Source of the DNA: Alicyclobacillus kakegawensis NBRC 103104
Lineage (GTDB): Bacteria > Bacillota > Bacilli > Alicyclobacillales > Alicyclobacillaceae
Direction of reading: 5' to 3'
Assembly: GCF_001552655.1 (NCBI RefSeq)
Contig: NZ_BCRP01000002.1
Coordinates: 124,001 to 188,000, forward strand
Length of the DNA stretch: 64,000 nt
The first letter of the stretch is position 1. Every line of letters begins with the position of its first letter. The position numbers and the translations under genes were made by a program. The notes below the pieces were generated by a model. The model was not told the DNA's origin. It worked only from the letters and a program-made list of their open reading frames with translations, and made no database searches. Shown in pieces: positions 1-64,000 of the stretch.

Positions 1-1
1 G

Positions 2-1852
2 CAGCAGCTGGAGGCGAGTCAGCGGGCGTGGGAAGAAGCGTCGGTGGTCCAGGCGGATCGGCGCAAACAGCTGTCGGAGCGGGGATTCGTCGAGACGGAC
101 GCGGTCCAGGAGCTGGCGCGGCGACAGGCGGAGGCGCAGCGCCGCCTGGCCGAGTTGACGGCTGACGCCGAGCGTGTGCAGGCGATGTTGGCGAAGGTTC
201 GCGAGCGGACGGCGCTGGAGCGCGAACGGGCTGCGTTGGCGCAAGCACCACGGCGGAGGCAGCCGGTGGTCAGGCGGTGGATGCTGTGGCTGGCCGGCGG
301 TTTGGCGCTGGCGGCCGCCGTGGCGGCCGGGCTGCGACAGGAGTGGACACCGGCCGGCAGCGCCCTCTTGGCCGCCCTGTTGGCGCTGTGGGTCGCGGCC
401 AGGGCCGGCGCAGGACAGACGCCAGCCGACCGGGAGCAAGCCGCTCCCAGCGCGCGCCTGGCCGAGCTGGACGGGCGCCTGGCCCAATTGGAGGCCGAGC
501 TGGAGCAGTTGGCGGCCCGCCTGGTGCATGTGGATGTGGAGCGGCCGGAAGAACCGTTGCTGCTCGATGCGGGCGCGGCGGTCGCGGCAAGGATGCGCCA
601 GCAGGAGCAGGCGATGCAGCGGGTGGCGAGCGATGAGCAGTTGGTGTGGGCCTGGCAGGCGGCCTGCGCGCAAGTGCAGCGGATGGACGAGGCGCGCCGG
701 GCGGCCCGGACCGCGCTTGCCGCCCACAGGCGAGCCTTGGCAGATTGGTGCCAGGAGCACGGCGGGACTGGGGACCCGCCCCAGCGCGCCCGCGAGGTGT
801 TGGAGGAGTTTCGCCGCTGGGGCGAATTGTGGGAACGCCGCCAAGCTGCGGCCCGGAGCCTGGACGAAGCGCGGAAAACGTTGGCGGAGCTGGCGGCGTG
901 GTGGTCGGCGCACGGCCTGGCGGACCCGCCCGCGGTCGCCGGGGAAGACGCGTCTTCGCTGTGGGCACATGTGAACCGCGTGCAGGCGCGGCTTAGTGCC
1001 TGGCGCCGCCAGCAGGAGGACAGGCTGCGCGAGCTGGAGGAGGCGCTGCTCGACTGGCGGCGGGCGCACGCTGAAGCGGTAGGACGAGCGGGTGGAGGGA
1101 AGGACTGGGCGGCCGCAAGTATGCAGCTTCGCGGCGAGACAGAGGAGTCCATCCGAGCCCGCCTGGACGACGCCCGGGAGACAGTGCAGAGGTTGACGGA
1201 GCGGCACGACGAGTTGGTCAAGCAGATAGGAGAGCTGGAGGCACGATTGCGCGACTGGCCGAGCACCAGCACGGAGTTGGAGTGGCAGGTTGCGGCGCTT
1301 GCGGAACAAAAAGACCTGCTGGCCAAACAGTGGGCGGTGTACAGGCTGGCGCAGGCGCTGTTCAAGGAGGCGGCGGCCCGCCACAAGGCCCTCCGGCAGC
1401 CGCGCGCCCTGCGCTGGGCTGGCGAGATCCTCGCGCTCGCCACCGACGGGCGGTATCCGCAGCTGCGGGTGGAGGAATCCACTGACGGCCAACGCTACCT
1501 TATCGTGACAGACGCAAAGGGGCAAGAATGGGATCCAGCGGCCCTGTCGCGGGGCACGCGGGAACTGGCGGCGCTCGCCGTCCGGCTGGCGCTGATTGCC
1601 GACTATCGAGAGCGCGGCGTCCACCTGCCCGTCATCCTGGACGATCCGTTGGTCAATCTGGATCCTCTGCGCCGATCGCGTCTGCTTCGCCTTCTCCTGG
1701 AGGTTTCTGGTGAGCAGCAGATCCTCTATCTGACATGCCACGATTCGGTCGTACAGTGGGCTCGCCAGCAGGGTGTGCAGGTGCAGGTGATGTCGCCCCA
1801 TCCGCTGTCGGCGGCCCACAGACAGGCTGCGGCTGCGGGTCCGGAGCGGTGA
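2..1852 (+). CDS. YhaN/Rad50-like ATPase with internal membrane hairpin (5' end missing)
   Basis: The reading frame is open at the left window edge, so only the last 616 residues are seen. Most of it is Ala/Glu/Arg/Gln-rich coiled coil. Two hydrophobic stretches at about visible residues 88-140 look like a membrane hairpin. Near the C-terminus, VILDDPLVNLD followed by a His in a YLTCHDS segment is the Walker B/D-loop/switch region of SMC-Rad50 type ABC ATPases. The Walker A must lie upstream. The arrangement matches YhaN-type AAA proteins, which in B. subtilis neighbour an SbcD-like nuclease gene. Here the gene precedes addBA by about 100 bp, so a DNA-end role at the membrane is plausible but inferred. 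SbcC is the main alternative, but the membrane hairpin argues against it. Confidence 0.75.
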   Translation, partial: QQLEASQRAWEEASVVQADRRKQLSERGFVETDAVQELARRQAEAQRRLAELTADAERVQAMLAKVRERTALERERAALAQAPRRRQPVVRRWMLWLAGGLALAAAVAAGLRQEWTPAGSALLAALLALWVAARAGAGQTPADREQAAPSARLAELDGRLAQLEAELEQLAARLVHVDVERPEEPLLLDAGAAVAARMRQQEQAMQRVASDEQLVWAWQAACAQVQRMDEARRAARTALAAHRRALADWCQEHGGTGDPPQRAREVLEEFRRWGELWERRQAAARSLDEARKTLAELAAWWSAHGLADPPAVAGEDASSLWAHVNRVQARLSAWRRQQEDRLRELEEALLDWRRAHAEAVGRAGGGKDWAAASMQLRGETEESIRARLDDARETVQRLTERHDELVKQIGELEARLRDWPSTSTELEWQVAALAEQKDLLAKQWAVYRLAQALFKEAAARHKALRQPRALRWAGEILALATDGRYPQLRVEESTDGQRYLIVTDAKGQEWDPAALSRGTRELAALAVRLALIADYRERGVHLPVILDDPLVNLDPLRRSRLLRLLLEVSGEQQILYLTCHDSVVQWARQQGVQVQVMSPHPLSAAHRQAAAAGPER

Positions 1853-1957
1853 CGGCCGAGCGGCGGGTGCGGAGAGTTTGGGTGCGCCGTTTGTGGACAG
1901 GCCGGCACACGGTCGCACCAAAGGACGCGGTGTGTGCCATGGAAAGGAGCTGGGCGA

Positions 1958-4900
1958 ATGGCGAGTTTGGAGATCTGGGCGGGACCGGCTGGCAGCGGCA
2001 AGAGTCGGCGCGTGGCGGACGCCATCCGGAACAGGATTGAGCAGGACCCTCTGGGGCCACGCCTGTTTTGGCTGGTACCGGAAGCCGGCTCCTACGCCGC
2101 CGAGCGCGCCTTGCTCGGCGCCGTGCCGGCGTCGCTGCGGGCCGAAGTATTGAGCCTGCGGCGCCTGGCCAAGCGGCTGCTCGCGGACGTCAATCCGGAA
2201 ATGGTGCCCATCAACCGCACGGGCAAGCGGCTGTTGTTGGCCGCTGTGTATCAACAGTCGGTGCAGGAGCTGCAGGTCCTGCACCGGGTGGAGCCGTCGG
2301 TGCCGTTTCTGGACGCGATTCTTGACACGTTCCGGGAATTGACCGAACACCTCGCCTCACCGGCGGAAATTGCCGCCCATCTGGAGGCCGCGGCCAGCCG
2401 TGCCGGCGTCCTGGAGGGCTCGGCACATCCGGCGTCGCGACTGCCGGCGGACGAGCTGGCCGCCAGCCGCTCGCTGTTCGGCAAGCTGCGCGACCTTTGC
2501 CTCCTGTACGTGCGCTACCGTCAGGAGCTGGATGCTCGGGGATTGGCGGACGACGATGAACTGTTGCTGCGGGCGGCCGCGGCGTTGCCGCGGTGGACGC
2601 ACCTTGCGGGCGCGGAAGTCTTCGTCGACGGGTTTACCGATTTGACGCCGGCGGAGCGGGAATTTGTCCTGGCGCTGGCAGAGCGTTCGGCGCGGGCCGT
2701 GCTCACGCTGCCGTTGGACAGGGAGGCTTCGCAGCGGGCCATCTGTCCGTCCGCCGAGAGGGTTTTGCGGGAGCTGTCGGAACGGGTGCGGGAGTTGAGG
2801 CTGCCGTTTCGCATCCGTCACATGCCGGTCCCCAACCGCCGCTACCAGCATCGACCGGACCTGGCGCTGGTGGAGCGCTACGCGCTGGCGGATGACCACC
2901 CGGAGACCAAGCTGGCGGCCACCAGCATTGAAGTCGCGGCCGCGCAGAGCCGGCGCGTGGAGGCCGACGGAATCGCCGCCGAGATAGCGCGCCTGGTGCA
3001 TCAGGAGGGGTATCAATACGGCGATATCGCGGTGATTGCGCCCCGCCTGGACGAGTACGCGACCCTGCTGGAGGAGCGCTTCGCCGAACACCAGATTCCC
3101 TGTGACAGCGACGTCTACCCGCCTTTGGCCAGCCATCCCTTGCCCCGCTTCATCCAGGCTGTCCTGGCGGCCGTCGAGGAGTCCTGCTCCCTGGAGTCGA
3201 TGCAGCGTTTGCTGCGCACCTCCTTCTGCCCTTTGTCGATGGCGGAGGCGGACTGGCTGGAAGTGTACCTGGTGCGGCACGAGATAGAAGGCGTCAAGGT
3301 GTGGGCGCAGGCGGAGGCGTGGCGTTTTTCCCAACAGTCGGAAGCCGGCTTCCGCGCGCGGGAATCGTTGGCCGCCGAGGACGCCCGCGCGGACGAGCTG
3401 CGGCGTCGCATCGCCGGCTTCTTGTTGCCGTTCCTGACGGTCCTGGCGTCGCCCCGTGTGAGCCCGGACACGGTGGCGCGCCAACTCTGGGAGTTGCTGG
3501 AGCAGGTTCACGCCCGCGCCCAGATGGCCAGGTGGGTCGTAGCCGGCCGGGTGGCAGAGGAAAACCCGGTGGCGGCCGGCGTGCATGAGCAGGCCTGGCA
3601 AAAGGTTCTCGGCCTGCTCGACGATTTCGCTACCACGTTGCCGGGGCGGATGCTGCCGCGCAGTTTCCTGTGTCGCCTCATCCACGCCTCGCTGGAGGGG
3701 GAGACACTGGCCGCCATTCCCGCCGGGCTCAACCGCGTGTTCATCAGCGATCACGCCCGCGCTGCGGGGTGGGAGCGCAAGGTGGTGTTTGTCGCGGGCG
3801 CGCACGACGGGGCGCTGCCGCTGCGCGTGCACGAGACGGGACTGCTGCGCCAGGAGGAGCGGGAGCAGTTTCAACAATGGTTTGGTCGACGCCTGGGCGG
3901 GACGCTGGCAGACCGGCGGGCAGAGGCGCGCACCGCGGCGTACTTTGCCTTAACCCGCGCCTCTGAGCGTCTCTACCTTAGCTATCCGCAGAGCGACGCC
4001 GACGGTCGGGAGTTGCGGCCCGCCCGCCTGCTCGAGCGGTTGCTGTCTCTGTTTCAGGAAGGGAGTGTGCGCGTGCGGGTGGAGCGCGCAGACGGGAACG
4101 CCGCGCCGGCCCATCCGCCAGGAGTGCCCGGCCGGAGCGCGGATGATACCCTCCGCCCAGTTCCGTCGACGCCGACCGGCGCCCTGGCGGACACCATCAG
4201 CCGGCTGCGCCGGGGCGCAGCGGACGCGGTCGATCGCGCCGTGCTGCGCTGGCACCTGGAGCGGCCGCGCTGGGCTGAGGACGTGGCCAAGGTGTTCGGC
4301 GGCCTGACGCAACGGGCCAGTGCCGCCCCCTTGCCCCCGGACCTGACGCGGGAACTGTACGGGCAGCCGCTGACCGTCAACGTCTACCAGTTGGAGACGT
4401 TCGCCGCCTGCCCTTACCGGCACTTTGCCGAATACGGGCTGCGCCTGCGCGAGCAGGAGCTTCAGGACCCAACCCCGGCGCTGCGCGGTTCCCTCATCCA
4501 TGACGCCCTGTATGCGTTGGTGCAGAGGCTGCAGGGGGACACCGCGGCCTGGCGGCGGATGACCGATGAAGCGGCGCGGGCGGCAGCGCGCGAGACGTTC
4601 GCCGAAGTGCTTGGGCGCGCCCAGGCCCAGCCGTGGCGGCGCAAGGCCATCAAGCGCCAGCAGGCGGCGGAGGCGTTGGCTGTCATTGAGGACGCCGCCG
4701 TCGTGTTGACGCGGCACATGCGCCACGGCCGCTTCCAACCGGCGTTCATGGAACTGTCCTTCGGGGATCACGAGGATGACGTCTTGCCGTTGTTTGAGGT
4801 GAGCAGCCAAAGCGGAGCCCAGGTGCGGCTGCGCGGCCGGATCGACCGTGTGGACGTGGTCAGCGACGGGCAGGCGCAAGGGTTTCGGGTGGTGGATTAC

Positions 4901-5530
4901 AAGTCCAGCGTGCACACCTTGGACCTGACGGAGGTCGCGCACGGATTGCGCCTCCAGTTGCCCATCTACACAGCGGTGGTGGCCCGGCACAGCCAGGAAC
5001 TGTTTGGCCAGCCGTTGGCGGCGGCTGGTATGCTCTACTTCCCGATTCGGCGCACGCTGCCTGCGGACACGGTGCCGGTGTCGGAAACCGAGGCGACTGA
5101 ACGGGCTTATCGAGACATGCGCAGCCGCGGCTGGCTGCTCGCCCAAGACGACCTGGTGCAGGCGATGGACGAGCGCCTGCGCAAGGGGGGCACCGAACTG
5201 TTCCCGGTCGTTTACACCAAGGACGGAAGCTGGCGCAAGAGCGCGCCGGTGCTGGCCGACGACGAGTGGCGGGCGCTGATTGGCCGGGCGGTGGGCCACG
5301 CGGCGGAGTTGGGGGAACGCATCGCGGCCGGCGAGATTGCCGTCGCCCCCTACGACACGGGCCGCAAGAACGCCTGTCAGCACTGTCCGTATCAGGCGCT
5401 GTGCCACCTGGATGTGCGCTGGGACGCGCGGCCCTTGCGCCGGCTGGAGCCGTTTGCCCGCGAGCGGCTGCGGGAGTGGTCGGCATACGCGGATTGGGAA
5501 GGGGAAGCAAGCGATGGAGCTTTGCGATGA
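1958..5530 (+). CDS. addB: ATP-dependent helicase/deoxyribonuclease subunit B
   Basis: AddB pairs with AddA to process double-strand breaks for RecA-dependent recombination (the RecBCD role in Firmicutes). The ATG at 1958 is chosen because GGAAAGGAGC lies just upstream; an earlier in-frame ATG at 1934 has no site. The 1190-aa length fits the family. The Walker A GPAGSGKS is at residues 9-16. The RecB-type nuclease core shows GRIDRVD near 960 and VVDYKSS near 980. Cys818, Cys1140, Cys1143 and Cys1149 form the CX2CX5C staple that holds the 4Fe-4S cluster in this family. The 3' end overlaps addA by 17 bp, indicating translational coupling. Confidence 0.96.
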   Translation: MASLEIWAGPAGSGKSRRVADAIRNRIEQDPLGPRLFWLVPEAGSYAAERALLGAVPASLRAEVLSLRRLAKRLLADVNPEMVPINRTGKRLLLAAVYQQSVQELQVLHRVEPSVPFLDAILDTFRELTEHLASPAEIAAHLEAAASRAGVLEGSAHPASRLPADELAASRSLFGKLRDLCLLYVRYRQELDARGLADDDELLLRAAAALPRWTHLAGAEVFVDGFTDLTPAEREFVLALAERSARAVLTLPLDREASQRAICPSAERVLRELSERVRELRLPFRIRHMPVPNRRYQHRPDLALVERYALADDHPETKLAATSIEVAAAQSRRVEADGIAAEIARLVHQEGYQYGDIAVIAPRLDEYATLLEERFAEHQIPCDSDVYPPLASHPLPRFIQAVLAAVEESCSLESMQRLLRTSFCPLSMAEADWLEVYLVRHEIEGVKVWAQAEAWRFSQQSEAGFRARESLAAEDARADELRRRIAGFLLPFLTVLASPRVSPDTVARQLWELLEQVHARAQMARWVVAGRVAEENPVAAGVHEQAWQKVLGLLDDFATTLPGRMLPRSFLCRLIHASLEGETLAAIPAGLNRVFISDHARAAGWERKVVFVAGAHDGALPLRVHETGLLRQEEREQFQQWFGRRLGGTLADRRAEARTAAYFALTRASERLYLSYPQSDADGRELRPARLLERLLSLFQEGSVRVRVERADGNAAPAHPPGVPGRSADDTLRPVPSTPTGALADTISRLRRGAADAVDRAVLRWHLERPRWAEDVAKVFGGLTQRASAAPLPPDLTRELYGQPLTVNVYQLETFAACPYRHFAEYGLRLREQELQDPTPALRGSLIHDALYALVQRLQGDTAAWRRMTDEAARAAARETFAEVLGRAQAQPWRRKAIKRQQAAEALAVIEDAAVVLTRHMRHGRFQPAFMELSFGDHEDDVLPLFEVSSQSGAQVRLRGRIDRVDVVSDGQAQGFRVVDYKSSVHTLDLTEVAHGLRLQLPIYTAVVARHSQELFGQPLAAAGMLYFPIRRTLPADTVPVSETEATERAYRDMRSRGWLLAQDDLVQAMDERLRKGGTELFPVVYTKDGSWRKSAPVLADDEWRALIGRAVGHAAELGERIAAGEIAVAPYDTGRKNACQHCPYQALCHLDVRWDARPLRRLEPFARERLREWSAYADWEGEASDGALR

Positions 5531-8500
5531 ACGCTGGTCAGGCCCGCAGCTGCGGGCGATAGAGGGGCGCGGTCATAACCTGTTGGTCTCGGCGGGGGCC
5601 GGATCCGGGAAGACATCGGTGTTGGTCGAGCGCGTGGTGCGCCGGGTGGCGGGGGAAAACCCGGTTGATATCGACCGGCTGTTAATCGTCACCTTCACCG
5701 AGGCGGCGGCGGCCGAAATGCGCAATCGGATTGCGACGCGGCTAGAGCAGCTGTTGGAGGAAGCGCGAAGGGGCCGGGAGGCGGCGGCGGTTCGGCGCTT
5801 GTCCCGGCAACTGCTGCTGCTCGACCAGGCGCAAGTCTCCACATTGCACAGCTTTTGCATGGAGGTTGTCCGGCGCAACTTTCTCACGCTGGGCATGGAG
5901 CCGTCGTTTCGTATGCTGGACGAGGACGAGGCGGCAATTTTGCGCCGGGAGCAGTTTGAACAGCTGTTGGAGCAGCGTCTGCAGGGCGACGAGCAAGGCC
6001 GCTTCGCCGAAATGCTGGTCCGCTTTCGGGCGGCCGATCCGCTGCGCCTGATGGAGCTTGTGTTTCGTCTGGACGAGTTTGCGCGCAGCCAACCGGATCC
6101 GACCGGGTGGCTGGATGGCGTGAGCCGCATGTACGCACAGGCCCGCGAGCAATCGTTCTCGCAGTTGCCCTGGACGCCGGTGTTTCTCCAGTGGATGGAC
6201 GGCGAGTTGGCGTATGCCGCGAGCCTTTGCGCGCACGCACTCGCCCTGGCGGCGCAGGCCGAAGAGCTGGCGCGTTACGCGGACAACCTGGCGGCGGTGC
6301 GGGATGCATTGAATCAATGGCGCCAGGCCCTGGCCGAGCAAGGGCTGGACGCGTCTGTGCCGCATGCCGCCGCGCTCTCCGGTCTGTTGGCGGCGACTGT
6401 GCGCGGCAAGGACCATCCCCTCAAGGAGGAGGTGCGGCGGCTGCGCGACAGGGCTAAAAAGTCGCTCTTGAAGGTGATAGCCATCGCGGGCCGCGGCGAG
6501 GCGGCGCTGCGCCAGGACATCGTGGACCTGGCGCCCAGCGTGGAGCAACTGATGCAGTTTGTCAAGGACCTGCAGGTGCGCTGCGACGAAGCCAAGCGGC
6601 GCCGACAGGCGCTGGATTTCAATGATTTGGAGCACCTGGCGCTGCGGGTGTTAAGCGATCCGGAGAGTGGGGAGCGGGATCGGCTGCGGCGGCGGTTTGT
6701 GGAGGTGTTCGTCGACGAGTATCAGGACACCAGCCCCATCCAGGATGCCCTGTTGGCCGCCGTCAGCCGCCCGGAGGGCAACCTGTTTGCGGTCGGAGAC
6801 GTCAAGCAGAGCATCTACCGGTTTCGCATGGCCGAGCCGCGGCTGTTCCTGCACCGCTACCGCACCATGGGGCGCAGCGAGCCGGGCGAGGTCGTGGAAT
6901 TGACCGCTAACTACCGCAGCCGCGGCGAGGTGGTCGACGCGGTCAACTACCTGTTCATGCAGCTGTTCGTCCCCGATTTGGGCGGCATTGATTACAGCGA
7001 AGACACTTGGATGAAAGCCGGTGCCGAGTACCCTCCGCCGCACGGACAGCCCGACCTGGCCGGTCCGATAGAGGTGCACCTGATTGAGCGCGCGGATGCC
7101 GACCGCTCGCGTCAGGACGAATCGGAGGAAGAGGCGGAAACCGGGCGTGACGCGGCGCAAGACGCGGCTGCGGACGGGCCCGAGGCGGACGCGCCCTCGC
7201 CTGAGGATTTGACCGCACTGGAGCGCGAAGGCGCCGTGATAGCCCGCCGCATTCTGGAGTTGATGGGGCTGGTGGACGGGCATGCCCGCCGCGCTGTCTG
7301 GGATGCGTCCGCCCGTCAGTACCGTCCGCTCCGGTACCGGGACATTGTGATTTTGCTCCGATCCGCCCGCGGCCGCACCAACGTTCTCCTCGACGTGTTG
7401 GCTCGCCACGGGATTCCGGCCCATGGGGCGACGTCCACCGGGTTTTACGGGGCCTTGGAGGTGCGCTGGTTGACCAGCGCCCTGTTGGCGGTCGACAATC
7501 CGCGCCGTGAGGTGGCGCTGGCGGCGCTGCTGCGTTCACCGCTCGGCGGTTTTTCGGACCGCGACTTGGCGCAGATCCGTCTATTCGCGCGGGGCAATTA
7601 CTACGAAGCGCTGCGCGAGGCGGTGGCCAGCGCGCGGCGTCCTGGCGAAGGGCAGACCACCCGCCCGCTGGCCCCCGATCTGGCGGCGCGCCTGAACGCT
7701 TTCTGGAGCGTGTTTCAGTCCTGGCGCCAGTTGGCACGCCAGGATTCAGCGGAAGCGGTGCTGCGGAGAATCCTGGCTGATACCCGACTGATGCCGTTTT
7801 TGTTGGCCATGCCGGGCGGGGAGACGCGCAGGGCGAACGTGGAGCAGCTGTTGGACCAGGCGCGCGCCTTTGACCACACGTCGAGCGATGGCCTGTTCGG
7901 ATTCGTGCGCCGGCTCGGCGATCTGCAAAGACACCAACTGGATGCCGGTGGAGCCCAGGCCATCGCGGCGGGAGAAGACGTGGTGCGGGTGATGACCATC
8001 CACCAGAGCAAGGGGCTCGAGTTTCCGGTGGTGTTTGTGGCCGACCTGGGCAAGCTGTTTTATCAAGACCCGCAGGAGAAATCCTATCCGCTGCACCCGG
8101 ATTTAGGATTGGGACCGCAGTTTGTCGACGCCGGTGGACGCCGGCGCTGGTTGACCATGGCTTCCGTGGCGCTGGCGGAGGTCAACCGGCGCGAGTTTCT
8201 GGCCGAGGAGGCGCGGGTGCTGTATGTCGCGCTGACGCGGGCGCGCGAACGGTTGATCCTGGTGGCCTCAGCTACCGACCTGCCGCGCCGCGTCCAGTGG
8301 GCGCGGCAAGGAGTGCCTCCGTCCGGGCGGGCGCTGCCGGGCTATTGGCTGCTGCGGGCGGCGGGGTACCTCGACTGGCTGTTGCCGGCGCTTCTCCGCC
8401 ATCGCGACGGGGCGGCGCTGCGGCGATTGACAGCCGAGGCCGACGAGTGGGACCTGCGGCCGCTGGCGGGTGTCTATGACCACCCGGCGCGTTTTCAGGT

Positions 8501-9443
8501 GCGGCTGTGGAACGCGGCGCCAAACGGATTGGAGCGCGTGTCGGCGGACGCCTGGCAGGCTGGAGAGACAGCGCTGCCCTGGCCGGACTTCGCCGCGTTC
8601 TCCGACTGGATATGCGCCCCGACGGAACCTTCGGCGCAAGCGGAGGTGGCGGCGGCGCTCGCGGGGGTGAACGCCGGGCAGGCGTTCACGGAAGTACCCG
8701 GGAAGGTTTCCGCGACCGACCTGCGCCGTCTGTGGGTGGCGCAGACCCGTGGCCGCGGGAAGGCGCACGGGTTGTCGCAGAGCGCGGCGGAAAGCCTGCT
8801 CGAGACCCCGCGCTTCACCGGGGCGCCGGCCTCGGGACGGGCCAGCGGGAGTGCCTACCACGCGGTGATGCAGCACCTGGACCTGCGCATCCCAGCCACC
8901 CGCGACGCGGTGGCCGCCGCGGTGGACGAGCTGTGGGCCAGCGGGCGCATCACCGAAAGAGAGCGGGCTGCCGTGTCGGTGGAGGACATTGTGGCCTTCC
9001 TGCAGTCCGAACTGGGGCAGCGCGCCCGGCGGGCGTTGCGCCTGTGGCGGGAGCAACCTTTCTTCGCCCGTCTCGAACTGGCCGATGCGCCGATTTGGGG
9101 AACGCCAGGACAGGCCCCGTTTGTCGTCGTCCAAGGGGTCATCGACCTGATGTTTGAGGATTCGGACGGCTTGGTTCTGGTCGACTACAAGACGGACAGG
9201 GTGAATCGGCAGGAAGTGGAGCGGCAGGCGGCTGAGTACTCGGCCCAGGTGGCTGCCTATCTGCGGGTGGTGCAGAGCGCGGCGGGCGGACGACCGGTCA
9301 GCGCTTGGCTGTACTTTGTCCGCGCGCGGGCCGACGTGCCGATGGCGGACGTGGATTTGTCGGCCGTGTTCAAAGCACAGGCAGGGGAAGCCGGCAGCGC
9401 CTGGTCCGCGTTTGACAAGTCTGCTGATGTCCGTATAGAATGA
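5514..9443 (+). CDS. addA: ATP-dependent helicase/nuclease subunit A
   Basis: UvrD-like superfamily 1 helicase with a C-terminal nuclease, 1309 aa. The start at ATG 5514 lies inside the end of addB and gives MELCDERW, followed by Walker A AGAGSGKT at about residues 27-34. VDEYQDTSP (Walker B, near 400), a late helicase motif around VMTIHQSKGLEFP, and ALTRARERL are all visible. The nuclease motif is QGVIDLMF plus VDYKTDR near 1207-1228. An acidic Asp/Glu/Ala-rich linker lies around residues 525-565. AddA supplies the 3'-5' translocating motor and one of the two nuclease sites of the AddAB complex. A promoter for the following paa operon lies inside the last 35 bp of this gene. Confidence 0.97.
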   Translation: MELCDERWSGPQLRAIEGRGHNLLVSAGAGSGKTSVLVERVVRRVAGENPVDIDRLLIVTFTEAAAAEMRNRIATRLEQLLEEARRGREAAAVRRLSRQLLLLDQAQVSTLHSFCMEVVRRNFLTLGMEPSFRMLDEDEAAILRREQFEQLLEQRLQGDEQGRFAEMLVRFRAADPLRLMELVFRLDEFARSQPDPTGWLDGVSRMYAQAREQSFSQLPWTPVFLQWMDGELAYAASLCAHALALAAQAEELARYADNLAAVRDALNQWRQALAEQGLDASVPHAAALSGLLAATVRGKDHPLKEEVRRLRDRAKKSLLKVIAIAGRGEAALRQDIVDLAPSVEQLMQFVKDLQVRCDEAKRRRQALDFNDLEHLALRVLSDPESGERDRLRRRFVEVFVDEYQDTSPIQDALLAAVSRPEGNLFAVGDVKQSIYRFRMAEPRLFLHRYRTMGRSEPGEVVELTANYRSRGEVVDAVNYLFMQLFVPDLGGIDYSEDTWMKAGAEYPPPHGQPDLAGPIEVHLIERADADRSRQDESEEEAETGRDAAQDAAADGPEADAPSPEDLTALEREGAVIARRILELMGLVDGHARRAVWDASARQYRPLRYRDIVILLRSARGRTNVLLDVLARHGIPAHGATSTGFYGALEVRWLTSALLAVDNPRREVALAALLRSPLGGFSDRDLAQIRLFARGNYYEALREAVASARRPGEGQTTRPLAPDLAARLNAFWSVFQSWRQLARQDSAEAVLRRILADTRLMPFLLAMPGGETRRANVEQLLDQARAFDHTSSDGLFGFVRRLGDLQRHQLDAGGAQAIAAGEDVVRVMTIHQSKGLEFPVVFVADLGKLFYQDPQEKSYPLHPDLGLGPQFVDAGGRRRWLTMASVALAEVNRREFLAEEARVLYVALTRARERLILVASATDLPRRVQWARQGVPPSGRALPGYWLLRAAGYLDWLLPALLRHRDGAALRRLTAEADEWDLRPLAGVYDHPARFQVRLWNAAPNGLERVSADAWQAGETALPWPDFAAFSDWICAPTEPSAQAEVAAALAGVNAGQAFTEVPGKVSATDLRRLWVAQTRGRGKAHGLSQSAAESLLETPRFTGAPASGRASGSAYHAVMQHLDLRIPATRDAVAAAVDELWASGRITERERAAVSVEDIVAFLQSELGQRARRALRLWREQPFFARLELADAPIWGTPGQAPFVVVQGVIDLMFEDSDGLVLVDYKTDRVNRQEVERQAAEYSAQVAAYLRVVQSAAGGRPVSAWLYFVRARADVPMADVDLSAVFKAQAGEAGSAWSAFDKSADVRIE
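9412..9441 (+). promoter_or_regulatory. Sigma-A-type promoter of tetR-paaABCD inside addA
   Basis: TTGACA at 9412-9417 is followed, after 16 or 18 bp, by TATAGA (9434) or TAGAAT (9436). The promoter overlaps the last codons of addA, and transcription would start near 9448, at the edge of the palindrome at 9449-9462. It separates the paa operon from addAB. Confidence 0.7.
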
Positions 9444-9448
9444 CACTG

Positions 9449-9462
9449 AACAAGCGCTTGTT
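9449..9462. promoter_or_regulatory. Perfect 14-bp palindrome, candidate TetR operator
   Basis: AACAAGCGCTTGTT is its own reverse complement. It covers the predicted transcription start and lies 22 bp before the tetR start codon. This position suits autorepression by the TetR-family protein and control of paaABCD. The binding protein is inferred from position only. Confidence 0.6.
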
Positions 9463-9484
9463 TGTTAGAACGAGAGGTGGTCCG

Positions 9485-10066
9485 ATGGCGGGACGAGGCC
9501 GCCGTCAACAGATTCTCGAGGCGGCGAGTGTGCTGTTCAGCACCAAAGGGTATCACGGCACGACCATCCGGGATATCGCGGATGAGAGCGGCCTGCTGTC
9601 GGGCAGCCTGTACGCGCACATCCGGACGAAAGAGGATTTGTTGTTCGAGATCACGGACGCGGTGGCCGATGCGTTCCTGGAGCGGTTGACGCCGATAGTA
9701 GAGAGCCAAGCCGCGCCCGAGGAGAAATTCCGGTCCGCTTTGGCCGCGCACGTGGCGGTGGTCAGCGACAATTTGCCGGCGGGCGCGGTCTTCTGCCACG
9801 AATGGCGGGCGCTCGGCGACGAGCGGCGGTCGGTGATTCAGGCCAAGCGGGATGCTTACGAGCGCCTGTGGGACCAGATCATCCAGGAGGGTGTGGCGAG
9901 AGGCGACTTCGCCCCGGAACTGGCGCGTTTTTCGCGTATCGTCACGCTGTCGGTGGCGAACTGGTTATACCAGTGGTACCACCCGGACGGAGATCTCAAC
10001 CCAGACCAGGTGTCTGAAGCGTTGGCCGACGTCATCCTGAACGGATTGTCGAGGAGGGAAGGCTGA
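9485..10066 (+). CDS. TetR/AcrR-family regulator of the paa operon
   Basis: A 193-aa protein. The N-terminal helix-turn-helix (TTIRDIADESGLLSGSLYAH, about residues 25-45) is typical of TetR, followed by a helical ligand domain. The ATG at 9485 sits 5 bp after GAGAGGTGG. Its stop overlaps the paaA start (TGATG), so it is co-translated with paaABCD and probably represses them. In other bacteria TetR-type PaaR responds to phenylacetyl-CoA, so that is the likely but unproven ligand here. FadR-like acyl-CoA sensing is an alternative. Confidence 0.85.
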   Translation: MAGRGRRQQILEAASVLFSTKGYHGTTIRDIADESGLLSGSLYAHIRTKEDLLFEITDAVADAFLERLTPIVESQAAPEEKFRSALAAHVAVVSDNLPAGAVFCHEWRALGDERRSVIQAKRDAYERLWDQIIQEGVARGDFAPELARFSRIVTLSVANWLYQWYHPDGDLNPDQVSEALADVILNGLSRREG

Positions 10067-11022
10067 TGACCGAGGCGGTCAAGCCGGAAGACGAAGCGAA
10101 ACTCGAAGAATTCATGGCCCGCATCGAACGCGGCGAAAAGATTGAGGCCACCGACTGGATGCCGGACGAGTATCGGCGGATCTTGCTGAAGTTCATCCAG
10201 ATGCACGGCGTCAGCGAGATCATGGGGGCATATCCCGAAAAAGAGTGGGTGCCCAAGGCGCCGACCCTGCGCCGCAAACTGGGGTTGATGTCGAAGGTGC
10301 AAGATGAGGTGGGCCACGGCCAGCTGTTGCTGCGGGTGGCCGAGGAGCTGGGGGCGCCGCTCGGGGTGACGCGCGAGTCACTGATAACCGATATCTTCCA
10401 TGGGCGCACCAAGTTTCACAACGTGTTCCATATGGAATCCCCGACCTGGGCGGATGCCGGCGTGATCGGCTGGCTGGTGGACGGGGCCGCCATCATCGCC
10501 CAGACCGCCCTGCTCGACACTTCCTACGCGCCGTATGGACGGGTGCTCAAGCGCATCTGCGCTGAGGAAAGCTTCCACATGCAGCACGGCGAATCCATCA
10601 TCCTGGCGCTGGCCGAGGGTACGAAGGAGCAGCGGCAAATGCTCCAGGACGCGGTCAATCGTTGGTGGGAGTCGCTGTACTTCTTTTTCGGGCCGCCGAC
10701 CATCTCGCGTTCGGCCGAGCTGATGATGAAGTACCGGATTCGTGAGAAAACCAACGAGCAGCTGCGTCAGAAGTTCCTGTCGCGCTATGTGCCCCGCGTG
10801 CATTCGTTGGGCTTGACCCTGCCCGACAAGAATCTGCACTACGACGAGGCCACTCAGACCTGGTCCTATACGCAACCGGACTGGGAACGCTGGGGGCGTA
10901 TGGTCAGGGAAAATTCGGGTCCGAAGTCACAGGAGCGCATCGCGCTGCGCCGGCAGGCGCATGAAGGGCAACGGTGGGTGCGCGAAGCCATGGTGGACTC
11001 GCCGCACAGGGCGGCCGTTTGA
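10066..11022 (+). CDS. paaA: 1,2-phenylacetyl-CoA epoxidase, catalytic subunit A
   Basis: The di-iron oxygenase subunit that epoxidises the ring of phenylacetyl-CoA, the committing step of aerobic phenylacetate breakdown. At 318 aa the length is normal. Two EXXH carboxylate/His motifs are visible: Glu81-His84 (DEVGH) and Glu168-His171 (EESFH), as expected for the bacterial multicomponent monooxygenase-like ferritin fold. The start codon overlaps the tetR stop. paaB, paaC and paaD follow. A PaaE reductase, PaaK ligase and PaaG/Z/J/H genes are not in this window, so electrons must come from a reductase encoded elsewhere. Confidence 0.95.
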   Translation: MTEAVKPEDEAKLEEFMARIERGEKIEATDWMPDEYRRILLKFIQMHGVSEIMGAYPEKEWVPKAPTLRRKLGLMSKVQDEVGHGQLLLRVAEELGAPLGVTRESLITDIFHGRTKFHNVFHMESPTWADAGVIGWLVDGAAIIAQTALLDTSYAPYGRVLKRICAEESFHMQHGESIILALAEGTKEQRQMLQDAVNRWWESLYFFFGPPTISRSAELMMKYRIREKTNEQLRQKFLSRYVPRVHSLGLTLPDKNLHYDEATQTWSYTQPDWERWGRMVRENSGPKSQERIALRRQAHEGQRWVREAMVDSPHRAAV

Positions 11023-11067
11023 CAGGGGCTGGATGAGGCCGCGGGAGTGAGCCGGGAGGTGAACCGG

Positions 11068-11409
11068 ATGCGTTTGCAAGAAGCTGAGGGCCTGTACCAT
11101 CCGTATGAAGTGTTTGTTCAATACGATCACTTGCAGCACCACCAGCACGTCGGGAGCGTCTTGGCGCCATCCCCGGAGGTGGCCCTGTTGATGGCTAGGG
11201 AAAACCTCCTGCGGCGTGAGCGGGCCGTAAACGTGTGGGTTGTGAGAAAGGACCAGATTCACGCCACGGATTATGGGGATGACGATTTCTTCGCTCAGGA
11301 GTTTGACCGCTCGTACCGCCGCGTCGATGGGTATTCGGCAGACAACGCGCGCAAGTGGAAACAGTTCAAGCAGCGGGCGCTGGAATTGGAAGACATGTTG
11401 GGGGACTGA
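11068..11409 (+). CDS. paaB: 1,2-phenylacetyl-CoA epoxidase, subunit B
   Basis: A small 113-aa subunit needed for activity; in the family it bridges PaaAC units. The start is placed at ATG 11068, behind GGGAGGTG; a GTG at 11047 is in frame but has no good site. YEVFVQYDHLQHHQHVGSV and the following APSPEVALLMARENLLRR stretch are characteristic of PaaB. It lies 45 bp after paaA and directly before paaC. Confidence 0.93.
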   Translation: MRLQEAEGLYHPYEVFVQYDHLQHHQHVGSVLAPSPEVALLMARENLLRRERAVNVWVVRKDQIHATDYGDDDFFAQEFDRSYRRVDGYSADNARKWKQFKQRALELEDMLGD

Positions 11410-11416
11410 TGTGGGG

Positions 11417-12217
11417 ATGCCACCTGTTGTGAGCAAGCCGGCTGAGGTCGCTCTGCACCGGGGTTATCAGGAAGTGGTGGTGCAGTTTTTGACCGAGCTG
11501 GCGGACGACGAGTTGACGTTAGGCCACCGCGACTCCGAGTGGCTGGGATTGGCGCCAGACATCGAAGGGGACATCGCGTTCAGTTCGATAGCCCAGGACG
11601 AGGTCGGCCATGCGGCCTTCTGCTTTGACCGGATTGCCGAACTTACCGGTCAGGAGGCGGATGTGTTGGCTTTTGCGCGGCCCGCTACAGAGCGTCGCAA
11701 CGCTCGTCTGCTGGAGCGTGAGAACGGCGACTGGGCCGAGACGATTGTACGCCACTACCTGTACGACACGTTCGACCGTCTGCGCCTGCAGGCGCTGGTC
11801 GAGAGCAGCTACCGGCCGCTCGCCGAAGGCGCCGTGAAGATGCTCCGTGAGGAATACTACCATCGCTTGCACATGCAAACCGTGTTGGCGCGGCTGGGGC
11901 GCGGCGGTGAAGCGCGGGAGCGGGTGGAACGGGCGCTGTACGCGCTGGCGGACGAGGTGGGCAGCCTGTTCGCCGGAAGCTTGCAAGACACCCGCTTGAC
12001 GGAGCTCGGCATCCTCACAGCCTCTTGGGAAGACATCGCTTCCGCCTGGTGTGAACAGGTGGCCGCAGAGCTGGAGGACTGGGGCCTGCCGGTGCCCGCC
12101 GGTCTGCGGGCCGTGCGGCCGGCGGAGGATGGTCGGACAGTCCACGGGGCCGCCTTGCAGCGGTTGTTGTCGGAGATGGCGGAGGTGTATTCCGCCGACC
12201 CGCTGGCCACTTGGTAG
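11417..12217 (+). CDS. paaC: 1,2-phenylacetyl-CoA epoxidase, subunit C
   Basis: The structural partner of PaaA with the same ferritin-like fold, 266 aa. The LTELADDELTLGHRDSEWLG opening and DEVGHAAFCFDRI are family hallmarks. EXXH-like motifs persist (DEVGH, EEYYH), although PaaC is described as non-catalytic in studied systems. The start is uncertain: GTG 11411 and ATG 11417 are both in frame, right after the paaB stop, with only G-runs as ribosome sites, so coupling from paaB is likely. Confidence 0.93.
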   Translation: MPPVVSKPAEVALHRGYQEVVVQFLTELADDELTLGHRDSEWLGLAPDIEGDIAFSSIAQDEVGHAAFCFDRIAELTGQEADVLAFARPATERRNARLLERENGDWAETIVRHYLYDTFDRLRLQALVESSYRPLAEGAVKMLREEYYHRLHMQTVLARLGRGGEARERVERALYALADEVGSLFAGSLQDTRLTELGILTASWEDIASAWCEQVAAELEDWGLPVPAGLRAVRPAEDGRTVHGAALQRLLSEMAEVYSADPLATW

Positions 12218-12263
12218 TCTGCCGGCGCCGTCCATCGCCAAACCGCAGGGGGAGGGACATGCA

Positions 12264-12779
12264 GTGAACAGAACCGAGACGGAATTCAACCCCAGGACGG
12301 ATGGGCAGGACCTTCGCGGCCGTGTGGAGCGGGCTTTGTCGGATGTCAAGGACCCGGAGATTCCCGCGCTCAGCATCGTCGACCTGGGGATGGTCAACAG
12401 CGTGCGCTGTGAGGACGGACGCGCGACGGTGAGTTTGACGCCTACCTTCCTCGGCTGTCCCGCGCTGTCCATCATCCAGCATCAGGTGGAAAGGCGCCTG
12501 CGCCAGGTAGAAGGGATACACTCGGTGGACGTTGAATTTGTCTTCACGCCCCCCTGGACAACGGAGCGCATATCTCCCGAGGGGCGTGAGAAATTGCGGG
12601 AGTTTGGCATCGCTCCGCCGCCGTGCGCGCTGGCCTCGGCCCATCTGGCGAAGCCAGCGTGCCCTTACTGCGGGTCCGAGGAAACGCGATTGGAAAACTT
12701 GTTTGGTCCGACCGCTTGCCGCTCTCTATACTACTGTGAACACTGCCGGCAACCGTTTGAGGCCATCAAGCCAGTGTGA
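12264..12779 (+). CDS. paaD: Phenylacetate epoxidase maturation protein PaaD (MIP18/SufT family)
   Basis: A 171-aa protein. The N-terminal DUF59/MIP18 domain (DVKDPEIPALSIVDLGMV) is that of Fe-S carrier/assembly proteins. The C-terminus carries two CXXC pairs (CPYCGS and CEHC), a probable zinc ribbon seen in PaaD. It is required for a working epoxidase in studied organisms, probably by helping to assemble metal centres. GTG 12264 is chosen because GGGGGAGGG sits 7 bp upstream. It is the last gene of the operon, with a terminator downstream. Confidence 0.9.
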   Translation: MNRTETEFNPRTDGQDLRGRVERALSDVKDPEIPALSIVDLGMVNSVRCEDGRATVSLTPTFLGCPALSIIQHQVERRLRQVEGIHSVDVEFVFTPPWTTERISPEGREKLREFGIAPPPCALASAHLAKPACPYCGSEETRLENLFGPTACRSLYYCEHCRQPFEAIKPV

Positions 12780-12810
12780 GCAGGTTGCTGTGACAGTCTC
12801 ACGAAGTGAG

Positions 12811-12863
12811 GCGCCGCACGTACAGGCGGGCTTTGCAGGCCGCGTGTGCGTGCGGCGCGTTTT
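12811..12863 (+). terminator. Terminator after paaD
   Basis: GCGCCGCACG (12811-12820) pairs perfectly with CGTGCGGCGC (12849-12858) and is followed by GTTTT. The 28-nt loop can fold further. A smaller CTCAC-GAA-GTGAG hairpin precedes it at 12798-12810. It closes the paa operon, which converges on the manC-like gene. Confidence 0.75.
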
Positions 12864-12924
12864 AGTCGTAAAAGGAGATGGCTCCGAACAAGAGTGGAAC
12901 GAGACGGGGCTCACAAGGGGCCCG

Positions 12925-13989
12925 TCAAGAGGGCGATCCGTTGGTCAACTCGGGCAGCCACTGCTTCATGTTGCTGCTGGCAGCCTTGTTGGTAACCAAT
13001 ACCTGTTGTTCATGACAGACCACCAACAGGTCGGACACGTCGTACAGGAACACCTCGTGCTTGGGTGCAAACACGATGGAGTTGTTGGCTTTGAGGGATT
13101 TGACGCGTCCGAACAGATAATTGCCGTTTTCGTCCCGATTGAGCACGCGTTCAAGCGCCGTCCAAGAGCCCAGGTCGTTCCAGGCGAAGAACGCCGGCAC
13201 CACGGCCAGGGAGGCGTGTTCGCGTTCGAGCAGGCCGTAATCGATAGACACCTTGGGCAAGGACAAGAACGCCTCGCTGCGAGCCTGCCGGTCGCCAAGT
13301 TCGAACAGGGCCGCGTGCTGCGGCAGGTGGCGGCGAATGGCGGCAATGCCGGTATCGCTGGGAATCGCGAAGATGCCGCAGTTCCACAGATAACGGCCGG
13401 ATCGGACCATGCGCAGGGCGGTCTCGCGGTCTGGCTTTTCATGGAACCGCACGACGGGGCAGACAGGGCTGTCGTCACGCTCGTATTCAATGTACCCGTA
13501 TCCGGTTTCTGGATAGTTCGGGACAATGCCAAACAGGGTGATGCGGCGTTCGCTCTCCGCTGTATGCAGCGCTATGGACAGCGCGTCGTCCCACTCCGGG
13601 CTGTCGACGATGTGATGGTCGGCCGGCGAGAACAAGATGACGTCGTAATCCCGACCAAGTTCGGCCAGGCACAAGGCGATGGCGCCGGCGGTGTCGCGCC
13701 GCGCCGGTTCCACCAGGATGTGGCTGCCCGTGACCGCCGGCAATTGCTCTAATACGGTGTCGACAAACGCGTCTTGGGTGACGATGAAGATGTCATCGGC
13801 TGGGAATCGTTTGCGCAGCCGCTGATAGGTCTCCTGCAGCATCGAACGATTGCTGACCAAGGGGAGAAACTGCTTGGGAAGCTCTGCCTTGGAATAAGGA
13901 AACAGGCGTTCACCCGCGCCCCCGGCCAGGATGACCGCGGCTTGCGCGTGCGTACGAGTTCCTCTGGAAACCATCAGGGTCCGCTCCAT
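12925..13989 (-). CDS. manC: Mannose-1-phosphate guanylyltransferase
   Basis: Makes GDP-mannose from mannose-1-phosphate and GTP for surface polysaccharide. The nucleotidyltransferase signature AAVILAGGAGERLFPYSKAE is near residues 17-36, with FLPLVSNRSMLQETYQR following. The 354-aa length fits the short form without the isomerase domain. AGGAGGT precedes the ATG. It lies 49 bp downstream of the galU-type gene on the same strand, so the two are likely one operon supplying activated sugars. The sub-substrate (mannose versus another hexose-1-P) rests on family resemblance only. Confidence 0.85.
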   Translation of the reverse strand: MERTLMVSRGTRTHAQAAVILAGGAGERLFPYSKAELPKQFLPLVSNRSMLQETYQRLRKRFPADDIFIVTQDAFVDTVLEQLPAVTGSHILVEPARRDTAGAIALCLAELGRDYDVILFSPADHHIVDSPEWDDALSIALHTAESERRITLFGIVPNYPETGYGYIEYERDDSPVCPVVRFHEKPDRETALRMVRSGRYLWNCGIFAIPSDTGIAAIRRHLPQHAALFELGDRQARSEAFLSLPKVSIDYGLLEREHASLAVVPAFFAWNDLGSWTALERVLNRDENGNYLFGRVKSLKANNSIVFAPKHEVFLYDVSDLLVVCHEQQVLVTNKAASSNMKQWLPELTNGSPS

Positions 13990-14038
13990 TCGCTTTCGAC
14001 CTCCTCTTCAACTTTGCCAGCGCCTTAGCGACGGCCGC

Positions 14039-14932
14039 TCACAGCGCGCTGCGACGAGCACCGCTGTCGTGTTCGGCAATTTGGTTGCGCACCGACTCGG
14101 CGAGAGTCGGGTTGTCCATGGCAAAGGAAATATTCGCGCGCAGCCATCCCTCAAGGTTGCCGATATCGTGGCGCACGCCTTCAAACTTGTACGCGTACAC
14201 CTTACCGTCTTGGGCCAGGCGCTGAATCGCGTCTGTCAACTGCAGCTCGCCCCCGTGTCCAAGCGGGGTTTGCTCCAAGACTTCAAAAATGGTACTGGGC
14301 AGAATGTACCGTCCGAGCACGGCGAGATTGGACGGAGCGTCGGCTTCCGCCGGTTTCTCAATCACGTTGTGGATACGGATAGGGCTACCGCTCGACGTGC
14401 CTCCCTTGCCGGGGTCGATGATGCCGTACTTGGACACGTGGTCCTGCGGCACCGGCTGGACACCGACGACGGCCGTCTGGATGTCGTCGTATACGCTCAT
14501 CAACTGCTCCGTGACCGGGGTGCTGGACTGAATGATGTCGTCTCCGAGAAGGACCGCAAACGGTTCGTCACCGACGAATGATTTCGCGCACAAGACGGCG
14601 TGTCCTAGACCAAGCGGCGTCTTCTGGCGGACGTAATGGATGTCAACCAGGTCCGATATCGCCTTGACCTCGGTCAGCATGGTCGACTTGCGGCTTTGTT
14701 CCAGATGCAGTTCCAGCTCAGGCGAGCGGTCGAAGTGGTCTTCAATCGCCTTTTTCGTCCGACCGGTGATGATGAGAATTTCTTCGATGCCGGCGTACAC
14801 CGCCTCCTCAACGATGTACTGAATGCATGGTTTGTTGAGAATGGGTAGCATTTCTTTCGGTACGGCTTTGGTCGCTGGAAGCATCCTTGTGCCGAAGCCG
14901 GCGGCCGGTATGACGGCCTTGCGGACCTTCAT
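14039..14932 (-). CDS. galU: UTP-glucose-1-phosphate uridylyltransferase
   Basis: Forms UDP-glucose (GtaB in B. subtilis), used for teichoic acid glycosylation, glycolipids and polysaccharide. The 297-aa product starts MKVRKAVIPAAGFGTRMLPA, with PKEMLPILNKPCIQY next, the defining pyrophosphorylase signature. ATG 14932 is preceded by AAAGAGGTGA; a GTG seven codons earlier overlaps that site and is rejected. TATAAT at 15022-15017 on the minus strand lies upstream and may be its -10 box, but no good -35 is visible. Confidence 0.93.
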   Translation of the reverse strand: MKVRKAVIPAAGFGTRMLPATKAVPKEMLPILNKPCIQYIVEEAVYAGIEEILIITGRTKKAIEDHFDRSPELELHLEQSRKSTMLTEVKAISDLVDIHYVRQKTPLGLGHAVLCAKSFVGDEPFAVLLGDDIIQSSTPVTEQLMSVYDDIQTAVVGVQPVPQDHVSKYGIIDPGKGGTSSGSPIRIHNVIEKPAEADAPSNLAVLGRYILPSTIFEVLEQTPLGHGGELQLTDAIQRLAQDGKVYAYKFEGVRHDIGNLEGWLRANISFAMDNPTLAESVRNQIAEHDSGARRSAL

Positions 14933-15045
14933 CGAAGTCACCTCTTTGGACACTCAATCGACACTGCGTGGGACGAGCGCGTGGCCAGGATCTCATATCC
15001 TGCCAAACTAACGTTCATTATACTATAACATTCCCGGGTGCGGGG

Positions 15046-15465
15046 TCACTCGCGTGCTTGCTTGCGTCGATTCACGCACGTTTCCAGTTCGGGGTCCACT
15101 ATACGCAGGCGGACGGGCGGGAGGTCGAGTGTCCGCGCCTGTGACGGGGGCAGGGTATGGGTACGCCAAGCTTCCGGCACTTGGGCGAAAGTGCGACGCA
15201 AATCGCGCACGAGTCCCTCGATGTCCAACCCGCAGGCGGTCGGCCCCGCCGCTTCCAGTCGCGGCCTCGCGCGCGACCACATACGGATGGCCCCGCGCAC
15301 GTTGCCCGACTCCAGATGGTACAAGCAGACAGCCGCTTGAATCAACCCCTTGAGAACCTCCGGGCGACCGCTGTCTAACCAGAGGGACTCCAGGTGTTCG
15401 TGGCAGGCGAAGTAATCTCGGCGTTCGTTGAAATCGTACACAAAGTCGCCCAGTCGCGGGTCCAT
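15046..15465 (-). CDS. DUF309 domain protein
   Basis: A 139-aa protein. The sequence FNERRDYFACHEHLESLW and the later KGLIQAAVCLYHLESGN are the two conserved His/Glu-bearing helices of the DUF309 family, small helical proteins of unknown function widespread in Bacilli and cyanobacteria. It lies between galU and the divergent nucleoside hydrolase gene. No signal peptide or membrane segment is seen. A role cannot be assigned from context. Confidence 0.8.
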   Translation of the reverse strand: MDPRLGDFVYDFNERRDYFACHEHLESLWLDSGRPEVLKGLIQAAVCLYHLESGNVRGAIRMWSRARPRLEAAGPTACGLDIEGLVRDLRRTFAQVPEAWRTHTLPPSQARTLDLPPVRLRIVDPELETCVNRRKQARE

Positions 15466-15483
15466 GGGGCCTCCTCACCGTGA

Positions 15484-15512
15484 TTGGCGATTCGCGCGGT
15501 TTTCGCTATGAT
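15484..15512 (+). promoter_or_regulatory. Promoter of the nucleoside hydrolase gene
   Basis: TTGGCG (15484-15489), a 17-bp spacer, then TATGAT (15507-15512), about 29 bp before the start codon. Confidence 0.55.
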
Positions 15513-15540
15513 CCATCATAACATGGGACGGAGGGATTGT

Positions 15541-16509
15541 ATGATGACGAGTGCAAACAAACACAAGGTCATCCTCCACAAGGTCATCCTCGACGTGGAT
15601 ACGGGAGTGGACGACGCCCTGGCCATTTTGTATGCTCTGGCCGATCCCGACATAGAACTGCTGGGCATCACGACGTGTTTCGGCAATGTCGATGTCGACA
15701 CGGCGACCGAGAACACCCTTGCCGTCCTCCACCTGGCTGGTGCCAGGGTGCCGGTTTACCGCGGATCGGCCGCCCCGCTGCTGCGCGAGTGGGAGGGGCC
15801 TGTGCCTTGGATACACGGCGACAACGGCATCGGCGGCGCGCGCCGGCCTGCCCACGGGCGGAGCGCCGAGGCGATGGATGCGATGTCGTTCATCCGCGAA
15901 GCCGTCCGCCGTCACCCTGGAGAGGTCACATTGGTGCCTGTCGCACGGATGACCAATCTGGCCAAGGCGTTCGCCTTTGATCCGGAGCTACCGGGCCTAG
16001 TCCGGCGCGTCGTGATGATGGGCGGCGCCGCCGCTTGCCCGGGCAACGTCACGCCGGTGGCGGAGGCGAACATCTGGGGGGACCCGGAGGCGGCGCAGAT
16101 GGTATTCGCGTCCGGGGTTCCCATCACCATGGTCGGGCTGGATGTCACCATGCAGGCGCGCCTGACCCAGGCCCACCTGGATACCTTGACCGATTCCGTA
16201 CCCTATGCGTCCTTGTTGCGCGAGGCGGTCGGGTTCTACATGAACGCCTACCAGCGTGCGCAACAGTCGCAGGAGGCCTGGTGCGCCCTGCACGATCCGC
16301 TCGCGGTCGCGATGGTGTCTGACCCCACGCTCTGCCGCACTGAGCGTCGGCACGTGGCGGTGGAGACGGAAGGCCGCCTGACCGCCGGCATGACGGTCGT
16401 GGACTGGCGTCCCGCCGCGCCCGCCGCGGCGAACGCCGATGTCTGCGTCAGCTTGGACTCGGCACGTTTCTTGGCCAGGTTCTGCGAACGTCTGGGCATG
16501 CAGGCGTAG
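15541..16509 (+). CDS. Inosine-uridine preferring nucleoside hydrolase family protein
   Basis: Cleaves the N-glycosidic bond of ribonucleosides to base plus ribose (purine/pyrimidine salvage). The calcium-binding motif DVDTGVDDALAIL near residue 18 is the family signature; HGDNGIGG and the later HDPLAVA match the other substrate-pocket segments. The length of about 322 aa is normal. GGAGGG precedes ATG 15541, and the adjacent ATG 15544 is equally possible. The N-terminus contains HKVIL twice, from a perfect 15-bp tandem duplication, leaving the first catalytic strand preceded by an extra copy of itself. Substrate choice cannot be read from sequence. Confidence 0.88.
   Translation: MMTSANKHKVILHKVILDVDTGVDDALAILYALADPDIELLGITTCFGNVDVDTATENTLAVLHLAGARVPVYRGSAAPLLREWEGPVPWIHGDNGIGGARRPAHGRSAEAMDAMSFIREAVRRHPGEVTLVPVARMTNLAKAFAFDPELPGLVRRVVMMGGAAACPGNVTPVAEANIWGDPEAAQMVFASGVPITMVGLDVTMQARLTQAHLDTLTDSVPYASLLREAVGFYMNAYQRAQQSQEAWCALHDPLAVAMVSDPTLCRTERRHVAVETEGRLTAGMTVVDWRPAAPAAANADVCVSLDSARFLARFCERLGMQA
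15562..15591 (+). repeat. Perfect 15-bp tandem duplication within a gene
   Basis: CACAAGGTCATCCTC occurs twice back to back (15562-15576 and 15577-15591), adding HKVIL in frame to the nucleoside hydrolase N-terminus. Confidence 0.95.
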
Positions 16510-16575
16510 TCGCCCCAGCTCAGCCCAGGTACTGGCCGAAGCATTGGACCAGGCGCTGCGAGGGGAGGTGAGCGC

Positions 16576-16875
16576 ATGGGAGAGTGGACCTGGCTGCACA
16601 CACTGTTTCCCCTGGCCGACATTGAGTTGATGCAACCGCCCATCGACGCCCGCACTGCCAACGTGCTGGTGCGCACGGTCCGGCGTCTGCCGCCAATGGA
16701 CGGAGGGGATGCAGAAGACTGGTATGAAGTGCGTGTCGCGGCCCACAGTGTGGCTCCGTTTCGCGGCGGTCCGTGGTTGCACCGGTTTCGCCACAAGGAT
16801 CTGGAACAACCCGGAGAGGAACTGGCCGCCTTCCGAGCGGCACTGGCGAAAGCGATTCGCGATTGCCAAAAGTAA
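16576..16875 (+). CDS. Hypothetical protein, 99 aa
   Basis: Not recognised. ATG 16576 has a strong AGGGGAGGTGAG site 5-6 bp upstream, which supports real translation. The product is soluble, has several Trp and Pro residues (MGEWTWLHTLFPLADIELMQ start) and one Cys near the end, with no clear motif. It follows the nucleoside hydrolase gene by 66 bp on the same strand and ends just before the GntR promoter, so it may be the last gene of that transcript. Confidence 0.65.
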   Translation: MGEWTWLHTLFPLADIELMQPPIDARTANVLVRTVRRLPPMDGGDAEDWYEVRVAAHSVAPFRGGPWLHRFRHKDLEQPGEELAAFRAALAKAIRDCQK

Positions 16876-16895
16876 CGAAATGTACGGGAGACGGG

Positions 16896-16925
16896 TTGAC
16901 GCCAACGAAGCGCCTCCCGTATACT
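16896..16925 (+). promoter_or_regulatory. Promoter of the GntR/ABC exporter operon
   Basis: TTGACG (16896-16901), an 18-bp spacer and TATACT (16920-16925). The inverted-repeat operator starts 4 bp downstream. Confidence 0.7.
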
Positions 16926-16928
16926 CCG

Positions 16929-16953
16929 AGTGTACCACATGTACCGGTACACA
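16929..16953. promoter_or_regulatory. YtrA-type operator
   Basis: AGTGTA-N13-TACACA. An inner repeat GTGTACC-N9-GGTACAC is perfect, and GTACCGGTAC within it is a palindrome. The spacing matches the AGTGTA-N13-TACACT site I recall for B. subtilis YtrA. It covers the predicted transcription start of the adjacent gntR gene, as expected for autorepression. Confidence 0.7.
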
Positions 16954-16999
16954 CGGATAATCCAGTGCGACAACCTTGCTGTGATAGGGGTTCATTCCC

Positions 17000-17394
17000 A
17001 TGTGGTTGCGTGTGGACGCGCGCTCATCTGAGCCGATGTACCAACAGATTGTCGACCAAGTCAAGGCTCGGGTGGCAGAGGGGCTGCTGAAGCCGGGAGA
17101 CCGGCTGCCGTCGGTGCGCGAACTGGCCGGGATGCTGACCATCAACCACAACACCATCGCCAAGGCGTACCAGGAGTTGGAACGGCAGCGTGTCATCGAG
17201 GTGGTGCGCGGACGAGGCACCTTTATCTGTGAGACCGGTCAAGCCTGGGACGCCGAGGCGCGCAGGCAGGCCATGGTCGACACGATGCGCAAGCTGGTGG
17301 TCGAGGCGCATCATCTGGGCATGGACGAGACAGAGCTCTTGCGGCTGTTCCAGCGTGTGCTGGCGCAGTGGCGCGAGCAGCGGGAGGGGGAGAC

Positions 17395-17398
<4 letters not shown>
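17000..17398 (+). CDS. GntR-family regulator, YtrA subfamily
   Basis: A 132-aa repressor with the winged helix of GntR proteins (PMYQQIVDQVKARVAEGLL, then LPSVRELAGMLTINHNTIAK) and only a short C-terminal helical tail. This defines the YtrA subfamily, which lacks a large ligand domain. Such regulators sit at the head of ABC exporter operons and often respond to cell-envelope antibiotics. The stop overlaps the next gene's GTG start. The operator lies at 16929-16953. The inducer is unknown. Confidence 0.88.
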
Positions 17399-18348
<950 letters not shown>

Positions 18349-19357
18349 AGAGTGGAAGGAACAGCGCTCTTGGTTGATTGGCGGCACGGTGCTCATCCTA
18401 GGCGAACTCTGGCTGCGCCTGGTTGCCTTGGGCATGCAGCTGGTCTCGGGCAGCGGGCTGCCGGACATACGCCAGGCAGCCTGGGCCGGGCTTTGGTCCT
18501 ACGTTTCCAACAGCGTAGGGCAACTGTCAAGCGAGGGAACGACGGGGGCGGTCGCCGTGCTGGCGATGATGGCGGTGGCCACCCGTCAGGTGGCGCGGGA
18601 GCGGGCGCAAGGCGACCTGTTGGGAGTCCTCATGGGGCCGGTCAAGCGGGCAGACCTCCTGCGCGTCAAGTTTGTCGTCGGCTGCGGATGGATTTTGTGC
18701 ACGCTCATGCTGCTGCTCTTCTTGTTGGCCATTCTGAATCTTACGGCTCCCAACCCGGTCTCTGCGGGACAGATGGCCGCTTTTGCCTGCGACAAGTTTT
18801 CGCTCTGGGTGGCCTTTTACGGCTTGGCTTTCATGGTCTCCTGCGCCGTGGCCGGTGCTGTCCCGGCCTTTCTGCTCACTGCCCTGTTGGCAGACATGCC
18901 CGTCTGGCTGCCGGGATTGGTGGCGCTCGTCATCCCACCTGAGATGACGCATGCCACTTGGCCCGACGCGGTGGCCCGGTTGTCCCCCTGGACCTGGCTG
19001 TCGGCGGCGGTACCCATCCCTTGGCTGGTTGTCCCGTGGCTCCTGTTCCTGGCTTGGTTGGGCTATTTCGTCGGTCAGCGGGCTTTCGCCCGCATGCTCG
19101 CCGAGGACTTTGACGCCCTGCTGGGATTGCCCGCTCTGTGGCGCTTGGTGATTCCCGTCGTGAGCGTCCTTCTGGGGTTGGTGGTGGCCACAGCCACCAG
19201 CGCGCGCACCGGCCGATGGGGGCTCGTTCCCGTTGTGTTTGTGGTGTGTGTCGCGCTCTTGTGGGCGGGCCTCTATGCCGCGCGGCGGAACCTGCAGCGC
19301 GGTGCCGGCGGACGCCGCGGATAATCCCATTCATCGTGGCAGAGGAGGAAGAATCGC

Positions 19358-20314
19358 TTGTCCGTTCTTACGCTTGAAGGCGTGTCGAAACGAATCGGGA
19401 AGCGCTGGATTGTTGAAGACCTGAACATGACCGTCAATCAAGGTGAGGTCTATGGGTTTCTCGGTCCGAACGGAGCCGGGAAAACGACCACCATCCGCAT
19501 GATTGTCGGGCTCGCCCGGCCAACCCGCGGCCAGATCCGGGTGCTCGGCCACGACGTGTGGCGGGATCGGCGGCAGGCCATGTCGGCGTTGGGGGCGATA
19601 GTGGAGAACCCGGAGGTCTACAGCTACCTGACCGGGCGCCAGAACCTGGTCCACTACGCCCGCTTGGCAGGGTTGGAGGCCATGCCCAAGCGGATCGACG
19701 AAGTGGCCGAGATGGTGCGGCTGAAGGACCGCCTGGACGAAAAAGTGAGGCGTTACTCGTTGGGCATGCGTCAACGGCTGGGCGTGGCGCAGGCGCTGCT
19801 AGCGCGTCCGCGGCTGCTGGTGTTGGATGAACCGACCAACGGGCTCGATCCGGCCGGCATGCGCGAGTTCCGTGAGTTGATGCGGGCGCTGGCGGAGCAA
19901 GGGACGAGCGTATTCGTCTCCAGCCACCTGTTGAGCGAGATCCAAATGATGTGCGACCGCGTCGCCATCCTCAAGGGCGGCCGGGTGGTCGGGGAGCATA
20001 CGGTGGCCGACTTGACTCAGGCGGCGACCGGCCGGGTCCGGCTCCAGGTGGGAGATGGGGGACTAGCGATGGGCGTCTTGGCGGCGGCCGGCTGGTCCCA
20101 CGTCAAAACAGAGGGGCAGGCGCTCCTTGTCGAGGCCGAGCAGTCCGACATACCGCGCTTGGTCCGGGCATTGGTCGCCGGCGGTGTGGACCTGTACGCG
20201 GTGGAGCCGCAGCGGGAGTCGCTGGAGCAGGCATTCTTGGAACTGACGGAGGCGCAGGGCGCAGAGAGTCTGGCCGACGGGCGATCGGCCGCAGGGGGCG
20301 AGCAGGGTGCGTGA
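19358..20314 (+). CDS. ABC transporter ATP-binding protein (second pair)
   Basis: A 318-aa ATPase with Walker A GPNGAGKTT, signature YSLGMRQRLGVA and Walker B LLVLDEPTNGLDPAG, close to the BcrA/DrrA class of drug and lantibiotic exporters. The start is TTG 19358, placed by AGAGGAGGAA 7 bp upstream. It lies 33 bp after the first permease gene, so it is probably in the same GntR-controlled operon. The permease that follows overlaps it by 8 bp. The exported substrate is unknown. Confidence 0.9.
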   Translation: MSVLTLEGVSKRIGKRWIVEDLNMTVNQGEVYGFLGPNGAGKTTTIRMIVGLARPTRGQIRVLGHDVWRDRRQAMSALGAIVENPEVYSYLTGRQNLVHYARLAGLEAMPKRIDEVAEMVRLKDRLDEKVRRYSLGMRQRLGVAQALLARPRLLVLDEPTNGLDPAGMREFRELMRALAEQGTSVFVSSHLLSEIQMMCDRVAILKGGRVVGEHTVADLTQAATGRVRLQVGDGGLAMGVLAAAGWSHVKTEGQALLVEAEQSDIPRLVRALVAGGVDLYAVEPQRESLEQAFLELTEAQGAESLADGRSAAGGEQGA

Positions 20315-21578
20315 ACTGATGCGGGTGTGCCTGAACGAGTGGATGAAGTTGGTCCGGCGGCGACGCCTGTGGGTCGCCAGCCTGCTCGGAGTAGCGATGG
20401 TCGGCCTGTTTGCCTACGGCACCTACCACAGCTATCAAATGCAGCAAAAATACAATTCGTTGGCTGCCTGGCGGCAGCAACTGGCGGCGAACAGGCAGCA
20501 GTTGGCCGATTTGCGGCGCCAGCAGCAACACCCTGGGAAAAACAACCCAGAGTCGGGAACCTCGGACGTGGTGGCCCGGCAGATTCAAGAGGTTCAGGAC
20601 TCGATTCGCCAGTTGCAGCAGCAGATCTCCGAAGAGACAGAGAGCGACGCACAGTGGCGCCAGCAGCAGGCCAAATCGGTGCGCGAGGAACAGAAGAGCC
20701 TGGCGCGGACCCAGGCGCAAACCGCACCGGCCAGCGGCCTGCCCGCCGCCCAGCACCAGTCCGACATCGCGCAGACGCGCCTCTCCCTGTTGAGTGATTC
20801 ATACCGGCTCACGCACGGCGTGCGACCGCTGCCGAGCGGGTCGCAGGACCCCTACAGCATGGTGATGGAGTTCACAGATTTTTCAGCCAGTGTGTTCTTG
20901 CCGCTGCTGGCCGTCATTCTCGCCGCCGATTTCATCTCCGGCGAGTCGACCAGCGGCACCATCAAACTCCTGCTGGTCCGTCCGGTCCCGCGTTGGAAGG
21001 TGTTGCTGGGCAAGTGGCTGGTCGCGTGCCTGGCCACCGCCTTGTTGACGGCGGGGCTGTTGGCGGTGGTCTGGTTGATAGGTTGCCTGCAGTACGGAAC
21101 GCACGGTGCGTGGCAGCCCCAGGTGGTCGGCCTGAGCTACCAGTTTCAACACTTCATGGCCAACGACGGCAGTTCCACGAATGTCGTCATTCCCCTCTTG
21201 GCGCACGCACACGTGCTGCCGATGTGGGCATACGTGTTGGCCTCGGCGGGGCTGGAGGTTGTCGCCATGATGGTCGTGGCGACCATCGCCTTGCTCTGCA
21301 GCACCCTGTTCAAATCGGCCATGGCCAGCACAGCGGCTGCGCTGGGGGCGGTGGTGATAGGCTTTGTCGTAAGCCAGTTCCTGCACGGATCGCGCGTGGT
21401 GCCGCTGTTGTTCCCGACTCACATGAACCTGGCGTCCGACTGGGCCGGACAGACAGCGCAGAGCCTGGAGTTGAGCGTCTCCCTCGGTTCCGGATTGTGC
21501 ACGCTGGCGGTCTGGGGGGTGTTGTCGCTGGTGGGAGCGTTTGTGTGCTTCGTGCGCAAAGACGTTTTAAACGCGTGA
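20307..21578 (+). CDS. ABC-2 permease with large Gln-rich external coiled coil
   Basis: A 423-aa permease. One membrane helix (about residues 20-40) is followed by about 140 residues of Gln/Arg-rich coiled coil, then a cluster of five or so helices from about residue 190. The coiled coil should lie outside the membrane. The start is GTG 20307, overlapping the ATPase stop; ATG 20319 is an alternative. BcrB/YhaP-like permeases share the ABC-2 plan, but the long extracytoplasmic coil is reminiscent of mechanotransmitting exporters. It is the last gene before a 126-bp gap with hairpins but no clear terminator. Confidence 0.82.
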   Translation: MRELMRVCLNEWMKLVRRRRLWVASLLGVAMVGLFAYGTYHSYQMQQKYNSLAAWRQQLAANRQQLADLRRQQQHPGKNNPESGTSDVVARQIQEVQDSIRQLQQQISEETESDAQWRQQQAKSVREEQKSLARTQAQTAPASGLPAAQHQSDIAQTRLSLLSDSYRLTHGVRPLPSGSQDPYSMVMEFTDFSASVFLPLLAVILAADFISGESTSGTIKLLLVRPVPRWKVLLGKWLVACLATALLTAGLLAVVWLIGCLQYGTHGAWQPQVVGLSYQFQHFMANDGSSTNVVIPLLAHAHVLPMWAYVLASAGLEVVAMMVVATIALLCSTLFKSAMASTAAALGAVVIGFVVSQFLHGSRVVPLLFPTHMNLASDWAGQTAQSLELSVSLGSGLCTLAVWGVLSLVGAFVCFVRKDVLNA

Positions 21579-21704
21579 CGGCACGCAGCCGTTAGATCGT
21601 CGGGCGGTGCGGGGTGGACGGCTCACCGCCTACACCCTGACCGCCGCCACGGTGAATGCCAGACGGCATGTTCTTGAGCGCGCTTTCTTTCATGTACTAG
21701 ACAT

Positions 21705-22241
21705 TCAATGGAAATAACCCATGCGCCGGTAAGTGAAATCGTCGTATTTGCGGAATCCCAGTTCTCGCCACAGCTCTTCCTCCCCTTTTGCCGGCTCGGA
21801 CGCGACCCAACCGTGCCAACCCAGCTCGATGCTGCGGTCGATGGCGGCCGTTAGCAGCGCCTGGCGAACGCGCGGAGCCAGTGGCGGATGGGAGCGTGTG
21901 GCGACGGCCAGGTGGCTGACGAAGAAGCAGCGCCATCCGCCGTGGCTGTATCCTGACAGGACGCCGCAGGTCCGTCCGTCCACCCGCGCTACAGCGACCT
22001 CCGGGTGCGGCGCCAAGCCGCACTCGGCTTCCCACACTTCCCAGCGAACCAGGGCGAGCGTGTCCTGCGCCGCCGTGTCAGCCTCGTCCTGCCACTCTCG
22101 GGCCAGGCGGCGCAGGCGCGACTTCATGTGCGCAAACGGCACCCAATCGATTGCCAGGTCGAGGCCTTGTGCCCACACCTCACTTGCCAAGGAGGAGGAG
22201 CGTGATTCGTCGGGGATTTGTGCTTCCATGCCATTCGTCAC
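21705..22241 (-). CDS. GNAT-family acetyltransferase-like protein
   Basis: A 178-aa protein. The C-terminal half has the GNAT layout: a beta strand FFVSHLAVATRSHPPLAPRV, a helix LLTAAIDRSIELGWHGWVAS, and the terminal ELWRELGFRKYDDFTYRRMG. The usual Q/RxxGxG/A acetyl-CoA loop is degenerate (SHPPLAPRVR), so acetyltransferase activity is uncertain. It is transcribed alone on the minus strand from a promoter about 130 bp upstream. Confidence 0.7.
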   Translation of the reverse strand: MTNGMEAQIPDESRSSSLASEVWAQGLDLAIDWVPFAHMKSRLRRLAREWQDEADTAAQDTLALVRWEVWEAECGLAPHPEVAVARVDGRTCGVLSGYSHGGWRCFFVSHLAVATRSHPPLAPRVRQALLTAAIDRSIELGWHGWVASEPAKGEEELWRELGFRKYDDFTYRRMGYFH

Positions 22242-22367
22242 TCCGATGAGGCTGCATCAGCCCGTGTTTGTTCCCAGTGTGGCCAGGACGGCCGCCCCAT
22301 AGACATGGGGGATGGCGAGTGGTGGGTGGGCGGAATTCATCGGCATCCCGGCCCCATCCGTACTCCA

Positions 22368-22395
22368 ATTGTACCGGAGCCGGCCGGGATGACAA
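22368..22395 (-). promoter_or_regulatory. Promoter reading toward the GNAT gene
   Basis: On the minus strand, TTGTCA (22395-22390), a 16-bp spacer and TACAAT (22373-22368). It implies an untranslated leader of roughly 120 nt before the start at 22241. The rest of 22242-22489 holds no gene that I can support. Confidence 0.55.
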
Positions 22396-22489
22396 GGCCG
22401 CAATCCGCCGCCCAGGATTCGTGACTTCGCCGGACCGGATGTGCTAATCTAAAGTGACAGACACGGTGTCGGAAATCAGATCCAAGGGC

Positions 22490-22837
22490 TCACTTTTCCC
22501 GATCCCGATGTTCACTCGAGAGCGGGCTGTCTTCGGAGGAGTACGCGGGCAGGGACGGATCAACCCGGCGCCACGTGTTCAATTCGTTGATGCGGCTGGC
22601 GTAGTCGGAGATCTGTTGAAAGTGCGCGGCGATGATGTCCCAATCCTCTTCGTGGTGCACTTTTTCGAGCACCTGTTCAATGCGGTGTTCCAGATCGATG
22701 ATGCGCTCGGGGATGTGGGCGCGGATTTTTTCCCACGTTACCAGCACTTCTTCTTGGACGTCGGGCGGCAGCGAAGGAAACGGCGCCGGAAAATGGGGCA
22801 GTTCAATCTGCAGGCGGTCGTCGTAGCGAAAGTACAT
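22490..22837 (-). CDS. Hypothetical protein, 115 aa
   Basis: Not recognised by family. ATG 22837 follows a perfect AGGAGGTG at 5 bp spacing, so translation is well supported. The product is charged and helical (MYFRYDDRLQIELPHFPAPF start, then a long Glu-rich helix EKIRAHIPERIIDLEHRIEQ) with a hydrophilic tail and no cysteine. The open frame continues upstream antisense to the methyltransferase gene, but only this segment has a start site. It is divergent from the 506-aa methyltransferase gene across 162 bp. Confidence 0.75.
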   Translation of the reverse strand: MYFRYDDRLQIELPHFPAPFPSLPPDVQEEVLVTWEKIRAHIPERIIDLEHRIEQVLEKVHHEEDWDIIAAHFQQISDYASRINELNTWRRVDPSLPAYSSEDSPLSSEHRDREK

Positions 22838-22999
22838 GGCGACACCTCCTGGGTGTTTGTATAGTGTATGGCGCGGACAAAAGGCGTATGTGGCAGGGAC
22901 CGGCGCTCGCAACGACCGTTTTGGCGGGTGCACAGAGGAGATGCGGGTCTGGTCTTGCTCTTGGGCCGGCGCTGAAAAGAAACTACGAAGGCTCCTATT

Positions 23000-24520
23000 A
23001 TGACTCATATTATAAATGAGCATCAGGAGCTTTGCGAGGGGATGCGGGTGGAGCGCGAGGAGTGGGTTCTCAGCATCAAAAACATGATGGAGGCGGGAAT
23101 TCTCATAGACCCGCTGTTGGTCAACACCTATTCCCAGGCAGCTTTTGGCCGGGTTTACGAGCAGGCCTCCGCCATGACCGACAGCCTGTTTCAGCACTTT
23201 ACACACTACGAGCGGATGCCGCAGCTTGAGGACATACCGTTTTCTATCAATCTGGCCCGCAGCGGCTTGTTGGAGACGCTCCTGTCGACCGCGATGTCCG
23301 TCATGCACGAGCAGACGGGCAATGTCATCCCCACGCCGGCGGTGCTCTTGGAAGCCCACCGCCGGGTCTCGGCGTTCCTCTCGCAGCACGGGATGGAAGC
23401 GCTCTATCGCCTGTACTATTGGGTCATCGTCCACGACACCCTGCAGCCCCTGTTCTATCACCGCGAACTGACCGAGGCGGACTTCCTCCAGGCGCGCCGT
23501 CACCACCCGTACCGGCCCGAGAGCTTGGACATGGTGTTGATGCTGGGGCTGGCTGGAGGGATGTTCCGGGTGCGCCAGCGGCAGGGGGAACGGGTGGTCG
23601 GCATCACGCGGCGCGGTCTGAAAATGTACGAGTCTATCCACCAGGTGTTCGTCGATTCGGGGTACATCGGCAAGCGGGTGATGATGTCCTATATTTACCA
23701 ATTTGATCGCGCCGAAAATTTTGACGACCTGTTCAACGCGGTCTTTCCTGAGACGCCGCAGCAGCGGCGCGACTACATCGCCTGGTTGGGCGATTTGCGC
23801 GGCGCCCATGTGTTGGAGGTCGCGTGCGGCACAGGGGCGTTGACGTTCGACAGTGGACTGTACGAACAGGTCGGAAGTTTGGGCATGCTGACAGCTACAG
23901 ATGTGTCGCAGGGGATGTTGGAGCAAGCGGCGCGCAAGTGGCGGCAGTTGGGCAGCCCGCCGCAGGTGGTGCTGCAGCAGGCGTCGGTGGAAAATTTGCC
24001 GTTTGCCGATGCGGTGTTCGATGTGTGCTGCGGCAGCTACTTCATCCACTTTGTCGACGCGCCCCGGGCGCTGGCCGAGATGCGGCGCGTCGTCAGGCCG
24101 GGCGGCTGCGTTTCGATATACCAAGGACTGCAGGTGGACCTCAACCGCCCCTTCTTCCGCGAGTGGTTTGCGCCGATGTTCGAGTTGGCTCGCCGGCGCA
24201 ACGCGGACCGGCCCGCCAACTACATGCCCACGGCCGATCAATTGCGCCAATGGTTTGTGGGAGCTGGGCTGCACAGTCTGGAAGTGGAGTATGTCAACAC
24301 CCCGCTTCGCTTCGAGGACCCGGAGCGGGTGGTGCAGTTTCTGGTGCGCGGGGTCAGTTACTTTCAGATTGAATTGATGGAGCTGCCGTGGGACGACCGC
24401 CGGGCGGTTATCTCCGAACTGGTCGACCGCGGCAAGGATGTTTGCCGCAAGTACCCGGTTTCGGAACGCATCATCGAATTTCCCGGCGTGTGGATGAAAT
24501 CCGTTCGACCTCAACTGTAA
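23000..24520 (+). CDS. Two-part SAM-dependent methyltransferase, 506 aa
   Basis: The C-terminal half (from about residue 265) is a class I methyltransferase: VLEVACGTGALTF (motif I), then LTATDVSQGMLEQA, ENLPFADAVFDVC and EMRRVVRPGG. The N-terminal 260 residues are helical and unassigned; around residues 175-220 the stretch MVLMLGLAGGMFRV...GITRRGLKMY resembles a winged helix. No signal peptide is seen. ATG 23000 has only a GAAGG site 8 bp upstream. Substrate and role are unknown. It could be a regulator-methyltransferase fusion or a small-molecule methyltransferase with a dimerisation domain. Confidence 0.85.
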   Translation: MTHIINEHQELCEGMRVEREEWVLSIKNMMEAGILIDPLLVNTYSQAAFGRVYEQASAMTDSLFQHFTHYERMPQLEDIPFSINLARSGLLETLLSTAMSVMHEQTGNVIPTPAVLLEAHRRVSAFLSQHGMEALYRLYYWVIVHDTLQPLFYHRELTEADFLQARRHHPYRPESLDMVLMLGLAGGMFRVRQRQGERVVGITRRGLKMYESIHQVFVDSGYIGKRVMMSYIYQFDRAENFDDLFNAVFPETPQQRRDYIAWLGDLRGAHVLEVACGTGALTFDSGLYEQVGSLGMLTATDVSQGMLEQAARKWRQLGSPPQVVLQQASVENLPFADAVFDVCCGSYFIHFVDAPRALAEMRRVVRPGGCVSIYQGLQVDLNRPFFREWFAPMFELARRRNADRPANYMPTADQLRQWFVGAGLHSLEVEYVNTPLRFEDPERVVQFLVRGVSYFQIELMELPWDDRRAVISELVDRGKDVCRKYPVSERIIEFPGVWMKSVRPQL

Positions 24521-24583
24521 GACACGCTGTGGTGCCCTGCATCCCTTGCGTTCATGGTATCATGGTGCCAAAGGAGGACGGGT

Positions 24584-25555
24584 ATGCAGCGGCGAGTCGC
24601 TTTTGTCAGCGCCGGCGCCAACGGAGTGGGGTTTGCGATTGTGCGGACCCTGTTGGAGGCCGGTTATGATGTCGGCTTCACGTACCGCCACAGTCAGGCG
24701 GAGGCGGACGGCTTGCTGAGCCTGGCTGAATCGCTCGGCGTGCGCGCCACGGCGGTGCAGGCTGACTTGCTCGATCAGGGGCAGGTGGAAGACGCGGTCC
24801 GTCGTTGCCTGAGCGTTTTTGGCCGCATCGATGCGTTGGTACATAACTTTGGTCCGTTTGTGTTTGAACGGGTTCCGTTGGCCGACTATTCAGATGAGAT
24901 GTGGCGAAGGATGCTCGACGGCAACCTGAGCACCCTCCTGTGGATGTATCGGCTGGTCGTAGACGGCATGCGCAGGCAGGCGTTTGGCCGTATCATCACG
25001 ATAGGGTTTGACGGTGCCGGCCGGGCCGCGGGTTGGCAGTACCGGGCGGCGTACGCGGCCGCCAAGGCCGGCTTGGCGTCGCTTACCCGCAGCATCGCCC
25101 GCGAGGAGCGTCAAAGCGGGATCACCGCGAACATGGTCTGTCCCGGGGATGTGCGCGGTCCGTGGAAAACCCGGCTGGTCCGCGAGGCCTGGGATGCGCA
25201 CAATCCGCTGGCGCGCGCGCCGGTAGGTGGTGACATCGCCCGTGTCGTGCTTTTCTTGTGCCAGGAGGAGAGCCAGTACGTGAGCGGCACGGTCACCGAG
25301 GTCACCGGCGGCTACGACATTCTCGCCTATGACGATGGACAAGATGTCGTCGAGGAGAAGCGTCGCTTCTCGGTCGGTGAAGAGGTCTGGGTCCACCCGT
25401 GGAAGGCCCTGGCGGTGGTGGAGTCTGTGCACAAAGTGCAAAACCGCTACGCGGTGTACACCGTGCGCGTGGGGCAGCGGCAAGGGGACTTCACCGCCTT
25501 TCAACTCGGCAGCCGCGAGGAAATGGAGGACGGCATGCATGGCACACGTGGATAA
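24584..25555 (+). CDS. SDR-family protein lacking the catalytic Ser, with C-terminal extension
   Basis: A 323-aa protein. The Rossmann NAD(P) loop SAGANGVG (residues 8-15), HNFGP in place of NNAG, and Tyr157-x3-Lys161 (YAAAK) mark a short-chain dehydrogenase/reductase. The Ser normally about 13 residues before the Tyr is absent: that region reads ITIGFDGAGRAAG. After the SDR core (about 250 residues) a 70-residue tail starting FSVGEEVWVHPWKALAVVE looks like an SH3-like beta barrel. AAAGGAGGAC precedes ATG 24584. It overlaps the next gene by 17 bp. The reaction, if any, is unknown. Confidence 0.85.
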   Translation: MQRRVAFVSAGANGVGFAIVRTLLEAGYDVGFTYRHSQAEADGLLSLAESLGVRATAVQADLLDQGQVEDAVRRCLSVFGRIDALVHNFGPFVFERVPLADYSDEMWRRMLDGNLSTLLWMYRLVVDGMRRQAFGRIITIGFDGAGRAAGWQYRAAYAAAKAGLASLTRSIAREERQSGITANMVCPGDVRGPWKTRLVREAWDAHNPLARAPVGGDIARVVLFLCQEESQYVSGTVTEVTGGYDILAYDDGQDVVEEKRRFSVGEEVWVHPWKALAVVESVHKVQNRYAVYTVRVGQRQGDFTAFQLGSREEMEDGMHGTRG

Positions 25556-26702
25556 TTTGCGCCGACACTTTCCCGTGTTAAGGCGCGTGGTGTACCTGAA
25601 CACAGGCAGAGCCGGCGCCCTGCCGGACGAAACGGCGCAGGCGATAAGCGAAGCCTTGGCGGCGCAACTGCACGAAGGCCGCCGCGGCGACAGCTATTGG
25701 CAGACGTTGACGCAGATGCGCCAACTGGTACGCGATGAACTGGCCCACCTGTTTCATGTGCCGGAGACAACGTTTGTGTTGACCAACAGCACCACCGAGG
25801 GCATCCACCTGGCGCTCTGGGGCATCCCGCTGGAACCGGGCGATGAAATCCTCACTACCAACGTCGAGCACCCGGAGGTTGGTCTGCCGGTGGCGGTGCA
25901 GAGGCAGCGGCGTGGCGTCCGCATCCGGGTGCTCGACGGCACTCTGCCGAAGGATGAGCTCTGCCGCCAATTGGAACAGCGGCTGACTCCCCGGACCCGC
26001 GCGTTGGTGTGTTCGCATGTGTCCTACGCGACGGGGCATCGCTTGCCGCTGGAGGCGCTGGTTGAGGTGGCGCACCGTTACGGGCTGTGGGTGGTCGTGG
26101 ACGGTTCACAGGGCGCGGGAGCCGAACCGCTGGACCTGGGCAGTCTCGGCGTGGATCTTTACGCCTTTCCTGGTCACAGGTGGCTGTGCGGTCCGCAGGG
26201 GACAGGAGCGCTGTATGTACGGGCGGATCGGCTGGAGGAGCTGGAGGCCACATTGGTCGGGCCGGCGGCGGTGCGCGACCCGGCGGCTTGGACCCCGGAC
26301 GGACACTATCTCCCGGCCGCCTCGGCCCGCCGCTTTGAACACACGGAAGGGGAGGTCTCGGCCTGGCTCGGTTGGTGGCACAGCTTGCGCTTCCTGCGCG
26401 TGACGGCCGGCTGGGAATACGTGTTCAGCCGCACGCATGGGCTGTCCGGGATGCTGATGGACAAGCTGCTGGATCTGCCCGGAGTCACCCTGGCCACCCC
26501 GCGCGACCAGCGGGCGGGCCTGGTTCACTTCGCCCTGGAAGGGGTGGGTCTGGATGTCGTCCTGCGCGAGGCGCGATCGCGCGATATCGACATCCAGACC
26601 ATCCCGGAGCGCGGGTTGGTGCGCGTATCGACGGCGTTTTACAACACGGAGGATGACATTCTTCGATTCGCGCAGGCGCTGTCTGATCTGCGCCGTGGTT
26701 GA
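25539..26702 (+). CDS. Class V aminotransferase-fold protein with Arg at the PLP-lysine position
   Basis: A 387-aa protein of the NifS/cysteine desulfurase-like fold: YLNTGRAGALP start, TNSTTEGIHLAL, THVEHPEVG-like segment, VVVDGSQGAG (the Asp that contacts the PLP ring). The segment that should carry the Schiff-base lysine reads FPGHRWLCGPQGTGALYV, with Arg214 (AGG, 26178-26180) where relatives have Lys in GHKW. If correct, it should not form the normal internal aldimine. GGAGGA precedes ATG 25539. It is translationally linked to the SDR gene. A catalytic Cys loop like that of NifS is not evident. Confidence 0.88.
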   Translation: MAHVDNLRRHFPVLRRVVYLNTGRAGALPDETAQAISEALAAQLHEGRRGDSYWQTLTQMRQLVRDELAHLFHVPETTFVLTNSTTEGIHLALWGIPLEPGDEILTTNVEHPEVGLPVAVQRQRRGVRIRVLDGTLPKDELCRQLEQRLTPRTRALVCSHVSYATGHRLPLEALVEVAHRYGLWVVVDGSQGAGAEPLDLGSLGVDLYAFPGHRWLCGPQGTGALYVRADRLEELEATLVGPAAVRDPAAWTPDGHYLPAASARRFEHTEGEVSAWLGWWHSLRFLRVTAGWEYVFSRTHGLSGMLMDKLLDLPGVTLATPRDQRAGLVHFALEGVGLDVVLREARSRDIDIQTIPERGLVRVSTAFYNTEDDILRFAQALSDLRRG

Positions 26703-26744
26703 CTGGGAGCCAAGCGCCCCGGGCTGTCCGCGGCGGCTGCCGCC

Positions 26745-26882
26745 TCACTGCTCCCGCGGCGGCTTGGGGGTCGGACGGTCCCGCGCAGAATCGAGCGCCC
26801 TGCGCAGGCCGCGCGAGAGCGCCCACATCAACAACAGTGCCAGTACAAGGCATCCGGTGTCATACCAAACAGGGTGTGTCAT
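26745..26882 (-). CDS. Small membrane protein, 45 aa
   Basis: Starts MTHPVWYDTGCLVLALLLMW: one hydrophobic helix (about residues 8-24), then a basic tail with Arg/Pro and the end PKPPREQ. The ATG at 26882 is preceded by GAGGAGG at 7 bp, an excellent site. It lies 44 bp downstream of the DUF4097 gene on the same strand, so it is the likely third gene of the DUF2089-DUF4097 operon. I do not recognise a family. A function in anchoring or regulating the DUF4097 protein is conjecture. Confidence 0.65.
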   Translation of the reverse strand: MTHPVWYDTGCLVLALLLMWALSRGLRRALDSARDRPTPKPPREQ

Positions 26883-26926
26883 GGCGGCGCCTCCTCAGAC
26901 GACGGACCGACCCGCGACCGACTGGT

Positions 26927-27922
26927 TTAGGCGTGAATACGGACCGATCCGCTCCGGCTTTCGCAATACACGCGCGCCCCGTCGCTGGCGGATTCGCCGA
27001 TTTCGAAACGGGTTTCCGCCTGCCGGGCCGGTTCAACCGCGTCCAGGCCTGCGACCTGGGCGCGCGCGCCGGTCACCTCCACCTTGCCGAGGCCGCTGCG
27101 GGCGATGCCGGAGGCGTGCGTGTCGGCCGGGATGCCGTCTATCACAATGGTGCCGTTATCGGTGCGCGCGTATACGCTGCGCGTCATCGGCCTGAGGCTG
27201 TCGTGTACATCGAGGCTGCCGTTGTTCGTCTCGACACGCAGCCGCTGCACTTGGCAGTGAAGGACGCGCACACCCCCGTTCTCGGTCCGCATCTGCAACT
27301 CGTCGGCGCTCACGCTGTCTGCATGCAGGGGACCGTTTTTCGACGTCAGGCTGAGCTTGCGCATGCCGGCGGGCACCGAGATCTCGATGTGCGCCCCGAC
27401 CACGCCCTCCTTGCTGTCGTTCACCACCGTCAACAGGTATGAATCCTCACTTTGCTGCGCTTGCAGCGCTTGTTCCAGCGCCTGCCTGGCTTCGCCGAGG
27501 TCACTGGCCCGAACCTGGCCGCGTACGTGAATGCGAATGGCAGACTGTTCCCAACTGACCACCTGAATTTCACCGTGCTTGGTCTCGATGTACAGGTCTT
27601 GAATCGCTGCCGGCAGTTCCACGTCGGTGCTGACGGCCAAGGTCGGCCCTTGACCAAAGCCGAAACTGAAGCTGCGGTTGAGGTGGCGCACCTCTTGCTC
27701 TAGGTTGCGGCGAGCCTCGGCCAGCGATTGGCCCAACAGCGAGGAGAGCTGGCTGCCCCATTGGTTTCGCAGCTGTTTCCACTCGCTGAGCGACTTCAGG
27801 TCAATAGGGCGTACACGGGGCGACGCGAGTTTTTCATCGAGCGCCGCCAACAGCTGTTCCCCCTGTTCAGCGGTCAACTTGCCCTCCTGGACCAACTCCA
27901 AAATCTTGCGGCGTTCATTCAC
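26927..27922 (-). CDS. DUF4097 family protein with SHOCT-like N-terminus
   Basis: A 331-aa protein. Residues 1-30 (NERRKILELVQEGKLTAEQG) form the short helical oligomerisation motif found in front of DUF4097 proteins such as B. subtilis YvlB. The rest is a repetitive beta-helix with the family's alternating TSKNGPL, TENGGVRV, TNNGSLDV and TDNGTIVI turns. The start is GTG 27922, overlapping the DUF2089 stop by 8 bp behind GGAGG. Such proteins accompany envelope-stress systems (LiaG, YvlB), so an envelope role is likely but inferred. No signal peptide is visible. Confidence 0.85.
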   Translation of the reverse strand: MNERRKILELVQEGKLTAEQGEQLLAALDEKLASPRVRPIDLKSLSEWKQLRNQWGSQLSSLLGQSLAEARRNLEQEVRHLNRSFSFGFGQGPTLAVSTDVELPAAIQDLYIETKHGEIQVVSWEQSAIRIHVRGQVRASDLGEARQALEQALQAQQSEDSYLLTVVNDSKEGVVGAHIEISVPAGMRKLSLTSKNGPLHADSVSADELQMRTENGGVRVLHCQVQRLRVETNNGSLDVHDSLRPMTRSVYARTDNGTIVIDGIPADTHASGIARSGLGKVEVTGARAQVAGLDAVEPARQAETRFEIGESASDGARVYCESRSGSVRIHA

Positions 27923-28295
27923 GCGTATTCTCCTCCCGAATCCAATCCATCGCTTGTTCAAATGTGAGTTCACCCTTGTCTAACGCATTGAGCACCTGCT
28001 CCATCCGCTCATCCTCGGGACCCTGGGTGACCGGGTAGCCCAGCGTGCGGATAACCTGATTCAATCGGGAACGGACGGTGGGATACGAGATCTTCAGGTC
28101 CCGCTCCACCTCCTTGATATTGCCGCGGCAGCGCAGGAACGTCTCGACAAACTGCATCTGTTCTGCGCTGAGCCGCAACAGGGCGGGGGCGGGGAAGTGT
28201 CCCTGGACCCGCGTGTCGCAAGCGGGGCACGTGAGTTCGCTGATCTCCATCACTTCATTGCAGGACGGACACTGCACCGGCAGCGTGCGGCTCAT
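27915..28295 (-). CDS. DUF2089 zinc-ribbon/helix-turn-helix protein
   Basis: A 126-aa protein. N-terminal CPSC...CPAC (residues about 9-26) is a zinc ribbon. It is followed by LSAEQMQFVETFLRCRGNIK and EVERDLKISYPTVRSRLNQV, a sigma-70-region-4-like helix-turn-helix characteristic of DUF2089. The C-terminal helix GELTFEQAMDWI resembles the SHOCT-like helix of the next gene. It is probably a transcription regulator of its own operon. Upstream DNA (28296-28375) is AT-rich, with TTGCAT-N17-TAAAAA on the minus strand as a weak promoter candidate. Confidence 0.85.
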   Translation of the reverse strand: MSRTLPVQCPSCNEVMEISELTCPACDTRVQGHFPAPALLRLSAEQMQFVETFLRCRGNIKEVERDLKISYPTVRSRLNQVIRTLGYPVTQGPEDERMEQVLNALDKGELTFEQAMDWIREENTRE

Positions 28296-28375
28296 AGGAG
28301 AACACCGCCTTTCATGAATTCAAAGTATCCTATCCATATTTTTAAACAACTACTTTCACATATGCAATACCCAAT

Positions 28376-29860
28376 TTACGTTTTTTCGCCGCAGAGCGGT
28401 CGCAGGTCAGTGCGCCTGAGCCCCTTGGGATAAAGGTTGTTGGTGCGCCCGCTGACCCCATTCCCCCACCCAAGCGGCCAGCCAGACAGGTGTACCAGCG
28501 TCCGTCCGCGCAGGCCCAGGTCTGGCAATGGGGCACCCGAGAGATACTCCACGGCCAACTCTTCGTCAAGCAGCGCGGACTGTCTGGCCAACTGGGGGGG
28601 GACGGCCATCGCCAGCGCGTGTTGGGGCTCCAACCGTCCGCGTTCCTGACTAGCCAGCCACAGCCCCGGACGGTGGATGCGGACACGGGCCTGTTCAAGC
28701 CGAACCAGCAGCTCGGGGTCGGGTGCTGCGTACGCATGCGGACCGCGCCACAGGGGCTCGTGCCAGGGCAGCGGAACCTGCTCCGGATTGACCCATTCGG
28801 CGACAGCCCGCCGCCATTCTGCCGGGTTGGCAGACGGCGAGCGGCGCCGCCCCGCCGCCTGTCGCTCGCTGCGCCGTGCAGGCTTGTCCCGCCCCCCCGC
28901 GAAGTGCTCTTCCAATCGCCGGAAACGCGCCACAAAGTGACCTTCACCGGCGCCTTTATGGGGCCAGAGGCGGCGCGTGCGGGTGATATCGGCGCCAAAG
29001 CGGCGCGTCAGTTCGGGGTCTCCCAGCCACTCGGGCCGACCAGGCTCCCATCCAGGCCAAAGCGGGATGTCTTCCAGGACCACCGGGAACGAATCGAGCG
29101 CCCAGGCTACGATGTGTTCGTTCTCAAACGGGTTGAACGTGCATGTGGAATAGACCAGCCTGCCGCCTGGGCGCAGCATGGACAACGCGCAGGCCAGGAT
29201 CTCCCGCTGCCGCCGCGCACACGATGCGGGCGAACTCGCCTGCCACTGCCTTCTGGCCTCCGGGTCTTTGCGGAACATCCCCTCTCCTGAACAGGGGGCG
29301 TCCACCAGTATGGCGTCAAAACGGACGCCGACAGCTGCAGCGAGTTGGTGGGGGAGCGCCTGTGTGACGAGCGCCGGGGCGCCTGCTCGTTCCAGGTTCT
29401 CGACCAAGGTGCGAACACGGGCGGGGTGCGGTTCGTTGGCAACCAAGACCCCTTGCCCGCGCAATCGGCGGGCGATGTCGGTCGCCTTGCCGCCGGGGGC
29501 GGCGCACAGGTCGAGTACCCGCTCCCCCGGCCTTGGATCAAGTGCGGGCACAACCGCCATGGCGGACGGCTCCTGAATGTAACAGGCGCCGCTCATCACC
29601 CAGGGGCTGGACCCCAACCTAGAGCCAGGGGGCAACAAGAAGGCGTCGTCCCGCCATGGCACTGGCATCGCGTGGGCGGGCCGAGGGATTGTTTCAGGGT
29701 GGGCTCCCCGGGGTGGAGACAGGCCAGCGGCCTGCCCGGCATGGTCCCCCGCGCGCGCGGCTCGCATGGGCGGCTGCTCGAGAGCTGCGCAAAAGTCCTG
29801 CCATTCCCGTCCCAACAACGGCTTCATGAGCCGTTTAAAGTCTGTGGGTAACCAGTCCAT
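28376..29860 (-). CDS. rsmF: 16S/23S rRNA m5C methyltransferase, RsmF/NOL1-NOP2-Sun family
   Basis: A 494-aa RNA (cytosine-5)-methyltransferase. Motif I VLDLCAAPGGKATDIA, motif IV VDAPCSGEGMFRKD (release Cys) and motif VI YSTCTFNPFENEHI (nucleophile Cys) are all present. The C-terminal 130 residues form the PUA-like RNA-binding region of RsmF, with a Lys/Arg-rich linker around residues 325-345. The exact target base cannot be read from sequence. It is a single gene, divergent from queF, and AAGGATG precedes the ATG. Confidence 0.88.
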   Translation of the reverse strand: MDWLPTDFKRLMKPLLGREWQDFCAALEQPPMRAARAGDHAGQAAGLSPPRGAHPETIPRPAHAMPVPWRDDAFLLPPGSRLGSSPWVMSGACYIQEPSAMAVVPALDPRPGERVLDLCAAPGGKATDIARRLRGQGVLVANEPHPARVRTLVENLERAGAPALVTQALPHQLAAAVGVRFDAILVDAPCSGEGMFRKDPEARRQWQASSPASCARRQREILACALSMLRPGGRLVYSTCTFNPFENEHIVAWALDSFPVVLEDIPLWPGWEPGRPEWLGDPELTRRFGADITRTRRLWPHKGAGEGHFVARFRRLEEHFAGGRDKPARRSERQAAGRRRSPSANPAEWRRAVAEWVNPEQVPLPWHEPLWRGPHAYAAPDPELLVRLEQARVRIHRPGLWLASQERGRLEPQHALAMAVPPQLARQSALLDEELAVEYLSGAPLPDLGLRGRTLVHLSGWPLGWGNGVSGRTNNLYPKGLRRTDLRPLCGEKT

Positions 29861-29968
29861 ATCTGTTCATCCTTCGCCCGTGATTTGACGTTCCGGCATC
29901 CACCGGTAGCATGATCCACCTTATCACGCACACCCGCGCCGCGCACGCGCATTCCACGTACGCCGTGA

Positions 29969-29998
29969 TTGCCACACTCCCCGCCCCCGGGGTATAGT
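29969..29998 (+). promoter_or_regulatory. Promoter of queF
   Basis: TTGCCA (29969-29974), an 18-bp spacer and TATAGT (29993-29998), giving a leader of only about 27 nt. That is too short for a preQ1 riboswitch. Confidence 0.6.
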
Positions 29999-30032
29999 GG
30001 TGCGGAACAGACAAGAAACGGAGGTGAACGCG

Positions 30033-30416
30033 ATGGCCACCCGCCCTTCGCGTGAATTGATTGTTGTACCCAATCCACACCCGGATCGCGTATACGACGT
30101 GACCATGGAGACGGCTGAGTTCACCACGTTGTGTCCGATGACAGGACAACCGGATTTTGCCACCATTCGCATCCATTATCAACCAGGCCCGCACCTGGTG
30201 GAGTTGAAGTCTCTCAAGCTGTATCTGTGGAGTTTCCGCAATGAAGGGCATTATCACGAGGATGTCACCAACATCATCCTGAACGACTTCGTGGCGGCGG
30301 CCAAACCGCGCTTCGCCGAGGTGACAGCCGATTTCACCATCCGCGGCGGCATTCACACCGTCGTGCACGCGAAGTGGCATCCTGAGGAGGCTTCGGGTGA
30401 CGGGCAAACGACTTGA
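30033..30416 (+). CDS. queF: NADPH-dependent 7-cyano-7-deazaguanine reductase
   Basis: Reduces preQ0 to preQ1 in queuosine synthesis. The 127-aa length is that of the short unimodular QueF. The catalytic Cys34 and Asp41 lie in TLCPMTGQPDF, and the substrate-binding ELKSLKLYLWSFRNEGHYHE motif follows. CGGAGGTGA precedes ATG 30033. It is a lone gene between its promoter and a hairpin terminator; queC, queD and queE are not in the window. Confidence 0.95.
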   Translation: MATRPSRELIVVPNPHPDRVYDVTMETAEFTTLCPMTGQPDFATIRIHYQPGPHLVELKSLKLYLWSFRNEGHYHEDVTNIILNDFVAAAKPRFAEVTADFTIRGGIHTVVHAKWHPEEASGDGQTT

Positions 30417-30453
30417 ACCTGGAGGGTCTATTTCAGGCCCAATCGGCTCACAT

Positions 30454-30500
30454 GACGGGACGGATGCCGGCTCGGGGTGTCCCGTCTTCGTCTTCCTCTC
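30454..30500 (+). terminator. Terminator after queF
   Basis: GACGGGAC (30454-30461) pairs perfectly with GTCCCGTC (30479-30486) and is followed by the pyrimidine-rich TTCGTCTTCCTCTCTT. The U-tract is imperfect. Confidence 0.55.
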
Positions 30501-30640
30501 TTGCCCTCGCTCCCGCAGCTCCAAGCCCTGCAGACGGGCGGCCGCGCTCTCACGGGCAGGGCAGGAACTTGCGTCCTTGCCAGCGAATATGAGAAGGTTG
30601 GAGCAGCAGACATGCCATCATTCTGGAGAGGACGGTTGAC

Positions 30641-32617
30641 GTGCGTGCGTTCAGATGGCTCGGCCGATGGACAGTCACGGGCTTGTTGAGCGCAGCGGCG
30701 GCTTTCGCCGCGGCTGTGTGCGTCCCGGTCAGAGTGGAGGCGGCCACGCTGCAGATGAGTGCGGTGGTGGGGCTGAACGGATACTATTCCAAGGACCGGC
30801 TTGTGCCGGTTGTGCTTCATATTGTCAATCGAGGGAACTCGTCCACGGCGCGCCTACGTGTCGTGGTGCACCAGCCGCTGCCGAATGACCGCGTCATGGA
30901 CGGTCATCTTGTTTGGAGCGTGCATCTGCCGGCGCATGGGTCGGTGGACAAGCGGATTGTGGTTCCCGGGCAAGCTGTCGCAGACGGGGCCCAGGTTGTG
31001 TGCGAGGCGGGCGCTAGCAGTGTGTCCACTTCGCTCGGGGGAAACCCGTTTGGCCGCGTCTCTTTGGTGGCGGTGGTCTCGAGCCGGGCGCAGGCAGCCC
31101 AGTTTTTAACCAGCAGTTCGAATGGACGCAATGGCCAGCCGGTGCTCCCGGTGCGTGTGACGCCGCGGGCTTTGCCGGATTTTCCGTATCTGCTGGAGGA
31201 CCTGACGGCCGTTTCTCTGAGTCCGGATACCTTATCTGAGTTGACCCGTCAGCAGCGTTCTGCCCTGTCGATGTGGGTGAAACTGGGCGGCCTGCTGTTG
31301 GTCACCGGGGTGGGCAAGGTGGATGCCGCCTGGCAGGAGCAATTGCCGCTGCGTCCTTCATCCAGCCATCGGGTCTCTTTGGCCTCGTTGGCGTCGGTCA
31401 TTCAAGGCAGTGTCCAGCCGCCATCGGGAAAGGTCGATGCCGAGGGCCGGATTGCCGGCGATGACGTTCAGGTGTGGGCGGGCACGCGGGAGCAGCCGCT
31501 CATCGCCGCCCGCACGGTCGGACGCGGCGTCGTCGTCCAGACGGCCTTTTCTCCGTTGCAGCCCGCCGTCATCGGATGGTCGGGCAACGCGGCGCTGTGG
31601 ACCTGGGTCCTTAGGAGCGGCGGCTCCCAGAGCCAACAGGCCCTGCCTCCGTTGACCGGAGCGGGCGGGGCGCTCAACCTGGCGACGGCCAGCGACGCGC
31701 TGCCGCCGCTGCGGGTCCCGTCGCTGCGCATCTGGGGCTCCTTGTTCGCGGTCTATGCGCTGGTGATAGGCCCGATTCTGTTCTTCGTCCTGCGCCGGCG
31801 CAAACGCGAGAGTTGGGCGTGGGTGGTTTTGCCCCTGCTCAGCGTGGTGACTACGGTTGGGATATACGGTTTTGGCATCGCTCAACGCCCGAACGGCGTG
31901 CTGACGGAGGGAGTTGGCGTGTTGGAGTTGGTCGGCGACGGCAGCGCTGAGGTGTACGGGATGCGCGGTTTTATGTCGCCGTTGGTGACCAGCGCCAGCG
32001 TGACGACGGAGGACGCGTCCTATGGATTATCGTTGGCGGAGACCAATGTGCGGGCGTTGGGCGAGGCGTACGTGGCCGAGGACGGCGGCGTGAGCGCCCG
32101 GTTTGAATCGGTCGGCCGGTGGGGCGTGCGTTATTTGTACACGATTGGGGCGGTTCATGGGCAGGGCCGGCTGAACGCCAGTCTGGACTCGTCCTTGGGC
32201 ACGATAAGCGGGATGGTGAGTAACGAGACATCCTACACCCTCGAGGACGTGGCGGTCATCTGGAACCATCATCTCTACGAATTGGGGACTTTGCGCCCAG
32301 GGCAATCGGTCGTGTTGGACGACCGGACGAAGGCGTTGTCCCTTGATGGCAACTGGGTGACCACCTACGGCCGCTACAACGCGGACATCACGCACGGCGT
32401 GGGCCGCGCCTTGGCACAGGTTTTGGCCGCCAACGGCAAAGCGGACCCGAGTTCGTCCGGGCAGGCCATGCTGGTGGCCACTTGCACCTCCGACACAGCG
32501 GCGATCCCTGAGCTGAGGACTCTGCAGCACGTCGCGTCGGAACAGCAGTTGACCGTGGTGCGCCAGTTCCAGTCCGTCACGCCTGTGTTCACGTCCGACA
32601 GGATGATGCAGTCATGA
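30641..32617 (+). CDS. Exported/membrane-anchored protein of an ABC exporter operon, 658 aa
   Basis: The N-terminus has basic residues and a hydrophobic core ending AAVCVPVRVEAA, a likely signal peptide. The body is beta-rich (VVGLNGYYSKDRLVPVVLHI resembles an Ig-like or CARDB fold). Around residues 360-410 two hydrophobic segments flank the basic RRRKRES, a membrane hairpin, and the remaining domain is again beta-rich. GTG 30641 follows GGAGAGG. The stop overlaps the start of an ABC ATPase gene, so the product probably works with that exporter. I cannot name the family with confidence. Confidence 0.8.
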   Translation: MRAFRWLGRWTVTGLLSAAAAFAAAVCVPVRVEAATLQMSAVVGLNGYYSKDRLVPVVLHIVNRGNSSTARLRVVVHQPLPNDRVMDGHLVWSVHLPAHGSVDKRIVVPGQAVADGAQVVCEAGASSVSTSLGGNPFGRVSLVAVVSSRAQAAQFLTSSSNGRNGQPVLPVRVTPRALPDFPYLLEDLTAVSLSPDTLSELTRQQRSALSMWVKLGGLLLVTGVGKVDAAWQEQLPLRPSSSHRVSLASLASVIQGSVQPPSGKVDAEGRIAGDDVQVWAGTREQPLIAARTVGRGVVVQTAFSPLQPAVIGWSGNAALWTWVLRSGGSQSQQALPPLTGAGGALNLATASDALPPLRVPSLRIWGSLFAVYALVIGPILFFVLRRRKRESWAWVVLPLLSVVTTVGIYGFGIAQRPNGVLTEGVGVLELVGDGSAEVYGMRGFMSPLVTSASVTTEDASYGLSLAETNVRALGEAYVAEDGGVSARFESVGRWGVRYLYTIGAVHGQGRLNASLDSSLGTISGMVSNETSYTLEDVAVIWNHHLYELGTLRPGQSVVLDDRTKALSLDGNWVTTYGRYNADITHGVGRALAQVLAANGKADPSSSGQAMLVATCTSDTAAIPELRTLQHVASEQQLTVVRQFQSVTPVFTSDRMMQS

Positions 32618-33546
32618 TTCAGACTCAGAATCTGGTCAAGCGTTACGGCCGGGAGTTTGCGGTGAATCAACTCAACCTGACCGTGCGCCAGGGCACTGTG
32701 TTTGGCATCGTGGGCGAAAACGGGGCTGGCAAGACGACAACCCTGTCGATGCTGGCCACGCTCACCGTCCCCACCTCCGGCCAGGCGTTCATCGCCGGCT
32801 ACGAGGTGACCCATCAGCCGCACGAGGTGCGGCGGGCCATCGGGTACATGCCAGACTCGTTCGGGGTCTACGATGAGTTGACGGTGATGGAGTATCTGCG
32901 TTTTTACGCAGACTGTTACGGCGTCGATCGCGGGACGGCGGAGAGGCGAGCTAAGGAACTGCTGGAGTGGGTGGACCTTGGTGCCAAACAGCACAGCTAC
33001 GTCAATGCTCTCTCCCGCGGGATGCAGCAGCGGCTGGAGATTGCCCGCTGCCTCATGCACGACCCGGAGGTGCTCATCCTGGACGAACCCTCTTCGGGGC
33101 TGGATCCCAGGTCCCGGTTGGAGATGCGGGCTGTGCTGCAGCGGCTGCGGTCACTTGGCAAAACCATCCTCATCAGCTCGCACATCCTGCACGAACTCGG
33201 ATCGATTGCCGACGAGATTGGTATCATGCGCGGCGGGGAGCTGTCGGCTATCGCTTCCGTCAACGTCATGCTCGCCCACTCAGATGCGTTTCGCACCCTG
33301 TGGATCAGCGGCACCGGGCCGCGGGAAGCCTGGGAAAGGGCGTTCGCGGACGATCCGCACGTGCTCAATGTCGTGGAGAAGCGTCCGGCGGTCGAAGTTC
33401 TGTACGCTGGCACGGTGGAACAGCAGGCACAGTTGATGAAGTCGTTGATGGACAGAGGGGTGGTGCTGTATCAATTTGCGGAGCGGCCCACCGACATCGA
33501 GGAACTTTTCCTGCGTCTGACCGACCAGGGGGAGGAGGCGGACTGA
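32614..33546 (+). CDS. ABC transporter ATP-binding protein (third system)
   Basis: A 310-aa ATPase with Walker A GENGAGKTT, signature LSRGMQQRLEIA and Walker B LILDEPSSGLDPRS. The class is like NatA/CcmA exporters. ATG 32614 overlaps the upstream stop (ATGA), and its stop overlaps the next start (TGATG). Together the three genes make one exporter module of exported partner, ATPase and permease. The substrate is unknown. Confidence 0.9.
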   Translation: MIQTQNLVKRYGREFAVNQLNLTVRQGTVFGIVGENGAGKTTTLSMLATLTVPTSGQAFIAGYEVTHQPHEVRRAIGYMPDSFGVYDELTVMEYLRFYADCYGVDRGTAERRAKELLEWVDLGAKQHSYVNALSRGMQQRLEIARCLMHDPEVLILDEPSSGLDPRSRLEMRAVLQRLRSLGKTILISSHILHELGSIADEIGIMRGGELSAIASVNVMLAHSDAFRTLWISGTGPREAWERAFADDPHVLNVVEKRPAVEVLYAGTVEQQAQLMKSLMDRGVVLYQFAERPTDIEELFLRLTDQGEEAD

Positions 33547-34370
33547 TGCGGGCCAATCCGTTGTTGTACAAGGAGTTTCGGCAGCGGATGCGGGCGCGCC
33601 GGACACCCCTGGTGGTGGCCGGGTACTTTGTCTCAATGGCGGCGTTGACCTTTTTCCTGCTGTACGAAAACGTCCAGGGTCAATTGGTGCTGGTGTTGCC
33701 GGCGCGCAGCGAGCAGGTGTTCCTATTGATGAGCCTGTTGCAAATGACGGTGGTGGCGTTTCTCACTCCCGCTTTTGCCGCTGGCGCCATCAGCGGCGAG
33801 CGTGAGCGGCGGACGCTGGTCGTGCTGTTGACGACGCCGTTGTCGCCGTTTGGCATACTTGTTGGCAAGGTGCTCTCGTCCAGCGCCCTGCTGGCCCTGC
33901 TGCTGGTGGTCTCGCTACCGTTGTACAGCCTTGTCTTCCTGTTCGGCGGCGCGGTTCCGCAGGAGGTGCTGGCCGTGTTCGGGTTCCAGCTGCTCAACAT
34001 CGTCCTGATTGCGGCGCTCAGCGTCTTGTGGTCCACCATCGCTCTTCGGTCCGGCTGGAGCACCGTGCTCAGTTATGCCACGGTCGGCTTCATGGTCATT
34101 TTCAGCGGCGTGGTCGGCTATGGTCTGCGTCTGTTGGCGCAAAGCCCGATGGAGTTTTTTGCGCTGCGCTGGTCCAATGACCTGCTGGCGCTCAATCCGC
34201 TCTGGATGGAGGCGTCGCTGGCCGGCGTGGTCAGCGTCACCCGGCACGCCTGGGTGTTGTTTCTCGGCTTTTACGCCGCCCTGGTGGCGGTGCTCGCAGT
34301 ACCGGCGGTGTTTCGGCTGCGGCCGCAGCTGTGGCGGCTGCTTCCCGGGGATGAACGAAACTACCAGTGA
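33546..34370 (+). CDS. ABC-2 type permease
   Basis: A 274-aa protein with about six membrane helices and the opening NPLLYKEFRQRMRARRTP. The segment FAAGAISGERERRTLVVLLT is a known permease-ATPase coupling helix motif (SGEREKGT-like) of GldF/NosY-type ABC-2 permeases. It starts at ATG 33546, overlapping the ATPase stop. It is the last gene of the three-gene exporter operon. A G/C hairpin followed by TTTT near 34385-34399 may end it. Confidence 0.88.
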   Translation: MRANPLLYKEFRQRMRARRTPLVVAGYFVSMAALTFFLLYENVQGQLVLVLPARSEQVFLLMSLLQMTVVAFLTPAFAAGAISGERERRTLVVLLTTPLSPFGILVGKVLSSSALLALLLVVSLPLYSLVFLFGGAVPQEVLAVFGFQLLNIVLIAALSVLWSTIALRSGWSTVLSYATVGFMVIFSGVVGYGLRLLAQSPMEFFALRWSNDLLALNPLWMEASLAGVVSVTRHAWVLFLGFYAALVAVLAVPAVFRLRPQLWRLLPGDERNYQ

Positions 34371-34467
34371 ACAGGCGCGGAGGGCCTGGCCCCCCTTTTC
34401 GTGCCCATTGTCATATCCCGCCGGGTCCGGGCGTACAGTCTAGAGACGGACATGCCTGGCAGGGGGG

Positions 34468-35565
34468 ATGGGCGTGCGCGTGGGTGTGAGTATCCTGCTG
34501 TCCCTGGCGATGATCTTGTTCGGGGCCGAGCTGTTCACAAATGCCGTCGAATGGTTGGGGCGCCGGCTCGGTCTCGGCCAGGGGGCGGTGGGAAGCGTCC
34601 TGGCCGCCTTGGGTACGGCGTTGCCCGAGACGGCGGTACCCATCACGGCCATCACGTTTAGCGGCGGGACCCGCGATGCGCAGGATGTCGGTATCGGCGG
34701 CATCCTGGGCGCGCCGTTTCTGTTGACCACACTCGGCTCCTTTATCATGGCCGTGGCCGTGCTCGTCGTGCGCCGCCGCAGCCTCCCCAGTTTGCAGGTG
34801 GAACCGGCCTCTTTTCAGCGCGACATGGCCTTTTTTTTGACCGCATATTCGCTCGCGATTTTGTTCGGATGTGTCCACACGGAGTATCTCAAACGGGTAG
34901 TCCCCTGGGTGCTCGTCGCGATGTACGCGTCGTTTCTCTGGTTGACGCTGCGCGACCGCGGCCAAGGCGCAGGCGCCGGTCCGATTCACCCTCTGTATCT
35001 CCAGGGCAAGCTGGATGCGCCCAGGTTGTCGGCTATCTGCCTGCAGTTGATGCTCTCGCTGGCCCTGATTGTGGGCGGCGCCCACCTGCTCAGCGGTGGT
35101 GTGGAGCAGATTGCCAAATGGCTCAGCATCCCGCCCTTTATCCTGTCCGCCCTCTTGATACCGCTCGCTACTGAACTGCCGGAGACGCTCAACAGCGTGG
35201 TGTGGATACATCAAGGGAAAGACGCGCTGGCGGCCGGAAACATTACGGGGGCCATGGTATTTCAGAGCACGCTGGTGCCCGCCATCGGCATTCTGTTGAC
35301 GCCCTGGCGGCTGAACATGGAGGCGTTGTTGACCGGGGGTCTGACGCTGGCCGCGGCCTCATTTGTATTCGGAATGTTCCGCTTGCGGCGCACGCTGTCG
35401 CCGAGCGTGCTCCTGTGCGCGTCGGTGCTGTATTGGGTGTTGCCCCTGCAGGCGCTGGCGCTGCGCTATGATGCGCACATCGTTTACTGGGCGGGGGGCG
35501 CCCTGGCCGGGGTGATGATGCTGTTGGCGTTGGCCATGGGCGCGCATTACCGCAGCGATCCTTAG
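34468..35565 (+). CDS. Sodium/calcium exchanger family (CaCA) membrane protein
   Basis: A 365-aa integral membrane protein with ten or so helices in two halves. Each half carries the alpha-repeat of cation/Ca2+ exchangers: ALGTALPETAVPITA near residue 47 and PLATELPETLNSVVW near 232, followed by GNITGAMVFQS. The acidic Glu in each repeat is the usual ion ligand. It probably exchanges Ca2+ or another cation for H+ or Na+. Ion choice cannot be told. ATG 34468 lies right after a G-run, and the GTG six bases on is also possible. Confidence 0.85.
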   Translation: MGVRVGVSILLSLAMILFGAELFTNAVEWLGRRLGLGQGAVGSVLAALGTALPETAVPITAITFSGGTRDAQDVGIGGILGAPFLLTTLGSFIMAVAVLVVRRRSLPSLQVEPASFQRDMAFFLTAYSLAILFGCVHTEYLKRVVPWVLVAMYASFLWLTLRDRGQGAGAGPIHPLYLQGKLDAPRLSAICLQLMLSLALIVGGAHLLSGGVEQIAKWLSIPPFILSALLIPLATELPETLNSVVWIHQGKDALAAGNITGAMVFQSTLVPAIGILLTPWRLNMEALLTGGLTLAAASFVFGMFRLRRTLSPSVLLCASVLYWVLPLQALALRYDAHIVYWAGGALAGVMMLLALAMGAHYRSDP

Positions 35566-35609
35566 CCCCCCTGTGCGCATGGCGGCTCTTCAAGCCGGGG
35601 ACCGCAGTG

Positions 35610-35618
35610 TGGTACAAT
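35610..35618 (+). promoter_or_regulatory. Extended -10 promoter of trxA
   Basis: TGG directly before TACAAT (35613-35618) makes an extended -10 element; the -35 (TTCAAG near 35589) is poor. The leader of about 115 nt to trxA holds no recognisable regulatory RNA. Confidence 0.5.
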
Positions 35619-35740
35619 GATTGTGCGTGAACCCGCGCAGCTAAACATCACATCGAGCGGGCGCCCTGACCCAGCGGCGGCTGCGGCGGGGACGCCGCAG
35701 CAGCGGGTGAGGGCGCAGCGGTTGATTGGAGGGTGAGAAC

Positions 35741-36055
35741 ATGCCGGAAGTGGTGACGGATGCGACCTTCGCTTCCTTCATTCAGTCGGATCAACCGGTG
35801 CTGGTCGATTTTTGGGCAACTTGGTGCGGCCCGTGCAAGATGCTCGCACCGGTGATAGAGGATGTTGCCAACGAGTACGCCGACAAACTCAAGGTCGGCA
35901 AACTGGATGTCGATGAGAACCCTGAGACCACACAGAAGTTCGGCATCATGAGCGTGCCCACCGTGCTCGTCTTCAAGAATGGCCAAGTGGTCAAGCAGTT
36001 GATTGGCTATCGGCCGAAGAGCGACATGGTGGCGCAGCTGGCGGACGTCCTCTGA
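35741..36055 (+). CDS. trxA: Thioredoxin
   Basis: A 104-aa classical thioredoxin with active-site WCGPC (Cys29, Cys32) and the cis-Pro loop SVPTV. It reduces protein disulfides with electrons from thioredoxin reductase in the cytoplasm. ATG 35741 follows GGAGGGTGA. It is monocistronic, flanked by its own promoter and a strong hairpin. Confidence 0.97.
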   Translation: MPEVVTDATFASFIQSDQPVLVDFWATWCGPCKMLAPVIEDVANEYADKLKVGKLDVDENPETTQKFGIMSVPTVLVFKNGQVVKQLIGYRPKSDMVAQLADVL

Positions 36056-36079
36056 GTCCAGAGCGCATGCAGGAGCGAG

Positions 36080-36103
36080 GCGGCGGGCCCACATGCCCGC
36101 CGC
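36080..36103. terminator. Hairpin between convergent trxA and radical SAM genes
   Basis: GCGGCGGGC-CCACAT-GCCCGCCGC, a perfect 9-bp stem with a 6-nt loop. There is no U-tract on the plus strand, so it may act as an RNA end stabiliser or a bidirectional terminator. Confidence 0.5.
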
Positions 36104-36163
36104 GCGTCTGTACAAAGGCCATATCCGTCGCGGCGGCTCGTCGCGTGTGACCGGCTGCTCCGG

Positions 36164-37324
36164 TTAGGCGTACAAGTGCTCCCGAATGGAATACAGCGTA
36201 ACCTTCGCCGGCAACGAGGCGAGCGCCCGTCTCCAGCGCGCCAGCTCCTCCCTCGTCTGTTCGTCCGTGAATGCGCCCAGCGCGTGGGCGCGCGCCTGCT
36301 CGTCGTAGCCCGTGTCATGCGGATCGACGAATGGGGACAGGTACACCAGGTCCCCCGGCGTAAAATGGATGCCGTTCAGCGCTTGCCGGGTCGCCGCCAG
36401 GTGCTCACGGGCAAATTTCGGCCCGCCGACTCCGACCATCAAGATGACGCCAATCCGGTAACCCGCCTCTTTCAACCGGTTCATCGCAGCCACGGCTTCT
36501 TCCGCTGTCCCCGGTTTGCGAAGAAAGGCGCGCAATCTGTTTGATCCCGTTTCCAAACCGGTGTAGACAGTCCGCAGTCCCTGTTCATATATTCGGCGCA
36601 GGTCTTCTGGCGTCTTGTGCTCCAGCGTGAACGTGTCCATGAACGTGTAGAAGTCTTGGCCGACCGATGACCCCAACCGTTCGCGCACCAGTTCCATCAT
36701 CGTCAGGAGTTTGCCCGTGGGCACCACCAAGGCGTTCCCGTCCCCGAGGAACACGCCGCTGCGGTCGGCGATGCGCGGACCCATGAAACGCTGGAGACGG
36801 TCGAGGTGAACCTGTAACTCGTCCTCTGACTTGATGTGAAACCGCCGATCCCGGTAAAAATCGCAGAACAGGCACCGGTTGTACGAGCAGCCGTGCGTGA
36901 TTTGGACGACGAGCGCATGGTACTGATCTGGAGGCAGGATGCTGATAGGCAGGTATACCTGCCGAAACGCCTGCGCGTCGGCAGCCAGCGCCTCGGGTGT
37001 CCAGCCTTCAAGGAGCGCTCTCCACCGCGCGGCCTCCGTGGCGGGCAGAGAGTCCAGCGACGCGCGGGCCAGCGCGTAGACCCTGCGGTAGAAGGCGGCT
37101 TTTTCCTCCGGATTGAGGGTGCGGTACGTGCGTCCGGTGATGCCCGCACCCGCCTGCGTGCGCACCTGCACCACGCGGTCGTCCAAGCCACGGCGCACCA
37201 CCTCGTGCGCGCGGACGCCAAACAAAAATCGTCCCGTGCGGTCAAAATGGTACCGCCAATCTCCCGCCTGAACGACCATCCGGTGCGCGCGCACGTTCAC
37301 CGTCGGTGTCGCGGTCTGTCTCAC
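36164..37324 (-). CDS. Radical SAM protein
   Basis: A 386-aa protein. The cluster motif is CSYNRCLFC (CX4CX2C spacing, near residue 146), within HGCSYNRCLFCDFYRDRRFH. FLGDGNALVVP and YTGLETGSNRLRAFLRKPGT are the downstream SAM-barrel segments. This pattern is that of the Elp3/HemN-like B12-independent radical SAM group, whose members are mostly uncharacterised. An N-terminal region of about 140 residues is unassigned. The GTG start at 37324 is preceded by a weak GACGGGG. It lies 57 bp downstream of hemL, so the two may be co-transcribed. Confidence 0.85.
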   Translation of the reverse strand: MRQTATPTVNVRAHRMVVQAGDWRYHFDRTGRFLFGVRAHEVVRRGLDDRVVQVRTQAGAGITGRTYRTLNPEEKAAFYRRVYALARASLDSLPATEAARWRALLEGWTPEALAADAQAFRQVYLPISILPPDQYHALVVQITHGCSYNRCLFCDFYRDRRFHIKSEDELQVHLDRLQRFMGPRIADRSGVFLGDGNALVVPTGKLLTMMELVRERLGSSVGQDFYTFMDTFTLEHKTPEDLRRIYEQGLRTVYTGLETGSNRLRAFLRKPGTAEEAVAAMNRLKEAGYRIGVILMVGVGGPKFAREHLAATRQALNGIHFTPGDLVYLSPFVDPHDTGYDEQARAHALGAFTDEQTREELARWRRALASLPAKVTLYSIREHLYA

Positions 37325-37381
37325 CCCGTCACACCCCCGTTTCTGTCTTGCCCAATTCGATCATACACCTGCCCCGCTTTG

Positions 37382-38704
37382 TCAAACAGCTGGCCCGGAC
37401 TCAGCCATCTCCGCAAATGCCTCAGCGACCGCCTGCAGAGTCTCGTCGACATCCCTATCCGAGTGCGGTTCGGAAACAAACCAGGCTTCGTATTTCGACG
37501 GCGCGATGAACACTCCACGCTTCAGCAGGGCGTGGAAGAAACGGGCAAACTGCCGGCTGTCGGTGGCCTGGGCCTGCGCGTAGTTGGTGACGGCGTGCCG
37601 CCCGAAGAAGACGGTGAAAGCCCCTTTCACGCGATTGATGATAATGTCGATCCCGGCGGCCTGGGCGGCCGCCAAGATTCCTTGCTCCAGGCGCTCACCG
37701 AGGCGCGAAAGGTGGTCGTAGAATCCCGGCCGCGCGAGCACCTCGAGACACGCCAAGCCGGCGCGCATGGACGCGGGATTGCCCGCCATCGTTCCCGCCT
37801 GGTAGGCGGGTCCTAGCGGAGCCACCAGTTCCATCACCTCGCGCCTGCCCCCATAGGCTCCTATCGGCAGTCCGCCGCCGATGATCTTGCCGAGCGCGTA
37901 GAGGTCCGGGTGGACACCGTACAGTTGCGCCGCGGTTCCATAATGAAAACGAAAAGCGGTGATGACTTCATCGAAGATGACCAGCGCCCCGTGCTGGTGC
38001 GCCTGCTCAATGACCGCCTTCAGGAATCCCTCCTTGGGCGGCACGATGCCGAAGTTGCCGACAATCGGCTCCACCAGGACGGCCGCCACATCCTCGCCGT
38101 GCGCCGCGAGCGCGGCGGACAGCGCCTCCAGGTCGTTGTACGGCACCGTGACAACCTCACCGGCGGTTCCGGCGGTCACGCCTGCACTGTCGGGGACGCC
38201 GATGGACGATGGGCCCGATCCGGCCGCCACCAGCATCAGGTCGGAGTGCCCGTGGTAGCACCCGGCGAATTTGATCACCTTGCTGCGTTGGGTTGCGGCC
38301 CGCGCCACGCGAATCGTGGTCATCACCGCTTCGGTGCCGGAATTGACGAAGCGAATCCGTTCCAAATCGGGCACGGCGGCGCGCAGACGCTCAGCGAACT
38401 CGACCTCCCAACGCGTCGGCGTCCCGTACAAGATGCCGTCGTACGTCGCCTGGCGCAGGGCCTCCATGACGTATGGGTGGGCGTGGCCGAGGATGCCTGG
38501 CCCGTAGGCTCCCAGGTAATCAATGTAACGGTTGCCGTCCACGTCAAAGAAGTACGCGCCTTCGCCGCGTTCCATGACAATCGGGACGCCTCCGCCGACC
38601 GACTTGAAGGACCGGGACGGGCTGTTCACGCCGCCGATGATGACGTCCTGGGCGCGGTCGAACCAGGCACGCGATTGGGTGATGTCTAGACTGCGAGCGT
38701 TCAT
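37382..38704 (-). CDS. hemL: Glutamate-1-semialdehyde 2,1-aminomutase
   Basis: Converts glutamate-1-semialdehyde to 5-aminolevulinate in the C5 haem pathway; PLP-dependent class III aminotransferase fold, 440 aa. INSPSR-type opening ([15 protein letters not shown]), [18 protein letters not shown] and FDEVITAFR are family motifs; the PLP lysine is in [18 protein letters not shown]. The [13 protein letters not shown] segment is like the GsaB paralogue of B. subtilis. No other hem gene is nearby, so this may be a second copy. AAAGGAGAGC directly precedes the ATG. Confidence 0.93.
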
Positions 38705-38824
38705 GCCATGCTCTCCTTTGGTTCAAGGAATGTTGAAGCTGTCCTTGATGGTAACACACTTTTGCATGCCGGAAAGGGGCTTCGCGTACGCTAATGGGCA
38801 GCCGCTGCGGCTGGAGGTGGGGAT

Positions 38825-38998
38825 GTGCGCAGGTCTGAGGTGCGAATCAACCAGGGTGCGCTGCTGTTGACCGAGGTATGCGATGCGGCGGGGGCGCAGA
38901 GACAGGCGGAGGATGAAAGTTTTCACGCACGGCCTGCGGAACCACTCTGGCATCCCGGAGAGCGGCCGGGGCGCTCGGGTCTGGTGCGAAGAAATTGA
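38825..38998 (+). CDS. Possible small protein, 57 aa
   Basis: GTG 38825 lies 7 bp after GGAGGTGGGG, an excellent ribosome site, and opens a 57-codon frame (start VRRSEVRINQGALLLTEVCD) that ends at a TGA overlapping the -35 box of the hisS promoter. The product is hydrophilic, with no recognised motif. It may be a real small gene or a decayed remnant. The remainder of 38705-39030 holds the hemL leader and nothing else that I can name. Confidence 0.35.
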   Translation: MRRSEVRINQGALLLTEVCDAAGAQRQAEDESFHARPAEPLWHPGERPGRSGLVRRN

Positions 38999-39023
38999 CA
39001 CCTCCGCGGTGTCTGCGTATAAT
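38995..39023 (+). promoter_or_regulatory. Consensus sigma-A promoter of hisS-aspS
   Basis: TTGACA (38995-39000), exactly 17 bp, then TATAAT (39018-39023): a perfect consensus. Transcription would start near 39030, about 415 nt upstream of hisS, leaving room for the T-box leader. Confidence 0.85.
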
Positions 39024-39029
39024 TTGCAA

Positions 39030-39390
39030 TTAATTGTCTCCGGCCGGAGCACAACCATTTTCGCACGAGCATATGGAGCCGATTTGATGACGAGGACGAG
39101 TACCCCCGTGTCTGTACCCAGAGAGACCTGTCCTGGCTGCGAGCAGGTTTACGGAGCGGGTGGGAACGACACCTCCGAGAACCTGTCTCAATGACCCACT
39201 TGAAGCGGTCCCAAGGGCAGGCGGCAGGCGCCCGTTACGCGCAGCGAGGGGAGTCGCGCCGCGCCTGGATTGGGTCTTTCAGGACATAGGTCAACAGGCA
39301 GGGCGGCTCAAGCAGGGTGGCACCGCGGAAGGCGAACGCTTTTCGTCCCTGCCGGTTGACGGCGGCGGACGGAAGGCGTTTTTTGTTGCC
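39030..39390 (+). promoter_or_regulatory. T-box leader of hisS-aspS
   Basis: The T-box core AGGGTGGCACCGCGG lies at 39314-39328. GCAGGG (39312-39317) pairs with CCCTGC (39347-39352) in the antiterminator. The competing terminator follows. The upstream Stem I region contains AGTA (39092 region), AGAGAGACC and the candidate specifier loop GGGAACGACACC at 39163-39174, where GAC (Asp, 39169-39171) and CAC (His, 39171-39173) overlap. Uncharged tRNA would stabilise the antiterminator and switch on both synthetases. Confidence 0.88.
39335..39384 (+). terminator. T-box terminator before hisS
   Basis: A 14-bp stem: the arm at 39335-39348 pairs with 39367-39380, with two G-U pairs, and is followed by six T (39379-39384). 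It shares the CGTCCCTGC segment with the antiterminator, as required for mutually exclusive folding. Confidence 0.85.
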
Positions 39391-39444
39391 GCCATGGTTC
39401 GGCCGCCTCGCGGCCAACACGATTTCAAGAAAGAAGGTGAGGAC

Positions 39445-40716
39445 ATGCTGGTGCAACGGCCAAGAGGCACCTCGGATATTTTGCCGGCCACGATCGGCGC
39501 CTGGCGGCAGATAGAGGACGTGGTGCGCAGGACGTTTGCTGAGTATCACTACGCCGAGATTCGGACACCGATGTTTGAACACACGGAGCTGTTCGCGCGT
39601 GGTGTCGGGGAGACCACAGACATCGTCGAGAAGGAGATGTACACGTTCGAGGACCGCGGCGGCCGCAGTCTGACGCTGCGGCCGGAAGGCACCGCCGGCG
39701 TCATCCGCGCCTACGTGGAGAACAAGTTGTACGGACAGCCTGGCATCGCCAAGCTGTTCTATCTTGGACCGATGTTTCGCTATGAAAAGCCTCAGAAGGG
39801 ACGCGAGCGCCAGTTCCACCAATACGGCTGCGAGGTGTTGGGGTCCGATTCACCCGCGTTGGATGCGGAAGTGGTCGCTTTGCACGTCTACCAGTTGCAG
39901 GAGGTAGGCGTCCAGGGAGCCACGGCGGTGCTGAACAGTGTCGGTTGCCCGGTTTGCCGGCCCCGGCACCGAGAGCAGATGCTGGCTCGGCTGCTCCCGG
40001 TCAAGGACCAGCTGTGCAGCGATTGCCAGAACCGTCTCGAGCGCAACCCGCTGCGCATTTTCGACTGCAAGAACGAGCGCTGCCAGCGGCTGCTGGTGGA
40101 GGCAGGGGCACCGACGATTCTGGAGTCGCTGTGCGCGGATTGCGAGGCCCACTTCGCCGCCGTGCGCCGCTATTTGGAGGCGCTCGGCGTGCCCTATAGG
40201 ACCGACGCGCACCTGGTCCGAGGCCTGGATTACTACACGCGCACCGCGTGGGAAATCAAGGTGGAGGGCTTTGGCACCCTCGGCGGCGGCGGCCGCTACA
40301 ACGCCCTGGTCCGTGAACTGGGCGGTCCCGAGACCCCGGGTGTCGGCTTCGGCACCGGCATGGAGCGGATTTTGCTCGTTCTCGCGGAACAAGGGGGCAC
40401 AAGCCCCGCGGTGCGCCGAGACCTGGACGTGTACGTGGCTGTCGCCGACGAACAGGCGGACGTATACGCGATGCAGGTGCTCAAGACCCTGCGAGAGGCG
40501 GGGGTGCGGGCGGATCGCGATTACCAGGGCCGGTCCGTCAAGGCCCAGTTCAAGGCGGCTGATCGTGAGGGCGCACGCCTGGCGGTGGTGGTGGGTTCCA
40601 GTGAACAAGCGGAGCAACAGGTGACAGTGAAGGACCTGGTGAGTGGAGAGCAGTCGACCATCCCGCTGTCGGAGCTGGTGGCGGCTGTACAGAAGCTCGA
40701 GGAGGCATCGGTATGA
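39445..40716 (+). CDS. hisS: Histidyl-tRNA synthetase
   Basis: Class II synthetase, 423 aa. Motif 2 is YLGPMFRYEKPQKGRERQFH, the histidine-specific RGLDYYTRTAWE follows, and motif 3 is FGTGMERILLVL; the C-terminal anticodon domain has the usual VAVADEQADVYAMQ start. RPEGTAG is also diagnostic. ATG 39445 follows AAGGTGAGG. Its stop overlaps the aspS start as ATGA. Expression is governed by the T-box leader. Confidence 0.97.
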   Translation: MLVQRPRGTSDILPATIGAWRQIEDVVRRTFAEYHYAEIRTPMFEHTELFARGVGETTDIVEKEMYTFEDRGGRSLTLRPEGTAGVIRAYVENKLYGQPGIAKLFYLGPMFRYEKPQKGRERQFHQYGCEVLGSDSPALDAEVVALHVYQLQEVGVQGATAVLNSVGCPVCRPRHREQMLARLLPVKDQLCSDCQNRLERNPLRIFDCKNERCQRLLVEAGAPTILESLCADCEAHFAAVRRYLEALGVPYRTDAHLVRGLDYYTRTAWEIKVEGFGTLGGGGRYNALVRELGGPETPGVGFGTGMERILLVLAEQGGTSPAVRRDLDVYVAVADEQADVYAMQVLKTLREAGVRADRDYQGRSVKAQFKAADREGARLAVVVGSSEQAEQQVTVKDLVSGEQSTIPLSELVAAVQKLEEASV

Positions 40717-42518
40717 GCGCGCAGACACTGACTCGTACACACATGGTGCGGGAGACGCTGGAGGTTGCGCCCGGGAGTGTGGTGACCCTGAGCGGTTGGG
40801 TCAGCCGGCGGCGCGACCTCGGCAGCATCGTGTTCATCGACCTGCGCGACCGCAGTGGCGTCATCCAACTCGTCTTTGACGCCGCAAAAGGCACCCCACG
40901 GGCGGCCCTGGAGCTGGCCGGGCAACTGCGGAGCGAGTATGTGATTGCGGCGCGGGGGACCGTGGTGGCGCGCGATGAGCAGTCGGTGAACCCGAAAATC
41001 GAAACCGGGCGCATTGAGGTGGCGGTGGAGGCGCTGGAGGTCATCAACGAGTCGAAGACGCCGCCGTTCTATATCCAAGATGGCCTGGACGTGGACGAGG
41101 CCGTGCGCTTGCGCTACCGTTACCTGGACCTGCGCCGGCCCGAGATGTTGCGGATGTTGCGGCTGCGCCACGAGGTGGCGCGGGCGATGCGCCGCTACCT
41201 GGACGACCACGGGTTTCTCGAAATTGAGACGCCGATGCTTACGCGCAGCACGCCGGAAGGCGCCCGCGACTATCTCGTGCCCAGCCGCCTGCAGCCGGGC
41301 GAGTTCTACGCCCTGCCGCAATCGCCGCAGCTGTTCAAGCAGCTCTTGATGGTCGCCGGTGTGGAGCGTTACTATCAGATGGCGCGCTGTTTCCGCGATG
41401 AGGACCTGCGCGCGGACAGGCAGCCGGAGTTCACCCAGTTTGACATCGAGCAGTCGTTCATCCCGCAGGAGACCTTCCAGTCGATGATGGAAGAGATGAT
41501 GGTCGAGGTGTTCCGCAGCGTCCTCGGCGTCGAATTGCCGACCCCGTTCCCGCGCATGAGCTACCAGGAGGCCATGGAGCGGTACGGATCGGACAAACCC
41601 GATCTGCGCTTTGGCCTCGAGCTGGTGGACCTGTCCGATTTGGTGGCCGACAGCGAATTCCGCGTCTTCCGCGACGCGCTGGCCGCGGGCGGCGTCGTCA
41701 AGGCCGTGCGCGCTCCCAAGTGCGCAGGTTTCACCCGCAAGCAGACGGACGAGTGGAACCAGTTCGCCGCGGCCCATGGCCTGCCGGGGCTGGCGACCAT
41801 CGCCCTGACGGAGAGTGGCGTCAAGTCGTCCATCGGCAAGTTCTTCAGCGCCGAGGCGCTGGCCAATATGGCCGCCCGGGCGGGGGCGGAGACTGGAGAT
41901 CTGGTGTTCATCGCTGCCGGCCCGCGGGCGGTGGTGCTGCCGGCGCTGGGCGCGGTGCGCAGCCGTCTCGGCGCGGACCTGGAACTGCTGGAGCCTGGGT
42001 TTCGCTTCCTCTGGGTGGTGGATTTCCCACTGTTGGAGTACGACCCGGAGGAGGGGCGCTATGTCGCCATGCACCACCCGTTCACCATGCCGAAGTGGGA
42101 GGACCTTGATTTGCTGCGCACCGATCCGCTCGCCGTCCGGGCCCAAGCCTACGACCTGGTGCTCAACGGATTCGAGGTGGCGGGCGGGAGCATGCGCATC
42201 TACCGCCGGGAGATCCAAAACCAGATGTTTGAGCGGATTGGCTTCAGTCCCGAGGAAGCGTACGAGAAGTTCGGCTTTTTGTTGGATGCGTTCGAATACG
42301 GGACGCCGCCGCACGGAGGCATTGCTTTCGGGTTTGATCGGTTGGTGATGATTATGGGCGGGCGCAAGTCCCTGCGCGATTGCATCGCGTTCCCCAAGAC
42401 CTCCAGCGGCACGGACCTGCTCACTGGCGCGCCCAGCGGGGTCAGTCCCGAGCAGTTGGCGGTGCTGGGCTTGCGCACAACAGCAGGCTCGGGCGCGGTC
42501 GGTGCTGGGCGCGGGTAA
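40713..42518 (+). CDS. aspS: Aspartyl-tRNA synthetase
   Basis: Class II synthetase of bacterial type, 601 aa. An N-terminal OB-fold (VTLSGWVSRRRDLGSIVFID), then motif 1/2 (MARCFRDEDLRADRQPEFTQ) and motif 3 (PPHGGIAFGFDRLVMIMGG), with the bacterial GAD insert between. QSPQLFKQLLM is the flipping-loop region. No gatCAB genes are nearby, so whether it is discriminating is open. It is co-translated with hisS and followed by 6S RNA. Confidence 0.97.
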   Translation: MSAQTLTRTHMVRETLEVAPGSVVTLSGWVSRRRDLGSIVFIDLRDRSGVIQLVFDAAKGTPRAALELAGQLRSEYVIAARGTVVARDEQSVNPKIETGRIEVAVEALEVINESKTPPFYIQDGLDVDEAVRLRYRYLDLRRPEMLRMLRLRHEVARAMRRYLDDHGFLEIETPMLTRSTPEGARDYLVPSRLQPGEFYALPQSPQLFKQLLMVAGVERYYQMARCFRDEDLRADRQPEFTQFDIEQSFIPQETFQSMMEEMMVEVFRSVLGVELPTPFPRMSYQEAMERYGSDKPDLRFGLELVDLSDLVADSEFRVFRDALAAGGVVKAVRAPKCAGFTRKQTDEWNQFAAAHGLPGLATIALTESGVKSSIGKFFSAEALANMAARAGAETGDLVFIAAGPRAVVLPALGAVRSRLGADLELLEPGFRFLWVVDFPLLEYDPEEGRYVAMHHPFTMPKWEDLDLLRTDPLAVRAQAYDLVLNGFEVAGGSMRIYRREIQNQMFERIGFSPEEAYEKFGFLLDAFEYGTPPHGGIAFGFDRLVMIMGGRKSLRDCIAFPKTSSGTDLLTGAPSGVSPEQLAVLGLRTTAGSGAVGAGRG

Positions 42519-42558
42519 AATCGGGACCGAACCCAGAATGTGTGGCACTTGACCGCAC

Positions 42559-42588
42559 TTGCGGAGGTGGGGCCGAGGGTGATACGAT
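42559..42588 (+). promoter_or_regulatory. Promoter of 6S RNA
   Basis: TTGCGG (42559-42564), an 18-bp spacer and TACGAT (42583-42588), placing the start near 42595, at the base of the predicted 6S closing stem. Confidence 0.5.
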
Positions 42589-42594
42589 AGTCAC

Positions 42595-42800
42595 ACAACC
42601 GATGACGCCCTGCGCTGTTGGTGCAAGCCTCTTCGTTTTGAGCCAACACCCATTTGAGAGGGAGTTCGGAGTCTCTTTCGTGAACACCTGCCTCGGGAAC
42701 GAGGACTTGTCTCACGGCGGAGCAGGACACCCACCTGCGAGAGCAGGTTCAAAACCCCAGGTTTCACGGCAGGAGCGGGGCGCATCGCGATACATAGCAA
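42595..42800 (+). ncRNA. ssrS: 6S RNA (SsrS/BsrA type)
   Basis: A roughly 200-nt non-coding stretch with paired ends: 42600-42613 pairs with 42775-42787 over 13 bp with one bulged A. The middle has the long, imperfectly paired rod expected for 6S RNA, for example GTTGG/CCAAC (about 42617 and 42652) and CACCTGC/GCAGG near 42731-42746. It sits between aspS and rarA, as bsrA does between aspS and the yrvM/rarA region of B. subtilis. It would mimic an open promoter and hold sigma-A RNA polymerase in stationary phase. The exact ends are approximate. Confidence 0.72.
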
Positions 42801-42804
42801 AAGC

Positions 42805-42833
42805 GGCAACGTGGATGTGACGCGTTGCCTTTT
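42805..42833 (+). terminator. Terminator after 6S RNA
   Basis: GGCAACG (42805-42811) pairs with CGTTGCC (42823-42829), followed by TTTT and preceded by AAAA. Confidence 0.75.
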
Positions 42834-42910
42834 CCATTGTCGACAAATTTATCCGGTTTCTGCGCGGATGCGCGCGGTTGGCAGACACGCCCGGTATGTG
42901 CGTGCATAGG

Positions 42911-42940
42911 TTGCCGGCGATGGACTGGACTGGCTATAAT
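42911..42940 (+). promoter_or_regulatory. Promoter of rarA
   Basis: TTGCCG (42911-42916), an 18-bp spacer and a consensus TATAAT (42935-42940). Confidence 0.7.
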
Positions 42941-43027
42941 AGGTTAATGTTGAGTAGGTTACTGGGAAATTAAGATTGGACTGCGGCCGCATCCGGTCGG
43001 TCGACGCAGACGGGCAGGTCGATAGCA

Positions 43028-44371
43028 TTGGATTTGTTTACGTGGCAGGCGCAACAGGAGGAACAGGAAAACGCGCCGCTGGCGCACCGCATGCGGCCGC
43101 GCCGGTTTGACGAGGTGGTCGGGCAGCCGCACCTGGTCGGACGCGGCAGCACGCTGCGGCGAGCGATTGAATCGGGCCGGCTGGTGTCCGTCCTGTTGTA
43201 CGGCCCGCCTGGCACCGGCAAGACCACGCTGGCCCAGGTCATCGCCAACGAGACCAGGGCGCGTTTTGAGAGCCTGAACGCGGTCTCCGCCGGGGTGGCG
43301 GAAATCCGCCAGGTGGTGCAGGCCGCCAAGGACGAACAGGCTATGTACCACCGTCGGACCCTGTTGTTCATCGATGAAATTCACCGTTTCAACAAGGCCC
43401 AGCAGGACGCGCTTTTGCCTCATGTGGAGGCCGGGCTTCTGACGCTGATTGGCGCCACGACGGAGAATCCGCACATTCACGTCAACCCGGCGCTGGTGAG
43501 CCGCTCGCACGTTTTTCGCCTGCGTCCGTTGTCGGAGTCGGACCTTAAGGAGTTGATTGAGCGCGCCCTGGCCGACGAGGAACGCGGGCTCGGCCGTTAC
43601 CAGGTCACGCTGACCGAAGAGGCGCGGACCGCGCTCATCCGCTACGCCGGCGGCGACGCGCGGCGGGCGCTCAACGCGCTGGAGATGGCGGTCATGTCGT
43701 CGACGCTCGCCCCGGACGGGCGCACAGAGGTCACCCTGGCCGACGTGCGGACAGTGGTTCAGCAGCGGCATGTCCTTTACGACCGAGACGGTGACGAGCA
43801 CTACGACACCATTTCCGCCTTCATCAAGTCGGTGCGCGGATCGGACGCGGATGCCGCCTTGCTCTGGTTGGCGAAAATGATTGAGGGCGGGGAGGACCCG
43901 CGGTTTATTGCCAGGCGGCTTATCATCCTGGCTTCCGAGGACATCGGCAATGCCGATCCGCATGCCTTGCCGCTGGCGGTTGCGGCCCTGCACGCCGTAG
44001 AGGCGATTGGTATGCCGGAGGGGCGCATCCCGCTCGCCCAAGTGACCACATACCTGGCGACGGCGCCCAAATCGAACCACGCCTATCGTGGCATCAACCA
44101 AGCCCTGGCGGACGTGCGGAGCGGGATTCCCTTGACCGTGCCCGCCCACTTGCGTGGGACCGGCTACAAGGGGGCGGCGCACTTAGGCAGCGGCGTCGGC
44201 TACAAGTATCCGCACGATTATCCAGGGCGGTATGTAGAGCAAAATTATTGGCCAGAGGGGGTCGAGCCGCGGGTGTATTACGAAGCCGAGGCGGTCTGTC
44301 CGCCGGCCCCGGGACAGCCGGAGAACGGACGAGCCAGTCAACCGACAGACCGGCGGGGGGTGACAAGATGA
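43028..44371 (+). CDS. rarA: Replication-associated recombination protein A (AAA+ ATPase)
   Basis: MgsA/RarA/YrvN family clamp-loader-like ATPase that acts at stalled forks, 447 aa. Walker A GPPGTGKTT is near residues 58-66, Walker B LLFIDEIHRF near 112-121, sensor GATTENPHI follows, and the C-terminal SDADAALLWLAKMIEGGEDP and ASEDIGNADP segments define the family. The start is TTG 43028, with a weak site. The stop overlaps cymR (ATGA). The C-terminal tail of about 30 residues is Pro-rich. Confidence 0.95.
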   Translation: MDLFTWQAQQEEQENAPLAHRMRPRRFDEVVGQPHLVGRGSTLRRAIESGRLVSVLLYGPPGTGKTTLAQVIANETRARFESLNAVSAGVAEIRQVVQAAKDEQAMYHRRTLLFIDEIHRFNKAQQDALLPHVEAGLLTLIGATTENPHIHVNPALVSRSHVFRLRPLSESDLKELIERALADEERGLGRYQVTLTEEARTALIRYAGGDARRALNALEMAVMSSTLAPDGRTEVTLADVRTVVQQRHVLYDRDGDEHYDTISAFIKSVRGSDADAALLWLAKMIEGGEDPRFIARRLIILASEDIGNADPHALPLAVAALHAVEAIGMPEGRIPLAQVTTYLATAPKSNHAYRGINQALADVRSGIPLTVPAHLRGTGYKGAAHLGSGVGYKYPHDYPGRYVEQNYWPEGVEPRVYYEAEAVCPPAPGQPENGRASQPTDRRGVTR

Positions 44372-44778
44372 AGATATCGACAAAAGGACGCTACGGCCTC
44401 ATGTTGATGGTCGACCTGGCCGCGAGCGAGGGGAACACTCCGGTTTCTGTCAAATCGATTGCGGAGCGCCAGTCGCTCTCCGAGCATTACCTGGAACAGT
44501 TGATTGCGCCCCTGCGCAACGCCGGGTTGGTGCGCAGCATCCGCGGCGCCTACGGCGGGTACGTGTTGGCCAAAGGCAAAAATGAGATCACCGTGAAGGA
44601 TGTCATTTTGACCTTGGAAGGGCCGTTGGAGCTGGTGGACGACGACATCGATGACGGTTTTGACGAGTTGTGGGAGCGCCTGCGGCAGGCGATTCTGTCC
44701 GTGTTGGAAGGGTTGACGCTGGAAGACTTGGTCAACATGAAGGACAAATACAACGGGACCTTCATGTATTATATTTGA
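44368..44778 (+). CDS. cymR: Rrf2-family regulator CymR
   Basis: A 136-aa Rrf2 protein with the winged helix MKISTKGRYGLMLMVDLA and SIAERQSLSEHYLEQLIAPL. It has no cysteine at all, so it cannot bind an Fe-S cluster as IscR does. This agrees with CymR, the cysteine-metabolism repressor that acts with CysK in Bacilli. The position between rarA and a cysteine desulfurase gene is the same as in B. subtilis (yrvN-yrzC-yrvO). Start ATG 44368 lies within the rarA stop. Confidence 0.9.
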   Translation: MKISTKGRYGLMLMVDLAASEGNTPVSVKSIAERQSLSEHYLEQLIAPLRNAGLVRSIRGAYGGYVLAKGKNEITVKDVILTLEGPLELVDDDIDDGFDELWERLRQAILSVLEGLTLEDLVNMKDKYNGTFMYYI

Positions 44779-44821
44779 CCTGTCCGCCCGGTCGTCCGCC
44801 GGTCAGTGCGCGCAAGTCGCA

Positions 44822-44861
44822 CCCTGGTTCCACAACGTGGCTCCAGGGGCTGCGGCTTTTT
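44822..44861 (+). terminator. Possible terminator or attenuator between cymR and nifS
   Basis: CCCTGG-TT-CCAC-AAC-GTGG-CT-CCAGGG forms a 10-bp interrupted stem (44822-44848), with TTTTT eight bases further on. The long gap to the T-run makes its efficiency doubtful. Confidence 0.4.
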
Positions 44862-44895
44862 CTCTCGTCTATGCCAAAGACAGGGGGGTGGATTC

Positions 44896-46032
44896 GTGAT
44901 TTATCTCGACAATGCGGCCACAACCAAGCCCTATCCGGAAGTGGTGGCGACGGTGCAGCAGTGGCTGACCGCCCCCCCTGGCAATCCGTCCAGCCTGCAC
45001 CAGGGTGGGCGGCGCATGCGCGGGGCGATAGACCAGGCGCGTTCCGAATTAGCCGCGCTGTTGGGCTGCGAAGCCAAGGAGTTGGTGTTCACCAGCGGTG
45101 GCACCGAATCGGTTCAGGCCGCCCTGGTGGGGGCGTTCTTGGCGGCGGGGGGCCAGGGCAGCGTGGTGGTTTCGGCGGTGGAACACCATGCGGTTCTGCA
45201 CACCTGTGAGTGGCTGGAAGGCTTGGGAGCCCGGGTGGTGAAGGTTGGCGTGGACCGCGCCGGACGCGTGCGCGTGGATGAACTGCTGTCCGCGCTGGAA
45301 CCGGACACGCGCGTTGTCTCGCTGATGGCCGTCAACAACGAGCTCGGCACGCTGCAGCCGGTGCGTGAGGTGGCGCGCCTGGTGCGTGCCCGGCTGCCGC
45401 AGGTGGTCGTCCACTCGGACATGGTGCAGGCGCTGGGGGTCGTGGACCTCGGCCCGGACCTGTTGGGCGTGGATTTGGCCAGTTTTTCCGCGCACAAGGT
45501 GCATGGGCCGCAGGGAGTCGGGCTGCTGTACGTGCGCCAAGGGGCGCGGTGGACGCCTGTGCTGCGCGGCGGGGCCCAGGAGCGGGACCGGCGGGCGGGC
45601 ACGGAAAACGTGGCCGGCATCGCCGGTTTCGGGGCAGCGGCCAAACGCCTGAGCGGGACGCGGGAGCATCGCCTGCGTCTTCTTGCGCGTCTGCGCCAGC
45701 AGTTCCTGCGCGCGCTGGAAGGCATCCCTGGCGTGTGGGTGAACAGTCCGCCTGATGCCTCACCAGCCATCGTGAATGTGAGTTTTTCCGGCGTTCGCAA
45801 TGACACCTTGTTGATGCGCCTGGATATGGAGGGGGTCGCCGCGTCCGCTGGAGCGGCTTGTTCTGCGGGCAGTCTGGAGCCCAGCCACGTCCTTTTGGCG
45901 TGCGGGTTGCCGCGGGAGCGGGTGGCATCGGCCGTGCGCTTCAGTTTTGCGGAAGACACCAGGGAAGAGGATGTGCGGAGGGCGGCGGAGACACTGGCCC
46001 GAGTGGTCTTGGAGCTTCGGAAAACTATCTGA
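44896..46032 (+). CDS. Cysteine desulfurase
   Basis: A NifS/IscS-type enzyme of 378 aa that takes sulfur from cysteine for tRNA thiolation or Fe-S work. VIYLDNAATTKPYPEV start, TSGGTESVQAAL, the PLP lysine in SAHKVHGP (Lys201) and the sulfur-carrying cysteine in SAGAACSAGS (Cys322) are all intact. The start is GTG 44896 behind CAGGGGGG. In B. subtilis the equivalent gene (yrvO) is followed by mnmA; here mnmA is missing and an AT-rich gap follows. Confidence 0.95.
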   Translation: MIYLDNAATTKPYPEVVATVQQWLTAPPGNPSSLHQGGRRMRGAIDQARSELAALLGCEAKELVFTSGGTESVQAALVGAFLAAGGQGSVVVSAVEHHAVLHTCEWLEGLGARVVKVGVDRAGRVRVDELLSALEPDTRVVSLMAVNNELGTLQPVREVARLVRARLPQVVVHSDMVQALGVVDLGPDLLGVDLASFSAHKVHGPQGVGLLYVRQGARWTPVLRGGAQERDRRAGTENVAGIAGFGAAAKRLSGTREHRLRLLARLRQQFLRALEGIPGVWVNSPPDASPAIVNVSFSGVRNDTLLMRLDMEGVAASAGAACSAGSLEPSHVLLACGLPRERVASAVRFSFAEDTREEDVRRAAETLARVVLELRKTI

Positions 46033-46143
46033 TTGTATGCCGCAGAGAAACGTGTTTTCCCTTGCCACGCTTGGAAGTTGCTGTGACTGTACCAATTCCT
46101 GCATTGCAACAGTGGGGGGAGATGGTTTACCATATCCCTAGGT

Positions 46144-46215
46144 TTTCGTATGCACTTGTTTCTGTATACGAAATATTCATCTGTATAAGTTTTCTGAAAG
46201 AGGTTGCTCTCTTTC
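46144..46215. repeat. Two inverted repeats in an AT-rich intergenic region
   Basis: TTTCGTAT-N14-ATACGAAA (46144-46151 and 46166-46173) and GAAAGAG-N6-CTCTTTC (46196-46202 and 46209-46215). Both are perfect. The 258-bp gap 46033-46290 is clearly more AT-rich than its surroundings. No coding frame is supported there. The repeats could be operator and leader hairpin for the following zinc-ribbon gene. Confidence 0.6.
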
Positions 46216-46290
46216 TGACTCCTCATCCGTTTGCCGGCTGGTGCAAGTGGATAAGATAAGATTAGGATTCTCGGTAAAGGGGACGGAACC

Positions 46291-46485
46291 ATGAGGTGTC
46301 CACATTGTAACTGTCGGGATGTCGGAAGGATTGGTGCCAACCAGTATTACTGCTGGGGTTGTTTCATGGAGTTCAACGTCGCCGGCGAAGAGGTCAAGGT
46401 CTACGAGGTGGCCGAAGATGGGTCCTTGGTGGCCGTGGACCAGCTGGAAGGGCCTTCGCTGGGTTTGGGTTCAGAAGCCGTATAG
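46291..46485 (+). CDS. Zinc-ribbon protein, 64 aa
   Basis: A small protein with two knuckles, CPHC (residues 3-6) and CWGC (residues 21-24), around RDVGRIGANQYYCWGCFMEF. This matches short zinc-ribbon proteins common in Bacilli, of unknown role. The acidic tail follows. ATG 46291 has GGGGACGG upstream. It is transcribed alone, convergent with the crcB pair. Confidence 0.75.
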   Translation: MRCPHCNCRDVGRIGANQYYCWGCFMEFNVAGEEVKVYEVAEDGSLVAVDQLEGPSLGLGSEAV

Positions 46486-46544
46486 GCCATCGCACACCCG
46501 CCAGGGCGTACGGGAAGCAACCGTGCGCTCCTTTTTGCGCCCTT

Positions 46545-46937
46545 TTAATGGGTGGATTTGCCGCCCGCCGGCAGACCGAACAGTCCTACGGCTGAAGCGG
46601 CCAGGCCGACGAACAGGGAGGTCAGGATATAGACGGCGGCCGCCTGCAGGCGCCGTTCGCGCAACAGGATGACCGATTCGTAGCAGAACGTGGAGAAGGT
46701 TGTATACGCCCCGCACAGTCCGGTTCCGAGCAGCAGCATGGCGGTGGGCGCCAACCCGCTGGGCAGCCAGACTCCTAGGCAGCGTGTCAGCCATCCTAAC
46801 AAAAACGAACCGCTCACGTTGATGACGAGCGTCGCCAACGGAAAGGACACCACCAGTCGTTCCGACACCCAGCGCGACAGTTGGTAGCGCAGCAGGGCAC
46901 CGACGACGCCTCCGATACCCACCCAGAAAAATGGCAT
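46545..46937 (-). CDS. crcB: Fluoride exporter CrcB/Fluc, subunit 1
   Basis: A 130-aa protein with four membrane helices. The Fluc signature GTGLCGAYTTFSTFCYE and the polar-track Asn in INVSGSFLLGW are present. Fluc proteins form dual-topology dimers that let fluoride leave the cell. It starts 2 bp after the upstream crcB gene ends, with AGGAGG inside that gene's 3' end. The pair is likely an obligate heterodimer of opposite topologies, as in B. subtilis (yhdU/yhdV). Confidence 0.92.
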   Translation of the reverse strand: MPFFWVGIGGVVGALLRYQLSRWVSERLVVSFPLATLVINVSGSFLLGWLTRCLGVWLPSGLAPTAMLLLGTGLCGAYTTFSTFCYESVILLRERRLQAAAVYILTSLFVGLAASAVGLFGLPAGGKSTH

Positions 46938-46939
46938 CC

Positions 46940-47344
46940 TTACGCCTCCTCGCTCACATCATCCGCCAGGCTGAGGCGGTTTTGCCGATGGGCGAGGACA
47001 AAGCCCACCGCCGCAAGCGCGAGTCCGCCGGCAAAGGACAGGAACACGTACAGCAGCGCCCATAGATAAGCGTGCGCGGCCAGCAGCGACCACACCTCGC
47101 TGGTGAACGTGGAGAAGGTCGTAAACGCCCCGACCAGCCCAGTGCCAATGCCCAGCCGCAGGTGCGGATGGATGGCGACGCGTTCCAGTGTGATGGTATA
47201 AAACCACGCTAGAAAAAAACTGCCCGCCAGATTGATGCCCAAGGTCGCCGCCGGGAAGCCGTGCACCGTACCGACCCATTCGCTGATCAGGTAGCGGAGG
47301 CAGGCGCCGATGCCCCCACCCAGAGCGACCGCTAAGTACGGCAT
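46940..47344 (-). CDS. crcB: Fluoride exporter CrcB/Fluc, subunit 2
   Basis: A 134-aa, four-helix Fluc protein with GTGLVGAFTTFSTFTSEVW and the INLAGSFFLAW helix. It is the first gene of the crcB pair, read from a minus-strand promoter about 45 bp upstream. That leader is too short and lacks the sequence of a crcB fluoride riboswitch, so no fluoride switch is visible. The tail is charged. Confidence 0.92.
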   Translation of the reverse strand: MPYLAVALGGGIGACLRYLISEWVGTVHGFPAATLGINLAGSFFLAWFYTITLERVAIHPHLRLGIGTGLVGAFTTFSTFTSEVWSLLAAHAYLWALLYVFLSFAGGLALAAVGFVLAHRQNRLSLADDVSEEA

Positions 47345-47389
47345 GAGCAGCCCCCTTTCCGTCCAGGCGTGCGCCCGGAGCGCAGCTTG

Positions 47390-47419
47390 AGTATACGAAA
47401 TTGGAGCGGTTGTGAACAA
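47390..47419 (-). promoter_or_regulatory. Promoter of the crcB pair
   Basis: On the minus strand, TTGTTC (47419-47414), an 18-bp spacer and TATACT (47395-47390). Confidence 0.55.
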
Positions 47420-47531
47420 GCCGACGCGACCGTGCGCAGCCGCCATACGGCGTCTCCGAATGGAATGCGGACCAGCCTGCATATACTGGAAAAGGGAGCT
47501 TGTTCGCTGGGCCGGCAGGGGGGGATGAGGC

Positions 47532-48593
47532 TTGAACGTCAGCGATCGTTACCTGCGTTTCGTGACGGCTGTCTTCGTCACCTTGCTCTGCCTGTATTTG
47601 ATCGGCCAACTGCGCGCTTTCTTCGGGGACATTTGGGATGTCATCAAGGTGGTTCTGATTCCGTTTTTGGCCGCCCTCATCATTTCCTACATCTTGCAGC
47701 CGATTGTCGAGCTCCTGGCCCGGCGGAGAGTGCCGCGGGCCGCCGCGATTGCCCTGATTTACATCTCTTTCATCCTCGTCCTGGCGGTGATTGTGGTCAA
47801 CTGCATCCCGCTGGTCTCGCAGCAACTCAATCAACTGATTGTTCACCTCCCCGCCTTGGCGCGGCGCGTCGACAGCTGGCTCGACAACGTGTCCGCGCAC
47901 ACGCGCTACTTGCCGGACGCGCTGCGCAAATCGGTGGAAGCGGCGACTGATCGCCTGGAGGAACGGGTCAGCAGCTGGGCCAGCCGGCTGATCTCCGGGC
48001 TGAGCGGCACGCTGAACGCTGTGTTTGTGGCGTTCACCATCCCGTTTTTGGTGTTTTACATGCTCAAGGACGCCCGCGCCATCGGGCGTGCCATGGTGCG
48101 GCTGTGCCCGGCCCGGCACCGTGACCAGGTGCGCCAGATTCTCGCCGGGATTGACACCACCTTAGGGCGCTACGTGCGCGGCCAACTGTTGGTGATGCTG
48201 GTGGTCGGGGTTCTGACTTACGCGGGGCTCTTGATTGTCCACATGCCGTACGCTCTACTGTTGGCCCTGCTGATGGCGCTCATGGATCTGGTCCCCTACA
48301 TCGGCCCCTTCTTGGGCGCGACTCCGGCCGTGCTGTTGGCATTTGCCATCAGTCCTCAGATGGCCTTGAAGGTGATGATTGTCAATGCTCTGGTGCAGCA
48401 GCTGGAGGGTAATCTGATTTCCCCGCAGATCATGGGCCGCACCCTGGATCTGCATCCGATGCTGATTGTCGCGGCCATTCTCGTGGGCGGTGAGGTGGGC
48501 GGCATGCTGGGCCTAATTGCGGCGGTGCCGCTGGTGGCCGTGATCAAAGTCGCCTGGCAACAGATCCGCGCTTACCGTCACCGCGCCGAGTAG
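47532..48593 (+). CDS. AI-2E family transporter
   Basis: A 353-aa membrane protein of the PerM/YrrI type with about eight helices, a central amphipathic region (residues about 85-160), and the family motif DLVPYIGPFLGATPAVLLAF followed by QQLEGNLISPQIMGRTLDLH. Members include AI-2 exporters and Na+/H+ antiporters, so the substrate is open. TTG 47532 follows GGGGGATGAGG. In B. subtilis yrrI likewise lies upstream of alaS, which supports orthology. Confidence 0.9.
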   Translation: MNVSDRYLRFVTAVFVTLLCLYLIGQLRAFFGDIWDVIKVVLIPFLAALIISYILQPIVELLARRRVPRAAAIALIYISFILVLAVIVVNCIPLVSQQLNQLIVHLPALARRVDSWLDNVSAHTRYLPDALRKSVEAATDRLEERVSSWASRLISGLSGTLNAVFVAFTIPFLVFYMLKDARAIGRAMVRLCPARHRDQVRQILAGIDTTLGRYVRGQLLVMLVVGVLTYAGLLIVHMPYALLLALLMALMDLVPYIGPFLGATPAVLLAFAISPQMALKVMIVNALVQQLEGNLISPQIMGRTLDLHPMLIVAAILVGGEVGGMLGLIAAVPLVAVIKVAWQQIRAYRHRAE

Positions 48594-48737
48594 GCCGGGC
48601 GAGACGTTCTCCCTGGACACGCGGCGCCCGCGCATGGCAAAATGGGCGTGATCCTACACGGTTGGGCATTGTTGGGGCGCTGGGCTGAGAACGGACGGGT
48701 GCGGCGAGGGCTGGGCACAGGAGGGCGGGGCGAATCG

Positions 48738-49016
48738 ATGCACAAAGCGATCACGCTGGTTGCGCTGGTGGACGGTGTGCTGTTTGTGGCCATGGCCGTC
48801 TGGCGGGCCCTACAATCTATGCCCGGCGGTTGGATGCCGGTCTATGAGGCGCTGGCGGCGCTGGGCCTGGTTCTCGGGGTGTACGGCTTTGTTCTGCTCA
48901 TCCGCTCTCCGCAGCGCCATCTGCGCACCGCTACCCTGTGCGTCCTGTTCGCCCTCGCTCCCGGTTGCCAGGCGCTGGTCAGCCTGCTGAGCTGGATCGG
49001 CGGCCAGCCGGTGTGA
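48738..49016 (+). CDS. Small membrane protein, 92 aa
   Basis: Three predicted membrane helices (about residues 3-20, 30-50 and 60-85) with a basic loop RSPQRHLRT between the second and third. ATG 48738 is preceded by GGAGGGCGGGG. An in-frame ATG at 48642 would add 32 residues but lacks a site. No family is recognised. It lies between the AI-2E gene and the alaS leader. Confidence 0.65.
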   Translation: MHKAITLVALVDGVLFVAMAVWRALQSMPGGWMPVYEALAALGLVLGVYGFVLLIRSPQRHLRTATLCVLFALAPGCQALVSLLSWIGGQPV

Positions 49017-49033
49017 AGCGGGCCGTTGAGTGT

Positions 49034-49063
49034 TTGACAAGTTCTTTTTCCAGTGTGTAAAAT
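49034..49063 (+). promoter_or_regulatory. Promoter of alaS
   Basis: TTGACA (49034-49039), an 18-bp spacer and TAAAAT (49058-49063). Confidence 0.75.
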
Positions 49064-49069
49064 AGGGCG

Positions 49070-49330
49070 GAAATTACCGTGTTCACGGACACGTCTATCG
49101 GCACAAGCGATGAAGGACCCAAGTAGGCCGGGTTGCGGGCGCTCAGAGAGGGCGCTCATGGCTGCGAGGCACCCCGCCCGTCCGGCCCAAGCCAGTCTGG
49201 AGCGTGAACCACCGGGATCCGCCCGTTACCGCGGGATACGAGTGACGCGCACCCAGGGCTCGGGTGCGCGTAATCAGGGTGGTACCGCGAGCAACTCCTC
49301 TCGTCCCTGCCGGGATGCGGGGAGTTTTTT
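49070..49330 (+). promoter_or_regulatory. T-box leader of alaS with terminator
   Basis: T-box core AGGGTGGTACCGCG at 49276-49289. Stem I includes AAGTAGG (about 49109) and CAGAGAG (49144-49150), with GCA (Ala) at 49169-49171 as the candidate specifier. The terminator pairs 49293-49307 with 49312-49326 (14 of 15 positions) and ends in TTTTTT (49325-49330). Uncharged tRNA-Ala would allow readthrough into alaS. Confidence 0.88.
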
Positions 49331-49359
49331 GGTGAACAGGCGAATGGAGGATTCGGTAT

Positions 49360-51999
49360 ATGAAACGGTTGAGTGGACAAGACATTCGGAGGCTCTACAA
49401 GCAGTTTTTTGCGGAGCGCGGGCACCTGGTGTTCCCTAGCGCCAGCCTGGTTCCCCACGACGACCCCACGCTGCTATGGATCAACGCCGGCATGGCGCCG
49501 CTCAAACCTTACTTTGACGGTCGCGAGATTCCCGAGCGGCCGCGCATCGTCAGCTCGCAAAAGTGCATTCGCACCAATGACATTGAAAACGTCGGCCATA
49601 CGGCCCGCCACCAGACCTTCTTCGAGATGCTCGGCAATTTTTCCTTCGGCGATTACTTCAAGCGCGAGGCCATCACCTGGGCGTGGGAGTTCCTTACCCA
49701 GTATCTGGAAATGGATCCCGAGCGGCTGTCGGTGACGGTGCATGTCAGCGACGACGAGGCCTATCAGATCTGGCACCAGGAGGTGGGATTGCCCGACGAG
49801 CGGATTGTCCGCGGAGAAGAGGACAACTTCTGGGAGATCGGCGAAGGTCCCTGCGGGCCCTGCTCGGAGATCTTTTATGACCGCGGCGAGTCGTTTGGCT
49901 GCGGCCGGGCGGACTGCGGTCCGGGGTGCGATTGTGACCGCTTCCTTGAGATCTGGAACCTGGTGTTCACCCAGTACAACAAGGACAAGGCGGGCGAATA
50001 CACCCCGCTGCCAAAGCGAAACATCGACACCGGCATGGGCTTGGAGCGGATGGCGTCGGTGCTGCAGGAGGTCGACAGCAACTTCGAGACCGACCTGTTC
50101 CGGCCTCTTCTTGACCAGACGGCCGCCATCAGCGGCCTGCCGTTCGGCAAGGACCCGGGGCGGGATGTGCACTTTAAAATTATCGCCGATCACATCCGCA
50201 CGGCCGCGTTTGCGGTCGGGGACGGGGTGCTGCCGGGCAACGAGGGGCGCCACTACATTATCCGCCGCTTGCTCCGGCGGGCCGTGCGCAGCGGCCGCAA
50301 GCTCGGGCTCGAAAAGCCGTTCTTGCATCAGCTTGTGCCGGTGGTCGCCGACATCATGGGCGCGGACTACCCGGAGCTGCGGGAGAAGCTAGACCTCATC
50401 CGGCGTGTCGTGCGCACGGAGGAGGAGCGGTTCCAGGCGACGTTGGCGGAGGGCGAGGCGTTGCTCCTGCAGTTGGTCGAGGACATTCGCAAGCGCGGCG
50501 GGGACCGGCTGTCGGGGACAGAGGCGTTTCGGCTTTACGACACGTTCGGGTTCCCCGTCGACCTGACGGAGGAGATCGCAAAGGAACACGGGGTGGCTGT
50601 CGACCGCGCGGGTTTCGAGGCCGAGTTGGAAGCCCAACGGGAGCGGGCGCGCGCTGCGCGGCAGTCGGTTGAAGGCATGAACGCGACGCGCGGGGCGCTG
50701 GAGACCATCACGGCGCCAAGCCGCTTTGTCGGATACGAGCGCCTGGAGTGCGACGCGACCGTGCTGGCCATTGTCCGGGACGGCAAGCGAGTGGATACGG
50801 CCGAGGACGGGGCCGAGGTGCAGGTTATCCTCGATGAGACGCCGTTTTACGCGGAGAGTGGCGGGCAAATCGCCGATTCCGGCCGGCTCCTGGGCGAGCA
50901 TGTGCAGATGACCGTGCTCGACGTGCAAAAAGCGCCGCACGGGCAGAACGTGCACACGGTGCGGGTGGACTCCGGATCGTTAGCGACGGGGGACCACGTG
51001 CACGCGGTGGTGGATGCGGCCGCGCGTCGGGACATCACCAAAAACCACACGGCCACCCACTTGCTGCACAAAGCGTTGCGCGAGGTGTTGGGGAGTCACG
51101 TGGCCCAGGCGGGGTCCCTGGTCGAGCCTGACCGGCTGCGCTTTGACTTCTCCCACTTTGGCGCGCTCAGCAAAGAAGAGTGGGCGCGCGTGGAGGAACT
51201 CGTCAATGAAGCGATTTGGCGCGATGACAAGGTGGAGATCTTCGAAGCTGACCTGGATGAGGCCAAGGCCATGGGGGCCATGGCCCTGTTCGGGGAAAAG
51301 TACGGGAAGCGGGTGCGCGTGGTAAAGGCGGGCGATTGGAGCATCGAGCTGTGCGGTGGCTGCCACGTCGAACGCACCGGCCTGATTGGCCAGTTTCGCA
51401 TCGTCTCCGAATCGGGCATCGGCTCCGGCGTGCGCCGCATCGAAGCGGTCACCGGCCGCGGAGCCTACCGCCACGCCCTCAGCCGCGAGCGGTTGCTGGA
51501 GGAGACGGCGCAGCGGCTGAAAACAACGCCGGCCGACTTGGTCGGGCGGGTGGAGCGCGTGTTGGCCGATGCGGCCGAGAGAGACCGCGAGTTGGCGTCG
51601 CTGCGCAGCCGGTTGAGCCAGGCGCGGACGCAGGAGCTGGCCCAGCAGGTGGTCACTGTGGCCGGCGTGCCGGTTGTCGCGGCGGTGGTTGCCGACACCG
51701 ACATGGAGGGCCTGCGGCAGTTGGCGGACGGGCTGCGTGAACGCCTGGCGAGCGCTGTGATTGTCCTCGGCAGCCAGAGCGGCGGCAAGGTGCAGCTGGT
51801 GGCGGCGGTGTCTCCGGACCTGCAGCCGCGCGGTCTGCACGCCGGGCAGATTATCCGGCAGGTCGCGGCGGTGACCGGCGGCGGCGGGGGCGGCCGCGCC
51901 GATATGGCGCAGGCAGGTGGTCGCGATGCGGCGAAACTGCCACTGGCCATCGAGCGGGTGCCAGAGATCGTCGCGGACGCGGTCAAGGTCAGCGGCTGA
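49360..51999 (+). CDS. alaS: Alanyl-tRNA synthetase
   Basis: Full-length 879-aa class II synthetase. The aminoacylation core has FFAERGHLVFPSASLVPHDD and RPRIVSSQKCIRTNDIENVG; the editing domain has NHTATHLLHKALREVLG and the zinc-type CGGCHVERTG; the C-terminal DHH-like C-Ala domain ends in GGGGGRADMAQAGG. ATG 49360 is 29 bp after the T-box terminator. It is followed by a hairpin and the ireB-ruvX-mltG group, as in B. subtilis. Confidence 0.98.
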   Translation: MKRLSGQDIRRLYKQFFAERGHLVFPSASLVPHDDPTLLWINAGMAPLKPYFDGREIPERPRIVSSQKCIRTNDIENVGHTARHQTFFEMLGNFSFGDYFKREAITWAWEFLTQYLEMDPERLSVTVHVSDDEAYQIWHQEVGLPDERIVRGEEDNFWEIGEGPCGPCSEIFYDRGESFGCGRADCGPGCDCDRFLEIWNLVFTQYNKDKAGEYTPLPKRNIDTGMGLERMASVLQEVDSNFETDLFRPLLDQTAAISGLPFGKDPGRDVHFKIIADHIRTAAFAVGDGVLPGNEGRHYIIRRLLRRAVRSGRKLGLEKPFLHQLVPVVADIMGADYPELREKLDLIRRVVRTEEERFQATLAEGEALLLQLVEDIRKRGGDRLSGTEAFRLYDTFGFPVDLTEEIAKEHGVAVDRAGFEAELEAQRERARAARQSVEGMNATRGALETITAPSRFVGYERLECDATVLAIVRDGKRVDTAEDGAEVQVILDETPFYAESGGQIADSGRLLGEHVQMTVLDVQKAPHGQNVHTVRVDSGSLATGDHVHAVVDAAARRDITKNHTATHLLHKALREVLGSHVAQAGSLVEPDRLRFDFSHFGALSKEEWARVEELVNEAIWRDDKVEIFEADLDEAKAMGAMALFGEKYGKRVRVVKAGDWSIELCGGCHVERTGLIGQFRIVSESGIGSGVRRIEAVTGRGAYRHALSRERLLEETAQRLKTTPADLVGRVERVLADAAERDRELASLRSRLSQARTQELAQQVVTVAGVPVVAAVVADTDMEGLRQLADGLRERLASAVIVLGSQSGGKVQLVAAVSPDLQPRGLHAGQIIRQVAAVTGGGGGGRADMAQAGGRDAAKLPLAIERVPEIVADAVKVSG

Positions 52000-52013
52000 C
52001 AAGCCGCAAAGGC

Positions 52014-52034
52014 GATGGGGAAGGGGTCCCCGTC
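52014..52034 (+). terminator. Hairpin after alaS
   Basis: GATGGGGA-AGGGG-TCCCCGTC: an 8-bp stem with one G-U pair, followed by only TT. It probably reduces rather than stops readthrough into ireB. Confidence 0.4.
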
Positions 52035-52090
52035 TTGCACGAAAATACAGTACAATGTATGGGGAACGGTAGACGGGGGGTAGGTGTTCT

Positions 52091-52366
52091 ATGGTGTTTC
52101 GATCCGACGAGACGATGCGGTTTCAGTCGCGGTTGGAAAACACGGAGGCGCGGCGGGCGTTTCAGCTGGCGTACCGGGCATTGTCAGAGAAAGGGTACAA
52201 CCCGGTGTACCAGATAGCGGGTTATCTCATTTCGGGGGACCCGGCATACATCACCAGTCACCTGGATGCGCGCAATACCATTCGCCGCATCGAGCGGGAC
52301 GAGCTGATAGAGGAACTGGTGCGGTGTTATGCCGAGCATGTACAGGATGAGGGTCCTCGGCATTGA
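52091..52366 (+). CDS. IreB/YrzL family regulatory phosphoprotein
   Basis: A 91-aa UPF0297 protein. [39 protein letters not shown] and [17 protein letters not shown] cover the whole family. IreB is phosphorylated on N-terminal Thr residues by the PASTA kinase IreK in Enterococcus and modulates cephalosporin resistance. Here Thr8 and Thr18 are candidates. It overlaps ruvX by 20 bp and is the standard partner of ruvX and mltG. Confidence 0.92.
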
Positions 52367-52787
52367 CTACGGTCGGGCCCGCATCGGCGTGGCGGTCAGT
52401 GATCCGACCGGTCTGTTTGCGCAAGGTCTCACGGTCATCCCCAGGCGGACAGATGAGGCAGCGGCCGCGGAGATTGCGCGCATCGCCCGCGAGCAGGCGG
52501 CCGAGTTGATTGTCGTCGGCCTGCCGCGGAGGATGGACGGATCGCTCGGCGAGCGGGCGGCTCAGTGTCAGGCGTTTGCTGAGCGCGTCGCCAGTGCCGC
52601 CGGATTGCCGGTGGACCTGTACGACGAACGGCTGACCACGGTGAGCGCCGAGCGCACGCTGATTGACGCGGACGTTGGGCGAGCAAGACGCCGGCAGGTG
52701 GTGGACAAGCTGGCCGCGGCGTTGATGCTGCAAGGATGGCTGGACAGCCGGCGGAAACGGGCAACGGATGATGGGAGCGGGTCATGA
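52347..52787 (+). CDS. ruvX: Putative pre-16S rRNA nuclease / Holliday junction resolvase (YqgF)
   Basis: A 146-aa RNase H-fold nuclease. [16 protein letters not shown] holds the first catalytic Asp, [19 protein letters not shown] the substrate loop, [12 protein letters not shown] the second acidic site, and [14 protein letters not shown] the last. It matures the 16S rRNA 5' end, and a resolvase role is also claimed. The start is ATG 52347 (MRVLGID), inside ireB. Its stop is directly followed by the mltG TTG. Confidence 0.93.
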
Positions 52788-53882
52788 TTGTCACTTTTTC
52801 CGAGGAGACGTTCGGACAGCCAAGTCGATGAGGCGAAGCGGCACCGTTGGTGGTGGTGGCTTGTGCCGGCGGCGGCCGTCGTTGTCGCCGGGATCGCATT
52901 TGCCGGATGGGCCGGCCTGAATCTCCGCCCTCCCGCGAGCGACGAAGGCAACGTATTGGTGATGGTGCAGCCAGGTGAATCTGTTGCCGAGGTCGCGGAC
53001 CAACTCCAGAACAAGGGGCTGATTCGCAGCGCCACCCTGTTTCGCTGGTACGTGAGCTACGTGCACAAGGGGCAAGAGGTCAAGGCGGGTGCATACCGCC
53101 TAACCTACGGACAGACATTGCCGCAATTGGTGACGGCGCTGACGGAAGGCACGGAGGCGGCCACGATTCGGGTGACCATCCCGGAGGGGTTCACAGTGAC
53201 GCAGATCGCCGACCGGCTGGCGGCGGCAGGGGTGGTCAAGCGCCAGGCGTTTTTGCAGGAGGTGCAATCGGGGCACTTCGACGAACCTTTTTTGGCCGAC
53301 ATCGGCCATGGCCCGCAGGTTCGGTGGCGGCTGGAGGGATACTTGTTCCCGGATACATATGAGTTCACCAAGGGTGAGTCGGCGCACGCGGTCGTCGACG
53401 ACATGCTGGCGGATTTCCAACGGCGCGTGGCGAGTGCCTACGGGCCGACGATGCGCAGGCAGGGGCAGTCCTTGAACCAGGTCGTTACGGAGGCGTCCTT
53501 GATAGAGAAGGAGGCCAAGGTAGACGCCGAACGGCCCCTCATCGCCAGCGTGATCAACAATCGGCTACACCACCACCCGCCCATGAAGTTGCAGATTGAT
53601 GCGACAATCGAATACATACTGGGGCATCGTGACGTGGTGACGGTTGAGGACACGCACGTCGACAACCCGTACAATACGTACCTGCACCCCGGGTTACCAC
53701 CCGGTCCCATCGCCAGTCCGGGACTCGCGTCCATCCGGGCTGTGCTCCATCCGGCCCACACCGACTACTTATATTACGTGGCGAAAAACGACGGCTCCGG
53801 GGAGCACTATTTCGCGACGACATACGCCCAGCAGTTGCACAATGAGGCCCGCAGCCAGCACAACCTGCACGCGCAATCCTAA
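52788..53882 (+). CDS. mltG: Endolytic murein transglycosylase
   Basis: A 364-aa YceG-like enzyme that cuts nascent glycan strands and so sets their length. A basic N-terminus and a single membrane helix (about residues 21-45) anchor it. A LysM-like domain (VQPGESVAEVADQLQNKG) follows, then the catalytic domain with its Glu in TEASLIEKEAKVD and the IDATIEYILG and NPYNTYLHPGLPPGPI motifs. TTG 52788 immediately follows the ruvX stop, behind GGGAGCGG. Confidence 0.95.
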   Translation: MSLFPRRRSDSQVDEAKRHRWWWWLVPAAAVVVAGIAFAGWAGLNLRPPASDEGNVLVMVQPGESVAEVADQLQNKGLIRSATLFRWYVSYVHKGQEVKAGAYRLTYGQTLPQLVTALTEGTEAATIRVTIPEGFTVTQIADRLAAAGVVKRQAFLQEVQSGHFDEPFLADIGHGPQVRWRLEGYLFPDTYEFTKGESAHAVVDDMLADFQRRVASAYGPTMRRQGQSLNQVVTEASLIEKEAKVDAERPLIASVINNRLHHHPPMKLQIDATIEYILGHRDVVTVEDTHVDNPYNTYLHPGLPPGPIASPGLASIRAVLHPAHTDYLYYVAKNDGSGEHYFATTYAQQLHNEARSQHNLHAQS

Positions 53883-53950
53883 TTCAGACCGTCTTGATGT
53901 GGCTGGGAATGTAGGGGTTCTCGGCCGGGCATCCTGTCTCGTACGGGAGG

Positions 53951-55480
53951 TTGAAGACGCGAGACGTGGACGGCAGGCGCTGGTTGTGGATGGTGACGCT
54001 TTGGTGGGTTGTCCTGGCCGCCCTGTTGGGGCGGCTGTTTGTCGTCGCGGCCAACCCTCAGGCGGCGAGTCCAGGCATTGGGGACGAGCGTGAGGCGCGT
54101 TGGCGGATGGACTCCGAGCACTTCCACCCGTTGATGGTGGACGATGGGCGGGGACAGATTTTGTTTCGCAGCGGCCAGCCCTGGTCGGGGGTGAAGCGGT
54201 GGATTCAGTTCTCCTCAGCGGACGGGGCGAGATTGAACTGGCGGGTGCACACGGAAGCGCACTCGGGGCTTTTCAATCCCATCGTCGGTTGCATTGGGCT
54301 GCCCGACCATTGGCCGGATGCGGGCCGCTCGGTGTTGGAGCAGGGCCGCTCCGGGCTCGAGTACACGTTTGACCGCTGGCTGGCCGCGGGGCGGCCGGGG
54401 TTTGTCGCTCGGTTGGAGGATGCCCGCGGGCGGACGCGCGGCAGCTGGTATGCGCGCCCGGGTACCCCGGGAATCAATGTGCGCACAACGGTCGACGCGG
54501 CGTGGCAGGGCGAGGCCGAGGCTATCCTGGCAGAATCGGGAGCGAACCGGGCGGCGTTGGTCGTCTTGGATGTGGCCAGCGGAGATGTGCTGGCGATGGC
54601 CAGCCGCGATGTGTATAACCCTTGGCGCAACCACGCCGTGCAGCCGGAAACGCCCGGATCTGTATTCAAACTGGTCACGATGGCGGCGGCCCTGGAATCC
54701 TATCGTTTTCAGCCGGACGCGCGCTTTTTTTGCGCCGGCGCCGTCCCGTTGGCCGGAGTGCGTATGCGCTGTTGGCGCGCGCACGGTCGCGAGACGCTGA
54801 CGCAAGCGTTGGCCGGTTCCTGCGATGTGGCGTTTGCGCTGGTGGGGGCTAAGGTCGGACCCGCCGGACTGCAGCTGATGGCCGAACGGCTCGGGCTCTA
54901 CGGGACCGGACTGCAGACACACAGTGGGCTGCGCGTGCTGGCAGAGGCTGCCCCCGGCCGCGTGTTTGTGGCTCCGCGGCGGGACACAGGACTGCTCGCC
55001 AACACGGCCATCGGGCAGCAGGACGTCCGCATGTCCCCGCTGCAGGCGGCAAATCTGGCAGCCACCATCGCCCGCGGCGGGGTGTACCGGGACGCTCGCC
55101 TGGTCATCGACCTGGAGTCGCCTGCGGCGGGCCGGCGAGAGCTGACGCCCGGGCCCGGCCGGCGCGCCTTGTCGCCGGGAGTGGCCTATGCCGTCGGGCA
55201 GGCGATGCGGGCGGCTGTGCGAGATCCAGAGGGGACAGCGCGCGCTCTGGGCAGTCTGCCGGTGCCAGTGGCGGCAAAGACGGGGACGGCGGAATTGCCC
55301 CAGCCGGGGCGTGTCCACGCCTGGATGGTCGGCTATTTTCCCGCCTCCCGGCCCCGCATCGCCTTTTGCGTGGCAGTGTTCGACGCCCCCGAAGCGCCCT
55401 CGCACCACCAGGTGTTCACGGCGGTCCGCAAGCTGATCTGGTGGTACAGGCAGTTTCACAGTCCCGCCGACATACCTTAG
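53951..55480 (+). CDS. Penicillin-binding protein (class B transpeptidase)
   Basis: About 509 aa. An N-terminal membrane helix, a region with little resemblance to the usual dimerisation domain, then a transpeptidase domain with SVFK (in TPGSVFKLVT), SCD (in GSCDVAF) and KTG (in AAKTGTAE). A cell-wall crosslinking enzyme with a short N-terminal domain; no PASTA repeats. B. subtilis has pbpI not far downstream of mltG, so it may be the counterpart. TTG 53951 abuts its own GGGAGG site, so GTG 53966 or ATG 53990 may be the true start. Confidence 0.88.
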   Translation: MKTRDVDGRRWLWMVTLWWVVLAALLGRLFVVAANPQAASPGIGDEREARWRMDSEHFHPLMVDDGRGQILFRSGQPWSGVKRWIQFSSADGARLNWRVHTEAHSGLFNPIVGCIGLPDHWPDAGRSVLEQGRSGLEYTFDRWLAAGRPGFVARLEDARGRTRGSWYARPGTPGINVRTTVDAAWQGEAEAILAESGANRAALVVLDVASGDVLAMASRDVYNPWRNHAVQPETPGSVFKLVTMAAALESYRFQPDARFFCAGAVPLAGVRMRCWRAHGRETLTQALAGSCDVAFALVGAKVGPAGLQLMAERLGLYGTGLQTHSGLRVLAEAAPGRVFVAPRRDTGLLANTAIGQQDVRMSPLQAANLAATIARGGVYRDARLVIDLESPAAGRRELTPGPGRRALSPGVAYAVGQAMRAAVRDPEGTARALGSLPVPVAAKTGTAELPQPGRVHAWMVGYFPASRPRIAFCVAVFDAPEAPSHHQVFTAVRKLIWWYRQFHSPADIP

Positions 55481-55525
55481 GGATAGCGCGTAGGGCTTCG
55501 CGCAGCCAACAGGGGGGTGCGGACT

Positions 55526-56227
55526 GTGCCGGGACTGTTCACGCTTTTACTGCTGGTGCTCAAAGATGTCTCGCTGTTTGTCTCCTACGTCCGTAACAAC
55601 GCCTTTCCGCAGCCGCTGTCCGCTGAAGAAGAACGGATGTACGCTGAGCGCATGCTGGCCGGGGACACGGCGGCCAGAAACAAGCTGATTGAACACAACC
55701 TGCGGCTGGTGGCCCATCTGGTGAAGAAGTATGAGGGCACGGGCGAAGACCCACAGGACCTGATTTCCATCGGCACCATCGGCCTGATCAAGGCGGTGGA
55801 AAGCTATCACCCCAAGTACGGCACGAAGCTGGCCACGTTTGCCGCCCGCTGCATCGACAACGAAATCCTCATGTACCTGCGCAGCAACCGCAAGCATCGG
55901 CGCGACACTTCCCTTGAAGAGCCGATTGGGCAGGATAAGGAGGGCAACGAACTGACACTCTCCGACCTCTTGGGGACGGACGCGGATGCCGTGGTGGAAG
56001 CGGTCGATTTGTCTTGGGAAAAGCAGAAAATGTTTGAACACCTGCCCAACCTCCCGGAGCGGGAGCGGGAGGTATTGTGCAAGCGGTTTGGACTGCCGGA
56101 CGGGGAGGAGAAAACGCAGCGCGAGATTGCACAGGAGCTGGGGATCTCCAGGTCCTACGTGTCGCGGATTGAGCGCAAGGCCCTCAACCGTCTCTACGAG
56201 CAGATGCGTGCGGGCCGGGCCCATTGA
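55526..56227 (+). CDS. sigK: RNA polymerase sporulation sigma factor SigK
   Basis: A 233-aa late mother-cell sigma factor. The N-terminal hydrophobic pro-sequence ([20 protein letters not shown]) is removed by SpoIVFB in B. subtilis. [19 protein letters not shown] and [20 protein letters not shown] are the sigma-K hallmarks, with region 4 helix-turn-helix [18 protein letters not shown] at the end. It is a single unbroken gene, so no skin-like element interrupts it. GTG 55526 lies 9 bp after AGGGGG; the upstream GTG 55517 overlaps that site. Confidence 0.95.
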
Positions 56228-56240
56228 GGCACGGAGCCTC

Positions 56241-56269
56241 TTGGTCGCGGCTGCCGGATGTGCTAGAGT
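56241..56269 (+). promoter_or_regulatory. Promoter of the yqeG cluster
   Basis: TTGGTC (56241-56246), a 17-bp spacer and TAGAGT (56264-56269) preceded by TGC, an extended -10. It lies 28 bp before yqeG. Confidence 0.55.
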
Positions 56270-56296
56270 GAAATCGAACTCTCGACGGGGGATGTT

Positions 56297-56836
56297 ATGC
56301 GCAACCTGTGGATGGAACTGATGCCGGACGAATATGTGCCCAGCGTCTATGCGATAGATTTGGACAAGCTGCGCGACGGCGGCCGCCGCTTGTTGCTGTC
56401 GGACCTGGATAACACGCTGGTGCCGTGGAACGATGAGGCTGTTCCCGCGGCTTTGTCCGCCTGGTACAAGCGCGTGGTGGCATCCGGGATGGATTTATGC
56501 ATCGTGTCCAACAACCGCCATCCGCGTGTCTCAGAGTTCGCACAGCAATTGGGCGCGCGCGCCATCCCAGCGGCCAAGAAGCCAAAACCTCAGGCCTTTC
56601 TGGCAGCCATGGCCAGTTTTGACGCTGCGCCCGAGCAGACGGTGATGGTGGGAGACCAGTTGTTTACCGACATTCGCGGCGCCCGCCGCCTCGGCATCTA
56701 CACGATTTTGGTGCTGCCTGTATCGAATCGGGAATGGTGGGGGACGCGGTTGACGCGCTTGGCCGAGCGGGCGGCTTTCAAGATGCTGGAACGCCGTGGA
56801 TTGGTGCGGCCAATTCAGGAGGGAGGGCGTGAATGA
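56297..56836 (+). CDS. YqeG family HAD IIIA-type phosphatase
   Basis: A 179-aa HAD protein. SDLDNTLVPW (residues about 35-44) holds the nucleophile Asp and the general acid Asp; IVSNNRHPRV is motif II, KKPKPQAF motif III, and MVGDQLFTDIRGARRLG motif IV. The eukaryotic relative is the mitochondrial phosphatidylglycerophosphatase GEP4/PTPMT-like group. The bacterial substrate is not settled. The stop overlaps yqeH (ATGA). It is the usual first gene of the yqeGH-aroE-nadD cluster. Confidence 0.92.
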   Translation: MRNLWMELMPDEYVPSVYAIDLDKLRDGGRRLLLSDLDNTLVPWNDEAVPAALSAWYKRVVASGMDLCIVSNNRHPRVSEFAQQLGARAIPAAKKPKPQAFLAAMASFDAAPEQTVMVGDQLFTDIRGARRLGIYTILVLPVSNREWWGTRLTRLAERAAFKMLERRGLVRPIQEGGRE

Positions 56837-58008
56837 GCGAACAGCTGGTATGCAGCGGCTGCGGGGTGGCCTTGCAGAGTGAGCGAGAGAACGAGCCCGG
56901 GTATGTGCCATTGTCGGCTTTGACCCGCCTGCAGCCGGTCTGTCGGCGCTGCTACCGGATCACGCACTATGGTGAGTTCTCGCCGGTGGTGGTGCCGGCC
57001 GCCGAGTATGAACAGCAGGTGGCTGAAGTCGGCAAGCGCCCGGATTTGGTCTTATATGTGCTGGACGTGTTCGACCTGGAGGGCAGCTTGGTGCCGAATC
57101 TCGCCCGACACATCGGCAAGAGCCCGGTGGTGGTTGTGGTCAACAAGGTGGACCTGTTGCCTAAGGAGGTGCGTGTCGAGGCCCTGGCTGGCTGGGTGGC
57201 GGAACGTGTACGCTCGACCGGCGTGCAACCGGCGGGGGTTTGTTTTGTCAGCGCCCGCAAGGGGCAGGGACTGGACGCAGTGGACGGATGGATTGAGGCG
57301 GAGGCGAAATCCCGCGCGTACGTGGTGGGGATGGCGAATGTCGGCAAGTCCACCCTGCTCAACCGGTTGTTGGCCGGGACCTATCCGGAAGCCGCCGGTT
57401 TCACCGTGTCCCGCGTACCGGGCACGACAGTGGGATTGGTGGGAGCTGAGTATGCGACCAAGGGCGGCCGTGAGGTTCACCTGGTCGATACCCCCGGATT
57501 GATTCAGGGGCGGCGTGCGATTGACCAGTTATGTGCCGATTGCTTGGCCACCGCGGTGCCGGAGACGCGGCTGCGCCCGCGCGTGTACCAGCTGGATCCC
57601 GGGCAGTCGCTGTGGATTGGCAACTTTGCCCGTTTTGACTTGGTGGAAGGCGATCATCAGCCGGTCGTGTGCTACGTCAGCAACCGGCTGACGGTGCACC
57701 GTACCAAACTGGAACGGGCAGACACCTTCGGTCAGATGCACGCCGACGACATCCTGCGCGTGCCCTGTCCGGCGTGCCGCCATCGGCTGGGGCCGCTGCA
57801 GCCACTTGAGGTGACCGCTCCGGCTCGGCCAAAGCCGCAACTGACGGCCGGGGGCATCCGGTTTGGCCGCCAGGGCGCCGATCTCACGCTGGCCGGCATC
57901 GGCTGGCTTGCTCTGTTCGGCCGGCCGCTGCGCGGGAATCTCTGGTTGCCCAGGCCGCTGGCCGTCGCGGTGCGGCCGCGGTTGCTGGGCCAACTCAGCC
58001 GCCGCTAA
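56833..58008 (+). CDS. yqeH: Ribosome biogenesis GTPase YqeH
   Basis: A circularly permuted GTPase of 391 aa needed for 30S assembly. The N-terminal zinc finger has CSGC (residues 7-10) and CRRC. The G-motifs come in permuted order: NKVD (G4) near residue 106, SARKG (G5), then GMANVGKST (G1) near 165 and DTPG (G3) near 219. A C-terminal domain with a CPAC motif follows. The arrangement is complete. Confidence 0.95.
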   Translation: MSEQLVCSGCGVALQSERENEPGYVPLSALTRLQPVCRRCYRITHYGEFSPVVVPAAEYEQQVAEVGKRPDLVLYVLDVFDLEGSLVPNLARHIGKSPVVVVVNKVDLLPKEVRVEALAGWVAERVRSTGVQPAGVCFVSARKGQGLDAVDGWIEAEAKSRAYVVGMANVGKSTLLNRLLAGTYPEAAGFTVSRVPGTTVGLVGAEYATKGGREVHLVDTPGLIQGRRAIDQLCADCLATAVPETRLRPRVYQLDPGQSLWIGNFARFDLVEGDHQPVVCYVSNRLTVHRTKLERADTFGQMHADDILRVPCPACRHRLGPLQPLEVTAPARPKPQLTAGGIRFGRQGADLTLAGIGWLALFGRPLRGNLWLPRPLAVAVRPRLLGQLSRR

Positions 58009-58018
58009 CGCCGGCGCC

Positions 58019-58080
58019 CAGGCGGCATAACGGTTCCCGCCTGCGAATACACCTACGGTAGCTGCCTGTGTGGACACAGG
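58019..58080. repeat. Two short inverted repeats after yqeH
   Basis: CAGGCGG (58019-58025) with CCGCCTG (58037-58043), and CCTGTGT-GG-ACACAGG (58065-58080). No U-run follows either. They lie in the 117-bp gap between yqeH and a small gene. Confidence 0.5.
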
Positions 58081-58125
58081 TTAAGCCCATCCGTGGGCGA
58101 ATACGCGGGGGGAGCGTGAGCCGAC

Positions 58126-58338
58126 ATGGGGTGCCGGGAGGTCGTGGTGACCATCATGCGGGATCATCCGTTGCCTGTGGACCAGCTTCTCTACCAGATT
58201 CGCAAGTGTGTGCAAACGGCGCGCCGGGAGCACCCGGAACTCGCGGACAGCCGTCTGCACGACGTGAGGCTGCGGGTATGCGGAGGAACCCTAGAAGCGG
58301 TGCTGGAGTTTCACGCATGGGAGGATGCCGGAGGCTGA
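58126..58338 (+). CDS. Hypothetical protein, about 70 aa
   Basis: Not recognised. The product is soluble, with VDQLLYQIRKCVQTARREHP as a helix and DVRLRVCGGTLEAVLEFHAW as a beta hairpin. The start is unsure: ATG 58126 has GGGGGGAGCG well upstream, while GTG 58147 has GGGAGG 5 bp away. It sits between yqeH and aroE, in the same transcript, where B. subtilis has no gene. The family's usual yqeI is missing between aroE and nadD, but this protein does not look like the CRS1-YhbY fold. Confidence 0.6.
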   Translation: MGCREVVVTIMRDHPLPVDQLLYQIRKCVQTARREHPELADSRLHDVRLRVCGGTLEAVLEFHAWEDAGG

Positions 58339-58384
58339 ACGTGCCGAGGCGCGCAAAGTTCGCGGCCAGGTGGGGAGGACAGGA

Positions 58385-59245
58385 ATGAAGAAACTGTATG
58401 GATTACTGGGGTGGCCGGTGGCTCATTCGGTATCGCCGGCGATGATGAACGCGGCGTTCGCGGAGCTTGGCATCGACGCGGTGTACCTGGCGTTTGCTGT
58501 GCCGCCCGCGGACCTGCGGGCCGCTTTGGACGGCTTGTTGGCGCTCGGAGCGGGTGGGGTCAACATCACGATTCCGCACAAATTAGGCGCTTACCAATGG
58601 GCGCCTCGCCACTCGGACGAGGCGCGCTTAGCCGGCGCGGTCAACACTTTGCGCCTGCGTCCCCGCTCCGACGCGGATGACCCGGCGGCGCCGGAGGTTA
58701 TCGGCCACAACACCGATGTGGCTGGATGGTGGACAAGCTTGCGGACGGTGTTGCCGCATGCGCCGAAGCGAGTGGTCATCCTCGGCGCCGGCGGGGCTGC
58801 GCGCGCGGCCCTGGCCGGGTTGGCGCTGTATGCGCAATCGGCCGAGGTGGTGCTGACGGCGCGGAACCCGCAGAAGGCGGCCGAGACAGCCGCTTCGTTT
58901 CAGGAATACATATCTGTAAGCCTGCTGCCGTGGCGGGAGCGGGAACAAGCGGTGGCGGCCGCTGACCTGGTCGTCAACGCGACGCCGATGGGCATGTGGC
59001 CACATGACGACGTGTCGCCGATTGACGACGAAACCTGCCTGCACCCGGGCCAGGTCGTGCAAGACATGGTCTATCGTCCGTTGCAGACGCGTCTGTTGCG
59101 GCAGGCCGCCCGCCGCGGCGCAAAGCGGGTGGACGGACTGGACATGTTGGTGCGGCAGGGAGCGGAGGCGTTCGAATTCTGGCTCGGCGTCAGCGCCCCG
59201 GTGGACGTGATGCGCCAGGCGGCGCGTGCGTCGCTGGGGCTATGA
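58385..59245 (+). CDS. aroE: Shikimate dehydrogenase
   Basis: Reduces 3-dehydroshikimate to shikimate with NADPH, 286 aa. YGLLGWPVAHSVSPAMMNAA binds substrate. GGVNITIPHK has the catalytic Lys and NTDVAGW the Asp. VILGAGGAARAAL is the NADP Rossmann loop, and VNATPMGMWP follows. GGGAGGA precedes ATG 58385. An ATG at 59242 overlaps the stop (ATGA) but leads into the wrong frame for nadD. Confidence 0.95.
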   Translation: MKKLYGLLGWPVAHSVSPAMMNAAFAELGIDAVYLAFAVPPADLRAALDGLLALGAGGVNITIPHKLGAYQWAPRHSDEARLAGAVNTLRLRPRSDADDPAAPEVIGHNTDVAGWWTSLRTVLPHAPKRVVILGAGGAARAALAGLALYAQSAEVVLTARNPQKAAETAASFQEYISVSLLPWREREQAVAAADLVVNATPMGMWPHDDVSPIDDETCLHPGQVVQDMVYRPLQTRLLRQAARRGAKRVDGLDMLVRQGAEAFEFWLGVSAPVDVMRQAARASLGL

Positions 59246-59272
59246 CCCGGCGCGGGAAAGAGGGGATAGAGG

Positions 59273-59863
59273 ACGGAGGTCATCGTCTTTGGCGGCACGT
59301 TTGATCCGCCCCACATCGGCCACCTGGCGATGGCGGAGTTGGCGCGGGAACAGACCGGAGCCGACCAAGTTTGGTTCATGCCGGCGGCCGTACCGCCCCA
59401 CAAGGGGAGACCGCATCAGGACTTCGCGTGGCGTGCGGAGATGGTCAGCGCGCTGATTGACGGCCGGGATGGGCTCTTGGTTTGCACGATTGAGCGAGAA
59501 CTGCCGCCGCCATCCTATACCGTGGACACGGTGGCGGAGCTGCGGCGGCGTCACCCCGAGCACAGCTTTTGGTTTCTAATCGGCGCCGATAGCCTGCAAA
59601 CCTTGCCGACGTGGCATGGCGCGGAGCGGCTGGTGGGGGAAATCCCGTTTCTCGTCGCGCCCCGCGCCGGCTACCCGACTGAAGAGTTGTTCCAACGGGT
59701 GTCGTGTCAGCTGCCCGGTCTGCGCCTGCGGGCCATCGACATGCCCATCGTCGATGTGTCTTCCACGTGGCTCAGGCAGCGACTGCTGGCGGGCAAATCG
59801 GCCTGCGGCCTGGTCCCGGAGCGGGTCATTCGCGTCTGGCAGCGGGCGGACGCGCCCGTGTAG
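59273..59863 (+). CDS. nadD: Nicotinate-mononucleotide adenylyltransferase with no ordinary start codon
   Basis: Joins nicotinate mononucleotide and ATP to deamido-NAD. The body is intact: VFGGTFDPPHIGHLAMAE (nucleotide site with HIGH), SYTVDTVAEL, FLIGADSLQTLPTWH and VDVSSTWLRQRL (ISSTxIR-like). The frame is bounded by a TAG at 59267-59269. Between it and the motif there is no ATG, GTG, TTG or CTG. ACG 59273 would give MEVIVFGGTFD, close to the expected N-terminus, with AAAGAGGGG 7-8 bp before it. A downstream ATG at 59330 would delete the active site. A lost start by ATG-to-ACG change, true ACG initiation, or an indel with ATG 59242 are the options. Confidence 0.85.
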   Translation, partial: TEVIVFGGTFDPPHIGHLAMAELAREQTGADQVWFMPAAVPPHKGRPHQDFAWRAEMVSALIDGRDGLLVCTIERELPPPSYTVDTVAELRRRHPEHSFWFLIGADSLQTLPTWHGAERLVGEIPFLVAPRAGYPTEELFQRVSCQLPGLRLRAIDMPIVDVSSTWLRQRLLAGKSACGLVPERVIRVWQRADAPV

Positions 59864-59923
59864 CCGCCGCATGACCCGCACGATGGAAAAGGGTTGACGT
59901 CTCGAACAGGGAGGGGGTTCCGG

Positions 59924-60526
59924 ATGAAGGAGTCGGATGTTGCCGCCAAGGTCCAGCGCGCGCTCTCACCCGCCCGCTTCGCCCACGTGCAGGGGGTGGT
60001 GTCGACGGCGGCAGAGCTGGCTCTGCGCCACGGCGTGAATGTGGAGCAGGCGCGTTTGGCCGCCTGGCTTCACGACTATGCTCGGGAGTGGCCGCCAGAG
60101 AGGTTGTTGGCGGTGGTCGAGAAGATGGGATTGCCGGAGGAGATGATGGTCATCCCCGAGCTGTGGCACGGCCCGGTGGCGGCACACCTGGCAGTAAGCG
60201 AATTCGGCATCGCCGATGAAGACATTCACAACGCCGTGTTTTATCACACCACCGGGCGGATCGGCATGTCCCGCCTGGAGTGCGTGCTGTGTTTGGCCGA
60301 CGCCGTGGAACCTACACGCCGCTACCCGCAGGTCGAGCACCTGCGGGAGCTGGCGCGCCGGGACCTGACGCGGGCCTTGGCCGAGTCATTTGACGCCACC
60401 ATCCAGTATTTGATTGTGCGCCATGCGGCCATCTACCCGGGCACGGTCGCTGCCCGCAACGACCTATGGCGGCAGGTCCAGGCAACCGGGAACACACCGC
60501 CTCATACAGACGCCAATCATGTGTGA
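59924..60526 (+). CDS. yqeK: YqeK HD-domain Ap4A hydrolase
   Basis: A 200-aa HD-domain protein. ALSPARFAHVQGVVSTAAEL begins the domain, AAWLHDYAREWP has the HD pair, and ELWHGPVAAHLA and NAVFYHTTGR supply more metal-binding His residues. Members symmetrically cleave diadenosine tetraphosphate. ATG 59924 follows GGGAGGGGG at 6 bp; an in-frame ATG at 59894 lacks a site. It lies between nadD and rsfS, as in B. subtilis. Confidence 0.93.
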   Translation: MKESDVAAKVQRALSPARFAHVQGVVSTAAELALRHGVNVEQARLAAWLHDYAREWPPERLLAVVEKMGLPEEMMVIPELWHGPVAAHLAVSEFGIADEDIHNAVFYHTTGRIGMSRLECVLCLADAVEPTRRYPQVEHLRELARRDLTRALAESFDATIQYLIVRHAAIYPGTVAARNDLWRQVQATGNTPPHTDANHV

Positions 60527-60542
60527 ATAGGGAGGAACGTGC

Positions 60543-60890
60543 ATGCCAACATCCATCCTGGAATTGGCGAAGGCCGCGGCCGACGCGGCCGCCGATAAGA
60601 AGGCGCAAGACATCGTGGCGCTTGATATTCATGAGCTGACGCCAATCGCGGATTGCTTTGTGATCTGCTCGGCTCGTTCGGGCACTCAGGTCGAAGCGGT
60701 GACGCGGGCGGTCCGCGATAAACTGGCGGAGATGGGTGTTGACTGCAAGGGCACCGAAGGGTTGGACGAGGCACGCTGGGTCCTCATCGACTTCGGCGAC
60801 CTTGTCGTCCACGTGTTTCGCCCGGAAGAGCGGGAGTTTTATCACTTGGAACGGCTGTGGGGCGATGCCAAGGAGATTCCGCTGGCATGA
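60543..60890 (+). CDS. rsfS: Ribosomal silencing factor RsfS
   Basis: A 115-aa protein that binds L14 on the large subunit and blocks subunit joining when nutrients are short. KKAQDIVALDIHELTPIADC, FVICSARSGTQVEAV and EARWVLIDFGDLVVHVFRPE are the conserved segments. GGGAGGA precedes the ATG. Its stop overlaps yqeM (ATGA). Confidence 0.95.
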   Translation: MPTSILELAKAAADAAADKKAQDIVALDIHELTPIADCFVICSARSGTQVEAVTRAVRDKLAEMGVDCKGTEGLDEARWVLIDFGDLVVHVFRPEEREFYHLERLWGDAKEIPLA

Positions 60891-61624
60891 ACCGAGCTTA
60901 CACAGAGCTGGCGTCCGTGTACGACCGGTTCATGACGGATGCCCCGGATGACTGCTGGCTGCATTGGCTGGATGGCCAGATTCCGGATCTCAAAGACAAG
61001 ACGGCGGCCGATCTGGGCTGCGGAACCGGCCGCTTCACGGTTCGCCTGGCTCCGCGGGTGAAACGTCTCGTCGGCGTGGATGCGTCGGAGGCGATGCTGG
61101 CGGTGGCGTACGAGCGGGCCCGGGAGCTGCACGTGCCGGTGCGGTGGTTGCTCCAGGACCTGCGTGACCTGCGCCTGCCGGAGCCGGTCCACCTATTGGT
61201 GTCCACCTGTGACAGTTTCAATTATCTCACCGATCCGGACGACTTTCGCGGCGCTCTGCTGGCTGCCAGGCGCAACCTTGTCCCGTCTGGGTGGCTGTGT
61301 TTCGATCTGATAGGCCCGAGCCGTGTCGCCGCCTTGGCGGGCGGCCTGTCTTATGACTTGGGCGAGGAGGCGGCCGTCATCTTCACCAGCACCGTCGCGG
61401 CCGACAGGCTCGTCCAATATGAATTGCACGCCTTTTTGCGGCAGGAGGACGGCGACTATCGGCGCATCGTGGAGGAACACCAGCAGCGCTTCTATGAGCA
61501 GGAGGAGGTGCGCGCTTTGCTTCAGGAGTGCGGCTTCACGCAAGTCGAGGTGCTGGGGGATTTTGGCCGCTCACCGGTGAGTCAGGCCGAGCGTTGGATC
61601 GTGCGGGCCATCCGTGAGGGGTAG
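60887..61624 (+). CDS. Class I SAM-dependent methyltransferase YqeM
   Basis: A 245-aa methyltransferase with YTELASVYDRFMTDAP start, motif I AADLGCGTGRFTVRL and LVGVDASEAMLAVA, then TCDSFNYLTD. It is the standard last member of the nadD-yqeK-rsfS-yqeM run. The substrate has not been established for the family. ATG 60887 overlaps the rsfS stop. No terminator is seen; mntR converges on it 43 bp later. Confidence 0.9.
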   Translation: MNRAYTELASVYDRFMTDAPDDCWLHWLDGQIPDLKDKTAADLGCGTGRFTVRLAPRVKRLVGVDASEAMLAVAYERARELHVPVRWLLQDLRDLRLPEPVHLLVSTCDSFNYLTDPDDFRGALLAARRNLVPSGWLCFDLIGPSRVAALAGGLSYDLGEEAAVIFTSTVAADRLVQYELHAFLRQEDGDYRRIVEEHQQRFYEQEEVRALLQECGFTQVEVLGDFGRSPVSQAERWIVRAIREG

Positions 61625-61667
61625 GCTCGTGCGGCTCCCGTGGGTGCTTCCCCTGTGAGTCCTGCGC

Positions 61668-62111
61668 CTAGACGTCGCCGGCGTCAGCGCCAGCCTGGCG
61701 TCGTCTTTCGCGGAACGCCTGAAAACCTTTGAGGCACTCCGGGTGCTCGTCGAAGAACAGCACCAGAGACTGCAGGGAGTCCAGGGTGCACGGGCTGACG
61801 TGGTGTTCGATACCCTCCACGTCTTTCTGGATGATGTCTTCATCGATGCCCAGCATGCGCAGGAAGGCGGCCAGGCGGTGATGGCGCTGCTTCATCAGCT
61901 TGCCCAGTCGCTGCCCGCGGGAGGTCAGAACGATGCCGCGGTACTTCTCGTACGTCACGTAGTCATTTTCATCCAACTTTTGCAACATTTTTGTCACCGA
62001 GGAAGGCTGCACATCCAGCGACGAAGCGATATCTGAAACCCGTGCGTAGCCCTTTTCGTTCATCAACTCGTATATCTTTTCTAGGTAATCCTCCATGCTC
62101 GGAGTCAACAA
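61668..62111 (-). CDS. mntR: Manganese transport regulator MntR
   Basis: A DtxR-family regulator of about 147 aa that represses Mn2+ uptake when manganese is high. The metal ligands of B. subtilis MntR are recognisable: SMEDYLEKIY (Asp, Glu), KQRHHRLAAF (His) and EGIEHHVS (Glu, Glu, His). DIASSLDVQPSSVTKMLQKL is the helix-turn-helix. TTG 62111 follows GGGGG at 8 bp; GTG 62126 would add five residues. In B. subtilis this strand position holds comER instead. Confidence 0.92.
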   Translation of the reverse strand: MLTPSMEDYLEKIYELMNEKGYARVSDIASSLDVQPSSVTKMLQKLDENDYVTYEKYRGIVLTSRGQRLGKLMKQRHHRLAAFLRMLGIDEDIIQKDVEGIEHHVSPCTLDSLQSLVLFFDEHPECLKGFQAFRERRRQAGADAGDV

Positions 62112-62294
62112 GTTTATAACCCCCACTGGGCCCCGTCCGTGGACCGGGCATGTGCCCCTTTATCTTACACATACGAGCGCTCATCGGCAATCTATGCGTC
62201 GATTTCTGCAAAGGGATATGCTTCTTGCCGCCGGGAAAACAGGAGTTCTCGCTCGCGGGCCGAATCTCTGGACAAAAAAGCTGGAGGGTCTTGG

Positions 62295-63341
62295 ATGGGA
62301 GAGCGACAGGACGAACCCGTCCTATCAATCTGGCAGGCGAAGCAGCGGGAATGGGAGGCCGCAGAAGCGGGTTGGCATGAGGGCAAATCGGGTGGCCGAC
62401 ACCCAGCCCATGAAGTCTCCGGGGCCGCGGGTCCAAAGGTCAGTGCAGAAGCCGATATGCGGATCTTTGACGTTCCCTGGATCACACAGGAGGTTTGGGA
62501 GGACGACACGGCTGCTCCGGGCAGCGTGGAGCCGGATGGGCATGTCATTCCCGAGCAGCGCAGTCACGGTGGACAGCGAGTGCAAGGCGTCCTGCAAGGC
62601 CATGCCGGCCGCCGTTTGCACCGGGCCGCCGGGTGGCTGGCATTCACGCTGGTTCTCCTGGCTGTCGGTTACCTCGCGGGAGCGTTGGGCTCCGGCTTGT
62701 CGATGACTCCCGACAATGGTGTTTCTGGTCAAGCGGCGGGCGGAGCGAAAAAAACTGGTAGCCATGCTTTGAACTCTGATTCGGGAAACCAAATTATAAT
62801 TGACGTACATGGGGATGTGAAGCGGCCTGGGGTGTACACGCTGCCTTCCGGCTCCCGCGTGGGCGACGCGGTGCGGGCGGCGGGAGGCTACCGCCACGCC
62901 GCCGACCAGGCGGTGGTGAACGCGGCCGAGCTGCTGGACGACGGCGAGGAGGTCGTCATTCCTGACGCCCACAGCCATCAGGGGTCTTCCGGAATCGCGG
63001 GGTCATCCACACAAGCGGCCAACAGCCCGGGCGCACCCGCCAGTGGCGCAGAACCGGCAGCGGGAGAGCAGCCGGCCGGGGTCTCGAACAAAACTTCCGC
63101 GGCTGCCGGGGGCGGCAGCGCCGATGTGGCCAAGGTGGATCTGAACACCGCGGACGTGGCCACACTGGAAACCTTGCCCGGTGTGGGACCCGCCCGCGCC
63201 GCGGACATCGTGCAGTACAGGCAGGAGCATGGGCCGTTCGCTTCCGTGGACGATTTGGACAGCGTGCCCGGCATCGGGCCGGCCACGCTGGCGCGCCTGA
63301 AGCCGTACCTGTACGTGTCGGCAAACCCGGACCGGGGATGA
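62295..63341 (+). CDS. comEA: Competence protein ComEA with long N-terminal extension
   Basis: A DNA receptor for transformation, 348 aa (B. subtilis ComEA is about 205 aa). One membrane helix at about residues 115-135 is followed by an SLBB domain (IIIDVHGDVKRPGVYTLPSG), a Ser/Ala/Gly linker, and two helix-hairpin-helix motifs (VDLNTADVATLETLPGVGPA and SVPGIGPATLARLKPYL) that bind DNA. The roughly 115 residues before the helix are hydrophilic and should be cytoplasmic, which is unusual. GGAGGG precedes ATG 62295. ComEB and ComEC are not in the window. Confidence 0.92.
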   Translation: MGERQDEPVLSIWQAKQREWEAAEAGWHEGKSGGRHPAHEVSGAAGPKVSAEADMRIFDVPWITQEVWEDDTAAPGSVEPDGHVIPEQRSHGGQRVQGVLQGHAGRRLHRAAGWLAFTLVLLAVGYLAGALGSGLSMTPDNGVSGQAAGGAKKTGSHALNSDSGNQIIIDVHGDVKRPGVYTLPSGSRVGDAVRAAGGYRHAADQAVVNAAELLDDGEEVVIPDAHSHQGSSGIAGSSTQAANSPGAPASGAEPAAGEQPAGVSNKTSAAAGGGSADVAKVDLNTADVATLETLPGVGPARAADIVQYRQEHGPFASVDDLDSVPGIGPATLARLKPYLYVSANPDRG

Positions 63342-63387
63342 GAACGGACGTACACGCAGACATCGGAGACAGACGAGGAGGAGTGGC

Positions 63388-64000
63388 GTGGATATCAACT
63401 GGGTGACCGCGGGATTGGCAGCGGTTGTCGTATTCTCAATATGGGCTGGGGTCCGCCGTGGGCTGGCATATGAGAGTGGCCATGCGGTGGCGCTGGTCGT
63501 TTCGCTTGTCGTCGGAGCGGCGGCATTGAGCCTCGCCTGGTGGGGCAGCAACCGGCTGAATGGGTTGGTTATGGGCGCCCGTCCCGACGCGGAGCCGGGT
63601 TTACTGGCGCGGCTTGTGCAGTTCTGGCAGCAGGCGCCGGGGACGGCTCAATGGTTGGCGTTCGTGCTGATCTTTTTGCTGTCCGCCAGCCTGATTCGTG
63701 GCTGGTTGGATGTCTTGCCGCGAGGGGCTGTACGCATCGTCCCGAGACCATTGCGGAAAAACCGCATCCTCGGCGGGCTGATGGGCGGTGCTATCGGCGC
63801 TGTGCGGTGCGTGGCGCTGGGCGGGCTGTTGTTCTTGGGCCTGCAGTATCTGAGCATGCCCACCGTGGAGGCATGGGCGCAAGCGTCGCCGCCGTATCAA
63901 TGGCTGCAAAAAACCGTCTATCAACCCTGGCTGAGACCGCTGATGAGCCGCGAGATTCCGGTGCTCAGCCAGGACGCTCTGCGGCCATTGACAGAAAACA
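63388..64000 (+). CDS. CvpA-like membrane protein (3' end missing)
   Basis: The frame starts at GTG 63388 behind GAGGAGG and is open to the right edge (204 codons seen). Four hydrophobic segments are visible: residues 5-17, 30-50, 90-110 and 125-150. The section around NRILGGLMGGAIGAVRCVAL resembles the glycine-rich helix of CvpA (colicin V production) proteins, which have a similar four-helix plan. The assignment is tentative. It follows comEA by 46 bp. Confidence 0.6.
   Translation, partial: MDINWVTAGLAAVVVFSIWAGVRRGLAYESGHAVALVVSLVVGAAALSLAWWGSNRLNGLVMGARPDAEPGLLARLVQFWQQAPGTAQWLAFVLIFLLSASLIRGWLDVLPRGAVRIVPRPLRKNRILGGLMGGAIGAVRCVALGGLLFLGLQYLSMPTVEAWAQASPPYQWLQKTVYQPWLRPLMSREIPVLSQDALRPLTEN

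Follow-up and report, generated by a model that had tools for sequence, protein, structure and literature searches.

The window, a stretch of 64,000 nucleotides (G000:C2:124001-188000) in the 3.42 Mb draft genome of Alicyclobacillus kakegawensis NBRC 103104, encodes a class V aminotransferase-fold protein (AT) with arginine at the place of the pyridoxal phosphate (PLP) lysine. This AT is most likely a pseudoenzyme, conserved and of a kind that arises repeatedly. We give a probability of about 0.6 to the reading that it is a C-DES-like descendant, has likely lost PLP chemistry and is kept for a second job without a Schiff base. The original prediction had coupled AT with its neighbour, a short-chain dehydrogenase (SDR), as two enzymes that each lack a catalytic residue. 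The AT half of this is real and moderately surprising; the SDR half is ordinary.

Fold and codon 214 of the aminotransferase-like protein

25539..26702, + strand: class V aminotransferase-fold protein (AT), C-DES-like, without the PLP lysine; 387 aa; Pfam, AlphaFold and PDB matches
26178..26180, + strand: AT codon 214, AGG (Arg), at the place of C-DES K223 in the phmmer alignment; AGG in G001, AAG (Lys) in G002

AT scored 168.1 bits against PF00266 (Aminotran_5; gathering cut-off 21.5), and its AlphaFold model had a pLDDT of 95.1. The best PDB matches of the model were C-DES entries (1n2t, 1elq and 1n31; TM 0.89-0.91, 30% identity), which gives the predicted monomer, the form compared, the monomer fold of a C-DES-type C-S lyase. 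Against the curated SufS/CsdA models AT stayed below the cut-offs (TIGR01979, 147.1 vs 475.1 bits; NF008126, 110.4 vs 607). The nearest named record, from Alicyclobacillus shizuokensis NBRC 103103 (L030, genome G001), was 97% identical. The window organism's own genome (G000) has two further homologues, 29% and 33% identical, which we take to resemble SufS- and NifS/IscS-type enzymes. No close AT paralogue was found at E<=1e-40 in any of the 26 AT-bearing genomes of the family.

Arg214, in the context FPGHRWLCGP, aligned with Lys in C-DES 1elq and with Ala in 1n2t (phmmer). By their PDB titles, 1n2t is the C-DES mutant K223A and 1n31 the same mutant in a catalytically inactive state, its cofactor bearing the substrate. 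AT lacks both the Schiff-base lysine of class V proteins, present in 26 of the 33 aligned orthologues (26 from the family and 7 from elsewhere in the class), and the catalytic Lys223 of C-DES-type C-S lyases. Since a Lys-bearing orthologue exists in G002 (74% identical, codon AAG), Arg214 is a substitution. It had been foreseen that lysine-bearing homologues together with a sequencing error would overturn the claim. Such homologues exist, and the error is ruled out, because the independent A. shizuokensis assembly (G001, NZ_BCQV01000005.1) carries the identical codon AGG; with nothing in its favour, an error of sequencing or assembly at codon 214 is virtually excluded. The predicted replacement of the lysine by Arg214 therefore stands.

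The reading frames of SDR and AT, on the plus strand, are both intact and share 17 bp, as predicted, with a GGAGG-type ribosome site recognized by eye ahead of each start. Names such as "aminotransferase" or "cysteine desulfurase" are an unsafe annotation for family members of this kind.

Losses of the lysine and selection after them

AT orthologues were found in 26 of 41 family genomes, as a single copy in each, and all 15 genomes without AT belong to genus g4. Seven of the 26 lack the lysine: Arg was found in five (G000, G001, G011, G028 and G022), Thr in G012 and His in G014. Among more distant homologues, an uneven sample collected by short peptide patterns of which one spans the Arg site, 18 of 18 (L031-L048) have Lys; L030, the A. 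shizuokensis copy, has Arg.

The AT gene tree required two changes of the lysine, also after removal of eight active-site columns. The first of these trees used Thermomicrobium rows and the stripped one class relatives instead. G010, which is cut by a contig end, was omitted from the stripped tree and from both structure alignments, A1 (40 rows, G126 also omitted) and A2 (32 rows). A single clade of all seven Lys-less rows, and with it one event for all losses, was rejected on the AT tree (p-AU 8e-85). On the gyrB+rpoB tree (28 genomes) three changes were needed; G014 (62% complete) has neither marker and no place on this tree. Here G012 grouped with the Lys-bearing G016 (98/99), and a clade of g10 and G012, which are grouped on the AT tree, was rejected (p-AU 0.0052). 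The SDR tree required four changes, but was poorly resolved. These counts are parsimony on unrooted trees, in which regain is possible; every outgroup row has Lys. Judged from these sequences, two losses at the least are well supported, and a third is probable. As an alternative to separate losses, the AT gene may have been transferred, or a relaxed active site may have converged so as to pull rows together.

The pocket around codon 214 was compared at the following positions, for which we assume the roles known from class V enzymes:

25869..25871, + strand: AT His111, presumed PLP-stacking, kept; His in 25 of 26 Lys-bearing rows and in G000/G001, Asp or Ser in the other five Lys-less rows
26100..26111, + strand: AT Asp188...Gln191, presumed PLP ring contacts, kept (orthologue alignment)
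26622..26624, + strand: AT Arg362, presumed substrate carboxylate contact, kept; in 26 of 26 Lys-bearing rows, Cys only in G014

Between G000 and G001 (dS 0.30), dN/dS was 0.059 for AT, vs 0.127 for SDR and 0.094 for the upstream methyltransferase (MT); MT values for pairs with G004 were discarded, because protein and DNA were out of register. AT evolved at the same rate in the window lineage as in G002 (24 vs 21 unique changes, p 0.77, outgroup G008), and all eight AT rate comparisons gave p >= 0.45. AT is not decaying here, as had been argued. From 60 conserved columns the window lineage departs at two (13 and 214) and the Lys-bearing G002 at four, and none of the 13 differences between G000 and G001 falls on the listed conserved columns.

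The other five Lys-less rows depart at 11 to 13 of the 60 columns, with His111 and Ser159 gone in all five and Gln191 in four. W215, L216, C217, G218 and P219 are kept in all seven Lys-less rows, and the frame is intact in all seven genomes. Among the five, dN/dS was computed for the g10 pairs, where AT reached 0.17-0.23, about twice the SDR value (0.08-0.12); the Lys-bearing pair G097/G078 also reaches 0.18. Purifying selection on AT clearly persists past the loss of the lysine, and is weaker in g10. AT has the marks of a pseudoenzyme: its orthologues keep the catalytic residue, the window lineage lost it, and purifying selection continues.

Altered pockets occur also in some Lys-bearing rows, with Tyr111 in G007 and with Asn110 and His191 in G017. 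The G017 protein (L065) has Pro159 as well, in a genome that alone in the family has no SDR match.

The SDR partner and the gene cluster

24584..25555, + strand: short-chain dehydrogenase (SDR) of a 3i4f-like subfamily without the usual Ser; 323 aa; adh_short_C2, 158.3 bits; 3i4f, E 1.9e-64, TM 0.91 over the 242-residue chain
25007..25009, + strand: SDR residue 142 (Phe), the usual Ser place, in GFDGAG; 33 family rows, Phe 8, Tyr 17, Ser 7, Cys 1; 14 rows of other Bacilli, Phe 13, Tyr 1
25052..25066, + strand: SDR Tyr157...Lys161; Tyr and Lys in 33/33 family rows; in other Bacilli Lys in 14/14, Tyr in only 3/14
25328..25552, + strand: SDR C-terminal tail, 75 aa, with four predicted beta strands (residues 267-303 of the structure model)

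Tyr157 and Lys161 of the SDR are kept and the usual Ser place holds F142, as predicted. What did not hold up is the claim of a second, parallel case of a lost residue. No Ser was found at this site in 26 of 33 family orthologues, in any of 14 from other Bacilli, or in the best PDB match, 3i4f. The protein has the score and the Asn-Tyr-Lys set of a classical SDR (158.3 bits; N114, Y157 and K161) without its catalytic Ser. All 33 family members share Asn114, Tyr157 and Lys161, and Asn114, Gly141, Trp151 and Lys161 occur in all 47 rows (33 family, 14 other Bacilli). The subfamily was detected in 80 of 200 class genomes (E<=1e-52) and in 40 of 41 family genomes (E<=1e-55). The alignment covers 33 of those 40, with seven g4 genomes left out, and the active site was read in 14 non-family loci out of the 80 class genomes with the SDR.

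By this comparison of sequences, the missing Ser is an old and common trait of the subfamily, not a lesion of the window gene. To judge from its Asn, Tyr and Lys, the window SDR, as part of this Ser-less subfamily, most likely binds NAD(P) and is functional. Because absence of the Ser is normal there, the "coupled pair" of substituted enzymes is mostly coincidence. The proposed comparison with homologues gave a split answer: the lack of Ser is usual in the subfamily, and Arg214 is shared with A. shizuokensis, with Lys in G002 and in most other orthologues. None of the seven Lys-less genomes has Ser at the SDR site; among the Lys-bearing genomes for which there is an SDR row, seven of 18 have it, and these are concentrated in g3, g5 and g7.

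In other Bacilli, Tyr157 is replaced by Phe in 11 of 14 rows, as in 3i4f. These SDRs without Ser and with Phe for Tyr (L122, L123, L125-L127 and L130-L135) keep Asn, Lys, Gly141 and Trp151; from their sequences they are perhaps non-classical or non-catalytic. YtkK may be a B. subtilis relative of the window SDR.

The unusual tail noticed earlier, and taken then as SH3-like, is real, and its 75 residues are predicted to form a small beta domain of four strands. It had no Pfam match over the cut-off. Tails of at least 64 aa were found in seven of 33 family rows (G000, G001, G002, G009, G013, G014 and G023), with and without the AT lysine, and the long tail is therefore not tied to its loss.

The best NCBIfam match of the SDR was TmpR, a bifunctional dihydropteridine/dihydrofolate reductase (NF012208), at 163.5 bits vs a cut-off of 325. 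A role as stand-in dihydrofolate reductase (TmpR/FolM-like) was rejected on this score and on the presence of FolA in the window genome. In the family, FolA-type reductases were found in 15 of 41 genomes and ThyA in 11. All 11 ThyA-bearing genomes have a FolA match (partial in G025), which leaves no such function for the SDR to replace.

The SDR and AT genes follow a third gene:

23000..24520, + strand: methyltransferase (MT), upstream gene of the cluster; 506 aa; C-terminal half UbiE-like, N-terminal ~250 aa without a Pfam match over the cut-off

SDR and AT are adjacent in 24 of the 26 AT-bearing family genomes, which supports a functional link. The exceptions are G017, which has no SDR match, and G010, where both ends are cut by contigs; the SDR contig of G010 carries the start of an AT. 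MT lies upstream of SDR in 16 of the 26, the window included, and directly upstream of AT in G017. Within the stretches examined it was not seen in g2, g10, G007, G013 and G014, and G015 had a partial match. Eight g4 loci were examined and have the SDR alone, with neither AT nor MT. An SDR without AT in these loci and AT with MT but without SDR in G017 indicate that neither always needs the other, and the absence of AT from all g4 genomes shows that its job is dispensable. Matches to MT at E<=1e-40 numbered up to eight in some family genomes (G004).

Explanations and known systems

AT would descend from a C-DES-like PLP enzyme. Its Lys changed to Arg before the window organism and A. shizuokensis diverged, as the alignment and the codons (AGG vs AAG in G002) show. 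With Arg no internal aldimine can form, and the ancestral PLP chemistry would most likely be lost or nearly so, given the chemistry of PLP and the inactivity of the C-DES mutant K223A. Afterwards AT stayed beside the SDR gene under strong purifying selection. A second job free of the Schiff base is most likely, because other lineages of the family also lost the Lys and kept the protein. We infer a non-catalytic role, for instance that of a partner protein, structural or regulatory in kind, for the co-translated SDR or for the MT encoded nearby. The conserved pocket, still intact in the window lineage, argues against a pure scaffold, which would have no need for it. The fairly shallow divergence from A. 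shizuokensis (dS 0.30) counts against the pseudoenzyme reading.

That the lysine was dropped repeatedly could be explained, tentatively and at somewhat less than even odds, if the Lys-bearing orthologues are already bifunctional, combining PLP chemistry with a cofactor-free service to SDR or MT, and some genera keep only the latter. The AT of the window would then stand at the first step, with one codon changed in an intact pocket, and those of g10, G012 and G014 further along, with the pocket dismantled. The route from enzyme to pseudoenzyme would be open to study in living orthologues.

A changed chemistry, in which AT with Arg214 still uses PLP or PMP held non-covalently, would fit the other highly conserved pocket positions, which are intact in G000/G001 under strong purifying selection. 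C-DES K223A still holds PLP-amino acid adducts, going by the PDB titles of 1n2t and 1n31. The nucleotide-sugar 3-dehydratases E1 and ColD, described in PMC8987622, have His in place of Lys and work with PMP. As a base, however, Arg falls far short of Lys and of His. In addition, His111 is gone in 5/5 and Gln191 in 4/5 of the other Lys-less lineages, so that cofactor use is not the trait that every lineage kept. We regard a changed chemistry as unlikely.

Slow decay, with the module losing its AT step, g4 having lost the gene already and the Lys-less genes on their way out, would agree with the 15 g4 genomes without AT, with the lack of MT beside SDR in g10 and G014, and with the raised AT ratio in g10 (0.17-0.23, about twice that of SDR). 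Against it, all Lys-less pairs for which dN/dS was computed stayed far below 1, the frames are intact in 7/7, the window lineage shows no gain in rate, and g10 kept AT through three species; we hold decay to be quite improbable. Class V enzymes are dimers, and AT might instead pair with a Lys-bearing paralogue and form the Lys-less half of a heterodimer, as in SPT1/SPT2 of eukaryotic serine palmitoyltransferase, whose Lys-less subunit is essential (PMC6148460). The window genome offers only the two homologues at 29% and 33% identity as partners, and none of the 26 family genomes has a close paralogue at E<=1e-40, which makes a heterodimer very improbable.

The pseudoenzyme reading can be set beside several known systems. 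C-DES (1elq, 1n2t and 1n31) has the whole fold in common with AT (TM 0.90, 30% identity), and the Lys-bearing orthologues of AT conserve the presumed cofactor-site positions His111, Asp188, Gln191 and Arg362; C-DES has Lys223 where the window AT has Arg214. SufS/CsdA (TIGR01979 and NF008126) share the fold and are among the best NCBIfam matches, but AT scores below their cut-offs, is without the PLP Lys and has no Cys in residues 338-362, where we would expect the mobile-loop Cys. For the SDR, the closest system is the 3-oxoacyl reductase-like 3i4f of B. thuringiensis (43% identity over the model match), which also has no Ser and shares the GF(D/Q)GA motif, but has Phe in place of Tyr157 and no tail (264 residues).

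PLP-fold proteins kept without the lysine or its chemistry have been described elsewhere. SPT1 (LCB1) of serine palmitoyltransferase is a subunit kept without the lysine (PMC6148460); it belongs to a different family and has an active paralogue as partner, whereas here orthologues of AT differ and no close paralogue was found. The TSB-like pseudoenzyme of eudicot plants, a relative of PLP enzymes, is kept to activate a partner enzyme (PMC12727527). Unlike AT, it is a tryptophan-synthase-beta-like paralogue of an active TSB and has lost other residues. Sequences without the PLP lysine, rare known cases aside, were discarded from the set of the B6 database, according to its paper (PMC2748086), and such filtering may help these proteins stay unnoticed. 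Searches of the open-access literature yielded no paper on the window AT, on YtkK or on Alicyclobacillus class V proteins that lack the lysine.

To our knowledge, Lys-less PLP-fold proteins are known mostly as paralogues beside an active copy, as in SPT1 and TSB-like. Here the difference lies between orthologues of one single-copy gene, and at least two lineages, probably three, have lost the lysine and stand at different stages. One could then ask directly what use a PLP enzyme has beyond its catalytic one, and follow the order in which its active site is dismantled.
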